Assembly (NCBI GenBank): GCA_020721205.1
Contig: DYNF01000030.1
Location: 1 to 41,233 of the forward strand
Reading direction: 5' to 3'
DNA: 41,233 nt
Origin: Prochloron sp. SulCav_FS08_3_32_3330
Lineage (GTDB): Bacteria > Cyanobacteriota > Cyanobacteriia > Cyanobacteriales > DYNF01
Position numbers and translations under genes: made by a program. Positions 1 to 41,233 of this stretch are shown one piece after another. Under the pieces are notes generated by a model that was not told where the DNA came from, did not search any database, and saw nothing but the letters and a program-made list of their open reading frames with translations. Positions within the stretch are counted from its first letter, which is position 1. Each line of letters starts with the position of its first letter.

Positions 1-48
1 GGTAGCAACGGGTTTTAACCCGTTGAAAAAAAAGAATGAAAACGCCCT
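1..48 (+). mobile_element. Right end of a miniature inverted-repeat element (family 1, copy E)
   Basis: The first 48 bases match the right end of the element seen complete at 4781-4961 and 24640-24822. They hold the hairpin GTAGCAACGGGTTTTAACCC plus GTTG, an A-run, and the terminal GAATGAAAACGCCCT. The left part lies outside the window. The last bases form the start codon region of the next gene. Confidence 0.8.
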
Positions 49-356
49 GCTTTAAAAGAAGACTTAAACAATTAAATAAACGCTATCGTCAAATTAAACA
101 GGATATTCAACCTATTTTAAATGAATTTAAAAATGGTAACTTTATCGGTGATCAAATTACTGGTGTTAATGCCACTGTTTTTAAAGTAAGAGCGAAAAAT
201 AGTGATATTCCCACTGGTAAAAGTGGCGGTTATCGTCTTATTTATCAGTTAATTTCACCTACATCAATTTTACTTTTAGTAATTTATGCAAAATCGGATC
301 AGACAAATATTAGTACAGAAGAAATTGAAACAATTATTAAGCAGACTTTTAATTAA
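36..356 (+). CDS. RelE/HigB-family type II toxin (ribosome-dependent mRNA interferase type)
   Basis: A 106-residue protein of the usual RelE/ParE-fold length. The segments VFKVRAKNSD (residues 48-57), GKSGGYRLIY (61-70) and YAKSDQ (84-89) are typical of a cyanobacterial RelE/HigB-like toxin family. Family members cleave mRNA at the ribosome or inhibit translation. The N-terminus is odd: the ATG and the codons for MKTPC lie in the end of a repeat element, there is no Shine-Dalgarno sequence, and family homology starts only at about residue 6. The original start was probably replaced by element insertion. No antitoxin gene is recognisable downstream; one could lie upstream, outside the window. 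The fold call is firm, activity is uncertain. Confidence 0.75.
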   Translation: MKTPCFKRRLKQLNKRYRQIKQDIQPILNEFKNGNFIGDQITGVNATVFKVRAKNSDIPTGKSGGYRLIYQLISPTSILLLVIYAKSDQTNISTEEIETIIKQTFN

Positions 357-614
357 AAATCCAATTCAAGTTAAAAATTTTCAACCATTAACTAGAGATG
401 AAATTTATCAAAGATAAAGATAATGAGCAATCAATAGTTTAAAATTATTAAATTACTAGGGGCATGACAAGATAAATTTTGTGACTAATGATTAAATTAT
501 AAAATGCTATACTCTTATTAACCATAGATCAGTAAAATTTATCATCAATTTTGCAACAAATTTTAAAATTAATCATCTTATAACTTTAAATCTCATTTTA
601 TCAAAATTCAATTT

Positions 615-1382
615 ATGATGAAAAAAACTTTAATTATTCTCACAACGATCGCTCTGATTCCCCTGAGTAGCCCAGTTAGAGCGGAAAATTTGGCACATTT
701 AAGACAATTAATGTCTACTAAACAATGCGAAAGTTGTGATCTTTCTAATAGTGGCTTAGTTATGGCGGATCTGGTGGGGGCTAACTTAAGAGGTGCTAAT
801 CTAGTTAGAGCTAATTTGAGTCGCTCTGACTTAACTGGGGCGGATCTTACGGGTGCTAATTTAATGGGCGCTTCTTTAAATGGGGCAAACTTAGCCGGAG
901 CAAATTTAACGAGCGCAAATTTAGCAGGGGCGGATCTACGGGATGCTTATTTGATGAATACTAATTTACTAGGGGTGGATCTCAATATGGTCTATCTTCA
1001 AGGTGCGATCGGTGTGCCTAACTACGCTGGTACACCTGAACAATTTCAACGGTGGGCAGTGGAAGAAGCAAACAGAGGACATTATCAGGCGGCGGCGACT
1101 TATTATAATCAAGCTCTTTCGGTGGATCCCGAATATGCCCCTGCTTATTTAGGGCGTGGGCTTTTACGTTATCAAATGCGGGATCTTAATGGTGCGATGC
1201 AGGATGCTCAGATCGCATCTCAATTATTTGAAACTCAGGAAAATACCCAAGGTTATGAAGCTTCTCAAAATTTTATCAAAGGATTGGAACTTGCACTCAA
1301 TCCTGAAAGTCAAGGGGGTAGTAATGGTTTTGGGCAGGTCTTAAGTGGCATTGGCTCATTATTATTACGCTTTTTATTTTAA
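615..1382 (+). CDS. Secreted pentapeptide-repeat protein with C-terminal TPR-like region
   Basis: 255 residues. An N-terminal signal peptide with a cleavage-like VRA at residues 21-23 suggests export to the periplasm or thylakoid lumen. A cysteine pair (C38, C41) in [10 protein letters not shown] precedes about 17 pentapeptides of A(D/N)LxG type (residues 42-130), which should form a right-handed quadrilateral beta-helix. Residues about 147-205 look like one or two TPR helical hairpins ([20 protein letters not shown]). The same cysteine-pair lead-in occurs in the kinase at 34165-35553. Two ATGs are adjacent (615, 618) and either may be used. The stop codon lies in the first unit of a 42-bp tandem repeat. 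Molecular function is not known. Confidence 0.85.
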
Positions 1383-1490
1383 ATTGAAACACAGGCAAGA
1401 TGCCTGTGCCACTTTTTATTTTAAATTGAAACACAGACAAGATGTCTGTGCCACTTTTTATTTTAAATTGAAACACAGACAAGATGCTTA
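1370..1490. repeat. Three tandem 42-bp units, each with an ACAGGC...GCCTGT hairpin
   Basis: Units are in register at 1381, 1423 and 1465 (period 42). Each carries CTTTTTATTTTAAATTGAAA followed by an inverted repeat around CACAGGCAAGATGCCTGTG. The first unit includes the last codons and TAA stop of the upstream gene. In the third the hairpin has decayed. The palindromic core resembles a repeat I have met in other cyanobacterial genomes. The hairpins could act as transcription terminators. Confidence 0.85.
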
Positions 1491-1622
1491 TGTTACAAAA
1501 TATAAAGTTTTATGAAGAAATGTTTAAAAAGTATTCTTGAATACTTTATCAAAACTTAAATTTATCAATAATGTTCTCAGTAAATATACGGATTTTCTTA
1601 AGGTGATTATTCTATTTTTCAG

Positions 1623-1628
1623 TATAAT
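1623..1628 (+). promoter_or_regulatory. Candidate -10 element for the small secreted peptide gene
   Basis: A perfect TATAAT lies 72 bases before the ATG at 1701, in an otherwise empty AT-rich stretch (1491-1700). No convincing -35 hexamer is present at the proper distance, so this is a weak call. Confidence 0.3.
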
Positions 1629-1700
1629 CTCTCTTGAAGTTTTGAGAAACAATGGTCATAATGGGATTATAAGTTAATTGTCATTTTAGGGAGAGAGAAA

Positions 1701-1871
1701 ATGTTTGAAAAATTTTTTTTAGCAGTTATCTTTACTTTATCTTTATATTTGTTTTTGCAAACTAGCCAAACTTCGGCAAAAACCAAATTATTAGGGAAAC
1801 AAGCTCCTGTTTCTTCCCCCACGATTATATCACATTTTTTTGTTAAAAACAATCTTAATTTTACTAACTAA
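1701..1871 (+). CDS. Small secreted or membrane-anchored peptide (56 residues)
   Basis: ATG at 1701 is preceded at a good distance by a purine-rich ribosome binding site (AGGGAGAGAG, 1687-1696). The 56-residue product begins MFEKFFLAVIFTLSLYLFLQ, a classic signal peptide or single membrane helix, with a possible cleavage after TSA near residue 26. The remaining 30 residues are polar, with no domain I recognise. The reading frame ends at 1871 and overlaps the end of the convergent DUF4112 gene by four bases. An antisense frame covers the same bases but lacks a ribosome binding site. No function can be assigned. Confidence 0.5.
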   Translation: MFEKFFLAVIFTLSLYLFLQTSQTSAKTKLLGKQAPVSSPTIISHFFVKNNLNFTN

Positions 1872-2371
1872 TTAATCGGGAATAATAAACCCCAAAAAAA
1901 TTTTAAAATTAGCAAAGTAATCAAGGTTGTAATAATAACAAATATAATGAGAATAAGCCCCATAAAAAATAAAAACAATTTATCTGTTTTTATCCTTGTT
2001 TGAGGAGATTTTAAATAGTTTTCTAGTAGAATTATGTTTTGATGATTTGCTTTCCATGTCAGATCAAAAAAATCTCCTAAAACGGGGAAAATCCCCATAA
2101 AAAGGTCTATCATAAGATTAATAATCATTTTAAAAAGTGTGGTTTTCGATGCTCCTAATTTTGCACTTTCCCACACAATATAACTAGATAAAATTATACC
2201 TATATAGTCTCCAATTAGAGGAATTAAACCTAATAAGGGATCCACTCCTACACGATAAGAAGTCCCCGGAATTATTAAAGCATTATCTAATAAATGAGCT
2301 AATTTTTGTAGCTGTTTTAATCTGTCTTCTTGTTTATTCTTTACTGAAAAATTACCTGACTTATTTTTCAT
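1868..2371 (-). CDS. DUF4112 family membrane protein
   Basis: 167 residues. The central part (about residues 20-110) matches DUF4112: a LDNALIIPGTSYRVGVDPLL lead-in, then the LIPLIGDYIG and FPVLGDFFDLTWKANHQN segments. Hydrophobic stretches predict two or three membrane helices, plus a strongly hydrophobic C-terminal helix (about residues 133-160). The family is widespread in bacteria and has no established role. It converges on the small secreted peptide gene with a four-base overlap. The start at 2371 gives a lysine-rich N-terminus of normal length. Confidence 0.85.
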   Translation of the reverse strand: MKNKSGNFSVKNKQEDRLKQLQKLAHLLDNALIIPGTSYRVGVDPLLGLIPLIGDYIGIILSSYIVWESAKLGASKTTLFKMIINLMIDLFMGIFPVLGDFFDLTWKANHQNIILLENYLKSPQTRIKTDKLFLFFMGLILIIFVIITTLITLLILKFFWGLLFPIN

Positions 2372-2485
2372 ATTTTAAGATTATCCTGTCGAATCAATAT
2401 CCCTTCTGTATGATATGCTAGAAAAGGTAACATTTTTCCTTTTAAGATTAAAAATTATACTGTTTAGATGACGAAGTAAAAAATT

Positions 2486-4744
2486 ATGAGTGATTCTCAA
2501 AATGCGATCGCAATGTCAGCCAAAATTACTAAGTTAGAGCAAGAACTGGCTAAGGTTTCTAAGTATACCGTCTGGATGAAACTTCAGCTAGATAAAATTA
2601 ATCAGTCTCAAATGCCTCAAACTTTACAGGAATTACAACACCAAGTAGAATCCCTAAATGACACTGTTAAACAGGTTTTACCTCAAACAAATCAAAATGA
2701 TGCTCAAAACGAGTTTAAAGGGCAATTTTTAGAGGAACAAACAAGGATTCAAGAGCGGGTGGTATCTATTGAAAATAAGTTAAAAGATTTGATTAATACA
2801 TCTCAATTTCAGGTATTAATGCGACAGATTGAATCTTTAGAAAATGCTGTCAAAATTCTGGATCAAAATTCTAATTTTAGTGAGGATAATTTCCCCGTAG
2901 AAATTAATTCGGAAGTAAAACAAGAGGATTTTCAATTATTTCAAAATCAAGTAAAACAACAGGTAAAAAGAATTAAAGAAAAATTACAACAAACTTTAGA
3001 TCAGGATAGTTTACAAACGCTTAAAAAAGAGTTAGAAAATCGTTTAGAAAATTTAACTAAAGATTTAACTCAAAAAATTGACAAGTCTTCTTCTAGGGAT
3101 TATTTTAATCAATTAGAAACGAAAATTAATGAGCAGTTTTCCCGTTTAACGGAAAAATTAGATCAAAAAGTTGATTTAGATCGTCTGCAAAAATATCAAG
3201 AAACTGTTAATAATCAGTTAAAAATATTGGGAGAAAAATTAGAAAAAACGGCTGAATTTCAAGAGTTAAAACGGTTTCAAGAAACAGTGGATCGGCAAAT
3301 TAATAATATTCATAAAAATTTAGACCAAACTATTAAGCGTGAAGAAATTGAGCGAGTTAAAGAAGGGGTAGAAGCGGTAAAAAATGATTTACAAAAATTA
3401 TCTAAAGATAATCTTTTACCTTTGCTTACTTCTGTGAAAGAATCGGAAGAAAATGAAGTTAAAATAACTGAATTTCAGGAAGAAATTTTAACTTTAGAAT
3501 CTTTTTTAATGCGAAAAAATAAAGGGGAACATTATTTTGCGGGAATTGATTTAGAAGGAGCAGAATTAAAGGGAGAATCTTTGCGTAATTTAAACTTAAG
3601 TGGGGCTAATTTAAGTGGGGCTAATTTAAGTAATGTGGAAGTAGAAAATTTAAACTTAAGAGGTGCTAATCTTACGGATGCGAATTTAAGTGACTTAACA
3701 GTAATTAAGGGAAAAGATCGTCGTCAATCTATTTTAGATTTAAGGGAAGCGAATTTAACTAATACTAATTTTCATCAAGCAGATTTAGAAGTTGCCCTTT
3801 TAACTAAAGCGAATTTAACTAATGCGAATTTAAGTAATAGTTTATTATGGAAAGCGGATTTAAGGGAGACAAATTTAGAAAATGCTAATTTTACGGGAGC
3901 GGATTTAGAAAGGGCAGATTTGAGTTATTGTAATCTACAAGGGGCAAATTTAACTAAGGCTAATTTAAGAAAAGCTAAGTTAATGGGAGCTAATTTAAAA
4001 GGGGCAATTTTAGCGGAAACTCTGCTTTTTGATGCTACTTTTGAGGATAGTAATTTAGAAAATGTTACTTTTGATTCGGCTTTTTATAATCATTCTACTT
4101 GGTTTCCTAGAAATTTTGATCCTAGTCAAACTAAAGCTTATTTATTAGCTTCGGGAAGTAATTTAGAAAATGTCAATCTTCAGGGAGTTTATTTAGGGGA
4201 TTTTAATCTTAGTGGTGTTAATTTAACGGGGGCTGATTTAAGTAATGTTAATTTTAATCGAGGTAATTTATCTCAAGCTAATTTAACAGGAGTAAATCTT
4301 GCTAATGCTAATTTAGAAAGGGTGAATTTTCATCAGGCAAATTTAACTAATGTTAACTTGAATAATGCTTATTTAGAAAGGGCAAATTTAGCGGGGGCAA
4401 TTTTAACGGGAGTGGTTTTTCAAGATGTTAATTTAACTAAAGTTAATCTCAATGCTGTTAATCTTAATGGGATGGATTTAAACAGTGTTAATTTATTAGG
4501 TGCTAGTCTAAAAGGAGCGATTTTAGATAATAGTAATTGTCGTAATATTCAATTACAAGAAAGTAATTTACAAGGTGCTAGTTTAAAAGGGGCGGATCTT
4601 CGGGCGGCTAATCTTAATAATGCGGATTTAACGGGCGCAGATTTAACGGGCGCGGATCTGCGAGGTGCTAGTTTAGAAAAAACTATTTTAACGGGGGTTA
4701 ATTTGACAGATACTAAGGTAGATGGTGTTAATCTAGTTAAGTAA
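2486..4744 (+). CDS. Large coiled-coil plus pentapeptide-repeat protein
   Basis: 752 residues with no signal peptide, so probably cytoplasmic. Residues about 10-340 are charged and helical with heptad character. A loose 35-40-residue motif recurs in them (LxxFQETVxxQLxxLxEKL type, seen near residues 165, 195, 230 and 265). Residues about 355-750 are an almost unbroken pentapeptide array of A(N/D)LxxA type with a few loop insertions (for example around the FDPSQTKAYL segment). It should fold as a long beta-helix of roughly 19 coils. Such a rod-plus-coiled-coil architecture suggests a scaffold or spacer, but this is inference. Many near-identical 15-base units in the DNA suggest growth by slippage or unequal exchange. 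Confidence 0.85.
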   Translation: MSDSQNAIAMSAKITKLEQELAKVSKYTVWMKLQLDKINQSQMPQTLQELQHQVESLNDTVKQVLPQTNQNDAQNEFKGQFLEEQTRIQERVVSIENKLKDLINTSQFQVLMRQIESLENAVKILDQNSNFSEDNFPVEINSEVKQEDFQLFQNQVKQQVKRIKEKLQQTLDQDSLQTLKKELENRLENLTKDLTQKIDKSSSRDYFNQLETKINEQFSRLTEKLDQKVDLDRLQKYQETVNNQLKILGEKLEKTAEFQELKRFQETVDRQINNIHKNLDQTIKREEIERVKEGVEAVKNDLQKLSKDNLLPLLTSVKESEENEVKITEFQEEILTLESFLMRKNKGEHYFAGIDLEGAELKGESLRNLNLSGANLSGANLSNVEVENLNLRGANLTDANLSDLTVIKGKDRRQSILDLREANLTNTNFHQADLEVALLTKANLTNANLSNSLLWKADLRETNLENANFTGADLERADLSYCNLQGANLTKANLRKAKLMGANLKGAILAETLLFDATFEDSNLENVTFDSAFYNHSTWFPRNFDPSQTKAYLLASGSNLENVNLQGVYLGDFNLSGVNLTGADLSNVNFNRGNLSQANLTGVNLANANLERVNFHQANLTNVNLNNAYLERANLAGAILTGVVFQDVNLTKVNLNAVNLNGMDLNSVNLLGASLKGAILDNSNCRNIQLQESNLQGASLKGADLRAANLNNADLTGADLTGADLRGASLEKTILTGVNLTDTKVDGVNLVK

Positions 4745-4780
4745 ATTAATACAAAAGTTTGTTGTGGGGCTTTTAGCACT

Positions 4781-4961
4781 AGGGCGTTTTCATTCTCCAA
4801 AAAGCAACAGGTTGAAACCTGTTGCTACATAAGCAAAACCTGCCTTCGCAGGTTGATTTTTTAATATTAGTTAATATTTAATCCTAAAACCCGTAAAGAC
4901 GGGTTTTGTTTGGGTAGCAACGGGTTTTAACCCGTTGAAAAAAAAAGAATGAAAACACCCT
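4781..4961. mobile_element. Family-1 miniature inverted-repeat element, copy A
   Basis: 181 bp with inverted ends (AGGGCGTTTTCATTCT at left, complement of AGGGTGTTTTCATTCT at right). Four hairpins follow in order: GCAACAGGTTGAAACCTGTT, AACCTGCCTTCGCAGGTT, AAAACCCGTAAAGACGGGTT and GCAACGGGTTTTAACCCGTT. There is no reading frame for a transposase. It is flanked by direct copies of GCTTTTAGCACT (4769-4780 and 4962-4973), part of a 193-bp tandem duplication. Confidence 0.85.
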
Positions 4962-4973
4962 GCTTTTAGCACT

Positions 4974-5293
4974 AGGGCGTTTTCATTCTCCAAAAAGCAA
5001 CAGGTTGAAACCTGTTGCTACATAAGCAAAACCTGCCTTCGCAGGTTGATTTTTTAAAATATTAATTAATATTTAATCATAAAACCCGTGAATACGGGTT
5101 TTGTTTGGGTAGCAACGGGTTTTAACCCGTTGGAAAAAAAGAATGATAAAAATTCAAAATTCAAAATTCAAAATTCTTGGAAAAAAGAATGATAAAAATT
5201 CAAAATTCAAAATTCAAAATTGTAAAAAAAAAGAATGATAAAAATTCAAAATTCAAAATTCAAAATTGTAAAAAAAAAGAATGAAAACACCCT
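4974..5293. mobile_element. Family-1 element, copy B, expanded internally
   Basis: Same ends and same four hairpins as copy A, displaced by exactly 193 bp. Near the right end it carries three tandem 46-bp units starting at 5141, 5187 and 5233. Each begins GAATGATAAA and contains the heptamer TTCAAAA several times. Copy A has none of these units and the copy at 30368 has one. Confidence 0.85.
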
Positions 5294-5334
5294 ACTTAAT
5301 TTGTGTTAAAAGCCCCACAACAAAATATTTCTAA

Positions 5335-6732
5335 TTAGATTAATTCACTCATTTTTTCTAAGTCTAAAACTTGATTTAATGTTGTTTCATCCATTAAACC
5401 TTTTTCTAACACTATTTGACGCAAAGATTTACCTGTTTCTAGTGATTCTTTTGCCACATTAGCGGCGTTTAAATATCCTATATGAGTATTAAGAGCAGTT
5501 ACTAAAGCGAGGCTTCCTTCGGCATAATTTAAACAACGCTCTTTATTAGCGGTAATTCCTACTAAACAATTGGTAGTTAAAGCTTGAATTGTTCGTCCTA
5601 ATATCTCAATACTATGAATTAAATCGTAGGCAATTAAGGGCATCATTACATTTAATTCTAATTGTCCAGCTTGGGCGCACAAGGCGATCGCCTGATCATA
5701 ACCCATAACTTGAAAACACACCATAGAGGTCATTTCCGCCATCACAGGGTTATATTTTCCGGGCATAATCGAGGAGCCGGGCTGGACGGGAGGAAGTTGA
5801 ATTTCCTTAAATCCGGTTTTCGGTCCTGAATCCATTAACCTTAAATCATGGGAAATTTTGACTAAATCCTGTGCTAAATTTCGTAAACTGCCTGATACAC
5901 TCACAAACGGCGACATACTCTGCATTGCCGCCATTAAATGGGGAGCAGATTTAAGAGGTTTCTGAATTAAACCTGAGAGTAATTCTGCTACTTGATAACG
6001 ATACTGAGGATGAGTATTTAACCCTGTCCCGGAGGCACTACCTCCTAAACCGAGACTATATAAGTCTTTTTCCGAGTTTTCAATGCGGGTTAAATGCTCA
6101 CTTAAAATCTGAAACCAAGCCCGAAAACCCTCTCCTAGTCTGACAGGAACAGCATCTTGTAAATGGGTACGTCCTGATTTAACAATATCTTGAAATTCAT
6201 CTGCTTTATTGTCTAAAACGGTGATAGCCTCAGATAAAGCAGGATATAAACAATGTTCTAAAGCGAGTAAACTACCAATTCTAATCGCTGTGGGGATTAC
6301 ATCATTAGTAGATTGTCCGTAATTTACATGATCATTTGGACTTATTCTCTGATAATTTCCCTTTATATCTCCTAATATTTCTAATGCTCTATTCGCTAAA
6401 ACCTCATTAATATTCATGTGATGAGATGTACCCGCCCCGGCTTGGTAAATATCTACGACAAATTGATCTCGATATTTGCCCGTTAAAATTTCGTCGGTTG
6501 CCTGTACAATGGCTTTAGCAATTTCATCAGAAATACAGCCTAACTTTCCATTGGCGATCGCCGCCGCTTTTTTGATTAATAAACAAGCATCTACATAAGT
6601 GGGTAAAGGCTTAATCCCGCTTATAGGGAAGTTTTCCGTTGCCCTTAAAGTTTGAATACCGTAATAAACATGATCAGGGAGTTGTCTTTCTCCCATCGAG
6701 TCCTTTTCAATGCGAAAATTAGTTTGATTCAT
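5335..6732 (-). CDS. aspA: Aspartate ammonia-lyase (aspartase)
   Basis: 465 residues, the normal length for the fumarase/aspartase superfamily. It deaminates L-aspartate to fumarate and ammonia. The N-terminus (FRIEKDSMGERQLPDHVYYG, then TLRATENFPIS) resembles aspartase more than class II fumarase. The HHMNINEVLANRA segment (about 104-116) and the superfamily signature GSSIMPGKYNP (about 318-328) are present; E. coli AspA has A where this has G, and V where this has Y. Related lyases share the signature, so fumarase is the main alternative. The 5' flank (6733-6872) is an AT-rich direct-repeat array, and the 3' side runs into the repeat nest. Confidence 0.88.
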   Translation of the reverse strand: MNQTNFRIEKDSMGERQLPDHVYYGIQTLRATENFPISGIKPLPTYVDACLLIKKAAAIANGKLGCISDEIAKAIVQATDEILTGKYRDQFVVDIYQAGAGTSHHMNINEVLANRALEILGDIKGNYQRISPNDHVNYGQSTNDVIPTAIRIGSLLALEHCLYPALSEAITVLDNKADEFQDIVKSGRTHLQDAVPVRLGEGFRAWFQILSEHLTRIENSEKDLYSLGLGGSASGTGLNTHPQYRYQVAELLSGLIQKPLKSAPHLMAAMQSMSPFVSVSGSLRNLAQDLVKISHDLRLMDSGPKTGFKEIQLPPVQPGSSIMPGKYNPVMAEMTSMVCFQVMGYDQAIALCAQAGQLELNVMMPLIAYDLIHSIEILGRTIQALTTNCLVGITANKERCLNYAEGSLALVTALNTHIGYLNAANVAKESLETGKSLRQIVLEKGLMDETTLNQVLDLEKMSELI

Positions 6733-6872
6733 AACTATGATTATACTATGATTATACTATGATTATACCATGATTATAGTATAATTGATTTTTAAATTAT
6801 GATTATACCATGATTATAGTATGATTAATTTTTAAATATGATTATGTCATGATTATAAGATTTTAAATAATC
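6733..6872. repeat. AT-rich direct repeats upstream of aspartase
   Basis: Four 11-bp units of CTATGATTATA type run from 6735 to 6778. They merge into about three longer units of roughly 39 bp that contain ATGATTATACCATGATTATA followed by GTATRATTRATTTTTAAAT. The array lies between the aspartase start codon and the end of the 47-residue peptide gene, where the aspA promoter would be expected. Confidence 0.75.
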
Positions 6873-7016
6873 TTAATAATCGCTGTCTGCGACACAAATT
6901 CCTTTACATTTGATCCCATTTGTTGCTGTGCGTTTACAATGGGGACATAAAATAGGCTCTTTTTTGTGTTCTTGATCTTGTTGATTAGTTTTAATAGTTT
7001 CTTGATGATCTTTCAT
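6873..7016 (-). CDS. Small four-cysteine (zinc-ribbon-like) conserved cyanobacterial protein, 47 residues
   Basis: The minus-strand frame from ATG at 7016 encodes 47 residues. The hydrophilic N-terminus (KDHQETIKTNQQDQEHKK) is followed by ILCPHCKRTATNGIKCKG and ICVADSDY at the C-terminus. The cysteine pattern C-x2-C (24, 27) and C-x3-C (37, 41) could bind zinc. I recall similar short proteins ending in CVADSDY in other cyanobacteria, which supports a real gene, but no role is known to me. No clear ribosome binding site is visible. It lies upstream of and in line with aspA. Confidence 0.7.
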   Translation of the reverse strand: MKDHQETIKTNQQDQEHKKEPILCPHCKRTATNGIKCKGICVADSDY

Positions 7017-7045
7017 AATATTATATAGGAATAATCAATAAATAT

Positions 7046-7106
7046 AAGGTTCGTTGTTGTGCTTTAGCACTAAAAGATGTGGTGCTAAAGCACAACAACA
7101 AACCTT
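7046..7106. repeat. Family-2 palindromic element
   Basis: Arms of 25 bases (7046-7070 and 7082-7106) pair with a single mismatch around an 11-base loop. The core is GTTGTTGTGCTTTAGCAC. Related copies lie at 4758-5324, 28891-28912 and 34039-34115. It sits in front of the Nudix-like gene and could be a small mobile element or a hairpin terminator. Confidence 0.8.
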
Positions 7107-7124
7107 GTTAAAATAGTTTAATAA

Positions 7125-7661
7125 ATGACCAGTAAATCTATGAAAAAAATTAGTAATTTTGTGGAAATTAAATCTCCTTGGGTAACTATTATAGGGGAAA
7201 AATGGCAAGATGATCAAGAAAATTTCCTTGATTATTGGCGTGTGGAAAAAGCTGATTCGGTAATTATTTTAACCGTATGGCAAAATCAATTAATTTTTCC
7301 TAAATTAACTTATCGTGTGGGGATTGATCAAATAACTCTTGATTTTGCAAGAGGAAGGGTAAAACCTAATCAAACTCCAGAAAATGCGGCTTATGATATT
7401 CTGAAAAAAGAATTAAATCTTAATGTTAATGATGTCATAAAATTAGAATCAATTAATCAAAATGGTTGGGGAATTAATAGTGCTTTTTCTAATCAAAAAT
7501 TATCCGGTTTTATTGCTGAAATTAATGATAAAATTGATCTTGATTCTAATTTTATCGGGGTAACTTATTCTAATACAAAAGAAGGCATTGAAGAATTATT
7601 AAAACAATTAACCTGTGTGCAATGTCGAGTTATTCTATTAGAATGGTTAAGATTAAAATAG
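7125..7661 (+). CDS. Nudix-fold protein with a degenerate catalytic box
   Basis: 178 residues. The region KADSVIILTVWQNQLIFPKL and the following FARGRVKPNQTPENAA (residues 74-89) fit the Nudix fold, whose members hydrolyse nucleoside diphosphates linked to another group. The Nudix box (G-x5-E-x7-REUxEE) should fall at residues 77-96. There the first Glu is Gln (N-Q), and REUxEE reads DILKKE, so most metal ligands are missing. It is probably a binding protein or has altered chemistry. Start options are ATG 7125 or 7140. The neighbour psb28 follows on the same strand after 68 bases. Confidence 0.7.
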   Translation: MTSKSMKKISNFVEIKSPWVTIIGEKWQDDQENFLDYWRVEKADSVIILTVWQNQLIFPKLTYRVGIDQITLDFARGRVKPNQTPENAAYDILKKELNLNVNDVIKLESINQNGWGINSAFSNQKLSGFIAEINDKIDLDSNFIGVTYSNTKEGIEELLKQLTCVQCRVILLEWLRLK

Positions 7662-7729
7662 TAATTTTTTCCTTTTTGTGAGATGATAGAACTACACCAT
7701 TTGTAATCATTTCATTTTATACACAAAAT

Positions 7730-8068
7730 ATGGCTAAAATTCAATTTTCCAGAGGGGTTGATGAACCCATTATACCCGAAGTACGATTAACTCGCTCAAA
7801 AATGGGTGATACTGGCACGGCGACCTTTTATTTCGATTCTCCTATTATTTTAAATGGAGATAACACTAACGAAATCACCGGAATGTACATGGTAGATGAG
7901 GAAGGTGAGATCAGCACTAGAGACGTAAAAGGTAAATTTATTAATGGCAAAGCAAAAGCCATAGAAGCTAAATATGTGATGTCTTCTTCTGAAGAATGGG
8001 ATCGTTTTATGCGTTTTATGGATCGCTATGCAGAACAAAATGATTTAGGTCTTTCTAAAGCAGAATAA
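7730..8068 (+). CDS. psb28: Photosystem II assembly protein Psb28
   Basis: 112 residues, full length for the family. The N-terminus [20 protein letters not shown] and the [18 protein letters not shown] and [20 protein letters not shown] segments are diagnostic of Psb28. Psb28 is a soluble protein that binds the cytoplasmic side of the RC47 assembly intermediate near CP47 and cytochrome b559 during photosystem II biogenesis and repair. The gene is monocistronic in appearance and is followed by an inverted repeat at 8077-8148. No membrane segment is present, as expected. Confidence 0.95.
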
Positions 8069-8076
8069 TACTAATA

Positions 8077-8148
8077 AATATAGGGTGTGCCATGCTGATT
8101 AAGTTCTAATTAAATTAGGTTTTTTGTAGCATGGCTTACCTTATATTT
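8077..8148. repeat. Inverted repeat downstream of psb28 (terminator or small element)
   Basis: The left arm AAATATAGGGTGTGCCATGC (8077-8095) pairs with mismatches to the right arm GCATGGCTTACCTTATATTT (8129-8148). A shorter CTAATTAAATTAG palindrome lies in the loop. Its position 8 bases after the psb28 stop suits termination, but the long imperfect arms also resemble a miniature element. Confidence 0.6.
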
Positions 8149-8168
8149 GATAGAAGATAAAAACAAAA

Positions 8169-9008
8169 ATGAATAGAAAATTTAAAAAACTATTAATTGG
8201 GGAATGGAGTTTTAAAAGATTATTTAGATCAATTATTTTTATTTATCTTTCTTTGGCTTTATATGGGTTCTTTTTTGCTGATAATCTGATTTTTGTTCCT
8301 CAATCTTCTAGTTATCAAGATAATGAGCAAATTATTAAATTAACTGGCTCTAATCAAGTTAAAATATCAGCAATTTATTTACCTAATCCTAAAGCTAAAT
8401 ATACTATTTTATATGCTCATGGTAATGCAGAAGATTTAGGAAATATTGAATATATTTTAAATCAACTTAATCAATTAGATTTTAATGTTTTTGCTTACGA
8501 TTATCAAGGTTATGGTACAAGTGAGGGTAAATCTACCGAAAAAAATGCTTATTTAGATATTAACACAGCTTACAATTATTTAACAGAAACTTTACAAATT
8601 AAACCTGAAAATATTATCGTTTATGGGCGCTCAGTGGGAGGGGGATCAGCGATTGATTTAGCCTCTCGAAAAAAGGTGGGAGGTTTAATTATTGAAAGCA
8701 CTTTTACTACGGCTTTTCGAGTAGTTATTCCGATCCCTATTTTCCCTTTTGAAAAGTTTGATAATCTTCAGAAAATTAAACGGGTAAATTGTCCTATTTT
8801 AGTGATTCATGGTACAGTAGATCAGGTTATTCCTTTTAAACATGGACAACAATTATTTAATCAAGCTAATGAGCCTAAAATCTATTTTTGGGTGGAAAAT
8901 GCGGATCACAATAATGTTGTAGAAATAGCGGGGAAATCTTATGCTAAAAATTTGAAAGAATTTGAAAAATTAATTAATAATGAATCAAAAATTACTAACT
9001 ATGAATGA
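8169..9008 (+). CDS. Membrane-anchored alpha/beta hydrolase
   Basis: 279 residues. A hydrophobic segment at about 20-40 predicts a signal anchor. The alpha/beta-hydrolase core shows the oxyanion motif HGN (84-86), the nucleophile elbow GRSVGGG (Ser155), Asp218 in HGTVDQVIP and His247 in NADHNN, a complete catalytic triad. It resembles the ABHD13/BEM46-like group of serine hydrolases; the substrate is unknown. The 3' end overlaps hypE, by 8 bases if hypE starts at 9001, so the two are probably co-transcribed and translationally coupled. Nothing else links the two functionally. Confidence 0.85.
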
Positions 9009-10050
9009 TTTTAACTTAAATTGTCCTTTACCTATTCAAGATTATCCTAAAATATTATTAGCACATGGTGGTGGGGGTAAATTAATGAATCAATTAATTG
9101 CCAAAATGTTTACCCCAAATTTTACTCCTGATTCTATTATTCCCCATGATTCTGTATTATTAAATCTAACTTCAAATAAAATAGCTTTTACTACGGATTC
9201 TTATGTTATTAATCCTTTGTTTTTTCCGGGAGGAAATATCGGAGAATTAGCAATTTATGGCACGGTAAATGATTTAGCAATGAGTGGATCAAAACCTTTA
9301 TATATAAGTCTTGGTTTCATTTTAGAAGAAGGTTTAGATATGGAAATATTATGGAAAATTGTCCAATCTATTAAACAAGCTTCTCTTAAAACGGGAGTGC
9401 AGATTGTGACAGGAGATACGAAAGTTGTAGATAAAGGAAAAGGGGATCAAATATTTATTAATACTTCAGGTATTGGTATAATTGAACATGAAAAAATTAT
9501 CGCTCCTCCTTCCATAGAAATAGGAGATTATATCTTATTAAATGGTGATTTAGGTCGTCATGGAATTGCGATCATGGCAACAAGAGAAGGCTTAGAATTT
9601 GAAAGTGAAATTATTAGTGATTGTGCGCCCCTTCATCAAGAAGTATTAGATTTATTAAGTAAGGAAATTGATATTCATTGTTTAAGAGATTTAACTCGTG
9701 GAGGCTTGGCAAGTGCTTTAAATGAAATTGCTCACAGTGCTAATTTAAAAATCACAATTGAAGAAAAAAATATTAAAATTCAAGCTGATGTGATGGGTGC
9801 TTGTGAAATATTAGGATTTGATCCTTTATATGTGGCAAATGAAGGAAGATTTATTGCTTTTATTCCTGAAAAAGATATTAATAAAGCTCTAAATATCTTA
9901 CAAAATTATAATCAAAATGCTTCAATTATTGGTCAAGTTACTGATAAAATAGAAACACAATCAAGGGCTTTAGTTACCCTTAAAAGTGCGATTGGTAGTA
10001 CCCGAATTATTGATATGTTAAGTGGGGAACAATTACCGAGAATTTGTTAA
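9001..10050 (+). CDS. hypE: Hydrogenase maturation protein HypE
   Basis: 349 residues from ATG 9001. An in-frame ATG at 8980 would add seven residues and deepen the overlap; neither start has a clear ribosome binding site. [15 protein letters not shown] at the N-terminus, the [16 protein letters not shown] and [12 protein letters not shown] segments, and the C-terminal PRIC are HypE hallmarks. The terminal Cys is carbamoylated with HypF and dehydrated to a thiocyanate, giving the cyanide ligand for the NiFe active site. The gene implies a NiFe hydrogenase elsewhere in the genome (cyanobacteria typically have bidirectional Hox). No other hyp or hox gene is in this window. It converges on the pilin-like gene with a 10-base gap. 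Confidence 0.93.
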
Positions 10051-10060
10051 TTTTAAAAAA

Positions 10061-10579
10061 CTATTTCATGAAGACAAAATTTTCAGGGCATTCTGCTGGA
10101 TCAATCACATTAATGGGATCACTTTCTTCTAAGTGTGCCTCACAAATAAAAGTTGAGGTATTCACATTCAGATCGTCGCCTATTACAGTTTCGGTATAAG
10201 TTACACAAATATATGATTTTAATTCGTTTTCCTTTGCCCTAGCTATATTCATCACATGATTAGGCTGATCTAAAGTAATGGAATAATGATAATTCAGTGT
10301 TTCTTGTGCCATACCAATATTTAATTGAGGGATAATATCGGTAAATTTACTATTTTCCATGTAATAAGTTTGCTGTCCTCTACACATACTCGCAACAAAT
10401 CTTTTTGCTTCTGTTTGTCTGGCTTTAGTTGCTTGACTCAACATGGTAGGCATGGCAATAGAGGCTAAAGCGGTGATAATGACTATCACAACGAGTAACT
10501 CAATCAAGGTAAAGCCTTTTTCTTTGTGAAAAGAATTTACCTTTTGGTAATATTTTATTGCCCAAATATAAAAGTTCAT
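10061..10579 (-). CDS. Type IV pilin-like (G/H family) prepilin
   Basis: 172 residues. A 22-residue leader ends in KG (G22), followed by FTLIELLVVIVIITALASIA. This is the prepilin peptidase site with Phe+1 and Glu+5 (E27) and the assembly helix. The globular domain (about residues 50-172) has paired cysteines near its end (ICVTYT, FICEAH, AECPEN) and fits the cyanobacterial 'type IV pilin-like G and H' group of minor pilins or pseudopilins. It would be processed by PilD at the inner membrane. It stands alone, downstream of nusB on the same strand, after a 169-base gap with no visible gene. Confidence 0.87.
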   Translation of the reverse strand: MNFYIWAIKYYQKVNSFHKEKGFTLIELLVVIVIITALASIAMPTMLSQATKARQTEAKRFVASMCRGQQTYYMENSKFTDIIPQLNIGMAQETLNYHYSITLDQPNHVMNIARAKENELKSYICVTYTETVIGDDLNVNTSTFICEAHLEESDPINVIDPAECPENFVFMK

Positions 10580-10748
10580 AATTTTACATTGATTGATTAT
10601 AGTTTCTCTTTATTTCTTTAATACAAGTATAATCAAAAAAATCAGAATTGAGAGTTTATCTTTTTAGATCAATGTAAATTTTGATTAAGATGAAGGATAA
10701 ACAATCTTTAAATTGCACAAATAGGGAATTGAGCAATTTAAACAAATG

Positions 10749-11378
10749 TTAAGAAACCGCTACTTGATCCGTAACTCGTCTTAATACCCCATTAATAAAA
10801 CGGTGAGCGTCATCATCAGAGTAGCGTTTTGCTAATTCCACCGCTTCATTAATTGCTACTTTTTGGGGAATTGCTAAAAATAACATTTCTGCTAAGGCTA
10901 GGCGTAAAATATCTTGATCAATTTTTGATAATCGTTTAAATTGCCAATCTACTAAAACTTGATCTAAAATTTGATCAATTTCTTTTCTTCTACGTTTGAC
11001 TGTGCCAATTAATTCAAGGGCATATTTTCTTACTTCATATTGCCCTGCTACTTGAATAAATAAAGGTAATTCTACTGCATTTCCTAAACGATTAATTGCA
11101 TTTTTTGTTAATTGTAAAGCCGATTCTACCATTGTTTTAGAACTTTGCAAATCACTGGATAAAATATCACTTTGTAAGAGGTGATCATTACCTTTTTTTA
11201 CATCTGTGGAGGCTGATTCTAAAAGGTCTTGTATTTCTTCTGTTAAAGTTTTAATTGCCGCAAAAACTAGATCTTCTAATTCATTTTCTTCGAGTTTTTC
11301 AGCAGAAGAACCTTTAATTTGAGATAAACTTAATAAAGCCAATTCACGAGAAATTCTACGGGGTTGAGGACGAGACAT
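10749..11378 (-). CDS. nusB: Transcription antitermination factor NusB
   Basis: 209 residues, longer than E. coli NusB (about 140) because of an acidic insertion after the N-terminal helix (about residues 25-85), which is usual in cyanobacteria. The C-terminal half carries the hallmark segments [38 protein letters not shown] and [10 protein letters not shown]. NusB binds boxA RNA with NusE (S10) during rRNA transcription. It lies downstream of the DUF502 gene on the same strand, a pairing I recall in other cyanobacteria. The 121-base gap between them is filled with heptamer repeats. Confidence 0.93.
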
Positions 11379-11385
11379 AATAATT

Positions 11386-11500
11386 TAAAATTCAAAATTC
11401 AAAATTCAAAAATAATTGGTTATTAGTTATTCATAAAAATTTTTTTTAATTAACCAATAACCAATAACTAATAACTAATAACTAATAATCAATAACTAAT
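11386..11500. repeat. Heptanucleotide repeats between nusB and the DUF502 gene
   Basis: Two runs are present: TTCAAAA-type units (11388-11412) and ATAACTA/ATAACCA-type units (about 11450-11497). A shorter inverted stretch at 11415-11431 (TTGGTTATTAGTTATT) could pair with the second run. The array abuts the nusB start codon and the DUF502 stop codon. Confidence 0.75.
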
Positions 11501-12177
11501 TAATTTATTGTTTCAGGGAGAGCTAAAGGGGTAGAAAGGGGTTGATCTGGAGTAGAAGGACTGACAATTCCTCCCGAAATCAAAACTTTAAACGCATCTT
11601 CAATAGACATTGAAACATTAATTACCTCAGATTCTGGCATAATTGCATACCAGCCGGAAGTAGGATTAGGAGTTGTAGGAATAAAAACACTCAACATTGG
11701 CTCAGATAAATGAGTTTGAAGGGGTTTAGGTAATTGTCCAGTAATAAATCCTAAACTCCACACACCTTTACGGGGATATTCTACCATTACCACTCCTCGA
11801 AAACGACTTTTAGAATCTTTTAAGATGGTTTCTAAAAGTTGTTTAAGGGTTTTATAAACTGCTCCTGCAAAGGGGATTGCTTGTAAAATTTTTTCTCCCA
11901 CATCTAATAACCATCTGCCCACAATATTTCTTGCCATTAAACCGATCAGTAAAATAGAAAAGAGAGGAACGGCAAAACCTACGGCTAAATTTAAGAGATT
12001 AGTTAGAAGGGGATCTAAACTATCAAAAGGATTGAGTTGCTTAGGTATTTGGGTTAAAAAGTTAATCACCCAAGTAGCAACAGTAAAACCTAGCCAAATA
12101 GTGGTAGCTAAAGGAATTACCACTAAAAGACCTGCGATTAAATCATTTTTTAAATCCTGCTTGAAGCGTTGCAACAC
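11500..12177 (-). CDS. DUF502 family membrane protein
   Basis: 225 residues. The N-terminal DLIAGLLVVIPLATTIWLGF is a membrane helix. A second hydrophobic span (NLAVGFAVPLFSILLIGLMA) follows near residue 70. The conserved IPFAGAVYKTLKQLLETI and GVVMVEYPRKGVWSLGFITG segments identify DUF502, a family also found in chloroplast-containing plants (LCV-like proteins). The biochemical role is not established. It is upstream of nusB in the same orientation. Confidence 0.88.
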   Translation of the reverse strand: MLQRFKQDLKNDLIAGLLVVIPLATTIWLGFTVATWVINFLTQIPKQLNPFDSLDPLLTNLLNLAVGFAVPLFSILLIGLMARNIVGRWLLDVGEKILQAIPFAGAVYKTLKQLLETILKDSKSRFRGVVMVEYPRKGVWSLGFITGQLPKPLQTHLSEPMLSVFIPTTPNPTSGWYAIMPESEVINVSMSIEDAFKVLISGGIVSPSTPDQPLSTPLALPETIN

Positions 12178-12333
12178 TGAATGCAGACTCTCCTTGATGC
12201 TTAATGAATGATAATTTTAGGATTAGATCATTTTGATTAGACTAATCAATTTAGTTATTTTCCATTGTAAGCGAAAACATCATTAAATGTTGACTATTCA
12301 CTGATAACGATTTACTGTTGACTGAAAAACTGT

Positions 12334-13122
12334 TCACTGAAAAGAGCGCCACCCTAAAAAGGCGATCGCACCATAACCTAAAGTTAAAAATAAACTTCTT
12401 AAACCAATCCGTAAACCCTGTTGTAGAACTTTATTTTTAGCCTCTGTTGCTTTCTCATTTTTTTGAGTTTCAATTTGACTTTTTAATTCTTTAATTCTAC
12501 TTTCTAAAGCTTGAGGATTATCCTTATAGGTTTTCAAGTTTTCCAGTTGAGCGCGTTGTGCCTGTAACTGTTGAATTTCTTGATTATTCAAAGTTTTACC
12601 CTGATATTTACCCGTACTTAAAGCTTGATTAATCTGAGCGAGAGTAGTTTCTACCTGCTTTAATTGAGCTTCATTTTGTAATATATTAGTTAATTGATCA
12701 TATTCTCCTTGTAATTGAATTTGTACTTGACCGACATTTTTTTCAATATTTTCTAATTCAAGAGTTTTTGCCTCATTCAGATTACTTAAATAAACAGGAA
12801 TAAAAATTAAAAATAAAACTCCTAAAATAGTAGAAAGTAAAACTCCCCAAAATTTTAAAGAGAGAAATTTATTCGTTTTCGGTTGATCGGTTGTTTCGAG
12901 GAAATAACTAGCAAAAATAAAACTAATCCCAATAATGGGAGTTAAGCCTCGATCCACCATTTGACCCACAAACAGTAGTTGCCATTGTTTTTCCCCAAGA
13001 TTAAAGGGAACACCTAACATCCAAGGCAAGAGAATATAGTCTAAAACTGCACTGAGGATTAAAATAATCCCCGCTACTTTTAAACTTAAGGCAAAGAAAG
13101 AAAGTTGATTTGAACGATTCAT
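12334..13122 (-). CDS. HpsJ-like membrane protein with coiled coil
   Basis: 262 residues. Three N-terminal hydrophobic spans (about 12-32, 48-70 and 88-110) and one at the C-terminus (about 240-258) enclose a helical, glutamine-rich coiled coil (about 115-230). The order and the QWQLLFVGQMVDRGLTPIIG segment fit the cyanobacterial HpsJ family, named for hormogonium polysaccharide secretion in Nostoc. A polysaccharide role here is only an inference from the name-giving member. It is first in a same-strand run hpsJ-like, DUF502, nusB, with gaps of 156 and 121 bases. Confidence 0.6.
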   Translation of the reverse strand: MNRSNQLSFFALSLKVAGIILILSAVLDYILLPWMLGVPFNLGEKQWQLLFVGQMVDRGLTPIIGISFIFASYFLETTDQPKTNKFLSLKFWGVLLSTILGVLFLIFIPVYLSNLNEAKTLELENIEKNVGQVQIQLQGEYDQLTNILQNEAQLKQVETTLAQINQALSTGKYQGKTLNNQEIQQLQAQRAQLENLKTYKDNPQALESRIKELKSQIETQKNEKATEAKNKVLQQGLRIGLRSLFLTLGYGAIAFLGWRSFQ

Positions 13123-13161
13123 CTTGTATCCATAAAATGATCAATCCTAATGTATCATAAA

Positions 13162-13205
13162 TTTAGTTATTTGTTATTGGTTATTTGTTATTGGCTATTT
13201 GTTAG
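13162..13205. repeat. Heptamer repeat between the hpsJ-like gene and cysK
   Basis: Alternating TTATTTG and TTATTGG units run through 13162-13205, in the intergenic region that should hold the divergent promoters. Confidence 0.7.
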
Positions 13206-13258
13206 TAGGAATTTAATTTAATATTATTAACTCTTTAAACTTGATATTACAAATACAA

Positions 13259-14233
13259 ATGGATATTAAAAACGGATTTGTTGACACGATTGGGAATACT
13301 CCTCTGATTCGCTTAAATAGCTTCAGTGATGAAACGGGCTGTGAAATCCTCGGTAAAGCTGAATTTCTCAATCAGGGGGGATCCGTAAAGGATCGTGCGG
13401 CTTTATATATGATTGAAGACGCTGAAAAAAAAGGACTCTTAAAACCCGGTGGTACAGTGGTAGAAGGTACGGCGGGGAATACGGGGATCGGATTAGCTCA
13501 CATTTGCAATGCTAAAGGCTATAAATGTTTAATTATTATTCCTGATACCCAATCTCAAGAAAAAATTGAGACTTTACGCACTTTAGGAGCGCAAGTTCGC
13601 ACTGTTCCGGCTGTTCCCTATACTGACCCTTATAATTATGTGAGGTTGTCGGGTAAAATAGCTCAGGAAACGGAGAATGCTATTTGGGCAAATCAATTTG
13701 ATAATTTAGCTAATAGACAGGCTCATTATGAGACCACAGGACCGGAAATGTGGAAACAAACTGAGGGAAAAATAGATGCTTGGGTAGCCGCTACGGGTAC
13801 AGGTGGAACATTTGCCGGAGTTTCTTTGTTTTTAAAAGAGAAAAATCCGAATATTAAATCAGTGGTTGCGGATCCAATGGGTAGTGTGTTATATAGTTAT
13901 GTAAAAACAGGGGAATTAAAGAAAGAAGGAAGCTCAATTACTGAAGGGATTGGACAGGGAAGAATCACCGATAATATGCAAAATGTTCCGATAGATGATG
14001 CTATACAAATTAATGATCAAGAAGCCTTAAGAGTGGTCTATCAACTATTAAGAAAAGATGGTTTATTTATGGGAGGTTCTGTGGGCATTAATGTGGGTGC
14101 GGCGGTAGCTTTAGCGAAACAAATGGGTCAGGGACATACCATTGTTACGGTTTTATGTGATAGTGGATCTCGTTATCAATCTCGTTTATTTAATAAAGAA
14201 TGGTTAGCAAGTAAAGGGCTTTTTATTAATTAA
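13259..14233 (+). CDS. cysK: Cysteine synthase A (O-acetylserine sulfhydrylase)
   Basis: 324 residues from ATG 13259; an upstream TTG at 13241 is in frame, but the family N-terminus matches the ATG. The enzyme makes L-cysteine from O-acetylserine and sulfide with pyridoxal phosphate. Visible are the PLP lysine K44 in GGSVKDRAA, the substrate loop TAGNTG (71-76), the phosphate-binding GTGGT (180-184) and the C-terminal LCDSGSRYQS. The sequence follows the cyanobacterial branch related to Synechocystis Slr1842, which is somewhat distant from E. coli CysK. A strong terminator follows at 14248-14282. The upstream flank holds a TTATTTG/TTATTGG heptamer run. Confidence 0.9.
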   Translation: MDIKNGFVDTIGNTPLIRLNSFSDETGCEILGKAEFLNQGGSVKDRAALYMIEDAEKKGLLKPGGTVVEGTAGNTGIGLAHICNAKGYKCLIIIPDTQSQEKIETLRTLGAQVRTVPAVPYTDPYNYVRLSGKIAQETENAIWANQFDNLANRQAHYETTGPEMWKQTEGKIDAWVAATGTGGTFAGVSLFLKEKNPNIKSVVADPMGSVLYSYVKTGELKKEGSSITEGIGQGRITDNMQNVPIDDAIQINDQEALRVVYQLLRKDGLFMGGSVGINVGAAVALAKQMGQGHTIVTVLCDSGSRYQSRLFNKEWLASKGLFIN

Positions 14234-14247
14234 TAATTATTTAACCC

Positions 14248-14282
14248 AAAAAAGTCGGGAATTTTGAAAATCCCCGACTTTT
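14248..14282 (+). terminator. Rho-independent-type terminator after cysK
   Basis: A long hairpin, AAAAGTCGGGAATTTT against AAAATCCCCGACTTTT with a minimal loop, ending in a T-run. It lies 15 bases after the cysK stop. A near-identical hairpin follows the next gene. Confidence 0.8.
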
Positions 14283-14303
14283 GGCTTATATTTGTTATAA
14301 TAA

Positions 14304-14323
14304 ATAGATAGATAGATAGAAAA
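14304..14323 (+). repeat. TAGA tetranucleotide run
   Basis: Four or more TAGA units (AATAGATAGATAGATAGA) lie just upstream of the ribosome binding site of the small gene at 14340. Slippage here could alter the 5' leader. Confidence 0.6.
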
Positions 14324-14339
14324 ATTTAAGGAGTTAAAA

Positions 14340-14555
14340 ATGACTACTAATACAGATCGAGAACCCACTTTAAGAGATGTTATTGACAAAATTGATAATT
14401 TATCTTCTGATGTGGAAAGTTTATCAAAAAGAGTTGATACATTTGAAGATAAATTTACTAATTATCAACAAGCAACTCAATGGGTTGTACAATTAGCTTT
14501 TGGTTTAATTGCTTCTGCTACTGTCATTGTAATTGTTACTAATGTTTTTAAATAA
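14340..14555 (+). CDS. Small coiled-coil protein with one C-terminal membrane helix
   Basis: 71 residues. AAGGAG (14329-14334) at good spacing makes the start secure. Residues about 10-45 have heptad periodicity (LRDVIDKIDNLSSDVESLSK), and residues about 48-68 form a single hydrophobic helix (WVVQLAFGLIASATVIVIVT). It is probably a tail-anchored, oligomeric membrane protein with the coiled coil in the cytoplasm. This resembles small cyanobacterial hypotheticals with the same plan. The gene is isolated between two matching terminators, so it is likely to have its own transcript. Confidence 0.8.
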   Translation: MTTNTDREPTLRDVIDKIDNLSSDVESLSKRVDTFEDKFTNYQQATQWVVQLAFGLIASATVIVIVTNVFK

Positions 14556-14565
14556 TTTAAGAACC

Positions 14566-14598
14566 AAAAAGTCGGGGATTTTGAAAATTCCCGACTTT
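14566..14598. terminator. Bidirectional hairpin terminator between convergent genes
   Basis: Hairpin AAAAAGTCGGGGATTTTGA pairing with AAATTCCCGACTTTT, flanked by A-rich and T-rich ends. It can serve both the 71-residue gene on the plus strand and the dihydroorotate-dehydrogenase-like gene on the minus strand, which ends at 14625. Confidence 0.75.
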
Positions 14599-14624
14599 TA
14601 AAATTTAGAACTTTTTTTTAATGC

Positions 14625-15635
14625 TTAAACAAAACTATGTTCAGGATGAAAAGTTTGTAAAGCTTTCATATATTGTACCCGTTCAAATTGACTTTCATCA
14701 GGACAATTAATCTGCGACATTGAGCCTTGCATTTGTTTAATCGAATCATATTCATGCTCCTCCATCCAGTGTAACATTTCTTGTTCCATGTCTCTTAAAT
14801 AATGCACACCGTGACGGAGTAAAGCACTCACAATTAACGTCACATTCGCCCCCGCCATCATCATTTTTAACACATCATGACCCTTATTAATCCCACTGGT
14901 AGCGGCAAAATCTACATTTAAACGTCCGTATAAAATAGCAATCCACCGCATTGGTAGCCTCATATCTTGGGGGCTACTTAATAACACATTAGATGTAACC
15001 TCTAATTCATCTATATCAATATCCGGTTGATAAAAACGGTTAAATAACACTAAACCATCCGCTCCCGCATCAGTCAAGCGTTTTGCCATATTAGCCATAT
15101 TGCTAAAATAGGGACTAATTTTAATCGCTACGGGAATCTTAACCGCATCTTTGACAGCGTGAAGCAAATCTATATAAATTTGCTCAATTTCTGCTCCGGT
15201 TTTAGTCATATCCGTAGGAATTTCATACACATTAAGCTCGATCGCATCTGCTCCAGCTTGTTCAATATTCTTAGCATAATCTGTCCATCCGCCGATACTA
15301 TCACCATTTAAACTAGCAATAATTGGAATATCAACAGCTTCTTTTGCCTTTTGAATATGATATAAATAAGAATTAGCCCCGACGTGGAAAATTTCAGGTT
15401 CAGGAAAATAAGTTAAAGCTTCAGCATAACTATGAGTACCATACTCAGTATGATGATATAAAGCGAGTCTTTCCTGTTTAATTTGTTCTTCAAATAAAGA
15501 ATGAAGCACAATCCCTGACGCACCATAGTCTTCCATCGTTTTAATATGGTCAATATCCTCACTTAACGGTGCGGCGGCACCGACAACAAGAGGAGACTTG
15601 AATTTTAAACCGAGATAAGTAGTAGTTAAGTCCAT
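14625..15635 (-). CDS. Dihydroorotate dehydrogenase-like flavoprotein
   Basis: 336 residues with a class 1 dihydroorotate dehydrogenase TIM-barrel plan. The N-terminus reads LTTTYLGLKFKSPLVVGAAA, followed by IIASLNGDS, QAGADAIELNVY, PVAIKISPYF and the C-terminal AATSGINKGHDVLKMMMAGA, which bind FMN in the family. The catalytic Cys or Ser loop is not obvious. Cyanobacterial genomes often carry this gene next to nifJ, and here it lies downstream of nifJ on the same strand, with a Uma2 gene between. A role in redox metabolism tied to the oxidoreductase is more likely than pyrimidine synthesis, but is unproven. Confidence 0.85.
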   Translation of the reverse strand: MDLTTTYLGLKFKSPLVVGAAAPLSEDIDHIKTMEDYGASGIVLHSLFEEQIKQERLALYHHTEYGTHSYAEALTYFPEPEIFHVGANSYLYHIQKAKEAVDIPIIASLNGDSIGGWTDYAKNIEQAGADAIELNVYEIPTDMTKTGAEIEQIYIDLLHAVKDAVKIPVAIKISPYFSNMANMAKRLTDAGADGLVLFNRFYQPDIDIDELEVTSNVLLSSPQDMRLPMRWIAILYGRLNVDFAATSGINKGHDVLKMMMAGANVTLIVSALLRHGVHYLRDMEQEMLHWMEEHEYDSIKQMQGSMSQINCPDESQFERVQYMKALQTFHPEHSFV

Positions 15636-15719
15636 AATTTTTTGTCCTTTTTTTGTTAGTTGAAATATAGGTTTGAATGATCTAATATTAGTTCAATTTA
15701 GGGAACTTTTTTTGTTAGT

Positions 15720-15737
15720 TTTGAAATTAATTTCAAA
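15720..15737. promoter_or_regulatory. Perfect 18-bp palindrome upstream of the dihydroorotate-dehydrogenase-like gene
   Basis: TTTGAAATTAATTTCAAA is its own reverse complement. It lies 85 bases upstream of the start codon at 15635, which suits an operator. Alternatively it is a remnant of the element at 16601-16732, whose right end also reads ATTTCAAAGCGAG. Confidence 0.35.
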
Positions 15738-15923
15738 GCGAGTTATTATTAATCCTTAACTTAATTATAGTTTAAGTTGGGTGGGGGGGAATATTTTTAA
15801 TCATCATACAAGTAAAGATTTGAGCCAGTCATTTACTTCTCCTTGTTTGACATAAGATGATTCTTTAGTTAATTTTTCAAGATTTTGTAACATAAGATTT
15901 AACTTCTTTTTTAATTTAATAAT

Positions 15924-16565
15924 TTATTGACTAAATTTTTCTAATAACCAAGCCGTTACTTTACTATGATTAGTTTGACGAGTCATTTTTAAAGCAGTCT
16001 CTAAAATTGCTAATTCTAAATTAGGTAAAACTAAAGATTCTCTAATCCGATAACTGCCTTGATTTTCCATGGTAAAAGCAATTATTTCTCCTTTTTGTAC
16101 ATTAACAATCCAATATTCTTTAATCCCTAATTCTTCATATAATAAACGCTTTTCTCCTTGATCATCTGCTAAGGAAGTATTCGCAATTTCTACGACTAAA
16201 GTAGGTGGGGGAAAATCATCTAATTTAATAATATTTGTCCCATAAGGAATAGTATCAACATTGTCTCCTAAATAATAGGATAAATCTGGCTGTGCTTCTT
16301 GATAACCTTTTTTGCGATAACTACAATTATCATTAGCATTTAAGTTAATATTGTTAACAGCTACATAGATATTAATAGCTGTATTAATAATTGAGTGATC
16401 TCTAGCATGATCATTTCCTAATGGTGCCATTTCGATTCTTAATCTCCCTTGATAATAATAAAATTTTCCCTTTTGATAATCAGTATTTTCTGTGGCTTGG
16501 ATAAATTCTTCCCAAGAAGTATTAACCCATTTATCAGTAATTATTTTTGTTTGTAAGAGAGTCAT
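15924..16565 (-). CDS. Uma2 family (DUF820) putative PD-(D/E)XK nuclease
   Basis: 213 residues, typical Uma2 length. Motifs are MAPLGNDHARDHSIINTAIN (about 46-65), the acidic EAQPDLSYYL (about 92-101), LVVEIANTS (about 127-135) and the LLYEELGIKEYWIVN run common to the family. The Asp and Glu fit the PD-(D/E)XK fold, but the usual Lys after the Glu is Asn here (EIAN), a common Uma2 variation. Cyanobacteria carry many copies and their function is unknown. It lies between nifJ and the dihydroorotate-dehydrogenase-like gene, all on the minus strand, and looks like an insertion into that pair. Confidence 0.85.
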   Translation of the reverse strand: MTLLQTKIITDKWVNTSWEEFIQATENTDYQKGKFYYYQGRLRIEMAPLGNDHARDHSIINTAINIYVAVNNINLNANDNCSYRKKGYQEAQPDLSYYLGDNVDTIPYGTNIIKLDDFPPPTLVVEIANTSLADDQGEKRLLYEELGIKEYWIVNVQKGEIIAFTMENQGSYRIRESLVLPNLELAILETALKMTRQTNHSKVTAWLLEKFSQ

Positions 16566-16600
16566 TTTTTTACCTCATCTTTGATTTTTTTGTGTAATTA

Positions 16601-16732
16601 TCCCGCCTTGAAATGATCTGTTGGCGAAATGTTTGTAGTTGGGCTTGGTTTCCCTAACTAGATAGTGCCAATTCCCAACTACGAGCCTAATTTTTAAAAT
16701 TCGCCAACAGGATCATTCATTTCAAAGCGAGA
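16601..16732. mobile_element. Family-3 miniature inverted-repeat element
   Basis: The left arm (16601-16627) holds CCGCCTTGAAATGATCTG and TTGGCGAA. The right arm (16700-16732) holds TTCGCCAACAGGATCATTCA and TTTCAAAGCGAG, giving imperfect inverted ends. Inside, GTAGTTGGG (16635-16643) pairs with CCCAACTAC (16674-16682). The 132-bp unit has no reading frame. It lies between nifJ and the Uma2 gene. Confidence 0.65.
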
Positions 16733-16745
16733 TCATTTTAAAATT

Positions 16746-16807
16746 AACTATCCACTATCAACTATCAACTATCCACTATCAACTATCAACTATCCACTAT
16801 CCACTAT
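16746..16807. repeat. Heptamer array CTATCAA/CTATCCA touching the nifJ stop codon
   Basis: About nine units of CTATCAA or CTATCCA run to the end of nifJ. The TAG stop codon of nifJ (16804-16806 on the minus strand) is itself part of the last unit. Confidence 0.8.
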
Positions 16808-19800
16808 TTATGATCTGGATTAGACGGCATTTGATGACTCAAATATTCATAAGTATGCCAACGGTTATCTATATCCTGTTGATACTCTTTTAATAACCGT
16901 TTCGCATCTTCTGGTTTACTGGATTTGAGCATACGGAAACGGTTTTCCTGATACATAGAATCAGCAATCCCTTTCTTCGGTGCATGACTATCCAATAACA
17001 GAGGATTCTTACCTTGCTCTTTAAGCTCAGGATTGTATCGGTATAATAACCACCGTCCACTGTCCACAATCTCTTTCTGATGACTCATAGCGGTATTCAT
17101 ATTGATACCGTGAGCAATACAGTGAGAATAAGCAATAATGATGGAAGGACCGTTATAAGCCTCAGCCTCTAAAAATGCTCTTAATGTATGTTCGTCCCTT
17201 GCCCCCATCGCCACAGAAGCCACATAAACATTCCCGTAGGTCATGGCAATCATTCCTAAATCTTTCTTAGGAGAGGGTTTACCCCCTGCCGCAAATTTTG
17301 CCACCGCACCACGAGGAGTAGCTTTAGAAGATTGTCCCCCTGTATTGGAATAAACCTCTGTATCCATGACGAGAATATTCACATTTCGTCCACTGGCAAT
17401 TACATGATCTAAGCCTCCGAAACCGATATCGTATGCCCAACCATCACCACCGATGATCCACACTGTTTTCTTAACTAAATAATCAGCTAAACTTAACATT
17501 TGTTTCGCATCGGGGGTATTAATACCTTGTAATTGGCGTTTTAATTCCTCTACTCGCTCCCGTTGTTCCCAAATGTCTGCTTCTGAGTGTTGAGAGGATG
17601 TAATAAGAGAATTAACGAGATTATCTCCGACTGTGCCACCCATTTTTTGTAATAATTCTAGGGCAAATTGAGCGTGTTTATCTAAAGAAATACGGAAACC
17701 TAAACCAAATTCAGCGTTATCTTCAAATAAACTGTTACTCCATGCAATACCCCGTCCTTCAGCGTTTTTGGTGTAGGGAGTTGTCGGTAAATTCCCACTA
17801 TAAATAGAGGAACAACCAGTCGCATTCGCCACCACCGTGCGATCGCCGAATAATTGAGAAATTAACTTCAGATAGGGCGTTTCACCACAACCTGCACAAG
17901 CGCCGGAAAACTCAAATAAAGGCTCTTGTAACTGTTGTTGACGAATTTGATTAAGTTTTAATTTCGTGCGATCGGGTAGGGGAATATCAAGGAAAAAGTC
18001 CCAATTCTCCCGTTCTTGTTCCCGTAATGGCTGTTGTTCCTGCATATTAATCGCTTTTTTAGAGGGTGTAGATTTGTTTTTAGCAGGACAAACATCTACA
18101 CATATTCCACAACCCGTACAATCTTCAGGTGCAACTTGAATCGTAAATTTTTCCCCTGCAAAATCTTTATCCCTTGTATTAGTAAATTTAAAGGCAGAAG
18201 GAGCATTGGCTAACTCTGATTCCTCATAAGTTTTACCCCGAATTACGGCGTGAGGACAAACCATTACACATTTACCACATTGTACGCACACATCGGGATC
18301 CCACACAGGAATAGATTGACCCACATTCCGTTTTTCCCATTTTGATGTGCCTGTAGGATATGTCCCATCACAGGGTAACACACTCACAGGAAGGTCATCA
18401 CCCTCTTTAATCAACATTTTTGCCTGTACTTCTCGCATAAATTCAGGCGCGAGAGGCGAAACAATCGGAGGTTTATGAATATTGCTCGAAACCGTTCCCA
18501 GTGGCACTTGAAAGAGATTTTGGACCGTATTATCTACCGCTTTAAGATTCATTTCAACGATTTCAGGACCTTTTTTGCCGTAGGTTTTTTGGATCGTTTC
18601 TTTAATTTTGGAGATCGCCTCATCTTGAGGTAAAACACCGGAAAGATAGAAGAAACATACTTGCATTACGGTATTAACACGTCCAGCCATTCCGCTTTCT
18701 CGTGCCACTTTATTCGCATTGATCACCCAAAGTTTTAACTGTTTTCTGACAATTTTCTCTTGCACTTCTATGGGTAACTGATCCCAAACTTCTTCTTTTT
18801 CGTAAGGAGTATTTAAAAGAAAAACTGCCCCTTCTTTTGCCTCTTTTAAAACGTCTAATTTTTCAAGGAATAACCATTGATGACAACCAACAAAATTAGC
18901 TTGAGAAATAAGGTAAGTTGAGCGAATTTTATCCGGTCCAAAACGTAAGTGAGAAACGGTAACAGCACCGGATTTTTTCGAGTCATAAACGAAATATCCT
19001 TGAGCATAATTATCGGTTTCTTCTCCAATAATTTTAATCGAGTTTTTATTAGCACCTACTGTCCCATCAGAGCCAAGTCCATAAAATACCGCTCTGACAA
19101 CCTTTTCCCCTTCTGTGCTGAAGCTTTTATCATAGTCTAAAGAAGTGTGAGTTACATCGTCGTTAATGCCCACTGTAAAGTGATTTTTCGATTTTTCTAA
19201 ACTTAAATTATCAAAAACCGCTTTTACCATTGCTGGGTCAAATTCTTTCGAGGATAAACCGTAACGTCCACCCACAACTTTAGGCATATTTCCTGACCAA
19301 TATTCTGTCAATGCAGTAATTACATCTAAGTATAAAGGTTCACCTCCGGCACCGGGTTCTTTTGTGCGATCTAAAACTGATATTTTTTGCACAGTTTTTG
19401 GTAAAGCGGCGGCTAATCTTTCCCCATCAAGAGGACGATATAAACGTACTTTTAAAACTCCAACTTTTTCCCCTTTTGCTGTTAAATAATCTACGGTTTC
19501 ATGGACAGTTTCCGCACCTGATCCCATGATAATAATTACTCTTTCTGCATTGGGATCCCCTTCATATTCATATAATTTATAATGACGACCTGTTAACTCC
19601 CCAAATTGATCCATGGCAGTTTGTACAGCGTCTGCACAAGCGTCATAGTAAGAGTTTACGCTTTCCCGTCCTTGGAAATATACATCAGGATTTTGTGCCG
19701 TCCCTCTTAATACCGGGCGATCGGGACTCAGACCCCTTGCCCGATGTGCTAAAACCTCATCATCACTGATTAAAGCTCTTAATACAGATTCCTCTAAAAG

Positions 19801-20352
19801 CTCAATTTTTTGGATTTCGTGGGAGGTACGAAAACCGTCAAAGAAGTGTATAAAGGGAACTCTGGTTTTTAAAGTTGCTACTTGAGAAATCAGAGCGAAA
19901 TCATGAGCTTCTTGTACTGAATTACTACATAATAGGGCAAAACCAGTGCTTCTTACCGCCATTACATCACTATGATCACCAAAAATTGACAGGGCTTGAG
20001 CCGCTAACGATCGCGCCGCAACGTGAATCACCGCACAAGTTAATTCTCCCGCAATTTTATAGAGGTTGGGGATCATTAATAATAAACCTTGAGAGGAGGT
20101 GAAAGTGGTAGTTAAAGAGCCTGTTTGTAACGCTCCATGCACTGCCCCTGCCGCTCCCCCTTCGCTCTGCATTTCCACGACGGAAGGAATCGTTCCCCAG
20201 AGGTTAGGTTGAATCTGAGATGCCCATTCATCAGCCCATTCCCCCATCGGTGAGGCGGGAGTGATGGGATAAATACAGATTACTTCATTCAACTTATAAG
20301 CAATTTTAGCAACGGCTTCATTTGCGTCTAAAGTTTTGTAATTTTTACTCAT
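16804..20352 (-). CDS. nifJ: Pyruvate:ferredoxin (flavodoxin) oxidoreductase
   Basis: 1182 residues, the full length of the single-chain enzyme. It oxidises pyruvate and CoA to acetyl-CoA and CO2 and reduces ferredoxin or flavodoxin. Domains follow the family order: N-terminal domain I (YPITPASPMGEWADEWA), domain II, then a two-cluster ferredoxin domain with CVQCGKCVMVCPH (about 690) and CTGCGICVDVCPAK (about 745). The TPP domain follows with the CAGCGE cysteines (about 816) of the proximal cluster and the GGDGWAYDIGFGG Mg-TPP motif (about 965). In cyanobacteria it serves fermentation and, with hydrogenase, reducing-power balance. Its 5' flank is a 675-base gap shared with the divergent P-type ATPase. 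Confidence 0.96.
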   Translation of the reverse strand: MSKNYKTLDANEAVAKIAYKLNEVICIYPITPASPMGEWADEWASQIQPNLWGTIPSVVEMQSEGGAAGAVHGALQTGSLTTTFTSSQGLLLMIPNLYKIAGELTCAVIHVAARSLAAQALSIFGDHSDVMAVRSTGFALLCSNSVQEAHDFALISQVATLKTRVPFIHFFDGFRTSHEIQKIELLEESVLRALISDDEVLAHRARGLSPDRPVLRGTAQNPDVYFQGRESVNSYYDACADAVQTAMDQFGELTGRHYKLYEYEGDPNAERVIIIMGSGAETVHETVDYLTAKGEKVGVLKVRLYRPLDGERLAAALPKTVQKISVLDRTKEPGAGGEPLYLDVITALTEYWSGNMPKVVGGRYGLSSKEFDPAMVKAVFDNLSLEKSKNHFTVGINDDVTHTSLDYDKSFSTEGEKVVRAVFYGLGSDGTVGANKNSIKIIGEETDNYAQGYFVYDSKKSGAVTVSHLRFGPDKIRSTYLISQANFVGCHQWLFLEKLDVLKEAKEGAVFLLNTPYEKEEVWDQLPIEVQEKIVRKQLKLWVINANKVARESGMAGRVNTVMQVCFFYLSGVLPQDEAISKIKETIQKTYGKKGPEIVEMNLKAVDNTVQNLFQVPLGTVSSNIHKPPIVSPLAPEFMREVQAKMLIKEGDDLPVSVLPCDGTYPTGTSKWEKRNVGQSIPVWDPDVCVQCGKCVMVCPHAVIRGKTYEESELANAPSAFKFTNTRDKDFAGEKFTIQVAPEDCTGCGICVDVCPAKNKSTPSKKAINMQEQQPLREQERENWDFFLDIPLPDRTKLKLNQIRQQQLQEPLFEFSGACAGCGETPYLKLISQLFGDRTVVANATGCSSIYSGNLPTTPYTKNAEGRGIAWSNSLFEDNAEFGLGFRISLDKHAQFALELLQKMGGTVGDNLVNSLITSSQHSEADIWEQRERVEELKRQLQGINTPDAKQMLSLADYLVKKTVWIIGGDGWAYDIGFGGLDHVIASGRNVNILVMDTEVYSNTGGQSSKATPRGAVAKFAAGGKPSPKKDLGMIAMTYGNVYVASVAMGARDEHTLRAFLEAEAYNGPSIIIAYSHCIAHGINMNTAMSHQKEIVDSGRWLLYRYNPELKEQGKNPLLLDSHAPKKGIADSMYQENRFRMLKSSKPEDAKRLLKEYQQDIDNRWHTYEYLSHQMPSNPDHK

Positions 20353-20739
20353 TTGAAATTTCCTTCTACTACCTAAATTAATTTTTGATTTGTTGATTTT
20401 GACTTTTTCATTTTTGGAGGGTTAACTTAAGATTAAAGTTAAGTAAAAAAATGACAAAAATTTGAGAAAATTAAGCCCAGATAATTGACAATGTTTCTAA
20501 CAATAAGATATTGAAGAAAACCCTATTAATTGTTAATTATCCATTGTTAATTGTCAATTGTATTTTTGTCAATTGTATTTTTGATGTTTGTTCACTTTAA
20601 AATTGATCATGATTCTCTTACTTTTGATTAAACAACCTCTTTGTTGTCAATCTAACTAAAGGTTAAATTAACAATAAGAAGCTTTTTTCTTTAATAATCA
20701 TTGTATATGATCAGGGGATTTTAATCACCCTAATTATTA

Positions 20740-20803
20740 GATTTCATCACAATGTTACAATAGTTTACTTTTAGATTTAATCTTTGTTTTGCGTGATGAA
20801 ATC
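20740..20803. promoter_or_regulatory. Perfect 11-bp inverted repeat GATTTCATCAC...GTGATGAAATC
   Basis: Arms at 20740-20750 and 20793-20803 are exact inverted copies separated by 42 bases. They lie midway between the two divergent genes. This could be paired operator half-sites or the stem of a structured leader RNA. Confidence 0.4.
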
Positions 20804-20991
20804 AAGCTTTGAGTTATTTTCTGATCTCTCAAATGTAACAGGAAAGTTAATATTTCTTGATTTATGTTTATCCTAATCTTAAATATTTATTAAAAAAAAC
20901 GCATTTTTGTAAAATAGGAGGTAGTATTTAAAGCCCTTTTAAGCTAAGGACTCAAAAGTTAGGTTATGGTAGCTTCAAGCTCTTTTTGGTT

Positions 20992-20997
20992 TATAAT
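20992..20997 (+). promoter_or_regulatory. Candidate -10 element for the P-type ATPase
   Basis: TATAAT lies 31 bases before the ATG at 21028. A convincing -35 hexamer is absent. Confidence 0.35.
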
Positions 20998-21027
20998 TAA
21001 GAAAAATTTGGCAATCTCGGAGGTAAA

Positions 21028-23763
21028 ATGTCAGCTAGATTACAAACTTTTTCTTGCCATTCTCAAAGAGAACAAGAGGTAATTCAATTTTTTAATAGTG
21101 ATCCCGAAAGAGGTTTAATCCCTGAACAGATAGCTCAACTTTACGAAAAATATGGGTTAAATGAATTAGAATCTAAACAGGGTAAACCTGCATGGGTAAG
21201 ATTTGTTTTGCAATTTAATCAGCCTCTACTCTACATTTTATTAATAGCAGGAATGATTAAAGCCTTTTTAGGCTCTTGGGCTAATGCTTTGGTTATCTGG
21301 GGTGTAACGGTTATTAATGCGGTGATTGGTTTTGTGCAAGAGTCGAAAGCACAAGGGGCGATCGCATCCTTAGCAAAAGCTGTCACCACAGAAGCGACGG
21401 TGATTAGGGAAGGACAAACTTTAGAAATCCCCTCTGTGGATCTCGTCCCGGGTGATATTGTTTTATTAACTTCAGGGGATAAAGTCCCCGCCGATCTGCG
21501 ATTGTTAACGGTGCGCTCCTTGCAAGTAGATGAGTCTGCTCTCACGGGGGAATCTCTCCCCGTCGGAAAATGCTGTGATCTGTTACCGGAAGACACTACC
21601 CTTGGCGATCGCAAAAATATGGCTTATGCTGGAAGTTTCGTTACTTTTGGACAGGGGAAAGGCATTGTTGTTGCCACTGCTAACGCTACGGAAGTGGGGA
21701 AAATTTCATCTACTTTACAAAATAGAGTTAGTTTAAATACTCCTTTAACTCGAAAATTTGCTGAATTTAGTCAGAAATTACTCTATATAATTCTCAGTTT
21801 AGCATCTTTGACCTTTGCTGTGGGTTATGGGCGTGGTGGTAGTGCGATCGAAATGTTTGAAGCGGCGGTGGCTTTAGCTGTAAGTGCGATTCCCGAAGGT
21901 TTACCCGCCGTAGTCACTATTACCCTAGCGATCGGGGTTAACCGCATGGCTCGTCGTAATGCGATCATCCGTAAATTACCTGCGGTGGAGACTTTAGGAG
22001 GAGCGACGGTTATTTGTTCCGATAAAACAGGTACTTTAACAGAAAATCAGATGACTGTGCAGAATATTTATAGTGGAAAAGCACATTATCAGGTCAAAGG
22101 TAGCGGTTATAGTCCGAAAGGTGATATATTATCAATCAATGATAATGAAATAATTAATCAAGATCAGAATAATTTTAATTTGGCTTTAGCTGAATGTTTA
22201 AAAGCTGGATTATTATGTAATGATTCCATTTTACAACAAAAAGGTTCAGACTGGTCAGTAATAGGGGATCCTACGGAAGGTGCTTTAATCAGTGCCGCTA
22301 AAAAAGCAGGTTTGAGTAAATCAGGTTTAGAGGCGGTATGTCCTCGTTTAGATAGTATCCCTTTTGAATCTGAATATCAATATATGGCAACCCTTCACGA
22401 AGGGGCAGAAAAATCTCATTTTATCTATGTAAAAGGTTCGGTAGAAGCCCTTTTACCCCGTTGTTTATGGATGTTAGATCCTCAGAGTCATTCTATTTCT
22501 TTAGAAAAAGAGGTTATAGAGTCTCAAGTGGAAGCTATGGCTAAAGAAGGTTTAAGAGTGTTAGCTTTTGCGAAAAAAGAGGTGTCTCACCACCAACATT
22601 CTATTGATCATGATGATCTCAAAACGGATTTAATCTTTTTAGGTTTACAAGGAATGATTGATCCTCCCCGCCCCGAAGCGATCGCCGCCGTTAAAGCCTG
22701 TCAAAAAGCGGGGATTAAAGTCAAGATGATCACAGGGGATCATATCACTACCGCCAGTGCGATCGCCCAAAGAATGGGTATTCAAAACAGTGATCAAGAC
22801 TTAGCTTTTGACGGAAAACAACTCGCCCAAATGGATCATAATCAACTTTTAGAGGGGGTGAGTAAGGGAGTAGTTTTTGCTAGAGTTGCCCCGGCGCAAA
22901 AATTACAGTTAGTGGAAGCTTTACAACTACAGGGAGAAGTGGTAGCAATGACTGGAGACGGGGTAAATGATGCCCCTGCCCTCAAACAAGCGGAAATAGG
23001 GATAGCGATGGGGAAAGGAGGCACAGATGTGGCGAGGGAGGCTTCGGATATGTTATTAACCGATGACAATTTTGCTTCTATTGCTTCGGCAGTGGAAGAA
23101 GGAAGGACGGTTTATCAAAATTTACGCAAAGCGATCGCCTTTTTATTACCTGTAAATGGTGGTGAGTCCATGACTATTTTACTGAGTGTGATTCTAGCGA
23201 GAGATTTACCTATTTTATCTCTACAGGTTTTATGGTTAAATATGATTAATTCTGTCACCATGACCGTACCTTTAGCATTTGAACCTAAATCAAAAGGGGT
23301 CATGAGTCAACCTCCTTTAAATCCAAAAGAACCTTTATTATCGGGCAAATTATTCAAAAGAATCCTTTTAATTTCTGCTTTTAATTGGATTTTAATTTTT
23401 GGGATGTTTGAATGGATTGAAATGACGACTAAAGATATTAATTTAGCCCGTACAATGGCAATACAATCTTTAGTAGCCGCCCGAATTATTTATCTATTAA
23501 GTATCAGTCAATTTGGCATCGGTATAATTAATCATTTTAAAAATAAGGAAATGAGAAAAAATGCTCTGGCGATCGCTGTGGGAGTAGGAAGTGCCGTTAT
23601 ATTACAAATTATATTTAGTCAATGGGATTTAATGAATATATTATTTAAAACTGCCCCCCTTAATCTCCATCAATGGTTAATTTGTTTAATCCCCATTCTT
23701 CCCATGATTCCGATCGCCCTCCTTGCCAATTATTTAGATCCCCCTCAATTTAATAAAAATTAA
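21028..23763 (+). CDS. P2-type cation-transporting ATPase (PacL/Pma1-like)
   Basis: 911 residues. GGAGGT lies just before the ATG. In order: the TGES actuator loop (173-176), PEGLP in M4 (289-293), the phosphorylation motif DKTGT (D332), KGSVEALLPRC in the nucleotide domain, and GDGVNDAP (643-650). It ends with six hydrophobic C-terminal segments (M5-M10). PEGLP and M5 NGGES keep the SERCA-like Glu and Asn. M6 reads WLNMINSVTM where SERCA has WVNLVTDG, so the Asp ligand is Ser. Transport of an ion other than Ca2+ (Na+, K+ or H+) is plausible but not shown. It appears monocistronic. Confidence 0.9.
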   Translation: MSARLQTFSCHSQREQEVIQFFNSDPERGLIPEQIAQLYEKYGLNELESKQGKPAWVRFVLQFNQPLLYILLIAGMIKAFLGSWANALVIWGVTVINAVIGFVQESKAQGAIASLAKAVTTEATVIREGQTLEIPSVDLVPGDIVLLTSGDKVPADLRLLTVRSLQVDESALTGESLPVGKCCDLLPEDTTLGDRKNMAYAGSFVTFGQGKGIVVATANATEVGKISSTLQNRVSLNTPLTRKFAEFSQKLLYIILSLASLTFAVGYGRGGSAIEMFEAAVALAVSAIPEGLPAVVTITLAIGVNRMARRNAIIRKLPAVETLGGATVICSDKTGTLTENQMTVQNIYSGKAHYQVKGSGYSPKGDILSINDNEIINQDQNNFNLALAECLKAGLLCNDSILQQKGSDWSVIGDPTEGALISAAKKAGLSKSGLEAVCPRLDSIPFESEYQYMATLHEGAEKSHFIYVKGSVEALLPRCLWMLDPQSHSISLEKEVIESQVEAMAKEGLRVLAFAKKEVSHHQHSIDHDDLKTDLIFLGLQGMIDPPRPEAIAAVKACQKAGIKVKMITGDHITTASAIAQRMGIQNSDQDLAFDGKQLAQMDHNQLLEGVSKGVVFARVAPAQKLQLVEALQLQGEVVAMTGDGVNDAPALKQAEIGIAMGKGGTDVAREASDMLLTDDNFASIASAVEEGRTVYQNLRKAIAFLLPVNGGESMTILLSVILARDLPILSLQVLWLNMINSVTMTVPLAFEPKSKGVMSQPPLNPKEPLLSGKLFKRILLISAFNWILIFGMFEWIEMTTKDINLARTMAIQSLVAARIIYLLSISQFGIGIINHFKNKEMRKNALAIAVGVGSAVILQIIFSQWDLMNILFKTAPLNLHQWLICLIPILPMIPIALLANYLDPPQFNKN

Positions 23764-23913
23764 TCTTGAGTCGGATTCCTTGACAATTTTAAAACATTTT
23801 TTAACAATTATTTAAGTTTTAACTTATCTTAAAACTCTATGACCACCTACTTACTAATCAACAAATTAAACTTCTAAACTAATCAACACATTAGTTAAAT
23901 TGGAAAATTTAGA

Positions 23914-24555
23914 TTATTTTTGAATTAAAGATTGACGAAATTGTTTAACCGCCGTTAAATGATTGGGCTGTTTCACATATTCCGTAAAAATTTCTATATT
24001 TAATTGAGGCAATAATTTACTAAATGTAATTAATTCATAACCAAAGGTTTGACTAAATTGTTGTTGATTTTCTTGTGCTAAATAATAGATAAATAATTCT
24101 TCATTTTCCCAAAACCAAACTTCTTTTACCCCTAATTTTTGATAAATTTTTAAAGAAGCAATACTCCCACTGGTAAATATTACCTCGATCGCCAGATCCG
24201 GGTACTCTTTTAAAGTTTCAAAACAATAACTTTCATCCGGTTCTAAACCACCTCGTTTTTCTTGTTTCCGAAAAGTTGTTGAACCTGTAGGATAATAATT
24301 AATATCATTTTCAATACAATAAATTGCTAATAAATCAGCAATCCGTTTTTTGATCATTTCATGGTTACGACTAGGTGCCATAATAGTTAAAACTCCATCT
24401 AAATATTTAATTCTAAAAGCAGAACTATCATTTAATTGATTTAATAAGGTTTCATATTGAGACCAACTGATATTACTGATACTAAAGGTAGTATCATGAA
24501 CTTTAGTGTCTAGTTCAGAATTAATGAGGGTTTCTATGTCTTGAGTAATCATCAT
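23914..24555 (-). CDS. Uma2 family (DUF820) putative nuclease, second copy
   Basis: 213 residues; ATGs at 24555 and 24552 are both possible. Visible family segments are IKYLDGVLTIMAPSRNHEMI (about 48-67), the acidic GGLEPDESYCF (about 101-111), the DLAIEVIFTSG strand and YQKLGVKEVWFWEN. The Glu and Asp fit the PD-(D/E)XK fold, again without the usual Lys. It is divergent from the Uma2 protein at 15924-16565, so the two are not recent duplicates. Downstream (23764-23913) nothing recognisable is seen. No restriction or CRISPR context is present. Confidence 0.85.
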   Translation of the reverse strand: MMITQDIETLINSELDTKVHDTTFSISNISWSQYETLLNQLNDSSAFRIKYLDGVLTIMAPSRNHEMIKKRIADLLAIYCIENDINYYPTGSTTFRKQEKRGGLEPDESYCFETLKEYPDLAIEVIFTSGSIASLKIYQKLGVKEVWFWENEELFIYYLAQENQQQFSQTFGYELITFSKLLPQLNIEIFTEYVKQPNHLTAVKQFRQSLIQK

Positions 24556-24628
24556 GGCACTTTTAAAAGATTAATAGATTATTCTAACTTAAATAAAAGT
24601 AAACTAAAAAAATTTCCTTATTTTCAAT

Positions 24629-24837
24629 CCTCTACTTTTCAGTGTTTTCATTCTCCAAAAAGCAACGGGTTGAAACCCGTTGCTACATAAGCAAAACCTG
24701 CATACGCAGGTTGAATTTTTTTAATATTAGTTAATATTTAATTATATAACCCGTAAAGACGGGTTTTATTTGGGTAGCAACAGGTTTTAACCTGTGGGGA
24801 AAAAAAGAATGAAAACACCCTGACTTTTAAGTAGAGG
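24629..24837. mobile_element. Family-1 element, copy C, inserted in a small hairpin
   Basis: The core is 24640-24822, with the same four hairpins as copies A and B. It is flanked by direct ACTTTT repeats (24634-24639 and 24823-24828) and, outside these, by CCTCTACTT (24629-24637) and its complement AAGTAGAGG (24829-24837). Removing the core and one ACTTTT gives the palindrome CCTCTACTTTTAAGTAGAGG, so the insertion appears to have split a hairpin. It ends five bases from the rimM stop codon. Confidence 0.8.
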
Positions 24838-24842
24838 TCAGA

Positions 24843-25505
24843 TTACACAGGAATATCCTTAAGATTTAAAAGACCTTCCGGGGGATTAAGATAGATTTTT
24901 TTATGTTCCAAATCCACAATCGGAACAATCTCTTTGACAAAAGGAATTAAAATAGTTATAGGCTTATTTTTGACTCTTTTTGGCTTCTTAATTTTACTTT
25001 TTCTCGAAATTTTAGAAACTTCGGGAGTAACAACTTCTTCAAGGATAGGCTGTTTATGTAATTGAACTTCTAATAAATCATGACCTGCGGTAAATATATC
25101 TACGACAAAACCAATATTTTCCTGAGTTTCTTGATGATAAACTTCTAAATTCATTAAATCAGCAACATGAAATTCATCCTCATTTAATTGAGGTAGATCC
25201 TGTGCAGTAACTAATAATTTACAGCCCCTTAATTTTTCAGCTTCATCTCGATAATTAATTCCTTCTAACTTAACTACATACATATTTTTCCCCGGAATTT
25301 GATATCCTTTTAATAACTCAATCGGTTGGGGTATAGTTTGATTAGGAAGAAGAATCCACCGTTTTCCGGGATCTTCAAAACGCTCAGGAAAATCGGACTC
25401 ACTACTAACTTTTACTTCCCCTCGTAAACCATGAGAGGAAACAATCATCCCAATTTCAATCCATTGATTACTGTCAGAAAAATTATCTTGCATTGATTTT
25501 ATCAT
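24843..25505 (-). CDS. rimM: Ribosome maturation factor RimM
   Basis: 220 residues. The N-terminal RimM beta-barrel begins EIGMIVSSHGLRGEVKVSSE (about 17-36) and continues to the YVVKLEGINYRDEAEKLRGC segment. The second, PRC-barrel domain holds DLMNLEVY, GFVVDIFTAGHDLLEVQL and the C-terminal IPFVKEIVPIVDLEHKKIYL. A basic insertion (about residues 160-185, rich in Lys, Arg and Ser) interrupts the PRC barrel, a feature I recall in cyanobacterial RimM. RimM binds S19 and aids 16S 3'-domain maturation. Starts at 25505 (MIKSM) or 25493 (MQDNF) are possible. The downstream flank is the family-1 element, only five bases away. Confidence 0.93.
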   Translation of the reverse strand: MIKSMQDNFSDSNQWIEIGMIVSSHGLRGEVKVSSESDFPERFEDPGKRWILLPNQTIPQPIELLKGYQIPGKNMYVVKLEGINYRDEAEKLRGCKLLVTAQDLPQLNEDEFHVADLMNLEVYHQETQENIGFVVDIFTAGHDLLEVQLHKQPILEEVVTPEVSKISRKSKIKKPKRVKNKPITILIPFVKEIVPIVDLEHKKIYLNPPEGLLNLKDIPV

Positions 25506-25691
25506 TAAATTTAATTTAATCTTGATTTCATTATTCTATTATCCTATAGATCTGATCTCTAGGGCAGAAAATATGACCAGAAAGAATTTTTCAGAAAAAA
25601 CAATCCTAATCCAGATCCAAACTTGTTACGATTTAGTGTTAAAATATAATCAATTTTAAAAAATTATTATATTTATCAATCTCTTTATTCA

Positions 25692-26048
25692 ATGCTCCTG
25701 AATATATTTAAAAGCAAACTTCACCGAGTTAAAGTCACTCAAGCTGAACTGTATTATGAAGGTTCTATTACTGTCGATCAAGAACTTTTAGAAATTGCGA
25801 ATATTTTACCCTACGAAAAAGTACAGGTAGTTAATGTTAATAATGGTTCTCGTTTAGAAACTTATACTATTCCCGGAGAAAGGGGAAGTAGAATCATTTG
25901 TTTAAATGGTCCCGCCGCCCGTTTTAATTCTCCCGGAGATGAGGTAATTATTATTACTTATGCTCAAATGACTCCTGAAGAAGCGAAAAATCATCATCCT
26001 CTTGTCATTTTAGTAGATGAAAATAATAATCCTTTGACCAAAGTTTAA
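25692..26048 (+). CDS. panD: Aspartate 1-decarboxylase (pyruvoyl enzyme)
   Basis: 118 residues, normal for PanD. It makes beta-alanine for pantothenate and CoA. The autocleavage site YYEGSITV is intact (G24-S25), and cleavage would convert Ser25 to the pyruvoyl group. K9, Y58-type active-site surroundings ([11 protein letters not shown]) and the [20 protein letters not shown] segment are present. It is divergent from rimM with a 186-base spacer and followed after 68 bases by the HetZ-related gene in the same direction, with no obvious functional link. Confidence 0.95.
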
Positions 26049-26116
26049 CATTAAATCTGTCATTTTTCATTTTTCTCCTAATTTTCAAACTATCTTATTT
26101 TGATCTGATCCCAAAG

Positions 26117-27244
26117 ATGAATAAAGTTAAAACGATTGAAAAATTTTGGTTACAGCGTTTAACGATCGAACATCCGAATTGGAGTTTACCACAAAAACAA
26201 AGTATTGTTAAATGGTTATTAGGAGAAAATGGTCAAAATTGTCAAACCGATTGTCAAGAAAAGTTAGAAATTATTGAAAAAGGTTTAGAATATCGTTATC
26301 GAATTTTAACTCAAAGATATTTAGGTCAAACAGAAACAAAAGCTTATCAACAACTGTTTCAGCGTTTAGCTTCTGTGACTGTATTACGTCATAAAATTCA
26401 ACAGTGGATATCTTTAAGTCGAGATCGTCAACAACTGGTCATTGATGTTTTGGAAGAAATGATCCATCAATTATTACAAAATGATCATTATCTTCAAACA
26501 CAAATACAATGGATATCTCAATGCACTTCTGTGAAAAGTTTACGGAATAGTTTATTACTTACCAGTATAGAAGAATATTGTTTACGTCCGATTCGGAATC
26601 AACCTTTATTAATGTATCGTTTTCTGAATTTTTTAAGAGATACTCAAAAAGGTGGCATGACTAATGTTCCTTCACAACAGGCGATTCGCTTGATTTCTGG
26701 ACAAATTAATGAATCGGACTCCCAAGACCTGATTACTTTATTAGATCAACAGGCGATCGCTTGTTATAAAAAGCAACAAGAATGGGATCAACATCAAATT
26801 TTACGTTTACAAGTACAACAAGAATTTGAAACTTATTTATGTAATAATTTGGAGGAAAATTGTCTTCAATGGTTTCGATTATATTTAAAAGGTTATAGTC
26901 AAGAGGCGATCGCCCACAAATTAAATTTACCGATTAAACAAATTTATCGTTTAAGGGAAAAAATAAGTTATCATGCGATCAAGAACTTTACTCTGAAACA
27001 ACAACCTGAATTAGTAGCAAATTGGTTAGAAATTTCGTTAAAGGAGCATAATTTTGGTTTAACCGTAGGACAATGGAAAAGTTATCAGAAGCAGTTAACG
27101 CCTATTCAAAATCAACTTTTGACCGAATTAAAATCAGGTGCTAACTTAGAAAATATCGCTCAAATATTTCAGTGGAAAGAAAATAAAGTTATTCAAGAAT
27201 GGGGAAAACTTTATCAACTCGCTCAAACTTTGCGTAATCTCTAA
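26117..27244 (+). CDS. HetZ-related protein
   Basis: 375 residues. Conserved blocks include YRYRILTQRYLG (about 55-66), LSRDRQQLVIDVLEEM (about 100-115), TSIEEYCLRPIRNQPLLMYR (about 154-173) and GGMTNVPSQQAIRLISGQI. The C-terminal part (about 255-375), with SQEAIAHKLNLPIKQIYRLR and ELVANWLEISLKEHNFGLT, matches my recollection of the HetZ C-terminus, which contains a helix-turn-helix and binds DNA. HetZ is an early regulator of heterocyst formation, yet related proteins occur in non-filamentous cyanobacteria, where their role is unknown. It is probably a DNA-binding regulator. Confidence 0.7.
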   Translation: MNKVKTIEKFWLQRLTIEHPNWSLPQKQSIVKWLLGENGQNCQTDCQEKLEIIEKGLEYRYRILTQRYLGQTETKAYQQLFQRLASVTVLRHKIQQWISLSRDRQQLVIDVLEEMIHQLLQNDHYLQTQIQWISQCTSVKSLRNSLLLTSIEEYCLRPIRNQPLLMYRFLNFLRDTQKGGMTNVPSQQAIRLISGQINESDSQDLITLLDQQAIACYKKQQEWDQHQILRLQVQQEFETYLCNNLEENCLQWFRLYLKGYSQEAIAHKLNLPIKQIYRLREKISYHAIKNFTLKQQPELVANWLEISLKEHNFGLTVGQWKSYQKQLTPIQNQLLTELKSGANLENIAQIFQWKENKVIQEWGKLYQLAQTLRNL

Positions 27245-27271
27245 TCTTAAATCCGATAGATAATCCTCTAT

Positions 27272-27320
27272 TTACTTATTACTTATTACTTATTACTTAT
27301 TACTTATTACTTATTACTTA
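27272..27320. repeat. Seven perfect copies of the heptamer TTACTTA
   Basis: Exactly 49 bases, seven identical units, in the 139-base spacer between the HetZ-related gene and the next gene. The perfection suggests recent expansion. Confidence 0.9.
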
Positions 27321-27383
27321 ACTTCTGTTAAAAGTCTATTCTTTCGTTACTATTCTTATTTAATATTTTGAATCGAAATAACA

Positions 27384-28520
27384 ATGTCTCATTCTCCTTA
27401 CTTATCGTCCACTTCTTCAGCTTATTCTCAAGAAAATCATGATTATAATGGTTTTCAACTTACTGATGTAAAATTAGATGAAACATTTAATTTAATTCAA
27501 TCCCTAATTCCTTTAAAAACTTGTCAATTTTATCAAATTTTACCCATTAGTTTACAAAAAGATTGTTTAATCTTAGCAATGGTTAATAATGAGGATATTA
27601 TTGCTTTAGATCATGTTAATGTCATTCTTGCACCGTTTAATTATGGTTTAAAAATTGAGAAAATTGATCAACAAACTCATCAAATTATTATTTCCTCTTA
27701 TCTTAATTATAGTCGAGCGCTTTTATCAGAACAAAAAATATTAGAAGAAGAACAAGAAACAAAAATTGAAGCTGATTATAGTGAAATTGAAAGTTTATCT
27801 GCTTTTTCATCTCCTATTAAAAATAAACCGAATACGTCACCACAGGCTACTTATAGCCCTGATCAAACGAGCGTAGAAAAAAATACAAATCAAGCTACAG
27901 ATATTACTAATGTTGCTTTTAATGCTGTTTCTTCTTCTCTCAATGTGGAAGCCCATTATTTATCAGCCCCTGCTGACTTTCTTGCTACCCTTGCCCCTAC
28001 TCAAATCTGGCGCGAATTATTAGGTAGAATTTTATTAGGGGGTATTGGACGTTTATATTTTGAGCAAAAAGCTCATTATGGTAGGATTTTATGGAGTCAA
28101 AATGGAACTTTACAATTTTCTGTTAATGAAATTGCCACTGATATTTTTCGAGAAGTTTTAAATGAAATAAAAAAAATTGCCCATCTTCCCCTTGTGACAG
28201 TTCATAAAATTACTAAAGTAGAAATTGAAAAATATTATCAGGGAGAAAGACTCTTATTTCGTTTAAGATTACAACCCGGAGAATATGGAGAAGAAGGAAA
28301 TTTACAAATTTTAAGAGGAAAAGCTCTGATTTTCTATCAACAACGTCAAATGAATGATATGACTACTCAAGCTTTAGAAGTTGCCCAACAATTAGAAAGA
28401 AAATTAAGACAAATTCGCGCTCGTAAAAAAATTAATCCCTCTCCTATTTCTAATCTTACAGAGTTAAATGAATTACAAGCAAGTATTCAACGGCAATTAA
28501 AATTATTAGAAGAATCTTGA
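27384..28520 (+). CDS. GspE/PilB N-terminal-domain protein without ATPase domain
   Basis: 378 residues. The N-terminal part (about 25-115) resembles the GspE/MshE N-terminal domain: IPLKTCQFYQILPISLQKDC, LILAMVNNEDIIALDHVN, then the NYGLKIEKIDQQTHQIIISS block. A Ser/Thr/Asn-rich linker (about 135-190) follows. A C-terminal domain (about 200-360) starts with APTQIWRELLGRILLGGIGR and GRILWSQNGTLQFSV and ends in a basic helix. No Walker A or B motif is present, so it cannot be a pilus motor. MshE-type domains can bind c-di-GMP, but I cannot see whether this one does. It follows the HetZ-related gene after 139 bases; a PatU-like partner is one possible identity. Confidence 0.6.
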   Translation: MSHSPYLSSTSSAYSQENHDYNGFQLTDVKLDETFNLIQSLIPLKTCQFYQILPISLQKDCLILAMVNNEDIIALDHVNVILAPFNYGLKIEKIDQQTHQIIISSYLNYSRALLSEQKILEEEQETKIEADYSEIESLSAFSSPIKNKPNTSPQATYSPDQTSVEKNTNQATDITNVAFNAVSSSLNVEAHYLSAPADFLATLAPTQIWRELLGRILLGGIGRLYFEQKAHYGRILWSQNGTLQFSVNEIATDIFREVLNEIKKIAHLPLVTVHKITKVEIEKYYQGERLLFRLRLQPGEYGEEGNLQILRGKALIFYQQRQMNDMTTQALEVAQQLERKLRQIRARKKINPSPISNLTELNELQASIQRQLKLLEES

Positions 28521-28534
28521 TTAATTGTGATTTT

Positions 28535-28858
28535 TTATGAGGTTGTCTTTTTCAGAGTAAGTTGAATCGCTAAAGCAATTAAACCGAGGGTGACAAGGCT
28601 AAAAATCCCTGTCCCTAAAGCACTTATCCCCACTACAAGAGTTCTAACGGCGATCGAAATTTTAATCGCAAACATATTGTTTGTGGAAAGGGGAGTATTA
28701 GCAAAAGCAGTGGCGATCGCCGAGGTTAAAAAATATAAAGCAAATGCTAAAACTCCCGAAATACTTGCACCGGATAAACACCGGATTGGGGTAGGTGCGG
28801 GTTTAATATTTTCAGAGTTTTGATTGATATTTTGTGATTGAGAATCAGAATTTTTCAT
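28535..28858 (-). CDS. DUF3082 family membrane protein
   Basis: 107 residues. A polar N-terminus (about 1-25, Asn/Gln/Ser-rich) leads to PIRCLSGASISGVLAFALYF and a second hydrophobic region with AVRTLVVGISALGTGIFSLV and TLGLIALAIQLTL. Three membrane spans are predicted. These segments match DUF3082, found in cyanobacteria and plastid-bearing eukaryotes, which suggests a thylakoid or envelope membrane location. Function unknown. It converges on the PilB-N-domain gene with a 14-base gap. Confidence 0.85.
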   Translation of the reverse strand: MKNSDSQSQNINQNSENIKPAPTPIRCLSGASISGVLAFALYFLTSAIATAFANTPLSTNNMFAIKISIAVRTLVVGISALGTGIFSLVTLGLIALAIQLTLKKTTS

Positions 28859-28890
28859 TTTATAAAAATTATGTTATTGATGATTAACTG

Positions 28891-28912
28891 TTTGTTGTAG
28901 GGCTTTAGCCCT
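28891..28912. repeat. Short family-2 palindrome
   Basis: TTTGTTGTAGGGCTTTAGCC plus CT. It contains the palindrome TAGGGCTTTAGCCCTA and the same TTTGTTGT lead as the other family-2 ends, with only one arm preserved. Confidence 0.55.
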
Positions 28913-28954
28913 AAATTTTTTTAGCGTACAAGTACCACCAAAAATATCAATTGT

Positions 28955-29044
28955 AGCGTTGCTGAATGGAGGTATGATTTAAAAATAATTCTTTGCGTCT
29001 TTGCGCCTTTGCGAGATTTCATCATACCTTAATTATGCAACACC
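28955..29044. mobile_element. Family-4 miniature inverted-repeat element abutting ispE
   Basis: The left end GCGTTGCTGAATGGAGGTAT (28957-28976, part of arm 28955-28978) pairs imperfectly with the right end, whose complement reads GGTGTTGCATAATTAAGGTA and continues TGAT. The interior contains CTTTGCGTCTTTGCGCCTTT. The 90-bp element ends directly at the ispE stop codon (29045-29047 on the minus strand). It resembles repeats common in cyanobacterial intergenic DNA. Confidence 0.65.
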
Positions 29045-29989
29045 TTAATTGTTAATTGTAATTCCTGTACTAGATAATTGTGCCACCCAAAGAGTAAGAT
29101 CCGGATCAGAAATTTGTGCTTTTACCTGTGTGTGAATGTGGTCAGCTTCTTGCTGAGATTCGCACAGGGTAAAGACTGTGGGACCTGATCCTGACATTAA
29201 TGTGCCTAAACCTCCCGCTTTTTTCATTGTTTCTTTTAAATGGGCGACTTGACCATATTCAGGTAATACCACTTTTTCTAAATCATTATGTAAAAATTGA
29301 CCGATTTTTTGTCCATTTTTTTCCATAATTCCTTTAACTAAGGGACTAGAATAGGTCTGAGAAATTCGATTTTTAATACTATCTTGATCCGATAAATATT
29401 GATCTAAAAATTGCTGACGATAGGCTTGATATGCCCAAGGAGTCGAGACTGCGAGACTTTCATACTTTCCTAATACGACAAATAAATGATCTAAATCTAA
29501 AATTGGATCTAATTCCTCTCCTCTCCCCGTTGCGATCGCCGTCCCACCACCAATACAAAAGGGTATATCTGAGCCTAATTGAGAGGCTAATGAGCATAAT
29601 TCCGGTTGAGTTAAGCCAATTTCCCATAGTTGATTAATTCCGACTAAAACCGCCGCCGCATCGGTGGATCCCCCTGCCAAACCTGCCGCTACGGGAATAT
29701 TTTTTTCAATCGTTATATCTAACCCTCCGTATTCGGCAGAATGCTCAGAAAAATGTTCCTGCATTAATTTGGCGGCACGATAAGCCAAATTACTCTGATC
29801 AAGGGGGACTTGACTATGGGTACAATGAACTGTAATATTCTGAGCCTTATGAGGTGTGATTAAAATGTGATCAGCTAGACTAATACTCTGTAAAATCATC
29901 ACCAGTTGATGATAACCGTCGGGGCGATCGCCAATAATTTCTAAATCTAAATTAATTTTAGCCGGGGCAAGTAAGGAATAGGATTTCAT
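29045..29989 (-). CDS. ispE: 4-diphosphocytidyl-2-C-methyl-D-erythritol kinase
   Basis: 314 residues, GHMP kinase family, fourth step of the methylerythritol phosphate pathway to isoprenoids (carotenoids, phytol, quinones). Seen are the substrate motif LLAPAKINLDLEI (7-19, with Lys11), the ATP glycine loop PVAAGLAGGSTDAA (99-112), DIPFCIGGGTA, and the C-terminal GTLMSGSGPTVFTL. All expected catalytic residues are present. The upstream flank has a short TTATTTG heptamer run close to the start codon (29990-30012), and the stop codon touches a miniature element. Confidence 0.95.
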   Translation of the reverse strand: MKSYSLLAPAKINLDLEIIGDRPDGYHQLVMILQSISLADHILITPHKAQNITVHCTHSQVPLDQSNLAYRAAKLMQEHFSEHSAEYGGLDITIEKNIPVAAGLAGGSTDAAAVLVGINQLWEIGLTQPELCSLASQLGSDIPFCIGGGTAIATGRGEELDPILDLDHLFVVLGKYESLAVSTPWAYQAYRQQFLDQYLSDQDSIKNRISQTYSSPLVKGIMEKNGQKIGQFLHNDLEKVVLPEYGQVAHLKETMKKAGGLGTLMSGSGPTVFTLCESQQEADHIHTQVKAQISDPDLTLWVAQLSSTGITINN

Positions 29990-30050
29990 TTATTTGTTAT
30001 TTGTTATTTATTAAATATTAATTATTAATTATTTTACTATAAATAAATAA

Positions 30051-30290
30051 CTAAGTTTTCAATTTTTGAGAAATTTTAGAAATTAACCAACTTAAAATTG
30101 CTCCTAACATTAAAATTCCGATCGCCGTTTGAAAAACAGGAGTCCAAAGTTTATACCATAAATCTAAACCTAAATCAAGATTAAAGGAATGGGCTACAAG
30201 GGCGATCGCAAACCAAAAGAAAGCAAATAATACTAAAAAAACATCAAATACTAAAAAACGATTTAACCAGTTTAAAAATGTTTCTTTCAT
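30051..30290 (-). CDS. Small two-helix membrane protein
   Basis: 79 residues. Two hydrophobic helices (about 13-33 and 50-70) are joined by a short loop with NLDLGLDLWYKLWTPVFQTA. A basic C-terminus (SKISQKLKT) suggests the tail is cytoplasmic. It looks like a conserved cyanobacterial hypothetical protein, but I recognise no named family. It lies 61 bases upstream of ispE on the same strand and could share its transcript. Confidence 0.7.
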   Translation of the reverse strand: MKETFLNWLNRFLVFDVFLVLFAFFWFAIALVAHSFNLDLGLDLWYKLWTPVFQTAIGILMLGAILSWLISKISQKLKT

Positions 30291-30367
30291 TGTAATTATT
30301 AGGGTATTAATTAATCTAATTATTTTATTTTATTATACATTATCATTGCCGTTACAGTTACTATAGC

Positions 30368-30517
30368 AGAGTATTTTCATTCTTCAAAAAGCAACTGGTT
30401 GAAACCCGTAAAGACGTGTTTTGTTTGGGTAGCAACGGGTTTTAACCCGTTGGAAAAAAAGAATGATAAAAATTCAAAATTCAAAATTCAAAATTGTTGG
30501 AAAAAAAGAATGAAAAC
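30368..30517. mobile_element. Family-1 element, copy D, internally deleted
   Basis: It keeps both ends (AGAGTATTTTCATTCT at left, GAATGAAAAC at right) and the fourth hairpin. Hairpins 1 and 3 are fused: GCAACTGGTTGAAACCCGTA runs straight into AAGACG, and hairpin 2 is lost. It has one 47-bp unit of the kind present three times in copy B. It ends one base before the stop codon of the beta-propeller gene. Confidence 0.8.
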
Positions 30518-30518
30518 T

Positions 30519-32396
30519 TTATTCCCCATCTTGAAAAACCATAATTGTGCCAGAATAACAAGCTACCCAAACTTGTTGAGTTTGGGGATCAAAAGTAATA
30601 CCAATCGGGTGATTATTAGAGGAAACAGTTTGTAAAACTTTCATATCCATAGTGCGGACTTTACTAACAGTATTAGAGTTATAATTTACCACATATAAAT
30701 ATTTACCATTATCCGAAATATCCATACTTCGAGGAGCGGCACCTGTTACAACTTTACTAATAACTTTACCTGAATTTAAGTCAATTTTAGCAATTTGTCC
30801 TTCTCCATTTAAGGTTACATAAAGATATTTATTTTCAGGATCAATCACTAAATGTCGAGGTCCACTCCCAATCCCTCTAAACCAATTAATACTAAAATCT
30901 TCAAGATTAACTTTTGCAATATCAAATGACCCCATAACTGCTATATAAGCAAATTTACTATTTTTATCTACTATAATTCCCCTTGGATATGCCCCTAAAG
31001 AAATCCGTTTAATTTCTTGATTTGTCGCTATATCAATAATACTTAAATCATAAGTACACCAATTACTAACTAAAGTATATTTATTATTAGGAGAAACTGC
31101 TACATATTTTGGTACAGCACCAACTTTTATGACATTTTCTATTAGTAAACTATCCGTATTTATTTTATACAAATAACTATGATCATGGTTTCCGGCGGGG
31201 CTACAAACATCATCTCCCGGACGATTAAAACCGTTTCCATACATTTCATAATTTGAAACCCAAGCATATTTTCCTCCCTCAGAAAAAGCCACTTCTACAG
31301 GCGCTCCTTTATATTCTCCTTGATAATCTTTATGTCCATAATCACTTAATTTCACAGTATCAGAAAGAGTTTTAACGAGTTCAAACTTACGATTATACAC
31401 TGTAATTGTGTGTTGATACATCATATTTTGAGCAAAAAACAAGCCATTTCCTGAGTGAACTACAGATTTAGGGCTAATTGTTCCCGAAATAGTTTTAATT
31501 AAAGTTAAACGGGAAGCAACACTTGCCACCATTTCCTGCGCGTAGTTTAAATTAGTTTGATACTGAGTTACTTTTTGCCGGGCGATCGCATATTTCCCAT
31601 CGTTAGAGGGTACTTTTTTCATGTTATCAATCGCATTTTGCCAATGTTGACTTACTTCCTGCCATTGGGGTTTTGTGGTAGCTTTCTGAGTTAAAGTAGA
31701 GGCTTTCATCGCTTGATTTACCGCTTCCCGAAATTCGGCTGAAACAGGTACATTATTTTGAGGTTTAGGAGGATTAGAATTATTCGGAGTTTGAGCAATA
31801 TTACTATTAGGATTTTTTTCAAGGGCATAATCCAGATTAAGCTGATATTCCACTAATTTTTTCTGTGCTACACCATGATTAGGGTCAGTCACGGGTACAT
31901 TTGTCATCTGAGTTATAGCTAAATTCCATTTTTTAGCAATCATTTCCCATTCTTGGTCTGTTTTCGCATTTTGGGTTAAAATAGCGGCTTCCATGGCATT
32001 ATTTACGGCATTACGAAAATAAGGAGGATTAGTATAATTATTGATTGCATAATCTAAATTACCTTCATATTGTCTCAGTTTAGTTTGAGCATTAGGATAA
32101 TTTTCATCGGATTGAGGGATATTATTTAAAATTGCGATCGCATCTTGCCAAATTTGACTCACTTTTTGCCAATCTTCAGCAGATTGAGCGGTTTCTATTA
32201 AAATAACAGCTTGTTTTCCTTTATTTAAGGCTTGATCAAAAGGAGAAAGATTTTGATTTTTACTATTATTTAAAGTGCGATTGATCAAATTAAATTTAAC
32301 ATAATATCCTGCCCCTAAACTGAGAGGAATTACTAACAAAAAAAGAAGAATTATAAAGTTTTTAGATTGATACCATTTAGGATTATTGTTATTCAT
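30519..32396 (-). CDS. Membrane-anchored YVTN-type beta-propeller protein with triplicated helical repeats
   Basis: 625 residues. A single membrane helix (about 12-30) is followed by three copies of a domain of about 65 residues. Each has an alpha-helical pattern beginning A(L/V)N(K/N/Q) and containing W-x5-W and a Y-x3-L-(D/N)-YA ending (about 52-118, 122-190 and 222-290). The C-terminal half (about 300-620) is a YVTN/YncE-type propeller, with KYVAVSPNNKYTLVSNWCTY, RGIIVDKNSKFAYIA, GPRHLVIDPENKYLYVTLNG and APRSMDISDNGKYLYVVNYN blades. The bulk is probably periplasmic. Ligand unknown. The stop codon abuts a family-1 element, so the extreme C-terminus may have been changed by insertion. Confidence 0.8.
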   Translation of the reverse strand: MNNNNPKWYQSKNFIILLFLLVIPLSLGAGYYVKFNLINRTLNNSKNQNLSPFDQALNKGKQAVILIETAQSAEDWQKVSQIWQDAIAILNNIPQSDENYPNAQTKLRQYEGNLDYAINNYTNPPYFRNAVNNAMEAAILTQNAKTDQEWEMIAKKWNLAITQMTNVPVTDPNHGVAQKKLVEYQLNLDYALEKNPNSNIAQTPNNSNPPKPQNNVPVSAEFREAVNQAMKASTLTQKATTKPQWQEVSQHWQNAIDNMKKVPSNDGKYAIARQKVTQYQTNLNYAQEMVASVASRLTLIKTISGTISPKSVVHSGNGLFFAQNMMYQHTITVYNRKFELVKTLSDTVKLSDYGHKDYQGEYKGAPVEVAFSEGGKYAWVSNYEMYGNGFNRPGDDVCSPAGNHDHSYLYKINTDSLLIENVIKVGAVPKYVAVSPNNKYTLVSNWCTYDLSIIDIATNQEIKRISLGAYPRGIIVDKNSKFAYIAVMGSFDIAKVNLEDFSINWFRGIGSGPRHLVIDPENKYLYVTLNGEGQIAKIDLNSGKVISKVVTGAAPRSMDISDNGKYLYVVNYNSNTVSKVRTMDMKVLQTVSSNNHPIGITFDPQTQQVWVACYSGTIMVFQDGE

Positions 32397-32476
32397 AAAA
32401 TTATCATTAATAAGGGTTTAAATATTTAATTTTGATGCGATTAAATCAGGGCTTAAGCTAATTAAGCCCCGACAAA

Positions 32477-32896
32477 TTATTGATTTTTCAATGGATTTTT
32501 TTGATGTTTAACTTCCACTACAGTATGGACATTTCCCCTAGGGTTAAAATCACCTTTAACGGTTATTTCTAAAGGATCACAAGCATTTACAAAATCATCT
32601 AAAATTTGATTAATAGACTCCTCATGAGAAATAGTTTGATCCCGATAACTATTAATATATAACTTTAAAGCTTTTAATTCTACAACCTTTTGATCAGGAC
32701 AATAATTAATCTCAATTTTCGCAAAATCAGGATAACCAGAAAAAGGACATTTACAAGTAAATTCTGGGAGAATAATATTAATATTATAAAGACGTTGAGG
32801 ACGAGGATTAGGAAAAGTAATTAAAGACCCTTCTTTAATCGCTCTTTCTCCATATTTAACTGCTGTTTTTTTCTTAGATTTAATTTTTTTTACCAT
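32477..32896 (-). CDS. queF: NADPH-dependent 7-cyano-7-deazaguanine reductase (preQ0 reductase)
   Basis: 139 residues, the short unimodular QueF type. It reduces preQ0 to preQ1 in queuosine synthesis. CPFSGYPDFA (50-59) holds the thioimide-forming Cys50 and Asp57. The QueF motif region ELKALKLYINSYRDQ (73-87) binds NADPH in the family. EITVKGDFNPRG near the C-terminus is also typical. The N-terminus is lysine-rich. It lies upstream of the beta-propeller gene on the same strand with an 80-base gap. No preQ1 riboswitch was recognised in its 117-base upstream region. Confidence 0.93.
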   Translation of the reverse strand: MVKKIKSKKKTAVKYGERAIKEGSLITFPNPRPQRLYNINIILPEFTCKCPFSGYPDFAKIEINYCPDQKVVELKALKLYINSYRDQTISHEESINQILDDFVNACDPLEITVKGDFNPRGNVHTVVEVKHQKNPLKNQ

Positions 32897-33013
32897 TTTG
32901 TTTAATTATTTAACTGTTACCAAATTTGATTATAATATAATTAAGGACATTTTCAAATATTTTAGTTAAATTAAATTTCGGAAGTTTGGGAATCAAATGA
33001 TAAAGTAAAAAGT

Positions 33014-33427
33014 TTAATCAACTTCAAAAGCCGATTCTAAATAATTAATAAGTTTAAAACAATTTTCATCTATCAGAAGATTAGGCAAATTTTGATAAGC
33101 AACTAAAGCCACATCAAAGCGTAAAAAATAATCAGCAAATTGAGGATTTTCCGCCAAAAATAACTCAGCACTTTTCACAATTTTTTCTTGTTTTGCTAAA
33201 GTGATAGAATCTATCCCTTGACGATCTAAATTTAGATTACTTCTCGTTTTAACCTCAATAAAAACAAGAGAATTAGATTGATTTTTTTGAGCAATAATAT
33301 CTATTTCACCCCACAGACAACGCCAACGAGAAGCGAGGATATTCCAGCCTTGATCTCTTAACCATTTAGTTATAAATTTTTCTCCTAAATCGCCAATTTT
33401 TAAATTTTTTTGCTTTTTTTGCTTCAT
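33014..33427 (-). CDS. YraN family (UPF0102) nuclease-like protein
   Basis: 137 residues, normal for YraN. The fold is PD-(D/E)XK-like: GDLGEKFITKWLRDQGWNIL (12-31), then WGEIDIIA with D43, and LVFIEVKTRS with E58 and K60. This is the complete endonuclease-like triad. Function in cells is not established; the gene is often near rplS/rnhB in other bacteria. Here it is the first minus-strand gene of the yraN, queF, propeller run and is divergent from the lumenal pentapeptide gene, with 86 bases between the starts. Confidence 0.88.
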   Translation of the reverse strand: MKQKKQKNLKIGDLGEKFITKWLRDQGWNILASRWRCLWGEIDIIAQKNQSNSLVFIEVKTRSNLNLDRQGIDSITLAKQEKIVKSAELFLAENPQFADYFLRFDVALVAYQNLPNLLIDENCFKLINYLESAFEVD

Positions 33428-33513
33428 TTTATCTAATTAAATGATATAATTAAATTAATTATAAATTAAATTGGGATCAAAAGCAACCATAAAAACATAA
33501 AAGGAGTAAATAA

Positions 33514-34029
33514 ATGCTATTAACAAACTATCGAAAAAAAACTCTATCTAATTTAATTTTATCTGCCGTTATTTTTCTGGCAATTAGTATTGTTACTATT
33601 ACGGTTTTTCCTAGTATAACTTTAGCCGTAGATTATAATAAACAGACTTTAATTAACTCAGATTTTTCTCATCAAGATTTAACCGATTCAAGTTTTGATC
33701 ATGCTAATCTAAAAGGAAGTAATTTAAGCTTTTCAAATTTAAAAGGGGTAAGATTTTTTGGTGCTTTTTTATCTGGGGCAAATTTGGAAGGATCAGATTT
33801 AAGTTATGCGGTATTAGATGGCACTCGTTTAACTAAAGCTAACTTAAAAAATGCCGTATTAGAAGGGGCATTTATGACTAATATTTTAATAGAAAATGCG
33901 ACTATTGAAGGGGCAGATTTTACTGATGTTTTATTGCGTCGAGATCTACAAGAAAAACTTTGTAAAATTGCCACAGGTACAAATCTAACTACAGGAAGAA
34001 ATACCAGAGAAACTTTATTTTGTGATTAA
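33514..34029 (+). CDS. Thylakoid-lumen-type pentapeptide-repeat protein
   Basis: 171 residues. AAAGGAG (33501-33507) gives a secure start. A signal peptide (about 1-38, with LILSAVIFLAISIVTITVF and an SITLAVD cleavage region) predicts lumen or periplasm. Residues about 45-130 contain about 17 pentapeptides. The C-terminal cap RRDLQEKLCKIATGTNLTTG, followed by NTRETLFCD with two cysteines, resembles the cap of plant thylakoid lumenal pentapeptide proteins (TL15/TL17 group) as I recall them. This supports an ancient photosynthetic-lineage family. The cysteines could form a disulfide. Function not known. A family-2 palindrome follows. Confidence 0.82.
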   Translation: MLLTNYRKKTLSNLILSAVIFLAISIVTITVFPSITLAVDYNKQTLINSDFSHQDLTDSSFDHANLKGSNLSFSNLKGVRFFGAFLSGANLEGSDLSYAVLDGTRLTKANLKNAVLEGAFMTNILIENATIEGADFTDVLLRRDLQEKLCKIATGTNLTTGRNTRETLFCD

Positions 34030-34038
34030 TAAAAAAGG

Positions 34039-34115
34039 TTTGTTGTTGGGCTTCAGCCCCACTTTTATTCATAAATAACAAGAAAAACTTAAAGTGCTAA
34101 AGCCCAACAACGAAC
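34039..34115. repeat. Family-2 palindromic element
   Basis: The left arm TTTGTTGTTGGGCTTCAGCC (34039-34058, continuing CCACTT) pairs with the right arm at 34092-34115 (AAGTGCTAAAGCCCAACAAC, continuing GAAC). The loop is 27 bases. It lies between the lumenal pentapeptide gene and the kinase gene. Confidence 0.75.
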
Positions 34116-34164
34116 AAAATTATAGACTATAATAGGATTATCATTAATTTGTGGAGTAGAAACT

Positions 34165-35553
34165 ATGAATAACTACCCTGAATCTCAACTTACTGAATAT
34201 CAAGAAAAAGGTTATCAAATTCAAGAAATATTAGGCACAAATAAAGCCGGAGGTAGAGTTACTTATTTAGCCACAGAAACTCACCAAAATAAACCTGTAG
34301 TAATTAAAGAATTTCAATTTGCAAAAAGTCAGTCAACATGGTCTGATTATGAAGCTTATGAGAGAGAAATTCAAGTATTAAAACAACTTTCTTATCCGAA
34401 TATTCCCCAATATTTAGCAACGATTGAAACTCCTTGCGGTTTTGCTTTAGTGCAGGAATATAAAAAAGCGATTCCTCTCTCACAAATTGAGGATTTAACT
34501 TTAGATGAAATTAAAGAAATTGCTACTCAAATATTAGAAATTTTAGTTTATTTACAAAGTCATAAACCCCCTATTTATCATCGAGATATTAAACCCGAAA
34601 ATATCTTAATTGATCGCACAAATAACCTTGAAGTTTATTTAATTGATTTCGGTTTTGCGCGTAAAGGGGGAGATAATATTGCGATGAGTAGCGTTGTTAA
34701 AGGTACTTTAGGTTTTATGCCTCCCGAACAATTATATAATCAAAAATTAACTAATGCTTCGGATCTTTATAGTTTGGGGATGACTTTGATAAGTTTATTA
34801 ACGAAAACTGCTTCTTATAAAATTGGGGAATTAATTGATCATCAAGGTAAATTAAATTATAAAAAACATTTAGCTTTTAATCTGGAGAGAAAGTTAATTA
34901 AATGGTTAGATAAAATGATTGAAACTAATCTAAATTATCGTTTTCCTGATGCTCAAACTGCTTTAAGTGCGTTAAAAAATCTGAATAATTTTTCATGGTT
35001 AGCTTTACCTAAACCTGCTTTAATATCTGGTATTAGTAAAAGTTTAATTGTTGTAATTTTATTATTATTTGGATATCATTTATTTAATAATAAAAATTCT
35101 AAACCTCCTATTGTAACTGATCCTATTATTGAAAATCCTGATCCTGATATTTTAGTCGAACAATTAAAACAAACAAAACAATGTATAAAATGTGATTTAA
35201 GCGGAGTTAATTTATCGGCAATGTATTTAGAAGGTGTTAATTTAGAAGGTGCTACATTAACTAATGCTAACTTAAAAGGAATACATTTAAAAAATGCTAA
35301 TTTAACCAATGCTAATTTAACCAATACTGATTTAACCAATGCTGATTTAACCAATGCTAATTTAACCAATGCTAAATTAAACAATGCTGATTTAACTGAA
35401 AGTTATTTTGGAAATGCTGATTTAATAAATGCTAAATTAAACAATGCTAATTTAACGAAAACAGATTTTGTTAATGCTGATTTAAGGGGGGCAAAAATTA
35501 ACCTAAATGAAATAAAAGATGATAATTTAAAAGGGGCAATTTTACCAGAATAG
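34165..35553 (+). CDS. Membrane serine/threonine kinase fused to a pentapeptide-repeat domain
   Basis: 462 residues. Kinase domain (about 15-275): ATP-binding LGTNKAGGRVTYLA (23-36), VAIK-type Lys48 (VVIKEF), HRDIKPENIL (139-148), DFGFA (161-165) and MPPEQL (185-190). The glycine loop is weak (GTNKAGG) but the catalytic residues are intact. A membrane helix (about 289-306) leads to a short linker, a cysteine pair (C340, C343 in TKQCIKCDLS) and about 20 pentapeptides (345-460). The pentapeptide part should lie outside the cytoplasm. The plan recalls cyanobacterial SpkB-type kinases that end in pentapeptides, but the N-terminal cysteine motif of SpkB is absent. Confidence 0.88.
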   Translation: MNNYPESQLTEYQEKGYQIQEILGTNKAGGRVTYLATETHQNKPVVIKEFQFAKSQSTWSDYEAYEREIQVLKQLSYPNIPQYLATIETPCGFALVQEYKKAIPLSQIEDLTLDEIKEIATQILEILVYLQSHKPPIYHRDIKPENILIDRTNNLEVYLIDFGFARKGGDNIAMSSVVKGTLGFMPPEQLYNQKLTNASDLYSLGMTLISLLTKTASYKIGELIDHQGKLNYKKHLAFNLERKLIKWLDKMIETNLNYRFPDAQTALSALKNLNNFSWLALPKPALISGISKSLIVVILLLFGYHLFNNKNSKPPIVTDPIIENPDPDILVEQLKQTKQCIKCDLSGVNLSAMYLEGVNLEGATLTNANLKGIHLKNANLTNANLTNTDLTNADLTNANLTNAKLNNADLTESYFGNADLINAKLNNANLTKTDFVNADLRGAKINLNEIKDDNLKGAILPE

Positions 35554-35669
35554 ACAAACTTTTTGCATAAAAATTTAAAGTTATCATGATAAATCATTTT
35601 AATTAACCTATTCTTTTAAATTTAATTTATGTCAAAAACCCGACTTTTTCAACTATATTTTTCAATTGA

Positions 35670-36077
35670 TTATTGAGAAATTAACCAATTTTCTAATTGT
35701 AAATCTTTAACTCTAGTTAAATCACTATCATGAGAAACTAAAATTAAATCATGAATGATCGCAGTAGCGGCGATTAAAATATCAGCATCTTGAATAATTT
35801 TACCTCTACTTTTTAAATCAGCATGAATTTCTGATGCTTTTTCAAAAATTCTGAGATCATCTAAATACAAAATCGGATAATCTTGACAAAATTGTTGAAA
35901 TAATGTCAATTTTCGGGTAGCATTTGTTCTTAAAAGACCTCTTTTAATTTCATAATAAGTCATGCCACTAATAGCAATAATTTTGCCTTGACGACGTATT
36001 TCTGAAATTTTTAATCCTACTTTAAGATTCTGTTTTAATGAGGCTGAAACAATATTTGTATCTAATAAGTAACTCAT
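35670..36077 (-). CDS. VapC-type PIN-domain toxin
   Basis: 135 residues. PIN nuclease acidic residues are in place: D6 (YLLDTNIVS), E43 (YYEIKRG), and D97/D99 in IIQDADILIAATA, with a distal HDSDL (D117). VapC toxins cut tRNA or other RNA. Its ATG follows the stop codon of the upstream gene without a gap (TAAATG), and its ribosome binding site, AGAGGA, lies in the end of that gene. This gives translational coupling typical of toxin-antitoxin pairs. Confidence 0.88.
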   Translation of the reverse strand: MSYLLDTNIVSASLKQNLKVGLKISEIRRQGKIIAISGMTYYEIKRGLLRTNATRKLTLFQQFCQDYPILYLDDLRIFEKASEIHADLKSRGKIIQDADILIAATAIIHDLILVSHDSDLTRVKDLQLENWLISQ

Positions 36078-36371
36078 TTAATTTCCTCTTTTTACCGAAT
36101 CATCAAAAAGTGCCATTTCTTCAGGAGTAAAATCATTTAACATTCCTGAAACTAAATATAATGATAAAATACTTTTAATTCTTTTGGTTAATTCTTGTTC
36201 AGAAATACTATTAACATCTGGCACGGCTAACGGGGTAAAAGTTTCATTAATTACTGTGATCATTTCCTCTAAATTTAGATTTTCTTGATAAATAGGATTA
36301 TTGTTAATTAAAGTTTCAACAATTTTCGTTAATTTCTGACAATTAGTTTGATAATTTATTACTTGAGTCAT
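36078..36371 (-). CDS. Putative antitoxin of the VapC module (unfamiliar family)
   Basis: 97 residues, directly upstream of and coupled to the VapC gene. The sequence is acidic to neutral and helical (KLTKIVETLINNNPIYQENL, then LNLEEMITVINETFTPLA). It ends with LNDFTPEEMALFDDSVKRGN, the sort of C-terminal acidic/hydrophobic peptide that occupies the toxin active site. No ribbon-helix-helix, AbrB or Phd DNA-binding domain is recognisable. The antitoxin role is inferred from position and size. The gene starts 107 bases from the plus-strand TTG at 36478 and 176 bases from the ATG at 36547. Confidence 0.65.
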   Translation of the reverse strand: MTQVINYQTNCQKLTKIVETLINNNPIYQENLNLEEMITVINETFTPLAVPDVNSISEQELTKRIKSILSLYLVSGMLNDFTPEEMALFDDSVKRGN

Positions 36372-36546
36372 AATTCATCTAGCCTCCAATATAATTTTTA
36401 TTGATCATTTTGATATTGCTATTATAGCATCTTCAAACAAATATCAACCATGATTTTCTTCTCAAAAATTAACAAATTTGTTCACAGATACCAAAAAAAG
36501 AGATAATAGACTTTTGTTGTTATGGATATTTTTTAAACGAATCACT

Positions 36547-37536
36547 ATGGAAACTCAACCCTTAAAAATTGGTGTCTTAGGTTTTGGCGGTTTAGGTCAA
36601 GCCAGTGCTAGAATCTTAGAAGCTAAACAAGAAATGCGTTTAGTCGCTGTCGCTGATCAACATGGCTATGCGATCGCCCCTGAAGGCTTAAATATTGATC
36701 AGGCGATCGCTACCTACTACGAAAAAGGCTCGATCGGCTATTTAGAAAATAATGGCACTTTAAGCAATCAGAGTATTGAGGAATTAATCCAAAAAGCCGA
36801 TGTAGATGGCTATTTTCTCGCTTTACCTAACCTTCCTAATACTTTTATGGCTGATATTACTCGTTTGTTTATCAAGTCAGGTTGGCAAGGTGTGTTAGTT
36901 GACGCTCTCAAACGTACCTCCGCTATGGAACAAATGCTCACATTAAAAGGAGATTTAAAACAAGCTGGAATTACCTATATGACAGGCTGTGGAGCAACTC
37001 CCGGATTATTAACGGCGGCGACTGTCATTGCTTCACAAAGTTTTCAAGAAATCCACAGCGTAAAAATTACTTTTGGCGTAGGTATTGCTAACTGGGAGGC
37101 TTACCGTGCCACAATCAGAGAAGATATTGGACATTTACCCGGCTACACCGTAGATCAGGCTAAAGCGATGAGTGATGAGGAAGTTGAGGCTTTACTAGAT
37201 AAAACTAACGGTATCCTCACATTAGAAAATATGGAACACGCTGATGATCTCATGTTAGAATTAGCCGGAATTTGTGAGCGTGATCAAGTAACCGTTGGAG
37301 GGGTAGTAGATACTCGCAATCCACAGAAACCTCTTAGTACAAATGTACAAATAACGGGACGTACTTTTGAAGGGAAAATTTCCACTCATACCTTTACATT
37401 AGGGGATGAAACCAGTATGGCGGCGAATGTGTGCGGTACAGCTTTTGGTTATTTAAAAGCAGGAATAAATTTACATCGTCAAGGAAATTATGGTTTATTT
37501 ACAGCCGCAGAAATAATGCCTCAATTTGTGCGGTAA
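36547..37536 (+). CDS. Saccharopine dehydrogenase-like oxidoreductase
   Basis: 329 residues from ATG 36547. A longer frame opens with TTG at 36478, but the family N-terminus is [20 protein letters not shown], with a Rossmann GxGGxG dinucleotide motif. Later segments ([60 protein letters not shown]) match a cyanobacterial family annotated as saccharopine dehydrogenase-like. NAD(P) binding is likely and the substrate is unknown. HIP1 octamers occur inside the gene. A 17-bp inverted repeat follows. Confidence 0.8.
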
Positions 37537-37544
37537 AATTTAGA

Positions 37545-37596
37545 TTTTAGATTTTGGATTTTTGCGATCAAGCTTGTAGAAATCCAAAATCTAAAA
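37545..37596 (+). terminator. Hairpin after the saccharopine dehydrogenase-like gene
   Basis: TTTTAGATTTTGGATTT (37545-37561) and its exact complement AAATCCAAAATCTAAAA (37580-37596) flank an 18-base loop. The stem is AT-rich, so termination strength is uncertain. The arms also look like heptamer-type repeats. Confidence 0.5.
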
Positions 37597-37694
37597 TAGT
37601 TTTAGTTAAGATTAAGCACAAAATAACTTCAGCATAATCTCACAGAAAAATATACAATCTTCATAGATTAAATTCAACATTAGTTAACTAAAAT

Positions 37695-38813
37695 ATGAAC
37701 TCTGGAATTGACTTACAAGACAATTTTATTAAAAGTCTAACCGATTTAGGACTTCCTGCGGATCTAGCAAAATTGCTGTGGATCCCTCTGCCATTATTTT
37801 TAATGATTATTGCGGCTACCGTAGGAGTATTAGTTTGTGTGTGGTTAGAGCGTAAAATTTCCGCCGCCGCCCAACAAAGGATCGGTCCTGAATATGCGGG
37901 ACCTTTAGGAGTTTTACAACCGATCGCCGACGGTTTAAAATTAGTATTTAAAGAAGATGTAATTCCGGCAAATGCGGATAAATGGCTTTTTACTTTAGGT
38001 CCGGCTTTAGTCGTTGTACCAGTATTTTTATCCTACTTAATTGTCCCTTTTGGACAAAATATTGTCATTACGGATCTTAATATTGGCATCTTTTTATGGA
38101 TCGCCTTATCAAGTATTGCCCCGATCGGGCTTTTAATGGCAGGTTATTCCTCTAATAATAAATATTCCCTCTTAGGAGGACTTAGAGCCGCCGCCCAGTC
38201 TATCAGTTATGAAATCCCTTTAGCTTTATCCGTACTAGCGGTGGTCATGATGTCTAACAGTTTAAGCACCATTGACATAGTACAACAACAGTCAGGTTAC
38301 GGCATTTTAGGCTGGAATATTTGGCGACAACCCGTCGGTTTTATCATCTTTTGGATAGCCGCTTTAGCCGAATGTGAAAGACTACCTTTTGATTTACCCG
38401 AAGCAGAAGAAGAAATCGTCGCCGGATATCAAACCGAATACTCAGGCATGAAATTTGGTTTATTTTACGTTGGCTCTTACGTTAATTTAACCTTATCAGC
38501 CCTCGTTTTTGCCGTTTTATATCTTGGAGGCTGGGAATTTCTGATTCCCATTGATAAATTAGCAGGATGGATTGGTGTAAGTGAGACCACACCTTGGTTA
38601 CAGGTACTTACCGCCTCTTTAGGTATCACCATGACCATTTTAAAAGCTTATTTCCTCGTCTTTCTAGCCATATTATTACGGTGGACAGTACCAAGAGTGC
38701 GTATTGACCAACTTCTTAATTTAGGTTGGAAATTCATGTTACCCGTATCCTTAGCAAATTTATTAATTACCGCCGCCTTAAAATTATCCTTTCCCTTTGC
38801 TTTTGGGGGCTAA
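37695..38813 (+). CDS. ndhA: NAD(P)H-quinone oxidoreductase subunit 1 (NDH-1 subunit NdhA)
   Basis: 372 residues, full length for cyanobacterial NdhA, with eight or nine hydrophobic segments. Signatures: [20 protein letters not shown] (about 50-69), [20 protein letters not shown], and the quinone-site loop [20 protein letters not shown] followed by [18 protein letters not shown]. It is the membrane subunit at the interface with the peripheral arm, where plastoquinone binds. In most cyanobacteria ndhI, ndhG and ndhE follow directly. Here a hairpin and fur follow, so the operon is split. Confidence 0.95.
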
Positions 38814-38817
38814 CTTT

Positions 38818-38866
38818 AGTGACCAGTGATCAGTGACCAGTGACCAGTGACCAGTGAACAGTGACC
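38818..38866. repeat. Seven heptamer units of AGTGACC type after ndhA
   Basis: 49 bases, seven units, five identical and two with one change (AGTGATC, AGTGAAC). The array begins four bases after the ndhA stop. Confidence 0.85.
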
Positions 38867-38870
38867 AAAT

Positions 38871-38905
38871 AAGACTTCCGAAATTTTGAAAATTTTGGAA
38901 GTCTT
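38871..38905 (+). terminator. Hairpin terminator after ndhA
   Basis: AAGACTTCCGAAATTTTGAA, with AAGACTTCC (38871-38879) pairing to GGAAGTCTT (38897-38905); the inner AT bases also pair. It is followed at 38908-38939 by TTTTGAA-type heptamers (complement of TTCAAAA). Confidence 0.65.
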
Positions 38906-38964
38906 AAATTTTGAATTTTGAATTTTGAATTTTGAATTATACCCTTGCCAATTATTCGATTAAA

Positions 38965-38984
38965 GATTATCATTGTCAATAATT
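38965..38984 (+). promoter_or_regulatory. Possible Fur box upstream of fur
   Basis: GATTATCATTGTCAATAATT resembles the 19-bp Fur consensus GATAATGATAATCATTATC at about 12 of 19 positions. It lies 23 bases before the fur start, which suits autoregulation. The AT-rich background makes chance matches likely. Confidence 0.35.
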
Positions 38985-39006
38985 AAAGTTTATTGAGAGT
39001 ATATTT

Positions 39007-39531
39007 ATGTTAACCCCCTACACAGCTAATTCATTAAAAGCCGAACTCAATTCCCGAGGGTGGCGACTCACCCCCCAGAGAGAACAGATCCTCCATGTAT
39101 TCCAGAATTTACCTAGAGGAGACCATTTAAGTGCAGAAGAACTCTTTATGTTACTAGAAAAAAGAGGAGAATTTATTAGTTTATCCACGATTTATCGCAG
39201 TGTAAAATTAATGTCTCGCATGGGAATTTTAAGAGAATTAGAATTAGCAGAAGGACACAAACATTATGAATTAAATCAACCCTATCAACATCATCATCAT
39301 TTAGTTTGTGTTCAATGTAATCGCACAATTGAATTTAAAAATGATTCCATTCTTAAACACAGTTTAAAACAAACAGAAAAAGAGGGGTTTCAATTAATTG
39401 ATTGTCAATTAACTGTCACCGCAATTTGTCCCGAAGCCATACGGATGGGGTGGCCCAGCACCCTACCAACTAACTGGACTTGTACTCGTAATATAGCTTT
39501 AAAAGAAAAACAAAATCAAGAAGAAGAATAA
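39007..39531 (+). CDS. fur: Ferric uptake regulator (Fur family, FurA-like)
   Basis: 174 residues. The winged-helix N-terminus has RGWRLTPQREQILHVF (17-32), ISLSTIYRSVKLMSRMGILR (57-76) as recognition helix, and HKHYELNQ. The metal region HHHHLVCVQC (95-104) and FKNDSILK follow. The C-terminus reads AICPEAIRMGWPSTLPTNWT, with a single Cys instead of the CxxC found in Anabaena FurA; I recall this variant in unicellular cyanobacterial Fur. Iron-responsive repression is expected. Zur or PerR identity is less likely but not excluded. Confidence 0.88.
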   Translation: MLTPYTANSLKAELNSRGWRLTPQREQILHVFQNLPRGDHLSAEELFMLLEKRGEFISLSTIYRSVKLMSRMGILRELELAEGHKHYELNQPYQHHHHLVCVQCNRTIEFKNDSILKHSLKQTEKEGFQLIDCQLTVTAICPEAIRMGWPSTLPTNWTCTRNIALKEKQNQEEE

Positions 39532-39532
39532 T

Positions 39533-39600
39533 TAAAATTCAAAATTCAAAATTCAAAATTCAAAATTGCGGTAACACATAACCAATAACCCATAACCAAT
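39533..39600. repeat. Heptamer repeats between fur and the SucD-like gene
   Basis: TTCAAAA units (39538-39567) are followed by ATAACCA/ATAACCC units (about 39576-39599). The latter abuts the stop codon of the minus-strand gene at 39601. Confidence 0.75.
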
Positions 39601-40479
39601 TTACAATAATTGCTTAATTAAACTAGGAATTTCCCTCAAAGAATGGGCAATAGGAATATTCGCATTTTTAAAAGCAGTAATTTTTTGGGAAAAAGTCACC
39701 GTTTCTGTCACTGGACTAGAAAGTTGTGTAGCAATAATTGTCGCCGCATCTTTAAAATTCACATCAACCGGAGTATTTTCCCCCGGAATATAAACCACAA
39801 CTGGTTTACTTATACAATTTTTGATATATTCAGCCGCCACTTCCTCTGTTTTTCCATGAGGATAACCAATTAAAACAATCGCAGAAGTCGCCGTATTTTC
39901 CTCTAAAATACTTAACCACTGTTCAAAATGAGAACCAATAATATCATCCGTACCTAAACTCACAGCAAGAGATTGACCTAAACCGCTTTTATTTAAAGCC
40001 AAAGCCGTTTCATAACTTAAACCATCACCACAGCTAATAATTCCAATATTCCCCGATTGATAATACTGAGGCTCATAAGTCCCCGCATACATTTTTCCGG
40101 GTAACATAATCCCCGTACTCCCCGGACCCAAAATCAGAGTATTAGTAGCCTGTACTTTTTTGAGTAATTTTACCATATCAAGGGGAGGAACACCCGAAGA
40201 AGCAATAATTAATTGTTTTATTCCCTGTGCGATCGCTTCAAGAGAGGCATCTAAAACTTGATAAGGATTAACAAAAATGACCGAGGTTTCCACATCTCCC
40301 ACCTCATTTAAAGCTTCTTCCACAAGGTCAAAAACAGGGATTCCATTCACATTTTCCCCACCATGTCCTACCCCTATCCCGGCTACCACATTAGTGCCAT
40401 AAGCCTTCATTTTAGTAGCATAATGAAGTCCTCTTGGCTCAGTAATTCCTTGAATTAAAATTTTACTTTCTGGTGTCAT
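39601..40479 (-). CDS. SucD-like CoA-binding protein lacking the phosphohistidine
   Basis: 292 residues, the length of succinyl-CoA synthetase alpha. The N-terminal CoA-binding Rossmann domain has ILIQGITEPRGLHYATKMKA and GVGHGGENVNGIPVFD. The second domain has IASSGVPPLDMVKLLKK, GPGSTGIMLPGKM, GIISCGDGLSYETALALNKS and KPVVVYIPGENTPVD. At the place where SucD has GHAGAII with the phosphorylated His, this protein reads FKDAATII, so His is replaced by Asp. The normal phosphotransfer chemistry is therefore unlikely. No beta-subunit gene is adjacent. Confidence 0.82.
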   Translation of the reverse strand: MTPESKILIQGITEPRGLHYATKMKAYGTNVVAGIGVGHGGENVNGIPVFDLVEEALNEVGDVETSVIFVNPYQVLDASLEAIAQGIKQLIIASSGVPPLDMVKLLKKVQATNTLILGPGSTGIMLPGKMYAGTYEPQYYQSGNIGIISCGDGLSYETALALNKSGLGQSLAVSLGTDDIIGSHFEQWLSILEENTATSAIVLIGYPHGKTEEVAAEYIKNCISKPVVVYIPGENTPVDVNFKDAATIIATQLSSPVTETVTFSQKITAFKNANIPIAHSLREIPSLIKQLL

Positions 40480-40593
40480 GATTAAATAAAAATAATGGGA
40501 ACATTGATCTGTCTAAATTTTAATCTATTTGATCTTTAATTAAGCTTTGACATAATGATAAAATAGAAAAAACTAGAATAAAAATTTATGATT

Positions 40594-41184
40594 ATGAGTA
40601 ATCCTGTCACCTTAGAAGATATATTCCAAATATTTGAAAGAGCGCAAAAAGAAACCGAGCGTCGTGCGGCGGAATTTGATCGCCGTTTAGCCGAGTCAAA
40701 AGCAGAAGCCGATCGCCGTGCGGCAGAAGCCGATCGCCGTCATGCAGAATGGGAAAACAATTTAGCCGAGTCAAAAGCAGAAGCCGATCGCCGTCATGCA
40801 GAATTGGAAAAATTAGTCGCTTCAGCTAATACCGCCGTTAACAATCTTACCAGTCGTTGGGGGCGTTTTGTGGAAAATTTAGTTGAACCCGCCGCCGTAA
40901 GAATTTTTCAAGAAAGAGGGATTGATGTGAAAGAAACTCACAAACGGATGAAGGTGAAACGGGGTGAGATTGAGATGGAAATAGATATTTTTGTAGTAGA
41001 TGATTATGAAGCCGTAGCGATTGAAGTGAAATCTCATCTTACTCAAGAAGCAGTAGATGAATTTCTAACAGATTTAACCCAATTTAAACAAGCATTTCCT
41101 GTCTATAGAAATTTTCGGATTTATGGAGCAGTAGCGGGGATCGAAATTGATGAAAATGTGGATCGTTATGCTTATAAACAGTAG
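40594..41184 (+). CDS. DUF3782/PD-(D/E)XK-like protein, probably C-terminally truncated
   Basis: About 196 residues from ATG 40594 (an in-frame ATG at 40588 is also possible). The N-terminal coiled coil has repeats of ESKAEADRR and AEADRRHAE type (about 24-74), encoded by near-identical DNA units rich in GCCGATCGCC. The C-terminal domain (about 88-198) has SRWGRFVENLVEP and a nuclease-like core MEIDIFVVDD (D133), then AIEVKSH (E146, K148). I recall homologues continuing about 15-20 residues beyond YAYKQ; here a stop follows at once and a repeat-like sequence begins 19 bases later. Function unknown. Confidence 0.75.
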   Translation: MSNPVTLEDIFQIFERAQKETERRAAEFDRRLAESKAEADRRAAEADRRHAEWENNLAESKAEADRRHAELEKLVASANTAVNNLTSRWGRFVENLVEPAAVRIFQERGIDVKETHKRMKVKRGEIEMEIDIFVVDDYEAVAIEVKSHLTQEAVDEFLTDLTQFKQAFPVYRNFRIYGAVAGIEIDENVDRYAYKQ

Positions 41185-41203
41185 ATGGAAAAGTTTTTTC
41201 AAA

Positions 41204-41233
41204 AGGGCGATGCCACAGGCAACGCTGCGCGGT
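41204..41233. repeat. Start of a GGCGATGCC-type cyanobacterial repeat
   Basis: GGGCGATGCCACAGGCAACG, continuing CTGCGCGGT, resembles a GC-rich palindromic repeat common between cyanobacterial genes. It is far richer in GC than its surroundings and runs off the window end. Confidence 0.5.

Follow-up and report, generated by a model that had tools for sequence, protein, structure and literature searches.

A four-hairpin MITE with ISAs1-type ends in Prochloron sp. SulCav_FS08_3_32_3330 and the probable derivation of its covarying core from a Y1 transposon

The window analysed here is the 41,233-nucleotide contig DYNF01000030.1 of Prochloron sp. SulCav_FS08_3_32_3330. Judged by its sequence, the repeat it contains is a non-coding MITE of ~183 bp with ISAs1-type ends, often arranged in tandem. 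An earlier note, written from the letters of the contig alone, drew attention to the region 4781-4961. This region is copy A of the repeat, which in its complete form spans 4780-4962, and all sequences quoted in that note were found in the window. The copies and their parts, all on the + strand, are as follows.

4780..4962, +, copy A, whole MITE of ~183 bp (BLAST 95% to copy B; many genome copies)
4770..4779, +, left target-site duplication of copy A, CTTTTAGCAC; the same sequence stands at 4963-4972, straight after the right terminal inverted repeat (TIR)
4780..4796, +, left TIR of copy A, TAGGGCGTTTTCATTCT
4804..4825, +, hairpin H1 of copy A, an outer palindrome whose reverse complement bears the GTAG tag, arms GCAACAGG..CCTGTTGC; covarying pairs 29-42 (r2 0.68) and 30-41 (r2 0.74)
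4837..4854, +, hairpin H2 of copy A, an inner hairpin; xCCxGCCTnCGCxGGx kept across genera
4888..4905, +, hairpin H3 of copy A, an inner hairpin and the inverted counterpart of H2; both loop orientations occur, AAAG and CTTT
4918..4937, +, hairpin H4 of copy A, an outer palindrome with GTAG just before it; covarying pairs 144-155, 146-153 and 141-158
4946..4962, +, right TIR of copy A, AGAATGAAAACACCCTG
4963..4972, +, target-site duplication CTTTTAGCAC common to the tandem copies A and B
4973..5294, +, copy B, tandem to A; four-hairpin core to ~5140, right TIR at 5278-5294
24638..24822, +, copy C, full length, with a degenerate left TIR; H1 GCAACGGG..CCCGTTGC, H4 AGG..CCT
30367..30516, +, internally deleted copy, with an H1 arm fused to H3, followed by H4
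1..49, +, right end of a further copy, H4 and right TIR, cut at the contig edge

In copy B, a 46-bp A/T-rich tandem repeat is inserted between the core and the right TIR. This repeat, which occupies 5134-5287 of the window, consists of AAAATTC units with GAATGATA and also adjoins the copy at 30454.

The ends of the element were characterized across the whole genome. The 17-bp TIR, CAGGGYGTTTTCATTCT, matches 311 sites of the 4.73-Mb genome exactly, while the reversed control pattern matches none. A total of 161 core copies were extracted from this genome, 155 of them distinct over the core, and 103 of the 161 retain both ends. Of these 103 two-ended copies, 58 are flanked by target duplications of 9 or 10 bp in which eight or more positions are identical, and other duplication lengths are near background. 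Tandem arrays are frequent and follow the order duplication-element-duplication. These TIRs, target duplications and tandem arrangements identify the repeat as a MITE. A palindromic target preference is weak (4.6 against 3.6 matches of 15 in 25 copies), and no preference is claimed. Core-only tandem arrays with a period of ~148-152 bp and no TIRs between units also occur (L027, L122, L132). Both the transposon nature of the repeat, with its TIRs and target duplications, and the origin of its core go beyond what the earlier note had described.

The same TIRs enclose unrelated interiors in three other cyanobacterial genomes (G006, G159 and G057), and in G006 and G252 an ISAs1-family transposase adjoins the same TIR. 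The corresponding loci, L220 and L219, score 99.8 and 126.9 bits against the ISAs1 profile, for which the cut-off is 70. The genome of the window itself holds a relic of 794 bp (L049:469-1263) composed of a left TIR, a hairpin core, the decayed start of an ISAs1 transposase and a right TIR; the transposase remnant is 59-70% identical over 44-56 amino acids and has one internal stop. The relic also holds a second H2-like unit. The element thus resembles ISAs1 insertion sequences and MITEs in having the same TIR beside a family transposase, duplications of 9-10 bp and TIRs on several gene-less elements. It differs from them in that its interior is made of hairpin units of other origin and in that a profile search of its own genome found no intact ISAs1 transposase. 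No complete autonomous ISAs1 copy with both TIRs was seen. The single DDE_Tnp_1 fragment of the genome was considered as the source transposase and rejected, as it lacks such a TIR. Plasmid and phage collections gave no match. In G006, the MITEs L197, L198 and L200, which are bounded by these TIRs, contain G-rich repeats (GGGAGTTA) that may form quadruplexes.

The earlier note had proposed that the element is built of four local hairpins whose stems change in paired fashion, and this held genome-wide. Applied to an alignment of 65 copies, the local model of four hairpins gave 57 cells changed on both sides, compared with 13.7 in shuffles (0/500). When the partners were slid, the same model gave 0-19 double-changed cells, and a nested long-range model gave 15 against 10.6 in shuffles (31/500), both over the 65 copies. 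A long hairpin of the whole element is the best predicted fold (~-98 kcal/mol), but covariation gives it no support. Over the 155 distinct cores, 138 paired double changes were counted where 36.8 were expected, the maximum in 500 shuffles being 52. The H1 stem swap between copies A and B on one side and copy C on the other is present as it had been described, with GCAACAGG..CCTGTTGC in A and GCAACGGG..CCCGTTGC in C. The H4 difference is likewise real, although one outer pair of the AGG..CCT hairpin in copy C is broken (CAAC..GTGG). The change from AAAG to GAAT in H3 between copies A and B, previously taken as a stem change, lies in the loop and has no bearing on pairing.

Paired stem changes are therefore far above chance, yet not absolute. 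All stems are perfectly paired in only 62 of the 155 copies, and one or more pairs are broken in 60% of them; broken stems affect H1 and H2 in 47 copies each, H3 in 18 and H4 in 17. Counted as distinct types, 39 changes are one-sided and only six are paired; the one-sided types are mostly rare, and the six paired types are common.

Linkage between alignment columns was also determined from the 155 distinct cores. Partner columns have r2 values of 0.50-1.0, whereas non-partner columns 6-15 nt apart have a mean r2 of 0.056, with the reservation that r2 depends on allele frequency and that non-partner sites within a hairpin can show complete but asymmetrical linkage. In H1, r2 falls to 0.03-0.04 for cross-arm columns displaced by one position from the partner, and the intervening loop column shows no linkage to either arm. 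The arms are therefore coupled by pairing and not by mere nearness. Columns more than 15 nt apart have r2 values of ~0.015-0.025, and ~90% of column pairs show all four combinations. Assembly chimerism is thought an unlikely source of this module shuffling because linkage decays within 6-15 nt, below any usual k-mer.

Gene conversion, which had been named as an alternative, thus has a real part in the pattern: exchange is very strong, with linkage equilibrium beyond ~15 nt and a four-gamete fraction of ~0.9. Conversion might then account for everything by hitch-hiking, copying whole hairpin alleles from element to element, or between H1 and H4, with no correction of one arm by the other. The strength of the shuffling is in keeping with this, as are the CGGG/CAGG alleles common to H1 and H4. 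However, conversion spreads symmetrical alleles and cannot create them, a hairpin step is needed for the loop inversions described below, and each hairpin has private paired alleles (GGGG/CCCC in H1, AGA/TCT in H4). In addition, the alleles that a copy carries at H1 and at H4 are independent of each other (r2 0.01). Hitch-hiking by itself is thus highly improbable. No association indicative of homodimer avoidance between H1 and H4 was found.

The cause of pairing looks to lie at the DNA level and not at the RNA level. On the strand read, mismatches in the 155 cores comprise 18 G.T cells and 43 A.C cells, with 11 types of each. RNA should tolerate G.U over A.C, so that the lack of a G.T excess leaves selection on RNA unsupported. 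The loops also occur in reverse-complement form. In H3, AAAG is found in 99 copies and CTTT in four, and GAAG in 33 and CTTC in three; H1 has both GA and TC, and H4 both TC and GA. Such reverse-complement loops point to DNA strand switching. The spectrum of change types given above, with many mostly rare one-sided types and six common paired ones, points to the DNA level as well. A selected fold of the transcribed element, for example as terminator or mRNA-stabilizing hairpins, would be consistent with the covariation of local hairpins, with the T runs that follow some hairpins on one strand and with the GT pairs reported for GTAG REPs (PMC3733652). Nevertheless, an Rfam search returned no family above its cut-off, and the copies occur in diverse surroundings, with broken stems being tolerated. 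Of the readings considered, selection on RNA has the least support, and we regard it as very unlikely. The earlier proposal that the structure is maintained as RNA or as cruciform DNA therefore stands as regards pairing; the balance of G.T and A.C, the loop inversions and the broken stems speak against its RNA part.

Template switching is known to yield homogenization of arms together with inversion of the spacer (PMC8604942), and it has been shown to account for compensatory hairpin changes (PMC8794818). The paired changes are probably best explained by DNA template switching combined with exchange between copies. When the DNA strand is folded, template switching would carry a mutation from one arm over to the other, and the resulting symmetrical alleles would then be spread and reshuffled among copies by recombination and MITE transposition. 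We infer these steps only indirectly, since no mutation event was seen directly and the copies have no ancestral order. Against arm correction, a common non-palindromic H2 allele, CAGGCATACG, persists in ~25% of copies.

The core extends well beyond this genome. A covariance model (R1) of the core has matches in 58 of the 149 sampled genomes of the order, own genome included, i.e. in 57 of 148 others. The layout conserved across genera is an outer palindrome, GGCTACACAAACAAA, an inner hairpin, a spacer, a second inner hairpin, TTTGTTTGTGTAGCC and a second outer palindrome. The outer stems are entirely different in sequence between genomes, yet paired, and 263 of 274 pairs are Watson-Crick, a figure biased upwards because the stem search selects whichever stem pairs best. 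Inverted pairs of GTAG-tagged palindromes are formed by H1 and H4 as well as by the units of 31 relative loci. REP dimers are described as GTAG-tagged palindromes in tail-tail orientation (PMC3733652), and H1 and H4 are likewise GTAG-tagged palindromes placed tail-tail. The core is much older than the MITE carrying it.

In relatives, a gene for a Y1 transposase occupies the place of the core spacer. A protein search for relatives recovered a close group in which units lie beside the gene in 18 of 18 loci (L227-L244), whereas units were found in none of nine distant Y1 relatives (35-41% identity). The intermediate Y1 loci L245 and L246 (46-50%) are without units, and 44 control loci totalling 125 kb contained none. 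Among the full-length cyanobacterial matches of a named collection, which include Microseira, Brasilonema, Nostoc, Lyngbya and Trichocoleus, 23 of 25 loci carry a unit no more than 300 bp from the gene; the partial matches L279 and L283 have no unit within that distance. Most close relatives carry units on both sides of the gene, as putative element ends. The signature Y---Q--HH, a mark of subclass 1.2, is present in nearly all of the relatives' Y1 proteins, and the protein scores 74.8 bits against an IS200/IS605 cut-off of 55 and 29.7 bits against a REP_Tyr_transpos cut-off of 80. Subclass 1.2 Y1 genes flanked by double-hairpin units are found at L176, L227-L244 and L257-L278.

The core is present in 20 of 21 genomes with this Y1 clade and in 38 of 128 without it (p=9e-9). 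A protein search found no transposase of the clade in the genome of the window, which has the core. Two Y1 genes of that genome, L070 and L071, were considered as partners and rejected, having no units near either; L070 adjoins a TnpB-like gene. Outside cyanobacteria, exact inverted ends of like layout measure 49 bp in L282, 60 in L292, 24 in L293, 23 in L285 and 17 in L291, compared with shuffled maxima of 0-12, and other non-cyanobacterial members have no long inverted ends. These five loci are binned as Armatimonadota, Chloroflexota and Gemmatimonadota and share the end layout with different linkers.

According to a published survey, typical terminal structures are generally absent from subclass 1.2 (PMC6006769). 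The present clade matches that subclass in its Y---Q--HH signature, its length of ~135 amino acids, its mostly cyanobacterial distribution and its low copy number, but departs from the survey (PMC6006769) in being regularly flanked by double-hairpin ends. GTAG REPs and REP dimers, including the cyanobacterial GTAG-15/16, show several likenesses (Di Nocera 2013; PMC3733652): GTAG-tagged palindromes in tail-tail pairs, subfamilies with complementary stem changes, small stem-loops in spacers and, in A. variabilis, dimers that sit in long palindromes. The likeness of GTAG-15/16 to the window's core is one of described features. In contrast to GTAG REPs, every half-unit of the window's core comprises two hairpins and a conserved linker, TTTGTTTGTGTAGC; the two halves lie within an element that has TIRs and target duplications, and their linked transposase does not belong to the class 2 RAYTs. 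Like REPIN/RAYT systems (Bertels and Rainey, PMC3116915; TnpA-REP class 2, PMC6006769), the element contains a gene-less inverted hairpin pair present in many copies, and related genomes hold a cognate Y1 gene flanked by the same units. The linked transposase, however, has Y---Q--HH and falls above the IS200/IS605 cut-off and below that for REP transposases. The core is therefore REPIN-like in its working but is not filed as a REPIN, because this transposase falls outside the RAYT class.

On the reading we favour, the core is a REPIN-like derivative without a gene of its own, which an ISAs1-type MITE has captured. This derivative would consist of the two ends of a Y1 element (IS200-like, subclass 1.2), each formed by an outer GTAG-tagged palindrome and an inner hairpin, which would have been joined after loss of the transposase gene. 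The core may have been mobilized in the past by the Y1 enzyme and later captured by the MITE. It appears quite likely that one subclass 1.2 clade is a cross-phylum mobile family, present in Cyanobacteria and indicated in Chloroflexota and Armatimonadota, whose double-hairpin ends consist of an outer GTAG-tagged palindrome, a linker and an inner hairpin; that its four-hairpin gene-less derivatives are widespread in cyanobacteria; and that here they were captured by an unrelated ISAs1-type MITE, with their arms kept paired by DNA template switching.

The main rival is selection on DNA structure, in which a hairpin-reading enzyme such as a Y1 transposase, present or past, mobilizes only copies whose arms pair. 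Y1 recognition would leave a pattern like that of arm correction. The flanking of the relatives' Y1 gene by the same units argues for it, and so do the outer stems that differ wholly between genera and still pair and the equal disfavour of mismatches of both strands. Yet the genome of the window is without such a Y1 transposase, its copies appear from their sequence to have moved by their ISAs1-type ends, and at least one broken pair is seen in 60% of copies. Selection by such an enzyme is accordingly considered rather unlikely. The combined reading, i.e. an ISAs1-type MITE with a Y1-derived core, arms paired by template switching and alleles reshuffled between copies, is given a probability of roughly 60%.

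Covariation is widely taken as proof of functional RNA. More than 150 copies in one genome here combine strong covariation with loop inversions and no G.U preference, and thus provide a natural test case of whether template switching alone can give compensatory changes. The half-unit is also a concrete candidate substrate for a transposase subclass without known ends, and the repeat would be an example of one mobile element carried within another. Two further repeats occur in the window. Three tandem 42-nt repeats at 1370-1495 each have a small hairpin (ACAGGCAAGATGCCTGT), and the differences between these units are paired. At 6730-6842, an 11-bp repeat, ATGATTATACT, adjoins a lyase gene.
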